NCBI GenBank assembly: GCA_017431945.1
Contig: JAFRJZ010000008.1
Coordinates: 1-43,877 of the forward strand
DNA length: 43,877 bases
DNA from: Candidatus Saccharimonadota bacterium
GTDB lineage: Bacteria > Patescibacteriota > Saccharimonadia > Saccharimonadales > Saccharimonadaceae
Reading direction: 5' to 3'
Shown here piece after piece: positions 1 to 43,877 of this stretch. Within the stretch, counting starts at the first letter, position 1; each line of letters starts with the position of its first letter. The notes beneath the pieces were generated by a model. It worked only from the letters and a program-made list of their open reading frames with translations. It searched no databases and was not told the DNA's origin. A program made the translations under genes and the position numbers.

Positions 1-978
1 TCCAGTAGCACCCCAGTAAACTACGATATCTGTCCGAGCGGCTGGCGCCTACCTACTTCAGCCGAACTCACAACCCTTAAAAACTCTTACTCCACCGGTA
101 CCGCTTTAACTGGCTCTCCATTCCTTGGCGTTTACGCCGGCTTCTACTTCGATAGCCAGTTCCTCTATGGTGGCTCCAGCGGCTACTACTGGTCGTCTAC
201 CGCCTACAATAGTAACTACGCGTACTACCTGGGCTTCAATAGTAGTAGCGCCAATGTCGACAGCAACTATAAGGGCAACGGGCTCTCCGTCCGCTGCGTA
301 AAGGAGCCGACCATGCAAGAAGCCACCCAGGCCTTTCTCGCCGCCGCTATGCCTAATGACGGTGATACCACTAATCTCGTAGATAGCCGTAACGGTGAAG
401 AATATAGTATCGCCAAAATCAATAACCAATACTGGATGACCAAGAACCTCTCACTTGGTAAATCCACTACCACCAAACTCACCCAAGATGATTCCAATGT
501 CTCCTCATCTGGCTACACTCTCCCTGCTTCCTCTACCTCTGGTTTCTCAAGTGATACCGCCGCCAATGTCTATAACTCTGGTAGCACTACCTGTTCTTCT
601 TCCAGTGCTTGCTATTCCTATTATACCTGGAAAGCCGCTACCGCTGGCTCTACCAAGTCTACAGATGGCCAAAATGCAGATTACGATATCTGTCCCAAAG
701 GCTGGCGTCTCCCCACCCAAGCTGAACTCACCACCTTAAAAGATAGCTACACTACTGGCAATACCCTAACCGCCTCCCCGTTTCTCGGCGTCTACGCTGG
801 CCTCTACAGCTCTAGCCAGTTAAAGAGTGGGAGTGGCGGGTCAAGCGGCTACTACTGGTCTTCTACCGCCTACAGTAGTGGCTACGCTCGCAGCCTATTC
901 TTCGATAGTAGTAGCGCCACTGTCGGCGTCTACACTAAGAAGGGCGGCCGCGCAGTCCGTTGTATTTTCAAATCTTAA
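1..978 (+). CDS. FISUMP-domain surface protein, two tandem domains, 5' end outside the window
   Basis: The reading frame is open from base 1 to the TAA at 976-978 (325 codons visible), so the ATG at 313 is internal. It holds the C-terminal half of one FISUMP (Fibrobacter succinogenes major paralogous) domain and one nearly complete second domain. Both copies show the family signature: YDICP-GWRLPT-AELTTLK, then SPFLGVYAG, then SGYYWSSTAY, and a closing VRC. The region between YYWSSTAY and VRC differs strongly between the copies while the flanks are almost identical. FISUMP proteins are usually exported surface proteins; the ligand is unknown. The N-terminus, and so any signal peptide or lipobox, is not visible. 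The domain call is firm and the function unknown. Confidence 0.85.
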   Translation, partial: SSSTPVNYDICPSGWRLPTSAELTTLKNSYSTGTALTGSPFLGVYAGFYFDSQFLYGGSSGYYWSSTAYNSNYAYYLGFNSSSANVDSNYKGNGLSVRCVKEPTMQEATQAFLAAAMPNDGDTTNLVDSRNGEEYSIAKINNQYWMTKNLSLGKSTTTKLTQDDSNVSSSGYTLPASSTSGFSSDTAANVYNSGSTTCSSSSACYSYYTWKAATAGSTKSTDGQNADYDICPKGWRLPTQAELTTLKDSYTTGNTLTASPFLGVYAGLYSSSQLKSGSGGSSGYYWSSTAYSSGYARSLFFDSSSATVGVYTKKGGRAVRCIFKS

Positions 979-1045
979 TAACTTATAGAAGTAGTCTTTA
1001 TTTTATTGATTTTGATCAATTGTTGTGAATCTAGGGTATAAAAAA

Positions 1046-1122
1046 TGGTAGTACCGGCTGGGATCGAACCAGCGACCTTAGGCTTATGAGTCCTACGCTC
1101 TAACCAACTGAGCTACGGTACC
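1046..1122 (-). tRNA. tRNA-Met(CAT), possibly tRNA-Ile2
   Basis: The minus strand folds as a cloverleaf: acceptor GGTACCG with CGGTACT, D arm GCTC/GAGC, anticodon loop CTCATAA, T arm with TTCGATC. The 3' CCA is encoded and followed by a T run. The CAT anticodon is at 1086-1088. The CTCATAA loop and paired 1:72 position exclude the initiator. Elongator Met and lysidine-modified Ile2 cannot be separated here. Confidence 0.93.
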
Positions 1123-1161
1123 ACTGGTGTTATTTTAACATAGTTAGCAAAAAAAACCAAG

Positions 1162-1190
1162 TTGCTAAATAATAGAGCTTATGATAAAAT
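1162..1190 (+). promoter_or_regulatory. pilT promoter (leaderless type)
   Basis: There is a -35 TTGCTA at 1162-1167, a 17-nt spacer and a -10 TAAAAT at 1185-1190, followed by only 6 nt before the pilT ATG. Transcription would therefore start at or next to the start codon. No SD is present. Confidence 0.65.
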
Positions 1191-1196
1191 GGTAGT

Positions 1197-2285
1197 ATGA
1201 AAGATAGTGGGCAGAGTGCGACACAGTCGCTAAGAATAGAAACATTACTGGAAGAGTGTATTAAGCGCAAAGCATCAGACTTGCATATACAAGTAGGCCT
1301 GAGGCCGATTTTGAGGGTTGATGGGGCGCTGACGCCAGTAAATGGTACGCCGGTGCTAAATAGCCAGATGGTAAAAAACCTGGTGTTTTCTACCTTAGAT
1401 GAAGAGCAACAGAAAATTTTAGTAAAAGATAAAGAGTTTGATTATTCATTTGCCTTTGGTGAACTGGGGCGGTTTCGTGCCAATGCTTTTCATGAACGGG
1501 GTGACCTAGCGGCGGCGTTTCGCTTGATTCCGAATGAGATTAAGAGCATTAACGAACTGGGACTACCTGGCGTGGTAGAGAATTTTGCGAATTATCCAAG
1601 GGGGTTGGTGCTAGTGACGGGGCCAACGGGCTCGGGTAAGTCTACGACTCTGGCAGCATTGGTGGATAAGATTAACCAAGATAAATCATTGCACATTATT
1701 ACGATTGAGGACCCAATTGAGTATACACACAAGTCTAAGCGTTCGGTGGTGGTGCAAAGGGAGGTCCACTATGATACATATTCGTTTGCGGCGGCGTTGA
1801 GGTCGGCATTGCGTGAGGATCCAGACGTGGTGTTGATTGGTGAGATGCGTGATTTAGAAACAATTGCGGCGGCGATTACGATTGCTGAAACGGGCCACTT
1901 GGTGTTTGCAACACTTCATACTAACTCAGCGGCACAGTCAATAGACCGTATGATAGATGTATTTCCAGCGCATCAACAACCGCAGATTAGGGTACAATTG
2001 GCAAATATGCTGATGGCGATTTGTTCGCAACGCTTGATACCAGCGATTGGTGGTGGGCGCGTAGCAGCGGCAGAGATTATGGTAACCAATAACGCAGTGA
2101 AATCACTGATTCGCGAAGGTAAGTCACATCAACTAGACACAGTGATTCAAACTGGCGCTGACCAGGGGATGCAGACGATGGATAGAACACTAGTAAACAT
2201 GATAAAAAGCGGTATAATTACTTATGATAACGCCAGAGATTATGCAGTAGATTTGGCGGAGTTTGAAAGATTAGTGAGAGGTTAG
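1197..2285 (+). CDS. pilT: Type IV pilus retraction ATPase PilT
   Basis: This is a hexameric AAA-like secretion ATPase of the PilT/GspE superfamily that drives pilus disassembly at the inner face of the membrane. The 362-aa protein has a PAS-like N-terminal domain (about residues 15-110), Walker A GPTGSGKST at 142-150, an Asp box ITIEDPIE near 170, Walker B EDPDVVLIGEMRD near 205-217, a His box with TLHTNSA near 237, and a PilT-type C-terminal AVKSLIREGK. Length is typical for PilT and lacks the long N-terminal domain of PilB. The start is supported by a -10 box 6 nt upstream. pilC follows after 1 nt, so pilT-pilC-pilD is one operon. No pilB is seen, so the extension ATPase must be elsewhere. 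Confidence 0.95.
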   Translation: MKDSGQSATQSLRIETLLEECIKRKASDLHIQVGLRPILRVDGALTPVNGTPVLNSQMVKNLVFSTLDEEQQKILVKDKEFDYSFAFGELGRFRANAFHERGDLAAAFRLIPNEIKSINELGLPGVVENFANYPRGLVLVTGPTGSGKSTTLAALVDKINQDKSLHIITIEDPIEYTHKSKRSVVVQREVHYDTYSFAAALRSALREDPDVVLIGEMRDLETIAAAITIAETGHLVFATLHTNSAAQSIDRMIDVFPAHQQPQIRVQLANMLMAICSQRLIPAIGGGRVAAAEIMVTNNAVKSLIREGKSHQLDTVIQTGADQGMQTMDRTLVNMIKSGIITYDNARDYAVDLAEFERLVRG

Positions 2286-2286
2286 G

Positions 2287-3492
2287 ATGCGTAGGTTTAA
2301 TTATCGAGCAAAGGATCCCAAAACTGGCAAAATCGTCAAAGGCGCGATTCAGGCGGAAACTGAACACGATGCGGGTAAATTATTGGTAGAACAGGGGTTC
2401 GTGCCAGAAAGTATCCAAGATGAGTCGGGTGGTAGTAGTATTTTTGATAGATTAATAAACCGAATTACCTCAAAAGATAAAGTGACTTTTTCGAGGCAAT
2501 TTGCGACTTTGATTGGTGCAGGGTTGCCATTAGCGAATAGTTTAAAGACAGTAGCAAGCCAGACGCAGAATAAGGAAATGCGTACGATAGTTGAAGAAGT
2601 ATTAGCAAGTGTAGAATCTGGTAAGACACTGGCGGAATCGTTTGAAAAATATCCAAGAGTGTTTGACAATGTATTTATCGCGTTAATACGTGCAGGTGAG
2701 AGTAGTGGTACGCTAGATGAGGCGTTAAACAGGGTAGCGAATCAGCAGGAAAAGGATGCGGCGATGCTATCAAAAATTCGCGGAGCGATGGTGTATCCGG
2801 CGATTATTTTGTTGGTAATTATTGCGGTGTTGGCGTTTATGATGGTAATGGTGGTGCCAGAGGTAAGAGGGCTGTATGAAGATATGCATAAAGAACTGCC
2901 AGGGTTAACACAATTTTTGGTATGGTTAACAGATTTCTTTGCAAGTTTTTGGTGGTTAGTATTGGCGGTTTTAATATTGATAGTGTGGGGTATAATTCAA
3001 TACAAGAGAACTGAGGGCGGCAGACGGACCTTTGATAATATGAAACTGCATATACCGCTGTTTAAAGATTTGTTTTTACGCTTGTATATGTCGCGCTTTG
3101 CAAGGACAACTGAGATGCTATTGGCGGTAGGAGTATCAATGCTAGATTCAATACATATCGGCATGAAAGCGGTAAATAATGTAGTGGTAGAGGAACAATT
3201 AGCAAAAGCAGCTGATGAGGTGAAAGGCGGTAAAGCTTTGAGTGAAGCACTGGAGGGGAAGGATTATATACTACCGCTGGTGCCACAGATGGCAAATATT
3301 GGTGAACAATCTGGTAAGATTGACGAGATGCTAGGGCGAGCGGCGACGGTGTATGAAACAGAGCTAGATGAAAAGATTGCGACAATCTCGACAATGATTG
3401 AGCCGATTTTGATGGTAGTGATGGCGGCGGTAATTGGTGTGGTGCTAGGTGGTACTTTGCTCCCGATTTACTCGCTGGTGAATAGTATCTGA
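2287..3492 (+). CDS. pilC: Type IV pilus inner-membrane platform protein PilC
   Basis: PilC/GspF platform protein of 401 aa with two T2SS-F domains. The N-terminal cytoplasmic segment resembles the usual YRAKDPKTGKIVKG opening. Domain 1 covers about residues 65-190 and ends in a strongly hydrophobic helix. A second membrane segment lies near 215-235. Domain 2 (about 265-395) ends in a final hydrophobic helix with the family GTLLPIY motif. It works with PilT, and with a PilB not seen here, to add or remove pilins. It begins 1 nt after the pilT stop and ends just before pilD, so it is translationally linked to both. Stop codon TGA. Confidence 0.95.
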   Translation: MRRFNYRAKDPKTGKIVKGAIQAETEHDAGKLLVEQGFVPESIQDESGGSSIFDRLINRITSKDKVTFSRQFATLIGAGLPLANSLKTVASQTQNKEMRTIVEEVLASVESGKTLAESFEKYPRVFDNVFIALIRAGESSGTLDEALNRVANQQEKDAAMLSKIRGAMVYPAIILLVIIAVLAFMMVMVVPEVRGLYEDMHKELPGLTQFLVWLTDFFASFWWLVLAVLILIVWGIIQYKRTEGGRRTFDNMKLHIPLFKDLFLRLYMSRFARTTEMLLAVGVSMLDSIHIGMKAVNNVVVEEQLAKAADEVKGGKALSEALEGKDYILPLVPQMANIGEQSGKIDEMLGRAATVYETELDEKIATISTMIEPILMVVMAAVIGVVLGGTLLPIYSLVNSI

Positions 3493-3493
3493 G

Positions 3494-4336
3494 ATGATGA
3501 AATTACTGATTTTGATAGGAATGTTCATATTGGGCGCAGTGTTGGGCTCGTTTGCGTGTTGCCAGGCGTGGCGTTGGCGTTACAAGATAGAAGGCAAAAA
3601 GTCACTAGGCAAACGCTCGGTATGCATGTCGTGTAAGTATAAATTAAAATGGTATGATAATATACCGGTGATTTCGTGGTTGATGCTGAGAGGCAAGTGT
3701 CGTAAATGTGGTAAGAGTATTGGTTGGGCTGAAATTTTGTCTGAGGTAGGGCTAGGAACGGCATTTGCGATGTTAGGACATGTGTATGTGTTACCGATGG
3801 TGTACTATTGGTCAGTGCTGATGACTAGACCGATGAGTTTAGTAATTTTGGTGGCAACAGTAGTGTTGACGCTAATAATGCTAGTAGTACTGACGATTTT
3901 GTCGGTGTATGATGCAAAATGGGGGGAGTTGCCGGTGATATTATTGGTGTTAGCGGTAGGACTAGGGGCGATGATATTAGGTCTGAAAGTGTGGAGTACA
4001 GTATTAGACGGAGGCGATGTAATACAACTGCTGATAAGTGCAGGATGTGGGGTAGTGATAATGGCGGGTGTGTGTTGGGCGATTTACAAGGTATCAAATG
4101 AACGCTTGATGGGGGGTGGTGATTGGATAATGGCATTAGCAGTAGCGTTGGCGATTGGTGATTGGTGGTTGGCACTGTGGGCGATGTTTATGGCTAATTT
4201 GCTGGGTGATATTATTATGATGCCATCGTTGATCCAAAAAGGGAACCATGTGATACATTTTGGCCCGTTTTTAATGATTGGGTTTGTGATGGTGATATGG
4301 CTGGGGAGTGCCTTGCCATCATTATTTAACTTGTAG
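3494..4336 (+). CDS. pilD: Prepilin peptidase / N-methyltransferase PilD
   Basis: Membrane aspartic protease of family A24 that cleaves the prepilin leader after Gly and N-methylates the new N-terminus. The N-terminal methylase part carries two CxxC pairs (Cys44/47 and Cys69/72) around the family motif YDNIPVISWL. The peptidase part has the catalytic aspartates at D140 (VYDAKWGELP) and D210 (MGGGDW, the GxGD-type site). Several hydrophobic helices fit the usual multi-pass topology. Length (280 aa) is typical. The start overlaps the pilC end region by operon spacing (1 nt); a second ATG lies at 3497. A likely substrate is the pilin at 33275-33670, whose leader ends KKG|FTVIELLVV. Confidence 0.94.
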   Translation: MMKLLILIGMFILGAVLGSFACCQAWRWRYKIEGKKSLGKRSVCMSCKYKLKWYDNIPVISWLMLRGKCRKCGKSIGWAEILSEVGLGTAFAMLGHVYVLPMVYYWSVLMTRPMSLVILVATVVLTLIMLVVLTILSVYDAKWGELPVILLVLAVGLGAMILGLKVWSTVLDGGDVIQLLISAGCGVVIMAGVCWAIYKVSNERLMGGGDWIMALAVALAIGDWWLALWAMFMANLLGDIIMMPSLIQKGNHVIHFGPFLMIGFVMVIWLGSALPSLFNL

Positions 4337-4348
4337 TTTCTGGAGGAC

Positions 4349-5278
4349 TTAATCGGTTTCGGAGTGAAATTTTTCGTGGACTTCGCGAAGGTGGGGGTCG
4401 GTAACGTGGGTGTAAATCTGGGTGGTACTGATATTGGAGTGACCGAGGAGGGCCTGAACAGAGCGGAGATCGGCGCCGTTCATGAGGAGATCAGTAGCAA
4501 AGCTGTGACGCAGAGTGTGAGGAGTGACATGTTTGGTGATGCCGGCAGAGCGGGCGTATTTTTCAACAATACGTTCAACGCTACGAGGGGTAATACGGCG
4601 AAAATCGCCACTAACATCTAAATCGTTAGTATGCTGGCTGTTGTTGAGAAAGAGAGCAGGGAGGGAGTCGGTGCGGGCGTCGAGGTAATCTTTGACGCGG
4701 TCGGCGGCGGCTTGACTGATGAAGATAGGGCGGTCTTTGCTGCCTTTACCACGCACCATAAACTCGCGACGATTGAGATTAATAGAATCGCGGTTGAGGT
4801 TAGTGAGTTCAGAGACGCGGAGGCCGCCAGAATATAGAAGTTCAATAATGGCGCGGTCGCGAAGGCCGTTTTCATCGTCCAGGGGGATTTGGTTGAGCAT
4901 TCTTTGAACTTCGTCGTAATGGAGGAAGGTAACTTGTTTGCGGGCGGCCTTGGGGATATCTACGAGGACGGGATTAAGACTTTTGATGTCGCGACGAGAG
5001 AGGTAGGTGAGAAAACCACGCAAGGCAATAAGATGATAAGACTGGGTGATGACGGAGAGACCTTGGCCATTGGTTTTGAGTCGGTTGAGGCGGAGGCGGT
5101 ATTTACGCAGGAGCTCGAGATCAATATCGGCTGGTTTTAACTCTTTGTTGGTAATTTCACTGGTGATTTCGTAGAAACGGTTGAGGTAAAGGCGATAATT
5201 TTCAATGGTACGAGTGGAGCGACCCTTTTCAATCTCTAAGTGTTCAAGAAAATCTTCTATTAAATCCGATACATACAT
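4349..5278 (-). CDS. xerD: Tyrosine recombinase, XerC/XerD type
   Basis: Site-specific recombinase of 309 aa. The N-terminal SAM-like core-binding domain spans about 1-105 and the catalytic domain about 115-305. Catalytic residues are all visible: R154 (GGLRVSEL), K178 (GKGSKDR), H254 and R257 (HTLRHSF), H280 (LLGHSN) and the nucleophile Y289 (QIYTHV). Length and the HTLRHSF/LGH pattern fit housekeeping Xer proteins for chromosome dimer resolution, and only one Xer is seen here. It stands alone, convergent with pilD and divergent from ndk. It could also serve the integrated island at 34.5 kb, which carries no integrase of its own; that is speculation. A GATAAT -10 lies 8 nt before the ATG. 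Confidence 0.9.
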   Translation of the reverse strand: MYVSDLIEDFLEHLEIEKGRSTRTIENYRLYLNRFYEITSEITNKELKPADIDLELLRKYRLRLNRLKTNGQGLSVITQSYHLIALRGFLTYLSRRDIKSLNPVLVDIPKAARKQVTFLHYDEVQRMLNQIPLDDENGLRDRAIIELLYSGGLRVSELTNLNRDSINLNRREFMVRGKGSKDRPIFISQAAADRVKDYLDARTDSLPALFLNNSQHTNDLDVSGDFRRITPRSVERIVEKYARSAGITKHVTPHTLRHSFATDLLMNGADLRSVQALLGHSNISTTQIYTHVTDPHLREVHEKFHSETD

Positions 5279-5282
5279 ATGA

Positions 5283-5292
5283 TATAATTATC
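5283..5292. promoter_or_regulatory. Overlapping divergent -10 boxes for xerD and ndk
   Basis: TATAAT for ndk lies at 5283-5288 (+), and GATAAT for the recombinase at 5287-5292 read on the minus strand. They overlap by two bases, so polymerase cannot occupy both at once. xerD would be leaderless; ndk would have a leader of about 45 nt. Confidence 0.55.
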
Positions 5293-5311
5293 TCATAAAA
5301 TGAATAAAAAA

Positions 5312-5339
5312 GGCGACTTTTGTTGCCGATAAGGAGGAG
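5312..5339 (+). promoter_or_regulatory. ndk leader hairpin followed by strong SD
   Basis: GGCGAC (5312-5317) pairs with GTTGCC (5322-5327) around a TTTT loop, and a strong SD AAGGAGGAG follows at 5331-5339. This contrasts with the SD-less neighbours. The hairpin may keep the SD exposed or stabilise the mRNA; it is too short and too close to the gene to be an obvious terminator. Confidence 0.4.
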
Positions 5340-5341
5340 TT

Positions 5342-5857
5342 ATGGGTAAAGAACAAGATTTAATCCAGAGAAGCTTAGTGGTATTTAAGCCAGATTCGGT
5401 ACAGAGAGGTATCGTGGGAAAGATTTTGCAAAGATTTGAACAGGTGGGGCTGAAAATCGTGGGGATGAAAATGGTGATGCCAGACGAAGACCACTATCGC
5501 GCGCATTATGAAGATATTGGTGAGATGATTACGCGGAGAGGAGAAAAGACTTTTCAATATAATTTAGCTTATATGACAACTGGGCCAGTAATTGCGATGG
5601 TGCTGGAGGGGGTGGAAGCAGTGCCTCTGGTGCGCAAGATTGTGGGTCCAACCGAGCCGAAGTCAGCGGAGATGGGGACGATTCGCGGTGATTTTTCGCA
5701 TATGAGCTTTGGTTATTCGGATGCTAAGGGAATAGGAGTACCGAATTTGGTGCATGCGAGTGGTAATGTGAGCGAAGCGAAGAAAGAAATTGCGCTGTGG
5801 TTTAAGCCAGATGAATTATATGATTATTCAGATGTAAGGGCGAAGTTTACCAGATAA
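5342..5857 (+). CDS. ndk: Nucleoside diphosphate kinase
   Basis: Transfers the gamma phosphate from ATP to NDPs through a phospho-histidine. The sequence opens with the family signature LVVFKPDSVQRG, carries GTIRGDF near residue 118, and has the active-site region NLVHASGNVSEAKKEI, with the histidine of VHAS as the expected phospho-acceptor. At 171 aa it is about 30 aa longer than typical NDKs; the extra residues lie mainly in the middle (MITRRGEKTFQYN region) and at the C-terminus. The start is fixed by a strong SD 2 nt upstream of the ATG context. It is monocistronic, and tRNA-Arg follows on the opposite strand. Confidence 0.93.
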   Translation: MGKEQDLIQRSLVVFKPDSVQRGIVGKILQRFEQVGLKIVGMKMVMPDEDHYRAHYEDIGEMITRRGEKTFQYNLAYMTTGPVIAMVLEGVEAVPLVRKIVGPTEPKSAEMGTIRGDFSHMSFGYSDAKGIGVPNLVHASGNVSEAKKEIALWFKPDELYDYSDVRAKFTR

Positions 5858-5860
5858 AAA

Positions 5861-5936
5861 TGGTGACCCGGGTGCGAGTCGAACGCACAACCTTCTCCTT
5901 AGGACGGAGCTGCTCTATCCATTGAGCTACCAGGCC
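5861..5936 (-). tRNA. tRNA-Arg(CCT)
   Basis: On the minus strand the acceptor GGCCTGG pairs with CCGGGTC, with D arm GCTC/GAGC, anticodon loop GTCCTAA (anticodon CCT, reads AGG) and T loop TTCGACT. CCA is encoded. Its 3' end lies 4 nt beyond the ndk stop. Confidence 0.93.
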
Positions 5937-5960
5937 ATGGGTTTATTATATCATATTAAA

Positions 5961-6060
5961 GGGGGCGAATTAAGCGAATGCGTGTCCTTCGGACACGCTC
6001 CGGGCCGCTCTGGCCAAGTCTTTATGTTCCGAAAGACACATATTCGCTTAATTCGCTCCC
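5961..6060. repeat. 100-bp cloverleaf-like palindrome
   Basis: A 20-bp outer stem (5961-5980 with 6041-6060, two G-U wobbles, no mismatch) encloses three hairpins: GCGTGTC/GACACGC at 5980-5998 with loop CTTCG (sharing the junction base), GGCC/GGCC at 6003-6015, and GTCTTT/AAAGAC at 6018-6037. It is not a tRNA: there is no T loop, anticodon arm or CCA. Its right arm runs into the promoter region of the gene at 6081. It may be a structured RNA, a small non-autonomous palindromic element, or a boundary element. Confidence 0.75.
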
Positions 6061-6080
6061 TGGTGTGGTATAATTAAGGT

Positions 6081-6569
6081 ATGAGTAGGACTCAATTTGA
6101 TGGGCAACGCGAGGGGGAAGGATTGGAGTTTGTTTTTCGTAAGCATATGGTGACGACGCGAAAGGGAATGTTTTTCTTGATAGTGATTGCAGTGTTGGGG
6201 TTTTTGCCGATGGTGATATGGCCGGAACAGTCTAATATACTGTTTTGGGTGTTTGTAGGGGCGCTAGCAATAGGATTTTTGAAATTATTATATGATTATA
6301 TGCTGTGGTATTTTTCGGTGTATATAGTGACGAATCAGCGGATTCGACAGGTGAGCCAGAGAGGACTATTTAAGAAAACAGTAGTGGACTTGGGGCTAGA
6401 TAAGATACAAACGGTGTCGTATAATATTCCGGGGCTGTTTGGTGGAATGTTTGGTTATGGGACTTTGGTGATTCAAACGCAAGTAGGAGATATGGTGGTG
6501 AGTACGGTATCAAAACCAGAGAAGATTTATAATAAATTACAAGATGTAATAGGAGAGAATAATGGCTAA
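6081..6569 (+). CDS. Membrane protein with bacterial PH (YdbS/YdbT-like) domain
   Basis: 162 aa. Two hydrophobic helices (about 29-47 and 53-75) are followed by a bPH2-type domain beginning at YIVTNQRIRQVSQRGLFKK, the classic start of this fold, and running through GTLVIQTQ to the C-terminus. The family is widespread in Gram-positives and CPR; its biochemical role is not established, and lipid or protein binding at the membrane is presumed. TATAAT at 6069-6074 lies 6 nt before the ATG (leaderless). The last 8 nt overlap the next gene, so the two are co-expressed. A paralogue with the same layout is at 32692. Confidence 0.8.
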   Translation: MSRTQFDGQREGEGLEFVFRKHMVTTRKGMFFLIVIAVLGFLPMVIWPEQSNILFWVFVGALAIGFLKLLYDYMLWYFSVYIVTNQRIRQVSQRGLFKKTVVDLGLDKIQTVSYNIPGLFGGMFGYGTLVIQTQVGDMVVSTVSKPEKIYNKLQDVIGENNG

Positions 6570-7545
6570 GAAAAAATTAACCGAAAAAGAGCAGTTAGAA
6601 GAACGTCGCGAAAAAGTGCTAGCCAAGGGGCGAAAGTTTAAGTACCCTTTGCAATATGCAAGGCATAAGCTGGTATTTAATACTATTTTGATAGCGCTAC
6701 TAGCAGTAATTGTGGTACTGGTGGCGGGGTGGTTGATGCTTTATAAAACTCAAACTACCAGCGATGTACTATATCGGGCGACACAAATATTACCAGTGAG
6801 CGTAGCAAATGTGGATGGTAAGGAGGTGAAATATAGTGATTATTTGATGATTTATAGAAGCAGTCTGCAAACGGTAGAACAACAAAGCGGTAAGCTAGGT
6901 GATGATGCAGATGCGAATGCGGTGAGGAATGAATATAAGAGAGCGTCGCTAGATAGTGCTGAGGAATATACTTATGCGATGAAAATAGCGGAAGAAAAGG
7001 GAATTACGGTATCTGATGAGGAAGTAGCGGAAGAATTTAATAAGCATTTGAATATGGGGGGTGTAGAGAGAAGCGAGGAAAGTTTCTTAAAAATTTTGAA
7101 CGATAATTTTGGTATGACTAAGAGCGAATACGAGAAAATGTTGAGGATGTCGCTATTGAAATACAAAGTGATGATGGAAATTGATGATAATGCGAAACAG
7201 ATTGATGCGAAAGTACAGAAATTATTAAAAGAGAAGGATGGTGATATGAGAGCGATAGCCGAGGAATTGGGTGAAGCAATACAATATGAGGAGACGGGGG
7301 GGTTGGTAGATAATAAGAATATTGATGGTGGTAGGGCGACGATGGCGCAAACTTTGGAGCCTGGACAGGTGAGCGAGCGATTTATTTCAACTAGCGGGGA
7401 TGGTTATTATTATGTGAAATTAATTTCAAAAACGGATGGCCAGGTAAATTACGCGTCAATCAAAGTGCCGTTTACGAAGTTTGACGAAGATATGCAGAAC
7501 TTGCGTAACAACGAGGGAATCAAAGAATATATTACGATTGAGTAA
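6562..7545 (+). CDS. Membrane-anchored SurA/PrsA-like foldase
   Basis: 327 aa. A basic cytoplasmic N-terminus (1-37) is followed by one transmembrane helix (about 38-61) and an extracytoplasmic part. The latter begins VANVDGKEVKYSDY, the typical opening of SurA_N domains, and continues with long helices (about 100-215). The C-terminal part (about 225-327) resembles a shortened parvulin rotamase domain, with the GGLVD and LEPGQVSERF segments typical of such proteins. Presumed role: folding of secreted proteins on the outer face of the membrane. Catalytic competence of the small rotamase domain is uncertain. The ATG lies within the end of the PH-protein gene. Confidence 0.75.
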   Translation: MAKKKLTEKEQLEERREKVLAKGRKFKYPLQYARHKLVFNTILIALLAVIVVLVAGWLMLYKTQTTSDVLYRATQILPVSVANVDGKEVKYSDYLMIYRSSLQTVEQQSGKLGDDADANAVRNEYKRASLDSAEEYTYAMKIAEEKGITVSDEEVAEEFNKHLNMGGVERSEESFLKILNDNFGMTKSEYEKMLRMSLLKYKVMMEIDDNAKQIDAKVQKLLKEKDGDMRAIAEELGEAIQYEETGGLVDNKNIDGGRATMAQTLEPGQVSERFISTSGDGYYYVKLISKTDGQVNYASIKVPFTKFDEDMQNLRNNEGIKEYITIE

Positions 7546-7565
7546 ATATGTTATAATGGGAGTAT

Positions 7566-7640
7566 GCGGGTGTCGTATAACGGCTATTATGTATCCTTCC
7601 CAAGGATGAGATGAGGTTTCGACTGCCTCCACCCGCACCA
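7566..7640 (+). tRNA. tRNA-Gly(CCC)
   Basis: Acceptor GCGGGTG pairs with CACCCGC, the anticodon loop is TTCCCAA (CCC, reads GGG), and CCA is encoded. TATAAT at 7552-7557 lies 8 nt upstream. The T stem is closed around a TTTCGACT-type loop. Confidence 0.92.
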
Positions 7641-7700
7641 ATCTGACAAATTCTGGGAGAGTTGCGGAAAATTGAGGAATGGTGTATAATAGGGAAGGTT

Positions 7701-7777
7701 GGGTTCGTAGCTCAGTTGGTTAGAGCGCTGCCCTGTCACGGCAGAGGTCGCGAGTTCGAGTCTCGTCGGACCCGCCA
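7701..7777 (+). tRNA. tRNA-Asp(GTC)
   Basis: Acceptor GGGTTCG pairs with CGGACCC, the anticodon loop CTGTCAC gives GTC, the T loop is TTCGAGT, and encoded GCCA ends it. TATAAT at 7684-7689 gives it its own promoter. Confidence 0.95.
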
Positions 7778-7836
7778 CAGAGAATTGTGGTATTTAGTAA
7801 AATACCACTTTTTGTTGTGCTATAATAGATTCAGGC

Positions 7837-7912
7837 GCCGTTGTAGCTCAGCTGGCAGAGCAGCTCATTCGTAACGAGCAGGTCGCTGGTTCGATCCCAG
7901 TCAACGGCTCCA
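7837..7912 (+). tRNA. tRNA-Thr(CGT)
   Basis: Acceptor GCCGTTG pairs with CAACGGC, the anticodon loop TTCGTAA gives CGT, the T loop is TTCGATC, and CCA is encoded followed by a T run. TATAAT at 7821-7826 is its own -10 box. Each of the three tRNAs here has a separate promoter. Confidence 0.94.
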
Positions 7913-7928
7913 TTTTTTATGTTATGAA

Positions 7929-9689
7929 TTACCAGGCGCCACCGCCAGAGCCACCGGAACCGCCGCCCGAGAAACCGCCACCAGAGCTGGAACTGCTGGG
8001 GTTAGATACCATGCTACTATTAGCAGAAGACATAGTGGAGTGCATAAAGGAACTGAACATAATCATATCAAAAGCATCGGGGCCATCGTACCAAGAAGGT
8101 GGCTCCATAGAGATACTTTCGAATTTTTTAATCCATTTATCGGAAACACCGAGGACGTAAGCGAAGGGGAGAATGTCATAGAAAAACTTGGGGTTTTCTT
8201 CTACCATGGTCTCAATACGGTCTTTTTCGACGGTTTCAAGGAAATCTTTGAGGCCACGGAGTTTACCTAACATCTCGGTACCGTATTTGGTGCGCTTGGG
8301 GAGGATATGTTTAAAGATGATCATGCCAATGATACAAGCAACGCCGTAGAGGACGCCAAAGAGGCAGATTTGATCATAAATGAGAGTGTAGAAATAGTCG
8401 CTGATGAAATTATTGAGCGAACCGTAGAGAGCGGGTGGAAGGGTAATGATAATGGTGAAAGTGGCGAGAATCAAAAGGGTGATATAGATGGATTTGCTGG
8501 ATGCCGATTTTTCAAAAATTTTGTCTCTATTAGCTTTGGAATTGGTGTCGGCAAGGATGTTGTTGACGGTGGTGTAGAAATGATTTTCGAGATCTTTGGG
8601 GGTGACTTCGAGAGGAGCTTTCTCGCTTTTGCTGAGGGCGAAGAGGCCATCGAGAAAAGTGCGCTCGTTTTTATTATCGCCATTGTAATCTTTGAGCTTG
8701 GTGATTTTGAAGGATTTTTTGATACCGCCAAAGGCGGTCTTGGTTTCGGTTTCGGAGATTTTAAGGTAACCTTGATTAGCGAGGTAAATGAGTAGAGAAG
8801 TGACATCGCTAGAAATAGCGTGGCCTTTGTAAAGAAAACCGGCGTCGAGGCTATTAAGGCCTTTGGGTGGTTTGTATTCGACAACAGCAGCAACATAATC
8901 ATCACGGCCGAATTTAAACCAGAGATAGAAGCAGATGCCAACAAAGATAGTAGGGATGACGAAGAAAAGAGTATAAACTAAAGGATTATCACTAGGAGAT
9001 GGCGTGACAAAATAACCTTCGGGGAGTTCCATACGAACAGTGATGGCCTCATAAGGCTTGAGGGTGCCATTATAGGAGCCAGAAATGGTATTACCATCCA
9101 CAGAATAAGAGATGTTGTTGAGGGTAGAGCCGGTAGGCCCAGAGGTGAAACCGAGCGTGCTGGCGTCGAATTCTGCTGGCATAGTGATTTTGAAAGTGAC
9201 ATGGTCGGTAGAAGTTTCCCAGTTGTTGCTGATAATATTGAAATAGAGTTCGTCTTTGCCGTTGAGGGGGTCGCGACCGATGTTATAGTTATATTTGACA
9301 GTATAAGTGTGCTCACCGGTGACGGTATAGTCAGGGGAGCCGATTTTGATGATATAATTATTGTTTTCAGTGTCGGTAGTGTAATTTTCACTAGCGGAAA
9401 CATTAGTAACGCGAGCGTGATTGGTGGACTTAGTGCCATCGGCGCGGGGAAGGGTGTTAAAGAGGGGCAAAGTCACATAAATACCATGGCGGGGAGTGGT
9501 AAAGTCGGCGGTGATAGTTTCAGTGATGTCAAAAGAATTATTTTGATTAACCGTGATATCAACATCGTGGGAACTAAAGGTGTAGCCGGTGACATTGGTG
9601 ATTGCAGAGGCGGGAGAAAATTGAAAAAGGGAGAATAGAGAGATGAAGGTGAGGAGGGGAATAAGCTTATGGATACCGATTAATCTCAT
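7929..9689 (-). CDS. DUF2207-family membrane protein
   Basis: 586 aa. A signal peptide (about 1-29, ending SPASA) leads into an extracytoplasmic beta-rich DUF2207 domain (about 35-225). Then come a transmembrane helix (about 237-257), a cytoplasmic region (about 265-390), two more helices (about 400-445) and a last cytoplasmic segment. The C-terminus is a Ser/Gly tail ending GGSGGGAW, a hallmark of this YciQ-like family. Function is not established; an envelope-associated role is likely. TATAAT on the minus strand lies 6 nt before the ATG, so the mRNA is probably leaderless. It ends 16 nt after tRNA-Thr on the opposite strand. Confidence 0.85.
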   Translation of the reverse strand: MRLIGIHKLIPLLTFISLFSLFQFSPASAITNVTGYTFSSHDVDITVNQNNSFDITETITADFTTPRHGIYVTLPLFNTLPRADGTKSTNHARVTNVSASENYTTDTENNNYIIKIGSPDYTVTGEHTYTVKYNYNIGRDPLNGKDELYFNIISNNWETSTDHVTFKITMPAEFDASTLGFTSGPTGSTLNNISYSVDGNTISGSYNGTLKPYEAITVRMELPEGYFVTPSPSDNPLVYTLFFVIPTIFVGICFYLWFKFGRDDYVAAVVEYKPPKGLNSLDAGFLYKGHAISSDVTSLLIYLANQGYLKISETETKTAFGGIKKSFKITKLKDYNGDNKNERTFLDGLFALSKSEKAPLEVTPKDLENHFYTTVNNILADTNSKANRDKIFEKSASSKSIYITLLILATFTIIITLPPALYGSLNNFISDYFYTLIYDQICLFGVLYGVACIIGMIIFKHILPKRTKYGTEMLGKLRGLKDFLETVEKDRIETMVEENPKFFYDILPFAYVLGVSDKWIKKFESISMEPPSWYDGPDAFDMIMFSSFMHSTMSSANSSMVSNPSSSSSGGGFSGGGSGGSGGGAW

Positions 9690-9712
9690 AAGTTTATTAT
9701 AGCATGAAAGTA

Positions 9713-10252
9713 TTATTCGGCGCTGGTGGAAGAATCTGGGACATTGCAGTCAAAAACAGTAATGCCATCGATTATAGACATGCCGTCGTAATAGAGGGTA
9801 TGGTTGACGTCGCCGTTGAGGATGATGACACGGTCGTCATTAGTGATGGAATAGGTGCCAGAGCCAGATGGAGAGGTGTATTTATTGTCGGTAGTAAAGG
9901 TGTAATCGGAATTGTTGCTAGTACAAACAAGGTTAAAAGCGGTAAGATTTTTATCGTTGTTGTAGGTGAAGTTAGGATCGTCATAAATAGTGCTGGCACT
10001 ATCGGATGAATCGGCGCCTTCATCGTTTTCAGATGCGTCGGGGATATAGTTGGTGAGAAAAATTATGAGAGCAATAGTTTGAAGAAGGATAATAAATGAG
10101 AGCCCGGCGATGATAAGCCAAGGGATTCGGGATGGCGTAGGGTCTGTAGGGGTGTTTTTGGTAGTGTTGACAGTAGGGGTGATGGTTGGCTGAGTAGTAG
10201 TGGCTTGTTGAATATTTTTAGTAAATTGTTGTTCAAAACTGTTATTATCCAT
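9713..10252 (-). CDS. One-TM protein, paralogue of the 11577 gene
   Basis: 179 aa, family not recognised. It opens MDNNSFEQQF, has a Thr/Pro-rich cytoplasmic segment, one transmembrane helix (about 45-68), an acidic linker, and an extracytoplasmic domain with the motif FTTDNKYTSPSGSGTYSI, two cysteines (near 109 and 169) and a closing Ser/Thr tail. The protein at 11577-12128 has the same length and order of parts (FTTDNKYTSPSG, HTLYYD, an I-DG-F/TF-C end), so the two are duplicates on either side of the 10287 gene. A TATAAT lies 6 nt before the ATG. It is probably exported and membrane-anchored with a beta-rich outer domain. Confidence 0.7.
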   Translation of the reverse strand: MDNNSFEQQFTKNIQQATTTQPTITPTVNTTKNTPTDPTPSRIPWLIIAGLSFIILLQTIALIIFLTNYIPDASENDEGADSSDSASTIYDDPNFTYNNDKNLTAFNLVCTSNNSDYTFTTDNKYTSPSGSGTYSITNDDRVIILNGDVNHTLYYDGMSIIDGITVFDCNVPDSSTSAE

Positions 10253-10286
10253 AAGTTAATTATAGCATAAAAATTATATTCAGTGA

Positions 10287-11552
10287 CTATTCGGTAGAAT
10301 TATCTTCAGATTCGTCGGCTGAAGAATCTTCGGATTCGGATGGAGTAGCGGTGGCATCGGTCGCGGTGTTGGTGGTGGTAGCAGGCTTGCAGATTTCGCC
10401 GGTGTTGAGGATGCCGCCCGGGAGGAGCCACTGCAAAATACTCCACATAGCAGTATATATAAAGAGGCCAATAATAATGTCGAGAATGCGCTTTTTGGCT
10501 TTAATGACTTTTTCGGGGCTGTCTTTGGCAGTCATATAAGTGATGGCAGAAAGAAGCATGCCAATAGTAGCAGCAATAATAACGCCAGAAGTGAGGACAG
10601 TGAGGATGATATTGAGAATCATCCAGATACCACAACCTTCGCCGTCATCCTGGAGGGAGCCAAAGAAGGTGGTATCAACAATACCTTGATTAGCAGAGGT
10701 ACGGGTGGCGATGTCACTGATGGGATTAGATGGCTCGCGGTTGATGTAAGGGTTTTTGCCACGATTACCACCGTCATTATTATCGGAACCACTGGAACTA
10801 GTGCTACCAAAGTAGTTTTTGAATACGGATTTATCAACTCTGTAGAAGTGAACTTTTCCACTACCATCGGTACTTATAGTAAACCAGACTTGGCCAGTGT
10901 CACCATCGACCATGACGTCTTCGATTTCACCAGAATATTTGGGGATCTTAAAATATTTGACACCTTTCTTGTTTTTAAAGAGTTGAATTTCGTTTGGTTT
11001 AATGCTGCCATTGTCGCCGTAACCTCTTAAATAGTAATCAGAGTATTTAGTCCAGCCTTGCATTGTACTTCCTCGCGAATGGCCATGGCTATCGCCTAAC
11101 CATTTATAACTATAAACAGCTGATACGCCGCCACATTTTTTGCTGGTTGATCCAATACTTTTGTTGTTATCGCTAAGTTTGGCACACCACATTCTTTGTG
11201 GGTCGGCATTGAGGATTTGAATATTATCAGATCCCCATTTGTTATAGAGTGCGGCGGCGTGCTCGAAATGACCAGAGGCGATTTTGGTAGGAGTTTTGCA
11301 ACCACTGCGTTTGCATTTATAGATAGAAGTAACACCGCTATTGCTTGGCCAGTCGCTCCAAACATAATATTCTTTAGTAAGAGTAGCTCCTTGGCTGGTG
11401 CGATTATGAATCTTAAAAGATTTAACTTTGGTTATTTTGCTTGATGGAATTGTAGTAGTAGAAACGGCATAGGTTGGTTGGGGGGTAGCTGTCAAGAGAG
11501 AACAAAAAAGAACGCCCAGAGCAAAGATACTAAAAAGCTTGAGTTTACTCAT
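10287..11552 (-). CDS. Secreted protein with C-terminal two-TM TrbC/VirB2-like module
   Basis: 421 aa. A signal peptide (about 1-29, ending PTYA) is followed by an unrecognised extracytoplasmic domain (about 35-240) rich in Tyr, Gly and paired cysteines, then a Ser/Gly/Asn linker. The C-terminal module (about 305-390) has a GCGIW start, a helix IIAATIGMLLSAITYMT, a basic turn AKKRILDI, a second helix, and the ending QWLLPGGILNTGEICK, then an acidic Ser/Thr tail. The same module occurs in the SGNH proteins at 14199 and 21024. Its layout resembles small T4SS pilin-like proteins, but that link is inference. A TATAAT lies 6 nt before the ATG. It is flanked by the duplicated one-TM genes. Confidence 0.65.
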   Translation of the reverse strand: MSKLKLFSIFALGVLFCSLLTATPQPTYAVSTTTIPSSKITKVKSFKIHNRTSQGATLTKEYYVWSDWPSNSGVTSIYKCKRSGCKTPTKIASGHFEHAAALYNKWGSDNIQILNADPQRMWCAKLSDNNKSIGSTSKKCGGVSAVYSYKWLGDSHGHSRGSTMQGWTKYSDYYLRGYGDNGSIKPNEIQLFKNKKGVKYFKIPKYSGEIEDVMVDGDTGQVWFTISTDGSGKVHFYRVDKSVFKNYFGSTSSSGSDNNDGGNRGKNPYINREPSNPISDIATRTSANQGIVDTTFFGSLQDDGEGCGIWMILNIILTVLTSGVIIAATIGMLLSAITYMTAKDSPEKVIKAKKRILDIIIGLFIYTAMWSILQWLLPGGILNTGEICKPATTTNTATDATATPSESEDSSADESEDNSTE

Positions 11553-11576
11553 GGTTTTATTATAGCATAAATTGAA

Positions 11577-12128
11577 TTATTCGGTATTTGTGGTATTGGG
11601 CGCTTCGCAATAATAAAAAGTGGCGCCATCGATTACGGCGATGCTACTATCGTAATAAAGGGTGTGTTCGGTGTTGCCATCAAGGCTGATGATATTATTG
11701 TTGATGACTGAATAGGTGCCGGAGCTACCAGATGGAGAAGTATATTTATTGTCGGTAGTGAAGACGAAGCTGGCATCGTTGTTGGTACAGGTAAGCTCAA
11801 AGGCGACGAGATTCTCGTCGCTGTCGTAGACGAAGCCAGGTTCGTCGATAGTGACGATAGTTTCATCGGTATCGTCTTCTTCGCTGGATATTTTTGACGT
11901 AGAATTGAAAAGAGTAATAATAAGAATGATAGTTTGGGCGATAACGATGAGAGAAAGACCAGCAATAATAATCCAGGGGAGTTTAGATACCGGAGTGTTT
12001 GGTGGAGTGTCGTTAGCGGTGCCAGTAGGAGTGGGGGAATTGATAACTGATTGAGTATTAGGGGTAGTATTAGCGACGGACTGCTGAACATTTTTAGCAA
12101 ATTGTTGTTCAAAATTATTATTATCCAT
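11577..12128 (-). CDS. One-TM protein, paralogue of the 9713 gene
   Basis: 183 aa, same architecture as its paralogue: MDNNNFEQQF opening, Thr/Pro/Asn-rich segment, one transmembrane helix (about 50-72), acidic linker, and an outer domain with FTTDNKYTSPSGSSGTYSV and HTLYYD. Homology extends over the whole length, with most divergence in the linkers. TATACT lies 6 nt before the ATG. Function unknown. Conservation of the outer domain and loss of linker similarity suggest selection on the folded part. Confidence 0.7.
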   Translation of the reverse strand: MDNNNFEQQFAKNVQQSVANTTPNTQSVINSPTPTGTANDTPPNTPVSKLPWIIIAGLSLIVIAQTIILIITLFNSTSKISSEEDDTDETIVTIDEPGFVYDSDENLVAFELTCTNNDASFVFTTDNKYTSPSGSSGTYSVINNNIISLDGNTEHTLYYDSSIAVIDGATFYYCEAPNTTNTE

Positions 12129-12149
12129 ATGCTTAGTATAACATTTTTA

Positions 12150-13772
12150 TTAGTTTTTGACTATTTTGCGGGTGACATCAAAGTTTTCCATGTATTTACC
12201 TAAGAACAGTCGGGTTTGCGAATAAAAGGCCGCTGCGCTTTGGTACAGAATCGCCACAAAGGGCATTAATACCCATTGTAATACCATTAAGGCAGAGCGA
12301 CCTTTCTTGTAACGCTCGGGGCGTTTGGGGAGCATTTTCATAGAGGTTAAAATTGTGACGAGAAGCCCAATCATCGCTACTGTTTGAATAATCCCTACTA
12401 CTGATGGTAAATTATAAGCTACCGCTGAGCGGGCGCCGAGATTCATTAGCATTGGTACCCAACCACCGAATGCGACCACTGGCGCCATTACTGCTAGCAT
12501 CACATGGCCATCTAGTAGGCGCACAAATTTAGTAAACAGAGGCCAAAATGGCATATTGCGATCTTTGCTGAACAATCTCACGCCGACATAAGCTACATCG
12601 CTGGCACCGTAATCCCAACGCCTGAGTTGGATAAATTGAGCTTTTAAAGCCTCCCATAGAGTGTCGCCGATTACTACATCTTGATAAATCGGTACCCTGA
12701 TGGGTAGTACTTCGTAATCACCGTCAAAATAGAATAAACTGCGCCAAAATTGATGTCCGTCTTCTACGATGGTACGCTTACTCCAAAAGTTCATGCCCTT
12801 AAGAGCAGCAAGGGGCTGAGAGTGCGAGGCAAAGTTGCGGATGGCGTGTGGACGCATAGTGGTGATAATATTGAAAAATGAATTGGAAACCCCCACTACA
12901 CGCATAGGCGCAGGGGCATCCCAGATATTGTTCATAAATAGCGATACTGGCTGGAAGCTCATGTGCTGACGGTTATTATTGACTACAAATTCATAGGCTA
13001 CATAGTCTAAATACGGTTTGCTGAGTCGGTTGTCGCTATCAAGCGAAGTGACGATGACATTTGCGAGAGGGATGTTTTTCTTCTCAACATATTTAGCTAG
13101 GGCTTCGCCAGCGCAGGTTAGGTTTGGCCCTTTACCCTTAATTTCGCCCTTGATGCCATCAGGGTGCTTAACTAGTAAAAATTCATAGAAAGTATCTTTA
13201 AACTGGTCTTTGAGTTTTTGGGCGGTTTGTTCAATTTCGGCGCCACCACGCTCTTCGTAGCCGAGTACAAAAATTATTCGTTGATTATCAAAAGTGGTAT
13301 CAGCTACGGCTTGGATTGAAAGCGCTAAGGTTTCAATACCTTCGTTGTAGGCTACCATAACTATTGCGTGGTAGATTTTCTTGGGGTCGGGATGGTTACC
13401 TTTATCGGCGACTGAGAGTAGTTTTAGGTTTTGGACATGTTGATCAAAATCGTAAGCCTCAGACTTGGTATTATATAATTTTTCGTAAGCATCATGTGGA
13501 TGCGCTAAATCGTCTAGTCGCTTAGCCCAATTTACGCGCTGAGCTTTTTTGACGATTTTATACCCCTGTAGGGTGCGGTAGGCGGTACCGACGGCCTTAA
13601 CCAGAGTAGAAGCGATAATTAGTAGTAGATAAATTGCTCCGAGCAGGGGATTAATAATAGATAAAATGAATAGTAAAATTACTAGTGAATAACTAAGCAT
13701 TGCGGGGAGCATTTCAAAAAAACGGTATTTTTTGGTGCGCTTGCCCTGTGGAATCTCGATGTCTTTGCTCAT
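12150..13772 (-). CDS. Membrane-bound family 2 glycosyltransferase
   Basis: 540 aa. Two N-terminal hydrophobic helices (about 22-60) precede a GT-A fold catalytic domain. It begins at HAIVMVAYNEG (about 135), carries a DxD-type SLDSDN (about 244-249) for metal and nucleotide-sugar binding, an ED acceptor-site motif in IVEDGHQFW (about 334), and QLRRWDYG (about 384), the QxxRW-like signature of processive glycosyltransferases. C-terminal helices (about 410-510) complete a cellulose-synthase-like layout. The likely role is transfer of sugars to an envelope or extracellular polysaccharide; donor and acceptor cannot be deduced. The ATG directly follows the stop of the upstream 13773 gene (TAGATG), so the two are translationally coupled. 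Confidence 0.82.
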   Translation of the reverse strand: MSKDIEIPQGKRTKKYRFFEMLPAMLSYSLVILLFILSIINPLLGAIYLLLIIASTLVKAVGTAYRTLQGYKIVKKAQRVNWAKRLDDLAHPHDAYEKLYNTKSEAYDFDQHVQNLKLLSVADKGNHPDPKKIYHAIVMVAYNEGIETLALSIQAVADTTFDNQRIIFVLGYEERGGAEIEQTAQKLKDQFKDTFYEFLLVKHPDGIKGEIKGKGPNLTCAGEALAKYVEKKNIPLANVIVTSLDSDNRLSKPYLDYVAYEFVVNNNRQHMSFQPVSLFMNNIWDAPAPMRVVGVSNSFFNIITTMRPHAIRNFASHSQPLAALKGMNFWSKRTIVEDGHQFWRSLFYFDGDYEVLPIRVPIYQDVVIGDTLWEALKAQFIQLRRWDYGASDVAYVGVRLFSKDRNMPFWPLFTKFVRLLDGHVMLAVMAPVVAFGGWVPMLMNLGARSAVAYNLPSVVGIIQTVAMIGLLVTILTSMKMLPKRPERYKKGRSALMVLQWVLMPFVAILYQSAAAFYSQTRLFLGKYMENFDVTRKIVKN

Positions 13773-14135
13773 CTAGCCTTCTCCTAGAAGTCTAATCAGC
13801 ACCACAAATGTCCCAATCAGCAAGAATATACTGGCAACTACCAATACTTTTGCTAGACCATCTCCCTTTTTACGAAATATTTTTACTGCTAATAGATTAT
13901 GTAATACCCCCAAAACAATGGCGAGTATCGCAAAAGATAGCATATTTATCCAGCTACCGGTGCGGTAACCGCCAATATCTCCATAGCCGATATTGGTCAC
14001 CGAAACATTGGGATTTAGGGTTACTAGAGTGGTAACGAGTAGTCCCATACTACCAACAAAAAGTAATAACATTAGCCACATTAAATCGTGGTGTTTTTTG
14101 ATAATTTCTTTCAAATTTTCTTTGATTTCTTCCAT
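13773..14135 (-). CDS. Small three-TM protein coupled to the glycosyltransferase
   Basis: 120 aa, family not recognised. Hydrophobic segments lie at about 17-39, 64-84 and 96-116, separated by a loop with NIGYGDIGGYRTGSW and a basic cytoplasmic FRKKGDG turn. It is the first gene of a two-gene operon with the GT2 enzyme; TATAAT lies about 13 nt before its ATG, so a short leader is possible. It may be an accessory subunit of the glycosyltransferase or act on the same envelope polymer, inferred from context only. Confidence 0.65.
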   Translation of the reverse strand: MEEIKENLKEIIKKHHDLMWLMLLLFVGSMGLLVTTLVTLNPNVSVTNIGYGDIGGYRTGSWINMLSFAILAIVLGVLHNLLAVKIFRKKGDGLAKVLVVASIFLLIGTFVVLIRLLGEG

Positions 14136-14198
14136 AACGGGTATTTAGATTATACCAGTTTTTGCGAATATCGACAATACTTGTGCTATACTAAAAAC

Positions 14199-15623
14199 AT
14201 GAAACAGCTTTTGTCTATCCCGGTCTTAGTGTTAGGAGTTTTGATTGGTGTTATGATGTGCGCCACAATAGTAACAACTAGTGATGTGATAGCAGTAGGA
14301 GAAGCAGAAGAGGCTGAAGAAGAAGGAGAAGAAGATGAGGGTAATACGGGAAAAACAGGAAAAAAAGATGGTTCGGATGTGAGTGATTAGGGCAAGAAGC
14401 TACAGGAGGAAAATGAGGAAACAACAGAGATAGAAACCAATTTAATGGGGACAATAGAAGAGAGTAAAGATAGTAATGATTGTGGAGTCTATACGACGAT
14501 TAATTTAATAATTATGTTTTTAACTTATGGTGTGGCGATCGCAGCGACAGTGGGGCTAGTAATTACGGCGATTATTTATATTACATCAGGTGATAATGCA
14601 AATCGGTTGGCGATGGCAAAGACGAGAGCGCTAGAAATAGTGGTAGGACTGGGTATCTATGCGGTAATGTGGAGTTTATCGCAATGGCTGATACCAGGCG
14701 GTATTATGAACGACGGAGAAATATGTAAACAGGTTGCATCTAATAGTGTCTCTGAGGATGATGAAGAAGACGAAGCTAAGGACGGCAAGGAGGAGATAGC
14801 AGAAGAGGAAGAAGTAGAAATTAGCGGAGTGACTGAAACTTCTAATGGCGGTAAGGGGAGTGGTGCTAAGGGGGCTAGTAACGATAGCGGAAAAGTTAGT
14901 TTGAAGGGAAAGAAGGTTTTAGTGGAAGGCGATAGTATACAAACTAAAGAGTTTGGACAATTTTTGACAGAGATGGCGAAGAGTTTGAAAGCGAAAAGTA
15001 TAACAAACAAGGCAGTTAGCGGATCGACTCTAGCATATAACAGAAACGGAAAAGTAGGAGAAAAAAGTGTGTATTATCGAATTATACATACGAAAGATGA
15101 AGAGTTGGCAAAATATGATTATATTATAATTTCGGCAGGAACTAATGATTGGTATAAATATTCAGGAGTGGATTCGGGATTTGGTCATGGTGAAAGGTCT
15201 AAAGATGTCGCGACTACGTATGGGGCTATAGTTGGCATAGAGACTAAATTAGAAGATGTAAATAAGAGATATAGAGAAAGATCAAATCCAATAAGAACGA
15301 TATATTTTTCACCAATTTATAGATATAATAATTCTGGTAGTAGGAGCCCGAGCAAGGAAGATAAAGCAGATTGTGACAAGATTGAAAATGAATATGGACA
15401 GACGCTATCTGATTATAGATTTGCGATACAGTTTGCGGTAAGTAACTATGCTTTACATGGATATTATATATCTGGTACAACTCTTTCAACAAAAAAGGAA
15501 GCGAGCTCAAAAAAGAACTTGAAAGATTGGTTGCACCCTACTAAAAGTTATGCAAAAACTTTAGCAAAAAGGGCCAAAAATAATTTGGGACGTTTGTCGT
15601 ACGAAAATGATATTATTAATTAA
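14199..15623 (+). pseudogene. Two-TM-module SGNH hydrolase, interrupted by an in-frame TAG
   Basis: The frame from ATG 14199 is continuous to 15623 except for one amber codon at 14388-14390 (codon 64). By comparison with the intact homologue at 21024 the parts before and after it belong together: signal segment MKQLLSIPVLVLGVLIG, acidic linker, [TAG], ETNLMGTIE, two-TM module (DCGVYTT to PGGIMNDGEICK), acidic/Gly linker, and SGNH domain with VLVEGDSIQ, IIISAGTNDW and DWLHPT. No usable start with an SD restores the second part; an internal ATG at 14445 would lack the signal segment. TATACT lies 6 nt before ATG 14199. It may be a fresh pseudogene, a sequencing error, or an amber read-through site. 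Confidence 0.7.
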
Positions 15624-15681
15624 TTTGCCGTACTAAAAATAGTGATGTAAGATTGTAGGAATATGTGGATAAAGACTAGGG

Positions 15682-16176
15682 TTATTTTTTGTTGGATTTT
15701 TTGAGTTCGGTGGCGATTTCGCGGAGGAGAACGAGTTCTTCTTTTTCGCGTTCTTCTTCGACTTCTTCTTTCTTCTTAACGACGGCATTTTTAGTGCGGT
15801 TGATGAAGCGAATTAGGACGAAGATAGCAAAGGCAATGATGAGAAAGTTGATGATGGCTTGAAGGAAATTACCGTAGGCGAGAGTGACATAAGTACCTTC
15901 CTGAGTGATGTTGGGTACATTGATTGAGAGGGTAGAAAAATCAATACCACCGAGGATGATGCCGAGTAGAGGCATTAGAATATCATTGACCAGAGAGTTG
16001 ACGATAGAGGTGAAGGCACCACCTACGACGATACCTACGGCGAGGTCAATCACGCTACCGCGATTAATAAACTCTTTGAACTCGTCGAGAAATTTACGGC
16101 GGGCTTGGTGGTCTTTTTTGATGCGTTCTTTGATTTTTTGCTTATCTAGATTGGGTTTGATAGTAGATTTACTCAT
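15682..16176 (-). CDS. mscL: Large-conductance mechanosensitive channel MscL
   Basis: Homopentameric tension-gated channel that releases solutes on osmotic downshock. 164 aa from the chosen start (MSKSTIKPN). An unusually long basic N-terminus (about 30 aa) precedes the family motif FKEFINRGSVIDLAVGIVVGGAFTSIVNSLVNDILMP in TM1 (first part FKEFINRGSVIDLAVG). TM2 is about 102-122 and ends FAIFVLIRFINR. The cytoplasmic C-terminal helix is extended and highly charged. The start at 16176 is chosen because TATAAT lies 9 nt upstream; a longer frame to 16218 would place the -10 box inside the coding region. Confidence 0.92.
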   Translation of the reverse strand: MSKSTIKPNLDKQKIKERIKKDHQARRKFLDEFKEFINRGSVIDLAVGIVVGGAFTSIVNSLVNDILMPLLGIILGGIDFSTLSINVPNITQEGTYVTLAYGNFLQAIINFLIIAFAIFVLIRFINRTKNAVVKKKEEVEEEREKEELVLLREIATELKKSNKK

Positions 16177-16236
16177 AATACCAATATTATAATCCTTATT
16201 GGTGAAATATACAACCAAAAGCGAAAAGAGGATGGA

Positions 16237-16866
16237 CTAATAAGAGTTATCGTAATTGTCATAAGTTTCAAGGATAGAAGTGAAATTAGCGATGGATTGA
16301 TTGAGAATGTTGGCGAGACCTTCGCTACTGGTACGGTCGAGGATGTTTTCTTCAAGGGCAATGATGAGGTTAATCTCGGTGGACATAGAGTTGACATAAG
16401 TGCGATCGTAAAGGCCGTTGAGGCGAGCTTCTTCAAGTTCGGCCTGGAGGGCTTCAATGTAGGCGGTTTCTTCTTTTTGGATATTAGCGGGGATATTTTT
16501 GGTATTAAACTTGTAAGCTTCAGTGAGGTAATCGGTGAGCTTGGTGTCAGTATCTTTAATAATGCCAATAAGAGCAGTATTGTAAGAACGTAAATCGGTA
16601 TCCTTGAGATATTCGTTGCTTTCTTCATCTAGCATAGTGGCGAGGTTAGTGAGACGGAGCTCGAGCTGTTCGGCGAGTTCGCGACCTTTATTGCTAGCAC
16701 TACTGATGATATTGCCAACGACAATAAGGAGGATAATCAAAATGACGCCGGCGCCGATAATACGAAAAAGCTTGGACGAGAGGATATTTTTGAGGTCAAA
16801 TTTGGAAGCCTGACCGCTAGGAGCAGTGGAGGCGGAAATTTGGTCTAGATATTCTTGTCCATCCAT
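16237..16866 (-). CDS. One-TM coiled-coil-like protein of unknown function
   Basis: 209 aa from MDGQEYLDQ. A short Ser/Ala-rich cytoplasmic N-terminus is followed by one transmembrane helix (about 33-55) and a helical, acidic extracytoplasmic region (about 60-200) rich in Glu, Leu, Asn and Tyr, with probable coiled-coil stretches. I do not recognise the family. The start at 16866 is preferred over an ATG at 16872 because TATAAT (minus strand, 16874-16879) then sits 7 nt upstream, matching the local leaderless pattern. It diverges from dnaG across only 41 bp. Confidence 0.65.
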   Translation of the reverse strand: MDGQEYLDQISASTAPSGQASKFDLKNILSSKLFRIIGAGVILIILLIVVGNIISSASNKGRELAEQLELRLTNLATMLDEESNEYLKDTDLRSYNTALIGIIKDTDTKLTDYLTEAYKFNTKNIPANIQKEETAYIEALQAELEEARLNGLYDRTYVNSMSTEINLIIALEENILDRTSSEGLANILNQSIANFTSILETYDNYDNSY

Positions 16867-16873
16867 AAGCATT

Positions 16874-16901
16874 ATTATAGCACAAATTGGTGTGATATAC
16901 T
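16874..16901. promoter_or_regulatory. Back-to-back promoters of the 16237 gene and dnaG
   Basis: TATAAT on the minus strand (16874-16879) and TATACT on the plus strand (16896-16901) lie within the 41 bp between two divergent start codons, each 6-7 nt from its ATG. Each promoter's -35 region must overlap the other's -10 box or start codon, so the two should compete. Confidence 0.6.
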
Positions 16902-16907
16902 AGAATT

Positions 16908-18515
16908 ATGAATGACGTGAAGGAGGAAATCAGGGAGCGCTTGGCAGTAGAGGATGTGGTAGGGCAGTATGTGGAGTTGAAGCGAGCGGGGAGAAACTTG
17001 AAGGGGCGGAGTCCTTGGGGAGTAGATAAAACGCCATCGTTTATGGTATCGCCGGAGAAGGGGATTTGGCATGATTTTTCGGCGAATAAGGGTGGTGATA
17101 TTTTTACTTTTGTAATGGAGGTGGAGGGGATTACTTTTAGAGAGGCTTTGGAAAAATTGGCAGCACAAGCGGGGGTAGAATTGAAAAAATACAGTGGTGG
17201 CGATGTGAAAGTGGCGGAGCGAAAAAAGCGGGCGAGCGAGGCTTTGGAATATGCTACGAAATATTATCAGTTTTGTTTATCGCGAAATAAAAAAGTTTGT
17301 GAGTATGTGTTTTACAAAAGGAATTTAAATCGGCAGACGGTGAAAGATTTTCGGATAGGTTATGCGCCGGCGACTGGGAAGGCGCTAATAGAATTTTTAC
17401 AAAAGAAGGGGTTTAAATTGGAAGAATTGGAGATGGCGGGACTATTAAACCGGTTTAAGACAGATTTGTTTCGCGGACGGATGATGGTGCCGTTTATTGA
17501 TATGAACGGGGTGATTGGGTTTACGGCGCGAGTGCTGGATAAGTCGGAGCCAAAATATTTAAATACACCAGAGACGATACTGTTTAATAAATCGCGATAT
17601 ATTTTTGGATTAGTGCAGGCGAAAGAAGCGATTCGGCAGAATGATTTTGTGGTGATAGTAGAAGGGAATATGGATGTGATTTCGTCGCATCAGGCGGGAG
17701 TGCGAGAGGCGGTGGCGACGAGTGGAACGGCGATGACCGAGAAGCATCTAAAAATATTGTCACGACTGACGAGCGATATTCGGCTAGCATATGATGGTGA
17801 CGAGGCGGGGGTGAAGGCGACCGAGCGAGCGATAATGCTAGCGGGAGATATGGGAATAAACTTGTCGGTAATCTCGGGGTATGGGGATGCGAAAGATCCG
17901 GACGAATTGATTCAAAAAGACCCGAAATTGTGGCAAGAGGCAGTACAAAATAAGGTGCCGGCGGTAGAGTGGCTATTGAAAGAATATGAACAGAAATTAG
18001 ACTTGAATAGTGGGGATGGTAAACGAGAATATTCAAATGTGGCGATGCGAGTGATTGGTTACTTGGGCGATGCAGTGGAGCGGAAACATTATGAACAATT
18101 AGTGGCAGATAGACTAGGGGTGACGGTAGAGGATTTGTTGAGCAAGAAAGTAAGTGAAGGGAAGCAGAGAAGGTTCCTTAAAAAAGTGAAAAGTGAGGCA
18201 GAGAATAATCAAGCGGGGGCGTTAGAGGATAATTTATTGGCCTTGGTGGTATATGGCGGAGTGAATGCTAAGAGTGTGGAGTTGCCAGAGGACGAGACTA
18301 AATTAGCGGAACTGGAATTAATTTTTACTAAAAAATACGGTGATTGGAATAAAGAGGCTTTGACAAAAGAAGCGATGGAGTTAGAGAAAAGATTAGCCGA
18401 TTATGATAAAAAGGCTAGGATTAGGGAATTAAATAAAAAATTGGAACAGGCGGAGGGGGACGAGGAGCTGACTGATAAGATATTGAGGGAAATCACGAAG
18501 ATTCAAAAAGGTTGA
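16908..18515 (+). CDS. dnaG: DNA primase DnaG with a zinc-less N-terminal domain
   Basis: Synthesises RNA primers at the replication fork. 535 aa. The N-terminal zinc-binding domain keeps its fold motifs (YVELKRAGRNLKG, DKTPSFMVSPEKG, GGDIFTFVM) but all four usual CHCC ligands are replaced: S35, G38, D56 and A59. The catalytic core has the primase motif YAPATGKALIEFL region and the TOPRIM signature VIVEGNMDV (about 247) with AYDGDEAG (about 297), so polymerisation should be intact. A helical C-terminal part (about 380-535) stands in for the helicase-binding domain. TATACT lies 6 nt before the ATG. rpoD follows 30 nt after the stop, as in the classical dnaG-rpoD arrangement. Confidence 0.93.
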   Translation: MNDVKEEIRERLAVEDVVGQYVELKRAGRNLKGRSPWGVDKTPSFMVSPEKGIWHDFSANKGGDIFTFVMEVEGITFREALEKLAAQAGVELKKYSGGDVKVAERKKRASEALEYATKYYQFCLSRNKKVCEYVFYKRNLNRQTVKDFRIGYAPATGKALIEFLQKKGFKLEELEMAGLLNRFKTDLFRGRMMVPFIDMNGVIGFTARVLDKSEPKYLNTPETILFNKSRYIFGLVQAKEAIRQNDFVVIVEGNMDVISSHQAGVREAVATSGTAMTEKHLKILSRLTSDIRLAYDGDEAGVKATERAIMLAGDMGINLSVISGYGDAKDPDELIQKDPKLWQEAVQNKVPAVEWLLKEYEQKLDLNSGDGKREYSNVAMRVIGYLGDAVERKHYEQLVADRLGVTVEDLLSKKVSEGKQRRFLKKVKSEAENNQAGALEDNLLALVVYGGVNAKSVELPEDETKLAELELIFTKKYGDWNKEALTKEAMELEKRLADYDKKARIRELNKKLEQAEGDEELTDKILREITKIQKG

Positions 18516-18545
18516 TTTTTTTGGCAAAAGCCAGTATAATGGGGA

Positions 18546-19523
18546 ATGATGAAAGTTGACACAGATGACATTTTGAAACACAAAAATGTAGTGATAGAAC
18601 CAGATGAGCCAAACAACGGTGATTTGGCGGCTGAGGAAGATATATCAGATGAAGATTTGGAAATTACGGCCGATAATGTGGATGCATTTGCTGATGATTC
18701 GGTGAGATTGTATTTAAGAGAAATTGGTCGAGTGCCATTACTGACGCCGGAGGAAGAGGCTGACTTAGCGGCGCGTGCCAAGAAGGGCGATAAGAAAGCC
18801 AAGGATAAACTAGCCGAGTCAAATATGCGTTTGGTGGTGTCGGTGGCGAAACGATATAGTGGTAGGGGGCTGGACTTTTTGGATTTGATTCAGGAGGGGA
18901 ATACGGGACTATTGCGCGCGGTAGAGAAATTTGACCCAGATAAAGGATTTAAGTTTTCGACCTATGCGACTTGGTGGATTCGCCAGGCGATTACCAGGGC
19001 GATTGCTGATCAAGCGAGGACGATTCGTATCCCGGTGCACATGGTAGAAACGATTAATAAGGTGCTGAGAGTAACGCGTAAATTGACGCAGGAGCTAAAT
19101 CGCGAACCAACGGTAGATGAAATTGCCAAAGAGATGAAGATGGATCCAGAAAAAGTTGATTATGTGATGAAAATTAAACAAGATATTGCATCACTAGATG
19201 CCTCGGTGGGGCGAGATAGTGATGACGAGGAGTCGGTGCTAGGTGATTTCGTAGAAGATGAAGAGAGAATTACGCCAGAAGATGCGGCGGCAAACCAGAT
19301 TTTGAAGGAAAAATTAGCGGGGATTTTGTCAACCTTGTCGGAACGTGAGCAGAAGATTGTGAAAATGCGGTTTGGTATCGGTGGTGGTAAGCCGCACACG
19401 CTAGAAGAGGTGGGTAATGAGTTCTCGGTGACAAGGGAGCGAATTCGCCAGATTGAAGCTAAGGCTTTGTCTAAATTGCGCAAGCATAAAGATATTAAAA
19501 AATTACACGAATTTTTGAAATAA
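18546..19523 (+). CDS. rpoD: Primary sigma factor RpoD/SigA
   Basis: Housekeeping sigma-70 factor, 325 aa. A short acidic N-terminus replaces region 1.1. Region 1.2 begins at [17 protein letters not shown] (about 51). Region 2 contains [29 protein letters not shown] and [13 protein letters not shown] for -10 recognition and melting. Region 3 follows ([13 protein letters not shown]), and region 4 ends with the helix-turn-helix [20 protein letters not shown] for the -35 box. TATAAT at 18535-18540 lies 5 nt before this ATG and 8 nt before a second ATG at 18549, which may be the real start. The strong TATAAT/TATACT boxes across the window fit this factor. Confidence 0.95.
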
Positions 19524-19545
19524 TCTGTGATTTTAGGTTTTTGAA

Positions 19546-20451
19546 ATGAAGCGGGTAATTTTGGTATACAACCCAAGGTCGTCGAAACAAGCACTGATTA
19601 AACAGGAGGTGCTAGATGAGGTGCGGAAATTGAGAGGCTATACGGTGGGGAAATATGAAGTGCGACCGACCAATGTGGATGACAATGCGAACGTATTAGC
19701 AAAGTTGTTACAAAATGATGACATTGTAATAACAGCTGGGGGAGATGGAACGGCGACAATTGGGCTGAATGGGGTAATTTTGAGTAAAAAAAGTGTTCGG
19801 TTAGCGGCGTTGCCATATGGGAATTTTAATGATTTGGCGGGAATATTAGGGGTGAAAAGCGTGAAAGATGTGATAAATGGGAAGGAAGGGGAGTTGTGGC
19901 CGTTGGAAGCGAAGATTGATGGTAAGCATTGGCGCTACGCGGGATGTTATGTGACAATGGGGCTATTTGCGGAGTCAACAAAGGTGTTTGATGAGCCAGA
20001 AGTGAGGGAGCGATTAAGAGAGAAAAAGGGGGTGATGCGATTAGTATATTCAGTGTGGGTGCTGAAAGATTGGTATTTTAAGAATCGCAAGCGGGAGTTT
20101 TTGCCAAATTTTAAGTTAAATGGGCGTAAGATAAAAGGGATGACAGATTATTTGGCGGTAAATGGTAAGACGGTGGCGAGAATGATGCGAGGGGGAAGGT
20201 ATTATCGGAAGGTGAAGCGATTTGGAGTGAGATGTGAGAATCTGGCGGGATTTTGGCGCTTAGTGTGGTTTATGATGCGGAGCATATTGGTAAGAATGCC
20301 GACGGAGGCATCGGGCGGAGATGTGTTGGAGTTTACAGGGGAAAATGAGGTAGAGATTCAGGCAGAAGGAGAATATCATCGGTTAAAAAATGTGAAAAAA
20401 ATTGAGATTAGGAAATGTGAGAGGCCGGTTCGTGTTATACTAAAAGCATGA
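19546..20451 (+). CDS. Diacylglycerol kinase-like lipid kinase (YegS/DagK family)
   Basis: 301 aa. It begins with the family start RVILVYNPRSSK, carries the nucleotide-binding GGDGT motif (ITAGGDGTATIG, about 65-75) and the second glycine motif ALPYGNFNDLAGILG (about 88-102; usual form P.GT.NDFA, here GN replaces GT). It continues with the C-terminal beta-sandwich domain of this fold. Predicted to phosphorylate diacylglycerol or a related lipid at the membrane; substrate not certain. It starts 22 nt after rpoD without a clear promoter and overlaps the next gene by 4 nt (ATGA), so it is in the dnaG-rpoD operon or read from the rpoD promoter. Confidence 0.82.
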   Translation: MKRVILVYNPRSSKQALIKQEVLDEVRKLRGYTVGKYEVRPTNVDDNANVLAKLLQNDDIVITAGGDGTATIGLNGVILSKKSVRLAALPYGNFNDLAGILGVKSVKDVINGKEGELWPLEAKIDGKHWRYAGCYVTMGLFAESTKVFDEPEVRERLREKKGVMRLVYSVWVLKDWYFKNRKREFLPNFKLNGRKIKGMTDYLAVNGKTVARMMRGGRYYRKVKRFGVRCENLAGFWRLVWFMMRSILVRMPTEASGGDVLEFTGENEVEIQAEGEYHRLKNVKKIEIRKCERPVRVILKA

Positions 20452-21008
20452 AAGATGTAAAGATTTTAGCAGTAGTGGGGATGAGTGGGAGCGGTAAGTC
20501 GGTAGTGGTGGATTATTTGACAGAGAAGGGTTACCCGAAGGTGTATTTTGGGGGGATGATTTTGCGAGAAATGGAGAAGCGGGGGATTGAGCGAACGGCG
20601 GAGAGCGAGCGGGAGTTTCGTGAGATGATTAGAGAGACTGAGGGGGCGGACTGGGTAGTGCGACAGGTTATAGAAGAAGTACATGATTTGATAGAGGCGG
20701 GGCAGAAACGAATAGTGCTAGATGGGGTATATTCGTGGACGGAATATGTGACTTTAAAACATGAGTTTCCGGGGGAGATGGTGTTTTTGGCGGTGGTGGT
20801 AGATAAGCACTTGCGACACAAGAGAGTGGGGGTAAGGAAAGTGAGGCCATTTAATACCGAGGAGATTCAGGAGCGCGACCGAACAGAGATTGAGAATATC
20901 GAGAAGGGCGGTCCGATAGCGATGGCGGATTATTATGCCTTGAATAATGGGACGGTAAAAGATTTGCATGTTCGAGTAGAAGAAATTTTGCAAAAGATTG
21001 AGTTCTAA
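20448..21008 (+). CDS. P-loop kinase, dephospho-CoA/adenylate-kinase-like
   Basis: 186 aa. Walker A GMSGSGKSV lies at about 11-19, followed by the pattern YFGGMILREMEKRG, an LDGVYSWTEY segment (strand with Walker-B-like Asp), and a basic lid region KHLRHKRVGVRKVRPF. The organisation resembles the archaeal-type AAA/dephospho-CoA-kinase-like family (UPF0200 relatives) and some deoxynucleoside kinases. Substrate cannot be fixed. Its ATG overlaps the stop of the lipid-kinase gene, so translation is coupled. Confidence 0.7.
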   Translation: MKDVKILAVVGMSGSGKSVVVDYLTEKGYPKVYFGGMILREMEKRGIERTAESEREFREMIRETEGADWVVRQVIEEVHDLIEAGQKRIVLDGVYSWTEYVTLKHEFPGEMVFLAVVVDKHLRHKRVGVRKVRPFNTEEIQERDRTEIENIEKGGPIAMADYYALNNGTVKDLHVRVEEILQKIEF

Positions 21009-21023
21009 TGATATACTAATAAC

Positions 21024-22403
21024 ATGAAACGCCTTAAGCTTATCCCTGTTATGATGATGCTAGGAGTTTTGATGGGCGGCATTATAGCATGTACGGTAAC
21101 AGTGAATGATAGCTTAGCGGTAGATGATAAGGACGTAAGCGACTATAGTAAAGAAGTATCAAAAGATGCCGAAAAGAATACAGTAGACACTAATTTGATG
21201 GGGACTCTGGAAGATACTGATAATAGTGGTTGCGGGGTTTATACAACAATTAATTTAATAATCACCATCATAACCTATGGAGTAGCAATTGCAGCAACGG
21301 TAGGATTAGTGATTACAGCAATTATCTATGTTACAGCAGGAGATAATGTAGAACGTCTAACTACAGCAAAAACAAGAGCAAAAGAAATAGTAATCGGACT
21401 AGGAATCTATGCAGTAATGTGGGGAGCAGCACAATGGCTAGTACCTGGAGGAATAATGAATGACGGAGAAATATGCAAAGAAGCCACCAATACAGAAGTA
21501 GAAGACGATACTGAAGAACAAGAACCAACAGAAGAAACCGAAAACGCAGAACCAGCTGAGGAAGTTGCTGTTGAAGATGAAGACGAGGAAGATGCCGCTA
21601 CTAGTGGCAAAAAAGGAGCTGGAAAAGGAAGTGGGGGGGAGAGAGAAGAAATTCATGAAAAAACCTTTAGAGAAAGAAAGATATTGATAGAAGGTGACAG
21701 TATACAAACCGCGACATTTGGGTCGTTTTTAACACAAATGGCAAAGAATATGGGTGCGGAGAGTGTAGATAATCATGCAGAGAGAGGGGCGACTTTGGCA
21801 TACAATGAAGAAGGGAAAGTAAAGAAAAATAGCGTGTACTACAGAATATCAAAAATGTCTGACGAAGAACTAATGAAGTATGATTTTATTATAATTTCGG
21901 CAGGGACGAATGATTGGCTTAGCAGTTGGTCTAAGATTTCTTCTGGACTTGTTACTTATGATGTTGGTTCTGAAAGGAAGCAATATTATAGACTTGGTGG
22001 TGACCCTGCAACTACCGCTGGAGCGGCTTATCAAATAAAAGAAAGAATTATGAAAATAAATAGTAAGAGCCGAAAAGAAAAAACAAGATCGAGACCGATA
22101 AAATTAATATTCTTCTCACCAATTTACAGATACAAGAAAAATGGTAGTACTAATCCTACGAAGAAAGACAAAGGAGATTGCGATAAAATTGAAAACACAT
22201 ATGGGGAAACGCTAAAGGACTATAGGGAAGGAATAAGAATTTCGGTTGCAGGATGTTGTTATATATCTGGTGAAGATATATCCACAAAAAAGGAAGCAAG
22301 TTCAAAGAAATATCTGAAAGATTGGTTACATCCTACTAAAGCTTATGCAAAGACTTTGGCAAAAAGAGCACAAGAGAAAGTTGAAAGTACTTGTTCGTTT
22401 TAA
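21024..22403 (+). CDS. Envelope SGNH hydrolase with two-TM anchor module
   Basis: 459 aa. The signal segment MKRLKLIPVMMMLGVLMGG ends in a possible lipobox IIAC (Cys23). The two-TM module follows (GCGVYTT, about 70, to PGGIMNDGEICK, about 155), then a long acidic Glu/Thr/Ala linker, then an SGNH/GDSL domain (about 215-450). Catalytic blocks are visible: block I ILIEGDSIQ with the nucleophile Ser, block III IIISAGTNDW with Gly/Asn, and block V DWLHPT with Asp and His. SGNH enzymes are esterases or deacetylases; a cell-surface glycan is the likely substrate, by location only. TTGCAA and TATACT (21012-21017) form a promoter 6 nt before the ATG. Confidence 0.82.
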   Translation: MKRLKLIPVMMMLGVLMGGIIACTVTVNDSLAVDDKDVSDYSKEVSKDAEKNTVDTNLMGTLEDTDNSGCGVYTTINLIITIITYGVAIAATVGLVITAIIYVTAGDNVERLTTAKTRAKEIVIGLGIYAVMWGAAQWLVPGGIMNDGEICKEATNTEVEDDTEEQEPTEETENAEPAEEVAVEDEDEEDAATSGKKGAGKGSGGEREEIHEKTFRERKILIEGDSIQTATFGSFLTQMAKNMGAESVDNHAERGATLAYNEEGKVKKNSVYYRISKMSDEELMKYDFIIISAGTNDWLSSWSKISSGLVTYDVGSERKQYYRLGGDPATTAGAAYQIKERIMKINSKSRKEKTRSRPIKLIFFSPIYRYKKNGSTNPTKKDKGDCDKIENTYGETLKDYREGIRISVAGCCYISGEDISTKKEASSKKYLKDWLHPTKAYAKTLAKRAQEKVESTCSF

Positions 22404-22456
22404 AAATCGGGAACTATTTCTTGCTCGTAAAATAGTAAAAATGATATACTAGTGAT

Positions 22457-24895
22457 ATGAAACGGTTAGTTATAATTGATGGGAAATCGGTGTTTTATCG
22501 GGGGTATTACGCGATGGGAAATTTGTCGCTTGCGGATGGTACGCCAACTGGCGGCGTGTATGGGTTTGCGGCGATTGCGATGGAAATTGTGAAGGATTTG
22601 AAGCCAGATAAAGTAGTGGTGGCATGGGATGCGAAGAATTCAACCGCGAAGCGCAAAGAACTATATCCGGAATATAAAGCGGGGCGGGTGAAGCCAGGGG
22701 AAGATTTTTATGCGCAGATACCGCTATTAGTAGAGTTAGTGGAGGGGTTAGGGTGGAGTTTTGTGGAGTGTGATGAGTATGAAGCAGACGACATCATTGG
22801 CGCGTTAGCTAAGCAAGCCGACGATGCATTGGAGTGGGAGACTTATATTATCTCGTCTGATTTGGATATGCTGCAGATTGTGGACGAGAATACGCGGATG
22901 TACCGAATACTGAAAGGGTTTAGCAAGCTGGAAGAGCTTGATGTGCCAGCGGTGGAGGCAAAGTATGGGATTAAAAAATCGCAATTTTTGGATTTGAAAG
23001 CACTGAAAGGCGATGCGTCGGATAATATTCCAGGGGTGCCGGGAATTGGTGAGAAGGGGGCGGCAAAATTATTGAATGAATACGGTAGTTTAGATGGAAT
23101 ATATGAGCATGTGGATGAGATAAAGGGTTCAGTAGGAGAGAAATTGAGAGCTGGTAAGGAAAGCGCGTATTTGTCATATAAGTTAGCGAAGATCATGGAG
23201 GATGCGCCGGTGGAGCTTTCTGAGATACCGGAATTTGAATATGATCCAGTGAAGACGAAGGAAGCACTAGAAAAGTTGGAATTTAGATCGTTGATACGAC
23301 GATTTGGGTTAGATAAGGAGGTTTCATCTGATAATTCTCGACACGCTGCGTCGCGCCTGTCTTCACAGGGCTCCTCGCTAACTCGCTCCCAGCCGGTCGC
23401 GAAATGTCTCGAATTACCAGATAAAACCTCCCCGTCGGGCGCAAAATATCTCGAATCATCTAGTGAAACTTCTTCTTCTCTTATTATTGAGTGGGATGTG
23501 AAGGGGAAGATGCATAAGGATGAGAAAGTAGCGGAGAAGATTTTGGCGGGGGCGGAGTTTTGGGATTTGGAGCAGGGAAGGTTTTTGTTGAATCCGCTGA
23601 CGAGGAAGGACGAACATCCGCAAGGCGATAAGATGGTGGAGTACCAGAGACAACAGCAAGAATTTGTGAAACAACCAAAGTTAAAAAAGATTTTGACGGA
23701 GTTTGATTTACCCCTGATACCGGTGCTTTATAAGATGGAAAAGCAGGGGATGTTGATAGATAAGAAGTATTTTAATGAATTGAAGCAAGAATTTGAACAG
23801 CAAGTGACAAAAATTGAACAAGAAATTTGGCGTCAAGCGGGCGGAGAGTTTAATGTGAATTCACCGATACAGCTGTCGGAGGTGCTGTTTGGTAGGTTAG
23901 GGTTGCCGACGAAGGGAGTGAAGAAGACTCAGCGGGGCTATTCAACAGGGGCGAAAGAGCTGGCGAAGCTGAAAGGCCAACACCCGATAATACCGCTGAT
24001 AATGGAATATCGGGAGGTGGCGAAATTGCTATCTACCTATGTGTTACCGTTTCCGGATTTGGCGGATGCAAAGGGACGGGTTCACACGACTTTTACGCAA
24101 AATGTGACGGCGACTGGAAGATTGTCGAGCCTGAACCCGAATTTACAGAATATTCCGGTGCGAACAGAGGAAGGGAAGCGAATTAGGACTGGATTTGTGG
24201 TGCTGAAAGGCAATAAAATGGTGTCGGCGGACTATTCGCAGTTTGAACTGAGGTTGGCAGCGGTATTGGCGGGTGACGAGAAATTGATGGCAGATTTCAA
24301 CGCGGGGATTGATATTCATACCAAGACGGCATCAGAAGTATTTAAGGTGCCGATGACTGAGGTGACGAAACGGCAACGCCGAGTGGCGAAGGTGGTGAAC
24401 TTTGGGGTGCTATATGGGATGAGTGCAAAAGGACTGGCAGATGCAACAGGGATGAGCGTAGCGGAAGCGAAGAGTTTTATAGAGGGATATTTTGAATTGA
24501 GGCGACCGATTAAGGAATATCTGGAAAGGATTTTACAGCAGGCGCGCGAACAGGGGTATGTAGAGACTTATTTTGGCAGGAAGCGCCCGACACCAGATGT
24601 GAAATCGCCGAATTTCTTGATTAGAACAGGGGCGGAGCGAGCGGCGCAAAATATGCCGATTCAGGGAACGGAGGCGGATTTGATGAAGCGAGCGATGATT
24701 AGGATGAATAAGGTGTTACCAGAGGGAGCGAAACTGGTAATGCAGGTACATGATTCGCTGATGGTGGAGTGTGATGAAGATTTAGTAACAGAGGTGAAGA
24801 AAATGCTAGTGAAGGAGATGGAAGGAGTGGCGCCAGAGTTGAAAGTAAAACTGTTAGTAGAGGTGAAGGTGGGAGATAACTGGGGGGAGGTGTAG
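22457..24895 (+). CDS. polA: DNA polymerase I with an inserted palindromic-element peptide
   Basis: 812 aa. The 5'-nuclease domain (about 1-280) has its metal-binding motifs (DGKSVFYRGYYA, YEADDIIG, SSDLDML, GDASDNIPGVPGIG). Residues about 288-340 are an insert (SRHAASRL, LTRSQPVAKC, LELPDKTSPSGAKYLE) encoded by a palindromic element shared with mutM. The 3'-5' exonuclease domain is reduced to a remnant (about 342-420) without the acidic active site, so no proofreading is expected. Polymerase motif A is SADYSQFELRLA, the O helix is KVVNFGVLYGMSAKGL, and motif C reads VMQVHDSLMVE, with Ser in place of the usual Glu after the Asp. Promoter TTGCTC/TATACT, 6 nt before the ATG. mutM follows with no gap. 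Confidence 0.95.
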   Translation: MKRLVIIDGKSVFYRGYYAMGNLSLADGTPTGGVYGFAAIAMEIVKDLKPDKVVVAWDAKNSTAKRKELYPEYKAGRVKPGEDFYAQIPLLVELVEGLGWSFVECDEYEADDIIGALAKQADDALEWETYIISSDLDMLQIVDENTRMYRILKGFSKLEELDVPAVEAKYGIKKSQFLDLKALKGDASDNIPGVPGIGEKGAAKLLNEYGSLDGIYEHVDEIKGSVGEKLRAGKESAYLSYKLAKIMEDAPVELSEIPEFEYDPVKTKEALEKLEFRSLIRRFGLDKEVSSDNSRHAASRLSSQGSSLTRSQPVAKCLELPDKTSPSGAKYLESSSETSSSLIIEWDVKGKMHKDEKVAEKILAGAEFWDLEQGRFLLNPLTRKDEHPQGDKMVEYQRQQQEFVKQPKLKKILTEFDLPLIPVLYKMEKQGMLIDKKYFNELKQEFEQQVTKIEQEIWRQAGGEFNVNSPIQLSEVLFGRLGLPTKGVKKTQRGYSTGAKELAKLKGQHPIIPLIMEYREVAKLLSTYVLPFPDLADAKGRVHTTFTQNVTATGRLSSLNPNLQNIPVRTEEGKRIRTGFVVLKGNKMVSADYSQFELRLAAVLAGDEKLMADFNAGIDIHTKTASEVFKVPMTEVTKRQRRVAKVVNFGVLYGMSAKGLADATGMSVAEAKSFIEGYFELRRPIKEYLERILQQAREQGYVETYFGRKRPTPDVKSPNFLIRTGAERAAQNMPIQGTEADLMKRAMIRMNKVLPEGAKLVMQVHDSLMVECDEDLVTEVKKMLVKEMEGVAPELKVKLLVEVKVGDNWGEV
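23317..23431 (+). repeat. Palindromic coding element, polA copy
   Basis: Terminal arms of 21 nt (23317-23337 and 23411-23431) are inverted repeats with two mismatches. Inside are GACA/TGTC (next to the arms), TCGCG/CGCGA (23351-23355 with 23398-23402) and hairpin CCTGT-CTTC-ACAGG (23356-23369). The element is read in frame through polA. The homologous 107-bp segment 23321-23427 aligns without gaps to 25004-25110 in mutM. A partial copy of the downstream 42-bp unit continues to about 23475. Confidence 0.9.
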
Positions 24896-25927
24896 ATGCC
24901 GGAGTTGCCAGAGGTGGAGACGGTACGCAGGGGGCTCAAGAAGTATATTTTGAATAAAAAAATTATTCGAATCGTCGTCTTTGAAGATAAGTCGTTCAAG
25001 GACGCTTTACCTGATGATTCTCGGCACGCTTCGTCGCGCCCGTCTTCACGGGGCTCCTCGCTAACTCGCTCCCAGCCGGTCGCGAAATGCCTCGAATCAT
25101 CAGATAAAGCTCCCCGGCTGGGTGCAAAATACCTCAAATTACCAGATGAAACTTCCCAATCAGGTGCAAAATACCTTGAATTACCAGATAAAACCATCCA
25201 GGGTTTGAAGCGGTTTGGGAAGGCGTTGGTGATTGATCTTGATGATGGGTGTTCGCTAATGATACATTTAAGGATGACAGGACAGTTGATTTGGCGGGGT
25301 GAAACGGGAGAGTTTGCGGCGGGACACCCCAGTGAAAATTTTGTGGCGGAACTGCCTAATAAGCAGACAAGAGTGGTGTTTGAATTTGAGGATGGTAAAT
25401 TGTTTTTTAACGATCAGAGGAAGTTTGGGTTTGTGAAATTAATGCCGACAACAGAGGTGGAGAAGGATGCGTTTATTAAAAAATTAGGACCGGAGCCATG
25501 GGAAATGAGCGAAAATGAGCTCTACGAGCGTTGCCAGAGACACGGAAAGGCGCTAATAAAGGCGGTGCTGCTAAATCAGGAGGTGATAGCGGGGCTAGGG
25601 AATATCTACGCAGATGAAGCGTTATTTGCGGCAGGAGTGCATCCTGAACGGAGGGCGGGGAGCCTGACTAAAACAGAGGTGACGAAGATTTTAGCAGGGG
25701 CGAAAAAAGTAATGAAATCAGCAATTGAGGCGGGTGGTAGTACGATGGCGACCTATGTGAAAGCGGATGGCACCAGGGGTAATTATTTGGATGAATTTGC
25801 GCAGGTGTTTGGTAAACAGGGGCAGGAATGCCCGAAATGTGGTGCGGAAATCGTAAAAATACGAGTGGCAGGGCGTGGAACGCATATCTGTCCGCACTGT
25901 CAACAGAAAGGGAAGAAAAATGATTAA
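24896..25927 (+). CDS. mutM: Formamidopyrimidine-DNA glycosylase with an inserted palindromic-element peptide
   Basis: Removes oxidised purines (8-oxoG, FapyG) and nicks the DNA. 343 aa against about 270-290 usually. The N-terminal PELPEVETVRRGL supplies the catalytic Pro2 and Glu3. Residues about 37-100 are an insert (SRHASSRP, LTRSQPVAKC, then KYLKLPDETSQSGA and KYLELPDKT units) that interrupts the N-terminal beta-sandwich before QGLKRFGKALVIDL, where normal proteins have a short loop. The H2TH region is present (NQEVIAGLGNIYADEAL), and the C-terminal zinc finger has CPKC and CPHC pairs. The ATG follows the polA stop directly (TAGATG), so translation is coupled, and holA overlaps the end. 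Insert aside, the enzyme looks intact. Confidence 0.94.
   Translation: MPELPEVETVRRGLKKYILNKKIIRIVVFEDKSFKDALPDDSRHASSRPSSRGSSLTRSQPVAKCLESSDKAPRLGAKYLKLPDETSQSGAKYLELPDKTIQGLKRFGKALVIDLDDGCSLMIHLRMTGQLIWRGETGEFAAGHPSENFVAELPNKQTRVVFEFEDGKLFFNDQRKFGFVKLMPTTEVEKDAFIKKLGPEPWEMSENELYERCQRHGKALIKAVLLNQEVIAGLGNIYADEALFAAGVHPERRAGSLTKTEVTKILAGAKKVMKSAIEAGGSTMATYVKADGTRGNYLDEFAQVFGKQGQECPKCGAEIVKIRVAGRGTHICPHCQQKGKKND
25004..25110 (+). repeat. Palindromic coding element, mutM copy
   Basis: The 17-nt arms 25004-25020 (GCTTTACCTGATGATTC) and 25094-25110 (GAATCATCAGATAAAGC) are inverted repeats with one mismatch. Internal pairs are GGCA/TGCC, TCGCG/CGCGA and hairpin CCCGT-CTTC-ACGGG (25039-25052). It is 107 bp like the polA copy. 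Differences from that copy are largely paired (T-A for C-G in the arms, GACA/TGTC for GGCA/TGCC, CCTGT/ACAGG for CCCGT/ACGGG). Confidence 0.9.
25094..25194 (+). repeat. 42-bp tandem units (14-aa repeat) in mutM
   Basis: The arm-like 17-mer recurs at 25094, 25136 and 25178, exactly 42 bp apart, encoding repeats related to KYLELPDKTSPSGA. The unit looks like a duplicated right arm plus a short GC hairpin. polA has the same unit once, with a degenerate second copy. Confidence 0.85.
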
Positions 25928-26528
25928 GGTGTTTTACGGAGATGATAGAGTAAAAGCAAAGGCGGAAATTAAGCGGTTTTTGGGTAAAAATTATGAGGTA
26001 GTGGAGGGGGCGGAATTAAAACTGAGGGATTTGCCGGATATCTTTAAAGGCGCATCGCTGTTTAGCGAAAAACGGGCGATTTTGATCAAAGATGTGAGTG
26101 AAAACCAGGCAGTGTGGGAGAAAATTGTGGATTTCAGGGATACCGAGCATAGTGTAGCAATATGGGAGCTGAAATTAGATAAGCGAAAACAGGGATATAA
26201 AGCGTTGAAATCAGCGGGAGTAGAGATGAAAGAGTTTAAGTTGATGGACCCACCAGAGAAGAAATTAGTGTTTGACATTTACGAAATGGCCTTAAAGGAT
26301 GGTAAAAAAGCGGTAGAGATGTGTAAGAAGATTGAAAATACGAGTGACCCTTATATGTTTGTAGGGTTGATGGTGTCGCAAGCTTTGAAAAAATACGAGT
26401 GGCGGGCGGGAGCGAAAGAAAAGAGAGCTCTCAAAGAACTCTCTAAACTGGATATGCAGATGAAAACTACTTCTGTTCAGCCTTGGCTTTTGGTGCAGGC
26501 TTTTTTGCTGCGGGCTTCGCAGTGGTAG
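25920..26528 (+). CDS. holA: DNA polymerase III delta subunit-like protein (short)
   Basis: Clamp-loader delta subunit homologue. The start MIKVFYGDDRVKAKAEI matches the delta N-terminus (usually LYGED). The end has the delta-type pattern LSKLDMQMKTTSVQPWLLVQAFLLRA, a helical bundle that contacts the clamp loader (first part LSKLDMQMKTTSV). At 202 aa it is much shorter than typical delta (about 330), with a reduced middle region. The ATG at 25920 overlaps the mutM TGA, favouring this start over an upstream one inside mutM. The last 62 nt run antisense to the 3' end of rpsT. Position next to rpsT supports the call, since holA-rpsT adjacency is common in bacteria. Confidence 0.78.
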   Translation: MIKVFYGDDRVKAKAEIKRFLGKNYEVVEGAELKLRDLPDIFKGASLFSEKRAILIKDVSENQAVWEKIVDFRDTEHSVAIWELKLDKRKQGYKALKSAGVEMKEFKLMDPPEKKLVFDIYEMALKDGKKAVEMCKKIENTSDPYMFVGLMVSQALKKYEWRAGAKEKRALKELSKLDMQMKTTSVQPWLLVQAFLLRASQW

Positions 26529-26937
26529 ATTTCTTAGCGGTAGTCGCCTTGGTGGCGGGTTTTTTAGCAGAGGTAGCTTTGGTAGTTGGTTTTTTAGCAG
26601 AAGTAGCCTTTTTGGCAGGAGCTTTCTTGGCAGGAGTCTGCTTGTCGGCGGCAGTCTTGGCGGATTTTTCAACTTTTTTAGCTTCTTTGGCGACGACGCC
26701 AGCGGCTTTGGCGACTTGATAGAGGGTGGCTTTGCGACGCGAGGCGGTGTTGAGCTTGATTAGGCCCTTTTTGACGGCTTTGTCTAGTTCGGATTGAGCA
26801 ACGGCGAGGCTCTCGCCAGTAGGAGTATCACGAAAAGCCTTGATGGCGGTCTTGACATCTTTTTTGATTTGCTGATTGTGTTCGGTACGCTTGACAGTTT
26901 GGCGTGCCGCTTTCTTGGCAGATTTAATAATTGGCAT
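26467..26937 (-). CDS. rpsT: Ribosomal protein S20 with a lysine-rich C-terminal tail
   Basis: Primary 16S rRNA-binding protein of the small subunit. Residues 1-85 form the S20 helical bundle (MPIIKSAKKAARQTVKRTEHN, then AVKKGLIKLNTASRRKATL; usual S20 length is about 87). Residues 86-156 are an added low-complexity tail of Lys/Ala/Pro/Thr repeats (AKKAPAKKATSAKKP units), like a histone H1 tail, which could bind RNA or DNA. The promoter TATAAT is about 33 nt upstream, and an SD AAAGGA sits 5 nt before the ATG, so unlike many neighbours it has a leader. The tail end overlaps the convergent holA gene. Confidence 0.93.
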   Translation of the reverse strand: MPIIKSAKKAARQTVKRTEHNQQIKKDVKTAIKAFRDTPTGESLAVAQSELDKAVKKGLIKLNTASRRKATLYQVAKAAGVVAKEAKKVEKSAKTAADKQTPAKKAPAKKATSAKKPTTKATSAKKPATKATTAKKSTTAKPAAKKPAPKAKAEQK

Positions 26938-27008
26938 AGTTTTCCTTTAAATTAATAAACTTTTGATAATTATACCGCAAATTGAGGTAATTGTAAAGGA
27001 TTTTGGGG

Positions 27009-27037
27009 TAGACAGATGAAAAAGTTTATGCTAAGAT
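27009..27037 (+). promoter_or_regulatory. Promoter of the DHH-like gene
   Basis: -35 TAGACA (27009-27014), 17-nt spacer, -10 TAAGAT (27032-27037). Transcription would begin near 27044, giving a 20-nt leader with AAAGGA about 12 nt before the ATG at 27064. Confidence 0.5.
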
Positions 27038-27063
27038 AGTTGTATAAAAGGACAAAAATAGAT

Positions 27064-29082
27064 ATGAAAGACGAAGACACCAGACCACCAATTCCACCAA
27101 CCGCCCCAGCGAAGGATGGGTTAGCGGTGGCTAATATGCCGGAGGGGGAGGTGCTGGAAGGGGAAATGCCTCAACCGACCAATGCAGATTTTATCAGGCA
27201 GATAATTGCCAAGATTACGGCGTCGGAGAATATTTTGGTGGCTTTGTCGCGTAATCCTTCGGTGGACGAGATTGCGTCGGCGGTGGGTTTGGCGCTGTTT
27301 TTGGAGGAAGCGGGCAAACATGTTACGGCGATTTATTCGGGTGAAACGCCGAATGTGCTAGAATTTTTGAAGCCAGAAGAGACTTTTGAAGATAACACCG
27401 ATAGTTTGCAAGATTTTATTATTGCTCTAAACAAGGAGAAAGCCGACCATTTGCGCTACAAGGTGGATGGTGATTATGTGAAGGTATTTATTACGCCGTA
27501 TAAAGTGAAAATTGACCAAGATGATTTGGAATTTTCGCATGGTGATTACAATGTGGACTTGGTGATGGCGCTAAATGTGCCGACGGCGAGCGATTTGGAT
27601 GCGGCGCTTTCGGAGCATGGCAGGATAATGCATGATGCGTCGGCAATTGATATTACTACTGGGGAGCCAGGGCGATTTGGTGAGATTGAGTGGAGTGATC
27701 CAGAGTCTAGCTCGGTGGGTGAGATGGTGGCAGATTTACTGATGACGATCAAGAAACCAGAGATTCAGCCAGAGGTAGCAACGGCGTTATTGACGGCGAT
27801 GATGGCGGCGACGAATCGGTTTGCTAATGAAAATACCAAGTCAACCACGATGACGATGGCGGCGAAATTGATGGAACTGGGCGCTGATCAACAGCTTATA
27901 GCAATGAATGTGATGGAAAATAGTGAGCCAGAATTGATTGGTGCGGTGGATATAGAAGAAGCGCCAAGTAAAAAGAAGGTAAAAGATGATAAAACTTTGC
28001 TGACGGTGGACCATGAAAATGGTGAGCTAGAGGATGCGATTAAAGAGGCAGTGGCCTCGGTAGAGAACCCCGAACAAGCAGAAGAAAAGGCTACACCTGA
28101 TGAGATAAAGAGTGGTGCGGTAGCAAAAGCGCCAGCGGAGCCGGTGCCAGAGGTGGAATCTGCTCCTGAGCCAGTGCCTGAGGTAGAGCCCGAGGTAGCG
28201 TCGACAGAGGTAGCGCCCGAGCCAGTTCCTACTGAGGTTGGAGTGACTCCCGAGATGCCTGCTCCTGGGGCGGTACCAGCAGAGCCAGCGCCTGAGGTGC
28301 CGATGGATAATGTGGCGATGCCAGAAGTGGTAGAGCCGGCGGAAACTCCGGTGGAGCCGGTTGAATTAGCGACACCGGCAGAGCCAACATCGGCTGGGTT
28401 AACGATAGCACCAGATGAGCCAAAACCTGAGATTGAGCCAACTGTTCCAAGCACACCACCAGATTATAGCCAGATGATGTCGGAAGCTTTGGCGGAGTCA
28501 ATACCAGGAGATGCGCCAGAGTCGCCAGTGCCGATTACTAGTGGCCCAATTAGTGGTGACGAAGCAAGTGCTGATAGTGGGGCAGATGCGCCAGAGCCAG
28601 AGATGGCGAGTGAGCCAGCGGCCTTACAGGATGATTCGTATGTGTTTAATCAGGCACACAAGGTAGTGGAGCCGATAAGTTCGGAAAATGTGACTGAGCC
28701 ACCTGCGGAAGTAAGCGAAGAGGCTTTACCGGATTTGCCACCACCACCGATTCCACCGATTGATTTTGGAGCAACACCAAGTGACCAGCCAGCGTTACCA
28801 CAAACACCAGAAACAATGGCAATGCCACCAGTAGCGCCAGCTGAACCAGCTCCAGCCGAGCCAGCGCCGAGTGGTGCGTTGGAACAATTACAGCAGATGG
28901 CGGAGCCAGCACAAACGGTAGAGGCACCAACTTTGCCACCAGTAGAGTCAGTACCAGGGGCGATTCCGGGTACGGCGCCAGTGTCGGAGCCGACGACCGA
29001 ATTAACCCCTGATGTACCACCACAACCGATGGCGGAGCCAGAACCAGCCGCGCCGGACGCTTTCCAAATTCCGAATGTATAA
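27064..29082 (+). CDS. Degenerate DHH-type protein with a long Pro/Glu/Ala tail
   Basis: 672 aa from ATG 27064; a TTG at 27040 in the same frame lacks support. Residues about 40-310 resemble the first domain of DHH phosphoesterases (NrnA-like): ILVALSRNPSVDEIASAVGLALFLEEAGKHV matches the opening HxNPDGDAxGS motif in position (first part ILVALSRNPSVDE), but the metal-binding His and Asp are mostly lost. VDLVMALNVP and a later ATALLTAMMAATNRF follow the fold. Enzymatic activity is doubtful. Residues about 340-672 are a disordered tail of Pro, Glu, Ala, Val and Thr (APEPVPE-like repeats), suited to spacing or protein binding. truB begins 4 nt after the stop. Confidence 0.65.
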   Translation: MKDEDTRPPIPPTAPAKDGLAVANMPEGEVLEGEMPQPTNADFIRQIIAKITASENILVALSRNPSVDEIASAVGLALFLEEAGKHVTAIYSGETPNVLEFLKPEETFEDNTDSLQDFIIALNKEKADHLRYKVDGDYVKVFITPYKVKIDQDDLEFSHGDYNVDLVMALNVPTASDLDAALSEHGRIMHDASAIDITTGEPGRFGEIEWSDPESSSVGEMVADLLMTIKKPEIQPEVATALLTAMMAATNRFANENTKSTTMTMAAKLMELGADQQLIAMNVMENSEPELIGAVDIEEAPSKKKVKDDKTLLTVDHENGELEDAIKEAVASVENPEQAEEKATPDEIKSGAVAKAPAEPVPEVESAPEPVPEVEPEVASTEVAPEPVPTEVGVTPEMPAPGAVPAEPAPEVPMDNVAMPEVVEPAETPVEPVELATPAEPTSAGLTIAPDEPKPEIEPTVPSTPPDYSQMMSEALAESIPGDAPESPVPITSGPISGDEASADSGADAPEPEMASEPAALQDDSYVFNQAHKVVEPISSENVTEPPAEVSEEALPDLPPPPIPPIDFGATPSDQPALPQTPETMAMPPVAPAEPAPAEPAPSGALEQLQQMAEPAQTVEAPTLPPVESVPGAIPGTAPVSEPTTELTPDVPPQPMAEPEPAAPDAFQIPNV

Positions 29083-29086
29083 TTAA

Positions 29087-29734
29087 ATGGACGAGATTTT
29101 ATTGATTGATAAACCGGCGGGAATGTCGTCGTTTGGAGTGGTAGCGAGAGTGCGACGACAATTGTCGCAACAAGTAGGACATAAGGTGAAGGTGGGGCAT
29201 ACAGGAACGCTAGATCCGTTTGCTACGGGATTGTTGATTTTGTTAGTAGGTAAAGCAACCAAGCGTTCGGGTGAATTTTTGAAGCTAGATAAGTGGTATG
29301 AGGCGACGATACGGCTAGGGTATGTGTCAACAACGGGTGATGTGGAGGGGGAAATAAGTGAGGTGAGTGATAAAGGAGTAAGCGCGGATGAAATTGAGAT
29401 AGTTTTGAAAAAATTTACAGGGGAGATTTTGCAAAAAGTGCCGAGATATTCGGCGGTAAAAATAAATGGGCGCAGGGCATATGATTTGGCGCGCAAAGGG
29501 ATAGAGGTGGAGATGCCGAGGCGCAAGGTGACTATATATGCGTTAGAATTAGTGTCATACAAGTGGCCAGAGTTGAAAATTAAATGCAATGTGTCAAGCG
29601 GGACATATATTAGGGCGTTAGGGGAGGATATTGGGGAGGAGCTGGGAGTAGGGGGGTATTTGACGGAACTGAGAAGAACACGAATTGGAGATTATAAAAT
29701 TGAGGATGCAACTTCATTAGCGGGGGAAGGCTAG
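29087..29734 (+). CDS. truB: tRNA pseudouridine-55 synthase TruB
   Basis: Converts U55 in the tRNA T loop to pseudouridine. 215 aa: LLIDKPAGMSSFGVV at the start, catalytic Asp in GHTGTLDPFATGLL (about 45), then VPRYSAVKINGRRAYDLARKG (first part VPRYSAVKINGRRAY) and the C-terminal SSGTYIRALGEDIG. It lacks the longer C-terminal PUA domain of many TruB proteins but the catalytic core is complete. It follows the DHH-like gene by 4 nt, and probably shares its transcript; a TATAAT at 29078-29083 lies only 3 nt before the ATG, too close to be its start signal. The 3' end overlaps the convergent 29717 gene by 18 nt. Confidence 0.93.
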   Translation: MDEILLIDKPAGMSSFGVVARVRRQLSQQVGHKVKVGHTGTLDPFATGLLILLVGKATKRSGEFLKLDKWYEATIRLGYVSTTGDVEGEISEVSDKGVSADEIEIVLKKFTGEILQKVPRYSAVKINGRRAYDLARKGIEVEMPRRKVTIYALELVSYKWPELKIKCNVSSGTYIRALGEDIGEELGVGGYLTELRRTRIGDYKIEDATSLAGEG

Positions 29735-29950
29735 GGAAACGAGGAAATTTAATAAGATAAGGTGGAGGTTGGCCATGATGAGAAAGCCGAGAGCAGTAAT
29801 ACAAATGCCGGCTAATTTTACATGATCGTAAGATTTGACGCCATGAGCAAAATTATCAGAGAAAGGGCGATAATAGACGGTCAATAGTACGCCGACGGCG
29901 GCGATGGCGAGCCCAGCGAGTGCCCAGCCAAAACTAAAATTGAATTCCAT
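29717..29950 (-). CDS. Small two-TM protein
   Basis: 77 aa (MEFNFSFGWALAG to VSLAFPR), family not recognised. Hydrophobic helices at about 8-25 and 46-74 flank a loop with YYRPFSDNFAHGVKSYDH. The start is fixed by TATAAT on the minus strand, 6 nt before ATG 29950. A longer frame upstream to 30454 runs through the rpsO promoter and gene and is not credible. The helices and a clear promoter support a real membrane protein. Confidence 0.65.
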   Translation of the reverse strand: MEFNFSFGWALAGLAIAAVGVLLTVYYRPFSDNFAHGVKSYDHVKLAGICITALGFLIMANLHLILLNFLVSLAFPR

Positions 29951-30047
29951 GACTTTATTATAGCATAAGTTTAAAATAAAACTAGTCTTGTGGGCTTTGC
30001 GAAAATGGGGGTTGTAGAGAGAAGGGAAGTGTGGTATAATGCGGAAT

Positions 30048-30314
30048 ATGATTACAAAAGAGAAGAAAACAGAGGCGATTGCTAAGCTCGCCAGAGATAA
30101 AAAAGATGTGGGCTCGCCTGAAGTACAGGTGGCGATTTTGACTGAGAGAATCAAAGAAGTGACTGAGCATGTCAAGCAAAACAAGCATGATTTTATGGCG
30201 AAGCGTGGCTTGATGCAGATGGTGGGGCGACGCAAGAAGCTGTTGAAATATTTGGAGCGCACTGATTTTGAATTATACAAGAAAACGGTCGCGGCTTGCG
30301 GACTAAGGAAATAA
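30048..30314 (+). CDS. rpsO: Ribosomal protein S15
   Basis: 88 aa, MITKEKKTEAIAKLAR start, matching the usual S15 length of 88-89. Family signatures GSPEVQVAILTERIKEVTEH, DFMAKRGLMQMVGRRKKLL and a basic C-terminus ending CGLRK are present. It binds the 16S central domain. An ATG at 30039 overlaps the -10 box TATAAT (30035-30040), so the true start is ATG 30048, 7 nt after it (leaderless). A strong terminator follows at 30331. No autoregulatory leader is possible with this start, unlike in E. coli. Confidence 0.95.
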   Translation: MITKEKKTEAIAKLARDKKDVGSPEVQVAILTERIKEVTEHVKQNKHDFMAKRGLMQMVGRRKKLLKYLERTDFELYKKTVAACGLRK

Positions 30315-30330
30315 ATTATAAAGAGATGTA

Positions 30331-30357
30331 AAAACTCCCCCGAAAGGGGGAGTTTTT
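30331..30357 (+). terminator. rpsO intrinsic terminator
   Basis: AAAACTCCCCC, loop GAAA, GGGGGAG, then TTTTT. An 11-bp stem with a GNRA-like tetraloop and a U run; the A run on the left makes it usable from both sides. Confidence 0.92.
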
Positions 30358-30382
30358 GAGGAGATATTGATGTTAGGTAAAA

Positions 30383-30453
30383 TGTTACCGCAGGGCAGTT
30401 TGATTGATTATGCGTTTCAGAGAATACAGGGAGTTTTGGGCCCTGCGGTAACA
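30383..30453. repeat. 14-bp perfect inverted repeat around a 43-nt loop
   Basis: TGTTACCGCAGGGC (30383-30396) and GCCCTGCGGTAACA (30440-30453) are exact inverted repeats. They lie between the rpsO terminator and the 3' end of the minus-strand 30468 gene. No T run follows on either side, so it is not an ordinary terminator. It could protect mRNA 3' ends or be a small mobile repeat. Confidence 0.7.
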
Positions 30454-30467
30454 CTTAATTGCTTATT

Positions 30468-30857
30468 TTAGATGATAACATCTTCGGGGAGACTTGATTC
30501 CTCGAAAAAACTCTCGCGAATGTATCGCTCAAGCTCTTCGGAGAAATCTTTGACGAAATCACTCATGACTTCGTCAACATTTTCAACCCGGAAGTCGGCA
30601 ATGAAGCCGACCACTATCAGGTGTTGACCTCCCTGCGTGCTCCTAATGGGCATGTAGGGGGCGATACAGCACCCTCTTTTTTCTATGTACTGCCTTTTGA
30701 GGGGCATAAAGACTCTGACGACAGGGTCGGGGTCTTTTTCGTCGCCGTTCTCGATTGGCGCGATTTTATCTATGGGGATTTCGCCATCAATGACGACTTC
30801 CCACTGTTTTTTTAGTTCATTGTAGCCTGCAAAGACTACGTGAGGCAGTGTCAACAT
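30468..30857 (-). CDS. Hypothetical soluble protein
   Basis: 129 aa from MLTLPHVVFAGYN, family not recognised. It has a beta-rich look (HVVFAGYNELKKQWEVVIDG, later HLIVVGFIADFRVENVDEV), two adjacent cysteines (RGCCIAPYMPIR), no membrane segment, and an acidic helical C-terminus (DFVKDFSEELERYIRESF). The start at 30857 is chosen for the SD AAAGGAG 8 nt upstream; the frame opens further to 30899 without support. A TATAAT lies about 80 nt upstream on the minus strand, giving a leader with a short inverted repeat (GTGATAGCC/TATCAC). The SD and leader differ from the leaderless neighbours. Confidence 0.55.
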   Translation of the reverse strand: MLTLPHVVFAGYNELKKQWEVVIDGEIPIDKIAPIENGDEKDPDPVVRVFMPLKRQYIEKRGCCIAPYMPIRSTQGGQHLIVVGFIADFRVENVDEVMSDFVKDFSEELERYIRESFFEESSLPEDVII

Positions 30858-30964
30858 TTTTTCTTCTCCTTTCAAAGGGCGAGTGATACAGGCTATCACT
30901 AAGCCGAGTCACTAGAGTGTAACTTTTCTTATTATATCACACTTACGGAAAAAAGTCAATAAAA

Positions 30965-30992
30965 AGACACCTCTGTAGCAACAGAGGCGTCT
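30965..30992 (-). terminator. Rubrerythrin terminator
   Basis: Read on the minus strand: a 12-bp stem (30992-30981 with 30976-30965, one wobble), 4-nt loop and a following TTTTT. It lies 18 nt after the rubrerythrin stop. Confidence 0.88.
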
Positions 30993-31010
30993 AAGAGAAC
31001 ATAGGTGATT

Positions 31011-31556
31011 TTAGTAGTTCTCGGCGCGGATTTCAAAGTAAGAACGGGGGTGCTCGCAGACTGGACAAACTTCAGGGGCGACATCGCCGACGTAGATGTG
31101 ACCACAGTTGCGGCATTTCCAGACGGTGACTTTGTCGCTTCTAAATACGATATCGTGCTCAACATTGTCAAGGAGTTTGAGATAGCGGGTTTCGTGTTCT
31201 TTTTCAATGGCGGCAACCTCGTCAAACTTAGTGGCGAGTTCGTCGTAGCCTTCGTCGCGGGCTTCTTTGGCGAATTTCTTATACATATCGGTCCATTCGT
31301 AATTTTCGCCAGAGGCAGCGTCTTTTAAGTTTTGGTCGGTGTTGGGGACGGCGCCATCGTGGAGGATTTTAAACCAGATTTTGGCGTGTTCCTTTTCGTT
31401 GTGGCTGGTTTCGTCAAAGATGGCGGAGATTTGCTCGTAGCCATCTTTTTTGGCCTTGCTAGCATAATATTGATATTTGATAGAGGCTTGAGATTCGCCA
31501 GCGAAGGCAGTGGCGAGGTTTTGCCAAGTTTTGCTAGATTTATCGATTTTTTCCAT
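31011..31556 (-). CDS. rbr: Rubrerythrin
   Basis: Non-haem di-iron peroxide reductase for oxidative stress in anaerobes and microaerophiles. 181 aa. The four-helix ferritin-like domain (about 1-140) supplies iron ligands in [11 protein letters not shown] (about 20), [13 protein letters not shown] (two ligands and His), and [15 protein letters not shown]-terminal rubredoxin-like domain has [10 protein letters not shown] and CPVCEHP (four Cys ligands). Length is typical. An SD AAGGAG lies 7 nt before the ATG. It is monocistronic with its own terminator. Confidence 0.95.
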
Positions 31557-31647
31557 AAATTACTCCTTATTTGATACTATTATCTCATAAAATGCTGAAA
31601 ATAGGGTAAAATTGTGGAGAATTGGGGTGATGTGTTAAAATAGAGGT

Positions 31648-32652
31648 ATGGCAATAGATAGAATTGTGGATACAGGTGCGCATGAAGAGGATGCGGAAGA
31701 GCAAAAAGTAGAGGTAACGCTGAGGCCGACGAGTTTTGAAGAGTACATTGGGCAGGAACGGCTGAAAAATAATCTGCGACTAGCAATTGAGGCGGTGAAA
31801 AAGCGGGATGACGGGACGACTTTGGATCATGTACTGCTATATGGGCCACCGGGGCTAGGGAAGACCACGATGGCGAATGTAATTGCGCACGAACTGGGGG
31901 CGAGTTTGCGCGTGACGGCGGGGCCGGCGATTGAACGAGCGGGGGATTTGGCATCTATTTTGACGAATTTGCAGGATGGAGATGTGCTGTTTATTGATGA
32001 GATTCATCGGTTGCGCAGGACGGTGGAGGAGGTGCTGTACTCGGCAATGGAAGACTATAAACTGGATATTGTGATTGGCAAGGGGCCGGCGGCGCGGAGT
32101 GTACGGTTGGATTTGCCGCATTTTACGGTGATAGGTGCGACTACGCGAACAGGGGCGTTGGCGGGGCCGCTGAGAGATAGGTTTGGCATAATTCATCGGT
32201 TAGAGTACTACGAGAAGCCCGAAATAGAGCGAATTATTGAGCGGACGGCAGGGATACTAGGAACGACGGTGCGGCCAGAGGCGACAGAGCTGCTGGCGAC
32301 GCGGTCGCGGCTGACCCCGAGAATTGCTAATCGTTTGCTGAAGCGGGTGCGAGATTATGCGGATGTAAACGGGGATGGAATTATTGACTTACCGGTGGCT
32401 TCGGCGGCGCTAGAGATGATGGAGATCGATAAGCTGGGATTAGACCCGGCGGATAGGAATATGCTACGGCTGATGCTGGAGAATTACGGTTCGCGCCCGG
32501 TAGGGCTGACGACAATTGCGGCATTAACAGGGGACGAAACGTCCACGATTGAAGATTATTATGAGCCGTATCTACTGAGATTAGGCTTAATTGAACGGAC
32601 GCCGCGAGGGCGGATGGTGACGGAAAAGGCGAAAAAACACCTAAACTCTTAA
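31648..32652 (+). CDS. ruvB: Holliday-junction branch-migration helicase RuvB
   Basis: AAA+ motor of the RuvABC complex. 334 aa: [15 protein letters not shown] start, Walker [12 protein letters not shown] (about 66-76), Walker [11 protein letters not shown] (about 110-119), sensor 1 [10 protein letters not shown] (about 157), arginine-finger and sensor-2 regions (PLRDRFGI), and the C-terminal winged helix [22 protein letters not shown] lies 6 nt before the ATG (31636-31641), so it is leaderless. ruvA and ruvC are not in the window. Confidence 0.96.
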
Positions 32653-32691
32653 AAATATGGTAAAATAGGGGTAATTTAGGGAGACTAAATT

Positions 32692-33264
32692 ATGAAAAAA
32701 GATTTAGTAAACTTACATCATGCGAGGAGTAAGCAAGATTTTCCGGAGTTGAAGCTGGAAGATGATGAGTTTGTGGAATTGGCGCTGAGGCGCACGCGAA
32801 TAGGAGTGATTTTGATTTGGGCGGGGGCGGTGATTGGCTCATTGCTGTTGATGCTGGTGCTGGCGATTTTTGGCGTTTCAAACACCATGAGTGCGGACAC
32901 CGAGCGCTATTTAGAGTTTCTTTTATTGGCGTTATTAGCAGTGATATTGGTAATTGCAATGGTAGCGGTGAGAGTTTACAATGGTAACAGTATTTATATC
33001 ACCAATCGCCGAGTAATTCAAATAGAGATGACATCGCTGTTTGCGAAGTCAAAAAATGTGATTGATTTAGTATCAATAGAGGATGTGAGTTTTAAGCAGA
33101 CGGGGTTGATGCAGTACATATTTCGTTATGGAACGCTGAGGATGGCGACGGTAGGGGATGAAACGACTTACACCTTTACTTACCTAGACAAGCCGACGGA
33201 TGAAATGGATGTGATTACGCATCTGTTACATATTGCGAAAGAGAGCAAAGAGAAGAAAAAATGA
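32692..33264 (+). CDS. Membrane protein with bacterial PH domain, paralogue of 6081
   Basis: 190 aa. A cytoplasmic acidic N-terminus, two hydrophobic helices (about 40-65 and 75-99), then a bPH2-type domain starting SIYITNRRVIQIEMTSLFAKS and continuing through IFRYGTLRMATVG. The C-terminus is basic (KESKEKKK). Same layout as the 6081 gene with low sequence identity. A GGGAGA sits 8 nt before the ATG and TAAAAT about 30 nt upstream, so this copy has a leader. Function unknown; likely envelope-related. Confidence 0.78.
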   Translation: MKKDLVNLHHARSKQDFPELKLEDDEFVELALRRTRIGVILIWAGAVIGSLLLMLVLAIFGVSNTMSADTERYLEFLLLALLAVILVIAMVAVRVYNGNSIYITNRRVIQIEMTSLFAKSKNVIDLVSIEDVSFKQTGLMQYIFRYGTLRMATVGDETTYTFTYLDKPTDEMDVITHLLHIAKESKEKKK

Positions 33265-33274
33265 TTTTTAGTGT

Positions 33275-33670
33275 CTAGTTGACGCGATTTTTCTTGGTGT
33301 AGATATCTTCTTTTTCGAGGGTGGCGCGGAGGGTATATTCTTTACATTTGCCGTTTTTACAGTTGGCTGGTTCGTAGCTATAGGAGCTGCCTTCGGAGCC
33401 AAGATTGATACCGTTTGGGTCGGTAAAGAGAGCGGGATCGATGACTTTGAGATTTTCTTCAGAAATACTCTCTGGGTAGTAGCCATTCTCAGCGAAGAAG
33501 CCTTCTTCGAGGGCGTAATACATGGCGTTGATAGCGGTCTTGCGTTGGTCGTCGCGATTCATGGCGTCGACATTGGATTTTTGGATGAAGAAGAAAATTA
33601 ACAGAAGACAAGCAAAAGTACAGACGACTAGGAGTTCAATAACAGTAAAACCTTTTTTGGCGGTATTCAT
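33275..33670 (-). CDS. Type IV pilin-like protein
   Basis: 131 aa. Class III signal AKKG|FTVIELLVV: cleavage by PilD after Gly leaves Phe1 and Glu5, the standard pilin start. A hydrophobic helix (about 9-30) is followed by a small globular domain with AENGYYPES (common in GspG-like pseudopilins) and two cysteines in ANCKNGKC, which probably form a disulphide. ATG 33670 is chosen because TATAAT lies 6 nt upstream. It is the only pilin in the window and complements the pilT-pilC-pilD genes 30 kb away. Confidence 0.85.
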   Translation of the reverse strand: MNTAKKGFTVIELLVVCTFACLLLIFFFIQKSNVDAMNRDDQRKTAINAMYYALEEGFFAENGYYPESISEENLKVIDPALFTDPNGINLGSEGSSYSYEPANCKNGKCKEYTLRATLEKEDIYTKKNRVN

Positions 33671-33687
33671 AAACACATTATATCACA

Positions 33688-34389
33688 TTAAGCAGCGTTG
33701 GTGTGGACGGCGGTGACATCGTCGAGGTCATCAAGGGCGTCAAGGAGTTTTTCGAGTTTTTCGGCTTGATCTTCGGGGACGGGGACAAGGTTATTGGCGA
33801 CATACTGGAGCTCGGCGCTAGTGACATTCATGCCGGCGTCAAGGAGGGCTTGGCGAACTTTCATGAGGTCAGAAGCGGGGGTGTAAATTTCTATACCGTC
33901 ATCGACTTCTTCGGCGTCTTCGGCGCCAGCTTCAAGAGCAGCCATCAAGGCATCTTCGCCTTTATCTGAGATTATAATGACACCTTTGCGGGAGAATTGA
34001 AAAAGAACGGAACCAGGGTCGGCGAGACGACCACCGTTTTTGTCAAGCGCGTGGCGGACGGCGGGAACGGTGCGGTTTTTGTTGTCAGTGGCAGCTTCAA
34101 TGACGATGCCAATACCGCCGGGACCGTAGGCTTCGTAAGTTTCTTCGGATAAATCGGCAGAAGATTTATCTTTGACGCGAGCAATGGCACGCTCGATGTT
34201 GGCCTTGGGCATGTTAGCAAGGCGAGCTTTTTCGAGTACCATAGCGAGAGATGGATTCATATTGGGATCGGTGCCACTACGGGCGGCGATGGCGATTTGA
34301 TTGCCGATTTTGGTGAAAAGGGCACCGCGCTTAGCATCAACAACGGCTTTTTGACGCTTGGTGGTGGCCCATTTGCTGTGTCCTGACAT
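33688..34389 (-). CDS. yebC: YebC/PmpR family protein
   Basis: 233 aa. Typical start MSGHSKWATTKRQKAVVDAKR, then RGALFTKIGNQIAIAARSG, the central GPGGIGIVIEAATDNKNRT and a C-terminal acidic third domain (LEKLLDALDDLDDVTAVHTN). Members act as transcription regulators or, by more recent work on YebC, as ribosome-associated factors for difficult proline-rich stretches. The latter fits a genome with a P/E/A-rich protein at 27064, but this is inference. An SD AAAGGAG lies upstream of the ATG at moderate spacing. Confidence 0.94.
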   Translation of the reverse strand: MSGHSKWATTKRQKAVVDAKRGALFTKIGNQIAIAARSGTDPNMNPSLAMVLEKARLANMPKANIERAIARVKDKSSADLSEETYEAYGPGGIGIVIEAATDNKNRTVPAVRHALDKNGGRLADPGSVLFQFSRKGVIIISDKGEDALMAALEAGAEDAEEVDDGIEIYTPASDLMKVRQALLDAGMNVTSAELQYVANNLVPVPEDQAEKLEKLLDALDDLDDVTAVHTNAA

Positions 34390-34446
34390 AAAAATAAACT
34401 CCTTTTCTTTTATTATAACACAGAGTTGTGGTATAATGAAGAAGTT

Positions 34447-34523
34447 GGGTTGCTAGCTCAGCTGGCTAGAGCGTCTCGTTTACACCGAGAAGGTCGGGGG
34501 TTCGAGTCCCTCGCAACCCACCA
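34447..34523 (+). tRNA. tRNA-Val(TAC), island integration target
   Basis: Acceptor GGGTTGC pairs with GCAACCC, the anticodon loop TTTACAC gives TAC, the T loop is TTCGAGT, and CCA is encoded. TATAAT at 34432-34437. Its last 7 nt (CCCACCA) begin the 158-bp repeat that recurs at 43102. Confidence 0.95.
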
Positions 34524-34674
34524 AACGGTTTATAAAATTATTCGCAATCTATCTCTACTCTTTGCGATTCTGTTAAATCCCTTGTTAAAATAGAGGGCTA
34601 TTTTTATGCCATTTTTTAGGCAAAAATATGCCAAAAATTATAATTTACCCCTATAATTTTGTCCGTTAAATCCC
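34517..34674. repeat. Left boundary repeat (attL-like)
   Basis: CCCACCAAACGGTTTATAAA at the start is identical to 43102-43121; homology of roughly 85-90% continues to GTTAAATCCC. Read on the minus strand it retains a coding trace (IALYFNKGFNRIAKSR) of the gene family represented at 35578. Confidence 0.85.
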
Positions 34675-34713
34675 TAACAATACGGTCTATATTTTCATGT
34701 TATAATAATAAAT

Positions 34714-35628
34714 ATGTCAGACATTATTATTACTTCTGGACGCAAGTATATTGATATTGATGCCTACGCCAGCATGATAGCTTACCGCGAACTATTAAAG
34801 GTCATAAGCGATAATAATATTATCGCTTCTACGACAGCTATACTTAATCAAAGCGTTCCGCCATTAATCTTGAATTTAAGGTATAGCCTAGATAGGTCAA
34901 CCGATAACGAAAACAACGAATATATTCTGCTAGATGTATCAAACCCTGACTTTTTTGACAAACAAGTAAAATCAAGTAAGATAGTCGAGATTATAGACCA
35001 CCATACTGGTTTTGAACAATATTGGGCTAAATATCCAAACATTAAAACTCAGATTGAGTTCATTGGCTCTGTCTGTACTTTGGTTTACGAGAAGATTATT
35101 CAGTCTAGACATGTTGAAATCCTCGACACTGATTTATGTAAGCTATTGGTCGCAGGTATTCTAGATAATACTCTTAATCTCAAGACCAGCATCACTACAG
35201 ATCGCGACCGCAGTGCATACAATGAGTTATTAAGACTGGGTAAAGTCCCCGAGGATTTTTATAAGGAGTATTTTTCTGCGTGTGAGGCTGAAATTACGAA
35301 AGATTTCGAAAAGGCTATCAAGGATGATCTAAAAATAGAGAAAGCCGGAACATTACCCGAAGTCATCGGACAAATGATAGTGCTAAATCTAGATAATTTC
35401 GACCAAGAGAAAATGAATGAAATTTTTGCTGCCTATCCAGAATGGATGATGAATGTTATACTGCTAGAAGAGGGTAAGAGTTATATTTACTTCGGCGGCG
35501 ATAGTATTAGACAAAGATTAGAACACTTATTTGATAAAAAATGCGGAAGTGACAATCTTCTGGTTTTAGATAAGTTTCTACTTAGAAAGCAAATCATGAA
35601 GAAGGCGAGAGATGCCGTCTCTATATAA
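34714..35628 (+). CDS. DHH/DHHA2-type phosphoesterase, family II pyrophosphatase-like
   Basis: 304 aa. Domain 1 carries DHH-family motifs in order: YIDIDAYASMIAYREL (motif I, D14/D16), YILLDVSNP (D74), VEIIDHHTGF (D95-H96-H97) and AGILDNTLNLKTSITTDRDR. Domain 2 (about 195-304) resembles DHHA2: GQMIVLNLDNF and a closing YIYFGGDS. The layout is that of Mn-dependent inorganic pyrophosphatases (PpaC) and exopolyphosphatases, but the first His of the HxxPDxD motif is missing, so the substrate may differ. TATAAT at 34701-34706, 7 nt before the ATG, makes it leaderless, like host genes and unlike the operon at 36604. Its 3' end overlaps the convergent 35578 gene. Confidence 0.72.
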   Translation: MSDIIITSGRKYIDIDAYASMIAYRELLKVISDNNIIASTTAILNQSVPPLILNLRYSLDRSTDNENNEYILLDVSNPDFFDKQVKSSKIVEIIDHHTGFEQYWAKYPNIKTQIEFIGSVCTLVYEKIIQSRHVEILDTDLCKLLVAGILDNTLNLKTSITTDRDRSAYNELLRLGKVPEDFYKEYFSACEAEITKDFEKAIKDDLKIEKAGTLPEVIGQMIVLNLDNFDQEKMNEIFAAYPEWMMNVILLEEGKSYIYFGGDSIRQRLEHLFDKKCGSDNLLVLDKFLLRKQIMKKARDAVSI

Positions 35629-35931
35629 TGTTAAAACCTGATTAATAGAGCCCCACCATTCCGAATATAAGGCACTTTTTCGGTCGTTTTCCTCCTGTAA
35701 ATCGCGGTTAAATCCCTTGTCGATTTCTGGGGCAATTTTTTTAGCATTTTTTTCCAATTTTTCGAGCCATGGATACGGTTTGACCTCTATAAATTTCTTG
35801 GTTAATTCTTCTAGGCTAGTATGCTGCATTTCGGCTCTGTCGTAACGTTCCTCTATTTCTCGTGCGTGTATTTTCTTTAACATCTGCATAGACCATTCGC
35901 ATAGAAGCGGGTGCATCGTGTAACTATCCAA
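35578..35931 (-). CDS. Hypothetical protein whose family forms the island boundaries
   Basis: 117 aa from a TTG; ATG 15 nt further in is an alternative, and the frame stays open back to a TAG at 35959-35961, so the N-terminus may be lost. It is helical and charged, with LLCEWSMQMLKKIHAREIEE, YPWLEKLEKNAKKIAPEIDKGFNRDL (key part DKGFNR) and EWWGSINQVLTLY. The spacing KGFNR-15 residues-WWG-INQVL is repeated in the boundary sequence 43025-43260, and KGFNR also in the left repeat, so all three derive from one gene family. Codons for Trp-Trp-Gly (TGGTGGGG) mimic the tRNA-Val 3' end. Function unknown; possibly element-encoded. Confidence 0.5.
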   Translation of the reverse strand: MDSYTMHPLLCEWSMQMLKKIHAREIEERYDRAEMQHTSLEELTKKFIEVKPYPWLEKLEKNAKKIAPEIDKGFNRDLQEENDRKSALYSEWWGSINQVLTLYRDGISRLLHDLLSK

Positions 35932-36075
35932 CAGTTCATATATTTGTTTAAAGGCTTCCTATTCGGTAATACCGCCACGCAGGTCGCACCTTCTAGACGT
36001 ACTTTTATGCGTACATTATAGTACAAGTGGTCGTTGTATGTACCATCTGCAAGTTTTCTTTTATGAGGTTCACCT

Positions 36076-36207
36076 ATGATTGAGGCTGGGCTAAAGGCGA
36101 AAGATTACTCGGACGTGATCAGGCATTATTCCGAGTATAAATCAGCGATAGAGGCAAACTTCGGCTCGATAGATAATTTCATGGAGGTTTTTAGGTGCGA
36201 TTCTTAG
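36076..36207 (+). CDS. Short ORF, probable gene fragment
   Basis: 43 aa (MIEAGLKAKDYSDVIRHY to MEVFRCDS). No family recognised. It lies directly before the start-less relic at 36219 and has no clear SD or promoter. It may be a relic of a neighbouring small accessory gene. Confidence 0.3.
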   Translation: MIEAGLKAKDYSDVIRHYSEYKSAIEANFGSIDNFMEVFRCDS

Positions 36208-36218
36208 ACTACGAATGA

Positions 36219-36494
36219 CAGACTACCTTCCGGGAAGACTTCTCTATTGCTGACAAGTTTGGTGTAGAAGCCATCAAAGATACTTATAAGAGAGCGAAGG
36301 AAGAATGGAACGATGATCGTATATATGGCACCGAACTCTCTATGGTGCTTAATCATAAATGCTGGCAACATTACAACAACGGAAACATCATTTTGAGCAA
36401 ACTTTATTCAGAATTATGGGGAGAGTTCCACGATTTTGTGCTTGATAATTGGAAAGGAGAAGATCTGCAGTATTATTTGCGGATAACAGACTAG
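36219..36494 (+). pseudogene. Start-less relic of a small accessory-element protein
   Basis: An open frame of 91 codons follows directly after a TGA and has no ATG, GTG or TTG near its start. The product (FREDFSIADKFGVEAIKDTY, then TELSMVLNHKCWQHYNNGN and LYSELWGEFHDFV) resembles a short protein often seen in phage and plasmid-type elements in Firmicutes and other bacteria (pattern DFSIAD-FG--AI-DTY, ELVMVLN-K-W). The coding quality is good to the TAG, so the 5' end was lost recently or starts at a non-standard codon. Confidence 0.55.
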
Positions 36495-36511
36495 GTCCAG
36501 AGATGCTTCCC

Positions 36512-36540
36512 TTGACTTTTTCGCTCTAATATGCTAAAAT
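36512..36540 (+). promoter_or_regulatory. Island operon promoter
   Basis: TTGACT (36512-36517), 17-nt spacer, TAAAAT (36535-36540): a near-consensus sigma-70 promoter. Transcription near 36547 would give a leader of about 60 nt, unlike the leaderless host promoters. Confidence 0.7.
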
Positions 36541-36603
36541 ATACACAATGCGCCGTACGCGGGGCATAGTTATTTAATGTCTTGATTCTACTATGGAAAG
36601 GAA

Positions 36604-37410
36604 GTGATTAGATTGAGAGTCAGGAATATCGAAGTGGGGTCTCGCATCGGCGAAGCCCCGAAGTTCCGTATCTACCTTGGCACGATGGATGACGAGCAGC
36701 CGGTAATCTTGAAGGTAGCGAAGACATTTGAAGATGGCGACATCCTGGCAAGGGAGGCCGGCAAATTCAATATTCTGCGCTCTTTCGAAGAACAGGTAGC
36801 GAAGTTTGAAGCGGATCAAGGCGGAAGTAACGCCCACTACGACTGGCTATTTGCGAATCTGTTGTCTTCGTTTATGGAATCTACCCAGGGAGATCGTCGT
36901 ATCAACGTCTTCGCGACGCCTGATATTGATCTCAGCAAGTTGATCCCTCTGACGAAGCTTCACGCTGAAGCCGAAATCGACACCCGCACCAGTATCTGGA
37001 TTCTGGGGCGTTTCCTGAAGTTCTACGGCTTTTTCGAGCTGTTAGCGGCTGATGGAGACAATCCTGTCATCAGATACCCAATCTTCTCGCCCGACGATTA
37101 TCTCATTGGGCCGGAAAGACATCGTTTGATCTACTACAACTTCTCTGGGGATGTGGCCGATGTAGTGGCTTATGACTTCGTCAAAGTCATTTCAAAGTTT
37201 ATCCTCAACTGGGTTGTTGTTGGAGATGATCCCGCCGAGCAGGAATATCTTGAACTGCTCAAGGATTTCTCGGAATCTGGTCGCGATTCGTTTGAGGAAG
37301 CACACGGAGACCTTTATCGCCTCGTTGAAAGGCTTTGGGGTATCCAGTACCATCCTTTTACTTATCGTGATCGTAGTACCATCATTTGGAAAACTATAAA
37401 GGAGGATTAG
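36604..37410 (+). CDS. Protein-kinase-like protein (first gene of island operon)
   Basis: 268 aa from GTG 36604; TTG 36613 is an alternative with better spacing (10 nt) from AAAGGA at 36597-36602. The N-terminal part looks like a kinase N-lobe: a glycine-containing strand, QPVILKVAKTF with a candidate ATP-binding Lys37, and a helix LAREAGKFNIL with a candidate partner Glu51. The C-terminal half is helical. A clear HRD catalytic loop is not visible; VVAYDFVKVISKF might correspond to the DFG region. It is therefore kinase-like at best and may be a pseudokinase. It ends 3 nt before the VWA gene. Pairing of a kinase-like protein with a VWA protein recalls TerY-type modules; this is inference. Confidence 0.5.
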   Translation: MIRLRVRNIEVGSRIGEAPKFRIYLGTMDDEQPVILKVAKTFEDGDILAREAGKFNILRSFEEQVAKFEADQGGSNAHYDWLFANLLSSFMESTQGDRRINVFATPDIDLSKLIPLTKLHAEAEIDTRTSIWILGRFLKFYGFFELLAADGDNPVIRYPIFSPDDYLIGPERHRLIYYNFSGDVADVVAYDFVKVISKFILNWVVVGDDPAEQEYLELLKDFSESGRDSFEEAHGDLYRLVERLWGIQYHPFTYRDRSTIIWKTIKED

Positions 37411-37413
37411 AAG

Positions 37414-38496
37414 ATGGGACGAGAGACTTTTTCGGTAGAGAGCTACCGCACAGCACGCCGTGATTATGGCGTAACGCACGACAGTGGTGTAACGAGAAAA
37501 GCTGAACAGCGCGCTCGTGACACCGGACACCTCAGCGAGATCGTCGATCCCGCGGTGAACCCTATGCGGTTTTCGAAGATTCGCCTGAACCCTCATCAGA
37601 AGAAGTGGATTGCTACGCTCGGCTGTCCGATGGATATCGAAGTCAGTTGCGACACCACCGGCTCTATGGGCGGCGAGGTCGATACAGAAATGGCGGTTCT
37701 GCCTGACCTGTACGAAGCCGTCGCAAAGGTTCTGCCCGGGTATGACCCGCAGCTTTGCCTTGGCATTTTTGGCGACGTCTGTGATGACTTCGTCATGTGT
37801 CGTCCTCAGTTTGAGATGGAAGCGCCCAAAATCGTGAACTATCTCAAAGAGATGGCGCCCCAACGCGCTGGTGGCGATTCGCCCGAAGATCCGCAATATG
37901 CGATGTTTGCGCGTGCCTATCTGACCGATGCATACACCAATCGTATTGGCCTTAAGGGCTATCACTTCATCGTAACCGATGCCACTTGTCACGACCGACT
38001 TAATCGTGAGGATATCGAGCGCATCTTCGGCAAGGAAGTCTTCGACAACGAACTGAAAAACATGAGCAAGGCTCCCACGATGAAAAAGATGATCGAGAAA
38101 TTGAAGAGAAAGGTACACCAGTTTATTCTGGTTGTTAACTCTCGCAATGCCGCTGATTTTTGGCGTGATCTCTGTGGCGAGAACTCCGTAATCGAAATTG
38201 ATTCCACCAGGCAACTTCCGGCGGTAATTTCCGCCATTATCGGCTTGACCGAAGGAACGATGGATGTTACTGGGCTTAAGCAACACCTTGGGTCTGGAGC
38301 GAGTTCTTCTATGGTCACGCAGCTTTCCAGCATCGATATCGGCGCGCAGGCGAAGCTTCGTCACGCGTTGCCTCATCCGGTTCCCAAAGCAGGCGATATC
38401 TTCGCTAATAAGGGCGATACCTGGCCGATTCAGCCAGGAGAAGCTTCTGGCGATGATGAGCCCATGGAATCGCCGGATCGTATCGAATATCTGTAA
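37414..38496 (+). CDS. VWA-domain protein
   Basis: 360 aa. A von Willebrand factor A domain starts at about 72 (PMDIEVSCDTTGSMGGEVD; key part DTTGS) with the MIDAS metal site D80-x-T82-x-S84 in a DxTxS variant. Later strands are visible at LCLGIFGDVCDD, a Thr/Asp site at GGDSPEDP, YHFIVTDATCHD and FILVVNSRN. The C-terminal part (about 275-360) is low in structure, with Pro/Ser/Asp residues. There is no signal peptide, so it is cytoplasmic and probably a scaffold working with the kinase-like partner. An SD GGAGG lies 9 nt before the ATG. Codon use is GC-richer than in the host genes. Confidence 0.8.
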   Translation: MGRETFSVESYRTARRDYGVTHDSGVTRKAEQRARDTGHLSEIVDPAVNPMRFSKIRLNPHQKKWIATLGCPMDIEVSCDTTGSMGGEVDTEMAVLPDLYEAVAKVLPGYDPQLCLGIFGDVCDDFVMCRPQFEMEAPKIVNYLKEMAPQRAGGDSPEDPQYAMFARAYLTDAYTNRIGLKGYHFIVTDATCHDRLNREDIERIFGKEVFDNELKNMSKAPTMKKMIEKLKRKVHQFILVVNSRNAADFWRDLCGENSVIEIDSTRQLPAVISAIIGLTEGTMDVTGLKQHLGSGASSSMVTQLSSIDIGAQAKLRHALPHPVPKAGDIFANKGDTWPIQPGEASGDDEPMESPDRIEYL

Positions 38497-38544
38497 TCAA
38501 GATCTGTTAACAATTTGGTTTTTACAGACTCTAGGAGGTGTGTT

Positions 38545-39864
38545 ATGCTTGAGCGAATTTACGTCGTTACTGACCTCGGTCCGGGTGACGGAGGGAAAGG
38601 CGGCATAGTTCATGCACTCTCGCGCAAAATTGACGCTTCAGTCGTCATCAAGCGCGGAGGCGCACAAGGCTCTCATGGCGTATGCACCTCCAACGGAGAA
38701 AGCTTCAATTTCTCACAATGGGGTTGCGGAACGCTTGAGGGTGTACCAACTTTTCTTTCCGAGCAAATGGTGATTTCGCCGGTTGGACTCGGTAATGAAT
38801 CGGAAGCCTTAAAGCGGCTCGGAATCTATGACCCATTCACGCTTTTAAGTGTCGACCCGTCCTGTATTTGCGCCACGCCTTTTCATCGGATTTCTTCTCA
38901 ACTTGAGGAACTTCTGCTTAGGAATAATCCGCGTGGTACGATTGGAACTGGTGTTGGGCAAGCCTATCGTATGCATAATGCTTTGGGCGAAGAAGCAACG
39001 ATTCGGGCCTCTGATCTTCAAAACCGTGAGGTTGTCCGCAGGAAACTCCAAAGACAGCTCGACTGCTACAGAGAAAGGTATGCCAGAATCTCTACAGACG
39101 ATGGCTTACCTGGCGACGCTGAGTTAATCGCCGAAAACCTTAGCTTGCTTCATGATGACGGTTTTTTGCCTTATACTCTCGACCTTTTCGAGAATATAGG
39201 CAGGAAGCTCCGATTTATGAGTCTTAGCGAAGTGGTAAAAGGTGATGGCTTTGGCTTAGTCGAATGCTCACATGGAGTTTTGACTGACGCTGAAACTGGA
39301 TTAAAACCCCACGTCAGCGCAATCAGGACTCTCCCGAAGTTCGTAGCAGAAATGTTGAGAAGCGCCGGGTATAACGGTAAGATAATCAACTATGCCGTTC
39401 ATCGCGCCTATGAAATCCGTCATGGGGCCGGCCCAATGCCGACCTACAATCCGGAGTTTACGGTGAGAATGCTTCCCGGTAGCCATAAAGATGAGAATCG
39501 CTGGCAAGGCATAGTCCGAGCCGGAGCACTTGATTTGAATCTTTTGTGCTATGCTCTCGGCACGAGTAGCGAAACGAAGTTTGACGGGCTTTGCCTTACC
39601 TGGTTTGATCAGATTTTGGCTTGCGATCGTATTTGGCCGCTTTGCGTTAATTATAAAAATGCACCAGCGACCAATGAATCGTATGTCGATTTTCTCAGGA
39701 AGGCTGAGCCTAACACGATTAAATATTCCATCAAGAAACCCATTCTGAAGCAGGAGCTTTTCGAATTCGTCGGGAATACTCTCGAAGGGTTCTTAAATGT
39801 TCCGCTTAAATTACTCTCAATTGGGCCAACCGAGCTAGACAAAGTCAGCTCGAATAAAAATTAA
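38545..39864 (+). CDS. Divergent adenylosuccinate synthetase (PurA)-like enzyme
   Basis: 439 aa from ATG 38545, which has SD AGGAGG 6 nt upstream; the frame opens 30 nt earlier without support. PurA joins IMP and aspartate using GTP. Family landmarks: P-loop DLGPGDGGKGGIVHAL (usual GDEGKG; catalytic D15 and K18 kept, Glu replaced by Gly), GGAQGSHGV (usual GGHNAGHT; H44 kept), ISPVGL, SHGVLTDAETG, YEIRHGAGPMPT (usual TRVGAGPFPT) and LSIGPTELD. The IMP loop is shortened (IGTGVGQAY for IGTTGRGIGPAY) and the arginine-rich aspartate loop TTGRRRRTGW is replaced by KDENRWQGIV, so a different substrate is likely. Its place in a kinase/VWA operon argues against plain purine synthesis. Confidence 0.8.
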   Translation: MLERIYVVTDLGPGDGGKGGIVHALSRKIDASVVIKRGGAQGSHGVCTSNGESFNFSQWGCGTLEGVPTFLSEQMVISPVGLGNESEALKRLGIYDPFTLLSVDPSCICATPFHRISSQLEELLLRNNPRGTIGTGVGQAYRMHNALGEEATIRASDLQNREVVRRKLQRQLDCYRERYARISTDDGLPGDAELIAENLSLLHDDGFLPYTLDLFENIGRKLRFMSLSEVVKGDGFGLVECSHGVLTDAETGLKPHVSAIRTLPKFVAEMLRSAGYNGKIINYAVHRAYEIRHGAGPMPTYNPEFTVRMLPGSHKDENRWQGIVRAGALDLNLLCYALGTSSETKFDGLCLTWFDQILACDRIWPLCVNYKNAPATNESYVDFLRKAEPNTIKYSIKKPILKQELFEFVGNTLEGFLNVPLKLLSIGPTELDKVSSNKN

Positions 39865-39878
39865 AGGAGGAAAAACCC

Positions 39879-41072
39879 ATGAGTGAAGAAATCAAGAAAG
39901 TTGTTCCCGAGGCTGAAACCGAACCCGCTGCGGCTCCTGTCGCAAGCGAAGTTCGCACCAAGCTCGCCGAATACGGTGCTGATGAAGCTACGATTGACAA
40001 AGTCGTGAATGATCTCGGCGTTGAAGACATCGATGACCTGACTTCTCTGGAAGTTGCTGATCTGACCGGCGCCGGCATGAAACTGGCAAAGGCTCGCAAG
40101 CTCGTAGCGGAGCTGAAGTCTACTGCAAAACCTGCCGCCGCTCCGGCTGTGGCCGCCGCGGAAACGCGTGCGATTCAGAGTCAGTTCGAGGCTTTGCTTC
40201 CATCCATTCCGACCGACGAATCCTGGCTGAATGCCCTGAAGACCGGCGGAATCCTGAAGGTGGACGAATCGTCCTACATCGCCGCTATTCGTGCGGCTCT
40301 GGCTGACCGTGCTGGGCTCTACAATGTTCCCGACGCTCTCTCCAAGGCAATGGAGAAGTATGCTGATGAGACCGAAGAACAGGTCGACCCGACTTTCTAC
40401 GCTCTGCGTAAGTCTCTGACGCGCCGCGCCTATGGCGACATTTTCGCCGCTATCGACGGTCTGGACGGCACGTTCATCACGGACGCCCGCCGCAAGGAGT
40501 TCCTGAGTCGCATCCGTGATACGCTCTGGCCGGCAATCGCCGAAAGCTATCGTACGCTGGACGGCTGGTATCAGACCTGGCGTGCAAGCTTCTCTGACCC
40601 CTCTATGCTGATCGCAGCTATCGGCGGCGGTTTCAGTGGTAGCGCTGCGGGTATGAGTATGATTACTCCGCCCGACACGGCTCAGTTGCATGACGCCGGC
40701 GACACGCTGGTCGATTCCATCAACCGTGTTTTCCGTGGTACTGGCGTTCAGGTTGCGGCCGCTATGGCTTATGACGCCAACACCATCCGCAATACGCTCG
40801 AGGATCCGCGTCTGCCGTCCATGGTCGGCGTGAAGAACCGCGAGATGATGCTGAAGAAGATCGGCGCCAGCGTTTCCAGTAACTACATTCGTCTGGAGCA
40901 GAATCTGGTCAAGTACGTCCTGGCATTCGTCAAGCACGATACGGTTACTTCCGATGCGGAGGTTAATTACTTCGTCGCATTGTGGCAGCTGGGCACTCAG
41001 ATCAACTGGAATGAGTTGGGTGGCGGTGATGCCACCGGCATGACCGGTCTGACCGGCAAGCGTGTCCTGTAA
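39879..41072 (+). CDS. Unknown protein with SAM-like N-terminal domain (last gene of operon)
   Basis: 397 aa, not recognised. An Ala/Pro/Glu-rich start is followed by a small helical segment (about 26-78) resembling a SAM or helix-hairpin domain (LAEYGADEATIDKVV, LTGAGMKLAKARKLV), an Ala/Pro linker, and a large helical region (about 95-397) with IAAIGGGFSGSAAGMSM and a glycine-rich ending. No signal peptide or clear TM helix. Codons are strongly G/C-ending, and the SD AAAGGAGG is the best in the window, suggesting high expression. It could be the structural or effector part of the system. A strong terminator follows. Confidence 0.6.
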   Translation: MSEEIKKVVPEAETEPAAAPVASEVRTKLAEYGADEATIDKVVNDLGVEDIDDLTSLEVADLTGAGMKLAKARKLVAELKSTAKPAAAPAVAAAETRAIQSQFEALLPSIPTDESWLNALKTGGILKVDESSYIAAIRAALADRAGLYNVPDALSKAMEKYADETEEQVDPTFYALRKSLTRRAYGDIFAAIDGLDGTFITDARRKEFLSRIRDTLWPAIAESYRTLDGWYQTWRASFSDPSMLIAAIGGGFSGSAAGMSMITPPDTAQLHDAGDTLVDSINRVFRGTGVQVAAAMAYDANTIRNTLEDPRLPSMVGVKNREMMLKKIGASVSSNYIRLEQNLVKYVLAFVKHDTVTSDAEVNYFVALWQLGTQINWNELGGGDATGMTGLTGKRVL

Positions 41073-41098
41073 GAAGAACCAATGCACCTATAAAATTA

Positions 41099-41122
41099 GG
41101 CCCCCTTTTCGGGGGCCTTTTT
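41099..41122 (+). terminator. Island operon terminator
   Basis: GGCCCCC (41099-41105), loop TTTTC, GGGGGCC (41111-41117), then TTTTT. It closes the four-gene operon and may also stop the convergent 41130 gene, since A/T-rich DNA lies on the other side. Confidence 0.93.
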
Positions 41123-41129
41123 CATGACC

Positions 41130-42314
41130 TTAGAGCCAAACGTATTTTGCATAAAGCATGGTTGCGATTCGACGGTATTCATCGACATAGAACGGACAAT
41201 CACCATCCATTTCCGGCGGAATATAAAACTCGTCTATACCAGTAAACCTGGAGAAACCTTTATGTAACAGTCTGTATTGGAGCAAATCGCTCTCTAGGCG
41301 CTCAATTGCTTGGCGCTTAATCTCAGGGTACGAATCGTATTTTACCGAATCGGTATAAATGTTCGTAACCCGATTTGCTATCTGTTCCAGTTCATCTACT
41401 ACGGCTTTGCCGCTGAGCCATACTGTATTAAAATAGATATGCGTAGCGTGGGGGCTTCCAGGTCTAAATTGAGGATCCAGCTCTAATTGCTGCAGTGTCC
41501 AGATGTCCAAATCCGAGTCCGTAGTTCCATACCCTTTGAGTTGGGAGCCGCCAACGAGAACTATTTCGGACGGCATTAACTGCGACGAGATTTCTTTGAG
41601 TTGGCGCTCAATCGTAGGAATGTTGTCGGAGAACGGGCCCTCGAGCTTTGCCGTTGGAGTCAGAAGCTTTGATGATTTATTACGCTCATCGAGCCACTCT
41701 AACCGCTTTTTGGAGATATAAAGTGGCTCAGGTTTCTTTCTGGCAGGCAAATGAGCTGTTTTTGAAGTAAGCTGGTACAGATCTTCACTGCCCAGAATTT
41801 TATTCACACGAATGTATTCCCAGGTGTCTTCGAAACTTTGGAGCAAAACTTCATCGTCGCTATTTTTTCTCAGAATCCTCAGAATTTGTCGCTCATTAAT
41901 GTAACCATACTTGAGTAACCATGGCGTGAGGTGAGCGCATTTTACTACGCGCTCAAGTCCGCCGCGCGGCCTAGCATCGAGTTCGAAGCAGTCGCCGGTA
42001 TGGAAGTTTTCACGTACATCTCTTGTGTTGAGAAGCCTGTACCATGCGTCGCGATATGCTTTCTTGAACGTTTCTGGAGCGTCTTCGAGAAATCTTAATG
42101 GGAGATATAACAGGATTCTTTCAGAATCTCTATCCCCAAGCAGATTTTCGCAGGCGCTATAATAGCATTCGCGTTCGAGTGGCATATCGTAGGCAACTCT
42201 AGGATTTGCTTCGAGGAAACGGCAGATATCTTCAGCCGCCCTTTTCCGCATTCCTATGCCGTTTTCCGCGGCATCGTATCTTCGCTCGATTGCCGGCTTC
42301 AATAGTCTAACCAT
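41130..42314 (-). CDS. Nucleotidyltransferase-domain protein
   Basis: 394 aa. The N-terminal half (about 1-220) is helical and unrecognised, resembling a repeat or HEPN-like bundle in character only. From about 250 it has a Pol-beta-type NTase core: IVLVGGSQLKGYGTTDSDLD gives the GG-S and D268-x-D270 metal motif (hG[GS]...DhD), followed by a downstream Asp (VVDELEQIA) as the possible third acid. The C-terminal part is helical with aromatic residues. It may transfer nucleotides to protein or RNA. Convergent with the PurA-like operon and of the same codon style. -10 TATAAT (minus, 42356-42361), a leader of about 38 nt and an SD AGGGGG before the ATG. Confidence 0.72.
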   Translation of the reverse strand: MVRLLKPAIERRYDAAENGIGMRKRAAEDICRFLEANPRVAYDMPLERECYYSACENLLGDRDSERILLYLPLRFLEDAPETFKKAYRDAWYRLLNTRDVRENFHTGDCFELDARPRGGLERVVKCAHLTPWLLKYGYINERQILRILRKNSDDEVLLQSFEDTWEYIRVNKILGSEDLYQLTSKTAHLPARKKPEPLYISKKRLEWLDERNKSSKLLTPTAKLEGPFSDNIPTIERQLKEISSQLMPSEIVLVGGSQLKGYGTTDSDLDIWTLQQLELDPQFRPGSPHATHIYFNTVWLSGKAVVDELEQIANRVTNIYTDSVKYDSYPEIKRQAIERLESDLLQYRLLHKGFSRFTGIDEFYIPPEMDGDCPFYVDEYRRIATMLYAKYVWL

Positions 42315-42493
42315 AGAATTTCCCCCTTTCGGTCATGTTAATGTACTAGAACTATATTATATCATAATTATGGCATGATGTCCATAGTAGCATAGAGACA
42401 CCCTACATGCCCTAAATTTTTCTCCACTCAATCCATTTAAGTATGACGCGTCAAAACCTAATCCATATTATCCTCGTGGGCTATTAACACTCT

Positions 42494-42766
42494 TTAGATT
42501 TCAGCCCAGACTTTATCGAGCTCTTCGAGTTTCTTAACCCTCGCGTCGGATTCCTCGCGCATTAGTCGCGCATGTTCTTCATTGTTTAGGCTCTTAATCT
42601 AGAGTAGCTCTTTCATTTCGCCAGTATAGAGCATTTCGTCAGCCTCAACTTCCATAAGGCTTATGCGATTATCGACCTCGTTGTCTGGCATATCTATTTT
42701 CGGCATCGAGCGATATCGAGGCATGCCTTTCTTATCTAAATATTTCATTAAAACTAGTTTTTTCAT
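42494..42766 (-). pseudogene. Small gene with an in-frame TAG
   Basis: ATG 42766 opens a 90-codon frame (MKKLVLMKYLDKKGMPRYRS to KKLEELDKVWAEI) broken only by TAG at codon 56 (42599-42601). Both halves are charged, helical and in the same style, so this is one gene. There is no family assignment. It may be a recent nonsense mutation within the decaying right part of the island. Confidence 0.5.
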
Positions 42767-42800
42767 AAACTAATCTTTGTTCTATTAGCATTTTTGATTG

Positions 42801-42905
42801 TTAGACGAGGTTCGGTAGCATATCAGGAGTTAGCTTCGTAATCGTTCCATCGCAAAGCTCTACTTCGCCATCAATCTCGCACAACTCGCATTCTATATTC
42901 AACAT
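42801..42905 (-). CDS. 34-aa Cys-containing microprotein
   Basis: MLNIECELCEIDGEVELCDG then TKLTPDMLPNLV. CxxC plus another Cys could bind metal. Upstream no strong SD is seen. It lies next to the interrupted gene and may be a real small protein of the element or chance. Confidence 0.35.
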   Translation of the reverse strand: MLNIECELCEIDGEVELCDGTITKLTPDMLPNLV

Positions 42906-43024
42906 AGTAAATTAATTATGCCCCACTTATCCCCCTTAATATATCGGGCAAACGCTAAAACGGCAAAACGGCACAGATGGGATACTTTTGCCTGTATGAT
43001 ATAATGGTGGTACGGGGTGGCCAG

Positions 43025-43108
43025 CTACTCTTCGTATATGCGACGTCGGAGTTTTTCCTCTATGTCCTCTTTGTACGCGAGTAAAACCTGGTTAATTAAA
43101 CCCCACCA
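43025..43108 (-). pseudogene. C-terminal fragment of a 35578-type gene at the island edge
   Basis: Minus-strand codons read WWGLINQVLLAYKEDIEEKL and end RRRIYEE-TAG (27 aa). This matches WWGSINQVLTLYRDGISRLL at the end of the 35578 protein. Further upstream the frame runs into the repeat, with the family's KGFNR at the correct distance but an in-frame TAA. The fragment begins at the CCCACCA core. Confidence 0.7.
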
Positions 43109-43260
43109 AACGGTTTATAAAATAATTCGCAATCTATTCCTACTCTTTGCGATTCTGTTAAATCCCTTGCTAAAATAGAGGGCTATTTTTATGTCATTTT
43201 TTGTGACAAAAACACGTCAAAAACTACGATTTATCTCTATAATTTTGTCTGTTAAATCCC
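43102..43260. repeat. Right boundary repeat (attR-like)
   Basis: Direct repeat of 34517-34674. It holds a short palindrome TGTC-N9-GACA (43192-43208) where the left copy has TGCC-N8-GGCA (34607-34622), a paired change that keeps the symmetry. Confidence 0.85.
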
Positions 43261-43284
43261 CGAGGGATTCATTTTTATAGAAAA

Positions 43285-43309
43285 GGACCGCTTACATATT
43301 CAGCGGTCC
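43285..43309 (-). terminator. GNAT-gene terminator overlapping its stop codon
   Basis: GGACCGC (43285-43291) and GCGGTCC (43303-43309) are inverted repeats; on the minus strand TTTT follows. The stop TAA of the GNAT gene is in the loop. Confidence 0.8.
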
Positions 43310-43642
43310 AATGATAGATTTGCTCCAAGCGCCCTGGTTCTCTTCGGTAAAATGTAAGTTTTTCGCTATTTTGTCGATAGCTTGTGATCCAAATAGATTT
43401 GTCAATGTTACTTTCTTGTAGTCATTCTTTATTGCCCATTTTATCAACAATTTTAGCCCAGTAGTCGCATAGCCTTTACGCTGATATTTGGGATTCGTTA
43501 CAACAGTCAAATCTAGTCTGGATTCTGTCGTAATTTCCATCGCCATTAAACTACATATTATATCTTTGCCCTCAACTAGTACAAATTCTCTTTGCGGAAA
43601 GAATAAACCGTCTGTTTTCTTGCAAACTTCTACCAGCTCCAT
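43292..43642 (-). CDS. GNAT-family N-acetyltransferase
   Basis: 116 aa from ATG 43642, chosen for SD GGAGG 7 nt upstream; an in-frame GTG at 43678 lacks an SD. The acetyl-CoA-binding motif is VVTNPKYQRKGYATTGLKLL (R/Q-x-x-G-x-A/G type), preceded by the beta4 strand RLDLTVV and followed by WAIKNDYKKVTL and AIDKIAKNLHF, the usual GNAT motif-B region. The N-terminal part is shorter than typical GNATs (about 140-150 aa). Substrate unknown. TATAAT on the minus strand near 43700 serves as promoter. It lies just outside the island. Confidence 0.8.
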   Translation of the reverse strand: MELVEVCKKTDGLFFPQREFVLVEGKDIICSLMAMEITTESRLDLTVVTNPKYQRKGYATTGLKLLIKWAIKNDYKKVTLTNLFGSQAIDKIAKNLHFTEENQGAWSKSIIGPLNM

Positions 43643-43795
43643 CCAATCACCTCCGTATTTGTTTGTAGTGTCAAGCACAATTGGAAACCAAATCCACGTT
43701 TATTATAGCATATATATCAAAAACTGTCAAATATATCGTATTATCCCAGAACCTTTGCAACATAAACTAAACTGCTGGTCCTTGCCATCAAAAAA

Positions 43796-43846
43796 GGTAG
43801 ATTCTATACTTAAATCAATATCACTTAAAATAAGGAGAATCTACCT
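43796..43846 (+). promoter_or_regulatory. Leader hairpin covering the SD of the last gene
   Basis: AGGTAGATTCT ending at 43805 and AGAATCTACCT from 43836 are 11-bp inverted repeats. The right arm contains part of the SD (AAGGAG, 43833-43837) and the space to ATG 43847, so the folded leader would hide the ribosome site. Confidence 0.6.
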
Positions 43847-43877
43847 ATGTCATATTGTACAGGTAAAAACATAGAAA
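43847..43877 (+). CDS. Start of an unidentified gene, 3' end outside the window
   Basis: ATG with AAGGAG 9 nt upstream and ten codons (MSYCTGKNIE) before the window ends. Too short to identify. The SD-masking hairpin is of the kind seen in some transposase genes. Confidence 0.45.
   Translation, partial: MSYCTGKNIE

Follow-up and report, generated by a model that had tools for sequence, protein, structure and literature searches.

The palindrome at 5961–6060 of the window (the whole 43,877-nucleotide stretch of Candidatus Saccharimonadota DNA that was analysed) is probably a copy of a mobile repeat of about 100 bp that is palindromic, non-coding and selfish. On the best reading, reached by analogy, this repeat would behave like the palindromic elements of Rickettsia, although it is built differently. 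The conserved part of the copies is the apex only (CGCTCCGGGCCGCTnGGCCAAGTCTTAC), about 25–30 nt, and its conservation is overstated and partly a matter of ascertainment, as most copies were gathered by an exact core pattern. Most stems, when the copies are folded, consist of locus-specific sequence that is paired with itself.

Structure and setting of the palindrome

The closing stem is confirmed (Table 1), and no inverted repeat listed for the 43.9-kb window is longer than this palindrome. The fold of 5951–6070 reaches −64 kcal/mol, compared with −32.3 ± 3.6 for 200 dinucleotide shuffles (z = −8.9), which bears out the initial annotation of a real palindrome far beyond chance. Its description as non-coding and as something other than a tRNA also holds: the element lies outside every ORF of at least 90 amino acids, and a tRNA or a known cloverleaf RNA is rejected, as ARAGORN finds no tRNA and Rfam gives no match at the gathering threshold (at E ≤ 5 only mir-86 matches appear, far below threshold).

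Table 1. Positions of the element and its parts, of the neighbouring features and of the second repeat family in the window.
Feature	Position	Strand	Basis or remark
tRNA-Arg (CCT), neighbour	5861–5936	−	ARAGORN, Rfam
Predicted extended −10 (TGATATAAT) upstream of tRNA-Arg, immediately beyond the left foot	5945–5953	−	Read from sequence
Closing stem, left arm (locus-specific)	5961–5980	+	Pairs with 6041–6060; other sequence in most copies
Whole element (family 1, type A)	5962–6059	+	96% identity to G000:C10:11792-11889, flanks unrelated; palindrome
Apical hairpin H1 (GCGTGTCC-TTC-GGACACGC)	5980–5998	+	Alternative partner 6024–6040
Conserved core CTCC-G-GGCC-GCTCT-GGCC-AAGTCTT, includes H2	5997–6023	+	Common to Patescibacteria and Bifidobacterium copies
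Hairpin H2 (GGCC-GCTCT-GGCC)	6003–6015	+	Within the core
Third hairpin of the four-way form (GTCTTT...AAAGAC)	6018–6037	+	Constrained fold
Closing stem, right arm	6041–6060	+	Between-copy changes matched in the left arm
Predicted extended −10 (TGGTATAAT) of a leaderless ORF (ATG at 6081), just outside the right foot	6066–6074	+	Read from sequence
Family-2 palindromic insert inside polA	23315–23472	+	85% identity to the mutM copy
Family-2 palindromic insert inside mutM	24998–25155	+	Same plan, other family than the 5962–6059 element

The cloverleaf of the initial annotation stands in part: its three internal hairpins can form, but the two possible forms compete by their fold energies, so that the cloverleaf is only one of two conformations. 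With RNA parameters, the long stem with its apical hairpin is slightly more stable than the four-way form on the + strand (−58.9 vs −57.6), the strand with CTCCGGGCCGCT...GGCCAAGTCTT at its apex, and clearly more stable on the − strand (−59.6 vs −52.2), while with DNA parameters the four-way form is the minimum on both strands. The folding models thus indicate that the element can isomerise between a long stem and a four-way junction. H1 is found only in Saccharibacteria, in copies of type A.

The nearest copy in the window's own genome matches over 98 bp, which is almost exactly the palindrome, and both flanks are unrelated, so that the repeat unit is approximately 5962–6059. The ends of the window copy read GGGGGCG/CGCTCCC. 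An extended −10 motif on each side, on opposite strands, places the element between two divergent promoters, both predicted. The initial annotation had proposed a leaderless promoter with its −35 region in the right arm of the palindrome; the extended −10 before the ATG at 6081 is in place, but no acceptable −35 is detected by the scan. Among the intergenic copies convergent genes predominate over divergent ones (23 vs 4, by rough ORF calls), and the window copy, flanked by divergent promoters, belongs to the rarer class. A syntenic empty site for it was not found in relatives because the gene order around tRNA-Arg differs there.

The window also contains two palindromic inserts in polA and mutM, whose element the order of hairpins was initially said to recall. 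The architecture is indeed the same, but the polA/mutM palindrome is a separate family (family 2), with a conserved tip of its own (CGCGCCCGTCKTYACGGGGCTC) and locus-specific paired arms, and is present in 10 of the 24 genomes searched. Both families follow a common plan, a hairpin, GCTC(C) and further hairpins, with a conserved apex and locus-specific arms, and this shared order suggests common descent. Another long inverted repeat, of different sequence, is found at 30380–30456, with 17 bp arms located 43 nt apart (AAATGTTACCGCAGGGC).

Conserved apex and locus-specific stem

The stem statistics were counted directly from the copies. In Bifidobacterium (50 copies) the stem is 27 bp long and ends sharply; pairs 8–26 are paired in about 90–100% of copies, as opposed to 33–76% after the right arms are reshuffled among copies, and all four Watson-Crick types occur at most positions. 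The simple-apex copies of Patescibacteria (n=68) show the same stem pattern with more bulges. H2 has one compensated variant (GGGC/GCCC), found in copies gathered mostly by the exact core. The outer arms differ between copies, and those of Bifidobacterium keep a weak common foot. In one locus (L107 near 7396, in element orientation) the stem extends to roughly 60–70 bp with a short one-sided bulge, which recurs in L025 and L027. In another (L090 near 2482) the right half is tandemly repeated about three times, with a unit of about 43 nt that contains its own GGCT...AGCC hairpin.

Stem bases that change without pairing were named at the outset as evidence against the element; a change in one arm nearly always has its counterpart in the other. 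Comparison of the most closely related Bifidobacterium pairs gives 14 two-sided stem differences and 1 one-sided, a count over copies that are both at least 85% paired, in which the pairs are not independent of each other. Two copies of the window's own genome (C10 and C1) are distinguished by a block of 9 bp that has been exchanged in the left and the right arm alike. The orthologous copy of B. callitrichos and B. rousetti has nearly identical arms and an inverted apex (L065 802–960; L111 near 4790–4970). Template switching between inverted repeats yields matched multi-base changes and inversion of the spacer (PMC8604942). Since matched two-sided changes and apex inversion are its products, we infer that one arm templates the other, rather than that mutations are rescued pair by pair.

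An invariant apex with a freely covarying stem would also suit a functional structured RNA, or an RNA/DNA protein-binding site, selected at each locus, where the apex would bind a protein or ligand and the stem would protect or position it by compensatory pairing. In several groups A.C mismatches exceed G.T in the mid-stem; these correspond to G.U pairs on the complementary strand, and the excess hints at selection on that strand, as RNA or as single-stranded DNA. Intergenic positions are also conserved in some clades. However, the outer Bifidobacterium stem has no such bias (G.T/A.C 13 to 13), close pairs have almost no one-sided changes, unlike what stepwise compensation would produce, Rfam has no match, the presence of the element varies between close relatives, and copies are found within essential genes. 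A structured RNA or binding site is therefore rather unlikely.

Dispersal and sites of insertion

A similarity search with the element as a query in 40 related genomes detects family 1 in 12 of the 24 genomes of Candidatus Nanosyncoccus (Saccharibacteria), the window's own included. An exact-pattern scan for the apex in 84,980 species genomes yields at least 111 stretches; the hosts among the matches listed are Saccharibacteria, Parcubacteria-type bacteria, Adlerbacteria, Peregrinibacteria, metagenome-assembled genomes labelled ‘bacterium’ and Bifidobacterium/Bifidobacteriaceae. The repeat occurs in gut and groundwater Patescibacteria and in many bifidobacteria. The initial suggestion that the palindrome is intergenic and belongs to a wider palindromic family, for which a second copy in relatives was the proposed check, is thereby supported by copies in the own genome, the genus, other classes of Patescibacteria and Bifidobacterium. 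No published description of family 1 was found in the open-access literature. The distribution is patchy, with the exact core in 5 of 380 Patescibacteria genomes. Thirty carriers have from 1 to 16 exact copies each, and the reversed control pattern has 0 matches. All copies of one genome tend to have the same letter at the variable loop position of the apex, which suggests amplification inside each genome. Carriage by phages was considered and dropped, as the exact core is absent from 2.9 million IMG/VR contigs.

Mobility is supported by the copies of the own genome, the near-identity of which is limited to the palindrome. Against it, orthologous Bifidobacterium copies with an unchanged core persist (L038/L092/L116). 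In three genomes copies occupy the same intergenic place beside a tmRNA-like sequence (L114 near 1752, L121 near 424 and L146 near 3093), with unrelated arms and differing apex orientation. The persisting orthologues and the tmRNA-adjacent copies would also fit a host function. Copies with different arms at the same site (L138/L142 and the three beside tmRNA) may result from repeated insertion at permissive sites or from very fast turnover of the arms. Bifidobacterium loci L110, L254, L255, L270 and L271 contain head-to-head pairs of copies 130–300 bp apart, reminiscent of BIMEs or REPINs; an autonomous element bounded by two copies is rejected, as nothing recognisable lies between the copies in the close pairs collected.

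Many copies are located inside genes. In Patescibacteria 34 of 88 are within open frames of at least 150 codons; as this figure takes in a few later-fetched Bifidobacterium loci and possibly some spurious frames, about 30 in-gene Patescibacteria copies is a fair count. The in-frame hosts confirmed by Pfam are 10 proteins: a GatA-type amidase, TsaD, ArgRS, IleRS, UvrA, UvrB, UvrC, TatD, an FtsJ-like methyltransferase (read as TlyA) and queuine tRNA-ribosyltransferase, the last with two inserts. In-gene copies occur in both orientations and in several frames. In uvrB, one Saccharibacterium has an element of family 1, and the window's genome has one of family 2 at roughly the same position (L104 near 7457; L031 near 1500–1585).

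The homologous genes of L039, L049 and L091/L008 lack the tgt insert of L131; they show a clean junction and nothing that corresponds to its arms. An inverted target duplication is thus ruled out as the source of the whole arms at this site, and no target duplication is evident at the junction, which is compared at only about 75% identity. At L129, compared with L098, the outermost ~10 bases of the arms may come from an inverted target duplication.

Relation to known repeats and proposed mechanism

Rickettsia palindromic elements are, like the present one, short, non-coding, dispersed palindromes, many of them in-frame in genes of functional proteins (PMC3733652). Compared by description, they have other hosts, and they differ from the element, the stem of which is locus-specific with only the tip conserved. 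R. conorii RPE-4 and RPE-6 have a CGTC tag at one end; near the foot of the Bifidobacterium copies, CGTC is present in 4 of 50 and GACG in 3 of 50. By analogy the element appears to work like a Rickettsia palindromic element, which says less than membership of that group.

REP and BIME repeats are also found between convergent genes, occasionally as head-to-head pairs, and in repair genes; they carry GTAG or CGTC foot tags, the GTAG ones being tied to the RAYT transposase, and their stems are 6–9 bp as a rule (PMC3733652). The element could accordingly be pictured as a REP-type repeat that a RAYT (Y1 HUH) transposase moves and whose foot tag has degenerated, and the Bifidobacterium pairs and the Y1 genes of the Parcubacteria carriers agree with this. 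However, Y1/RAYT proteins were not found in the Nanosyncoccus and Bifidobacterium carriers searched, and Y1_Tnp is absent from 16 of 22 carriers. Foot tags are rare (GTAG in 2 and CTAC in 4 of 50 Bifidobacterium copies, besides the few with CGTC), the stems are 20–50 bp, and it is the tip, not the foot, that is conserved. Movement by a RAYT is for these reasons improbable. A reverse transcriptase was likewise rejected as the mobiliser, as only 11 of the 22 carriers have one, and the occurrence of such genes shows no link with that of the element. Two of them lie in the window's genome (G000:C11:658-1377 and G000:C7:28413-29114), and several genus-mates have 2–4.

Still less credible is that the core alone is mobile and inserts at the tips of pre-existing hairpins, the arms being native. 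A locus about 90% identical to that of G000:C17 lacks the core and keeps the outermost arms and a short tip (L106), which may equally be a deletion, while the empty tgt site has no hairpin, the copies of the window's genome share arms as well as core, and the Bifidobacterium stem is fixed at 27 bp. The least credible explanation is an ordinary terminator that stops transcription in both directions, or else an artefact of assembly or amplification. Strong hairpins between convergent genes can end transcription and whole-genome amplification can create inverted chimeras, but the long stem, unlike the GC hairpin of an intrinsic terminator, is not followed by a T-run, the terminator scan flags only the 5-bp H2 inside the element (the region holds 3 terminator-like sites vs 1.0 expected), in-frame copies lie within essential genes, and the same apex recurs in Bifidobacterium isolate genomes and many independent metagenome assemblies.

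MITEs resemble the element in being dispersed, non-coding, of about 100 bp and with inverted arms, but they have conserved terminal repeats of 15–30 bp recognised by a transposase (PMC3733652), whereas its arm ends differ from copy to copy. Template switching at short inverted repeats makes arms identical and inverts spacers as here, but there it acts on isolated native repeats (PMC8604942), whereas the element is a dispersed family with a conserved spacer.

On the preferred reading of a mobile repeat, the apex would be recognised on an extruded or single-stranded hairpin by a putative trans-acting enzyme, and the stem would need only length and pairing. Integron attC sites, marked by R boxes in the foot and by an integron integrase, likewise keep their structure rather than their sequence. 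One arm of the element would template the other, through polymerase template switching at the palindrome or through a fold-back intermediate during insertion, and by such arm-to-arm copying each lineage would drift to its own matched stem. Host selection would keep only those insertions that lie in non-coding gaps, chiefly where neighbouring genes converge, or in protein loops where the frame is left open.

More tentatively, the element may represent a cross-phylum class of mobile DNA that inherits only the tip of a hairpin, recognised by a putative enzyme, with the stem remade by fold-back copying or template switching, possibly into the flanks. If so, it would be a class of repeats recognised by the tip instead of by terminal repeats, and a family that shares only its tip across phyla would escape ordinary repeat searches. 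Template switching at long palindromes would have left a natural record in the matched, ever-changing arms. Such a class would place inserts of about 30 residues in conserved repair and translation proteins of minimal-genome organisms, and it would link the ultrasmall Patescibacteria with Bifidobacterium, via transfer or deep ancestry.
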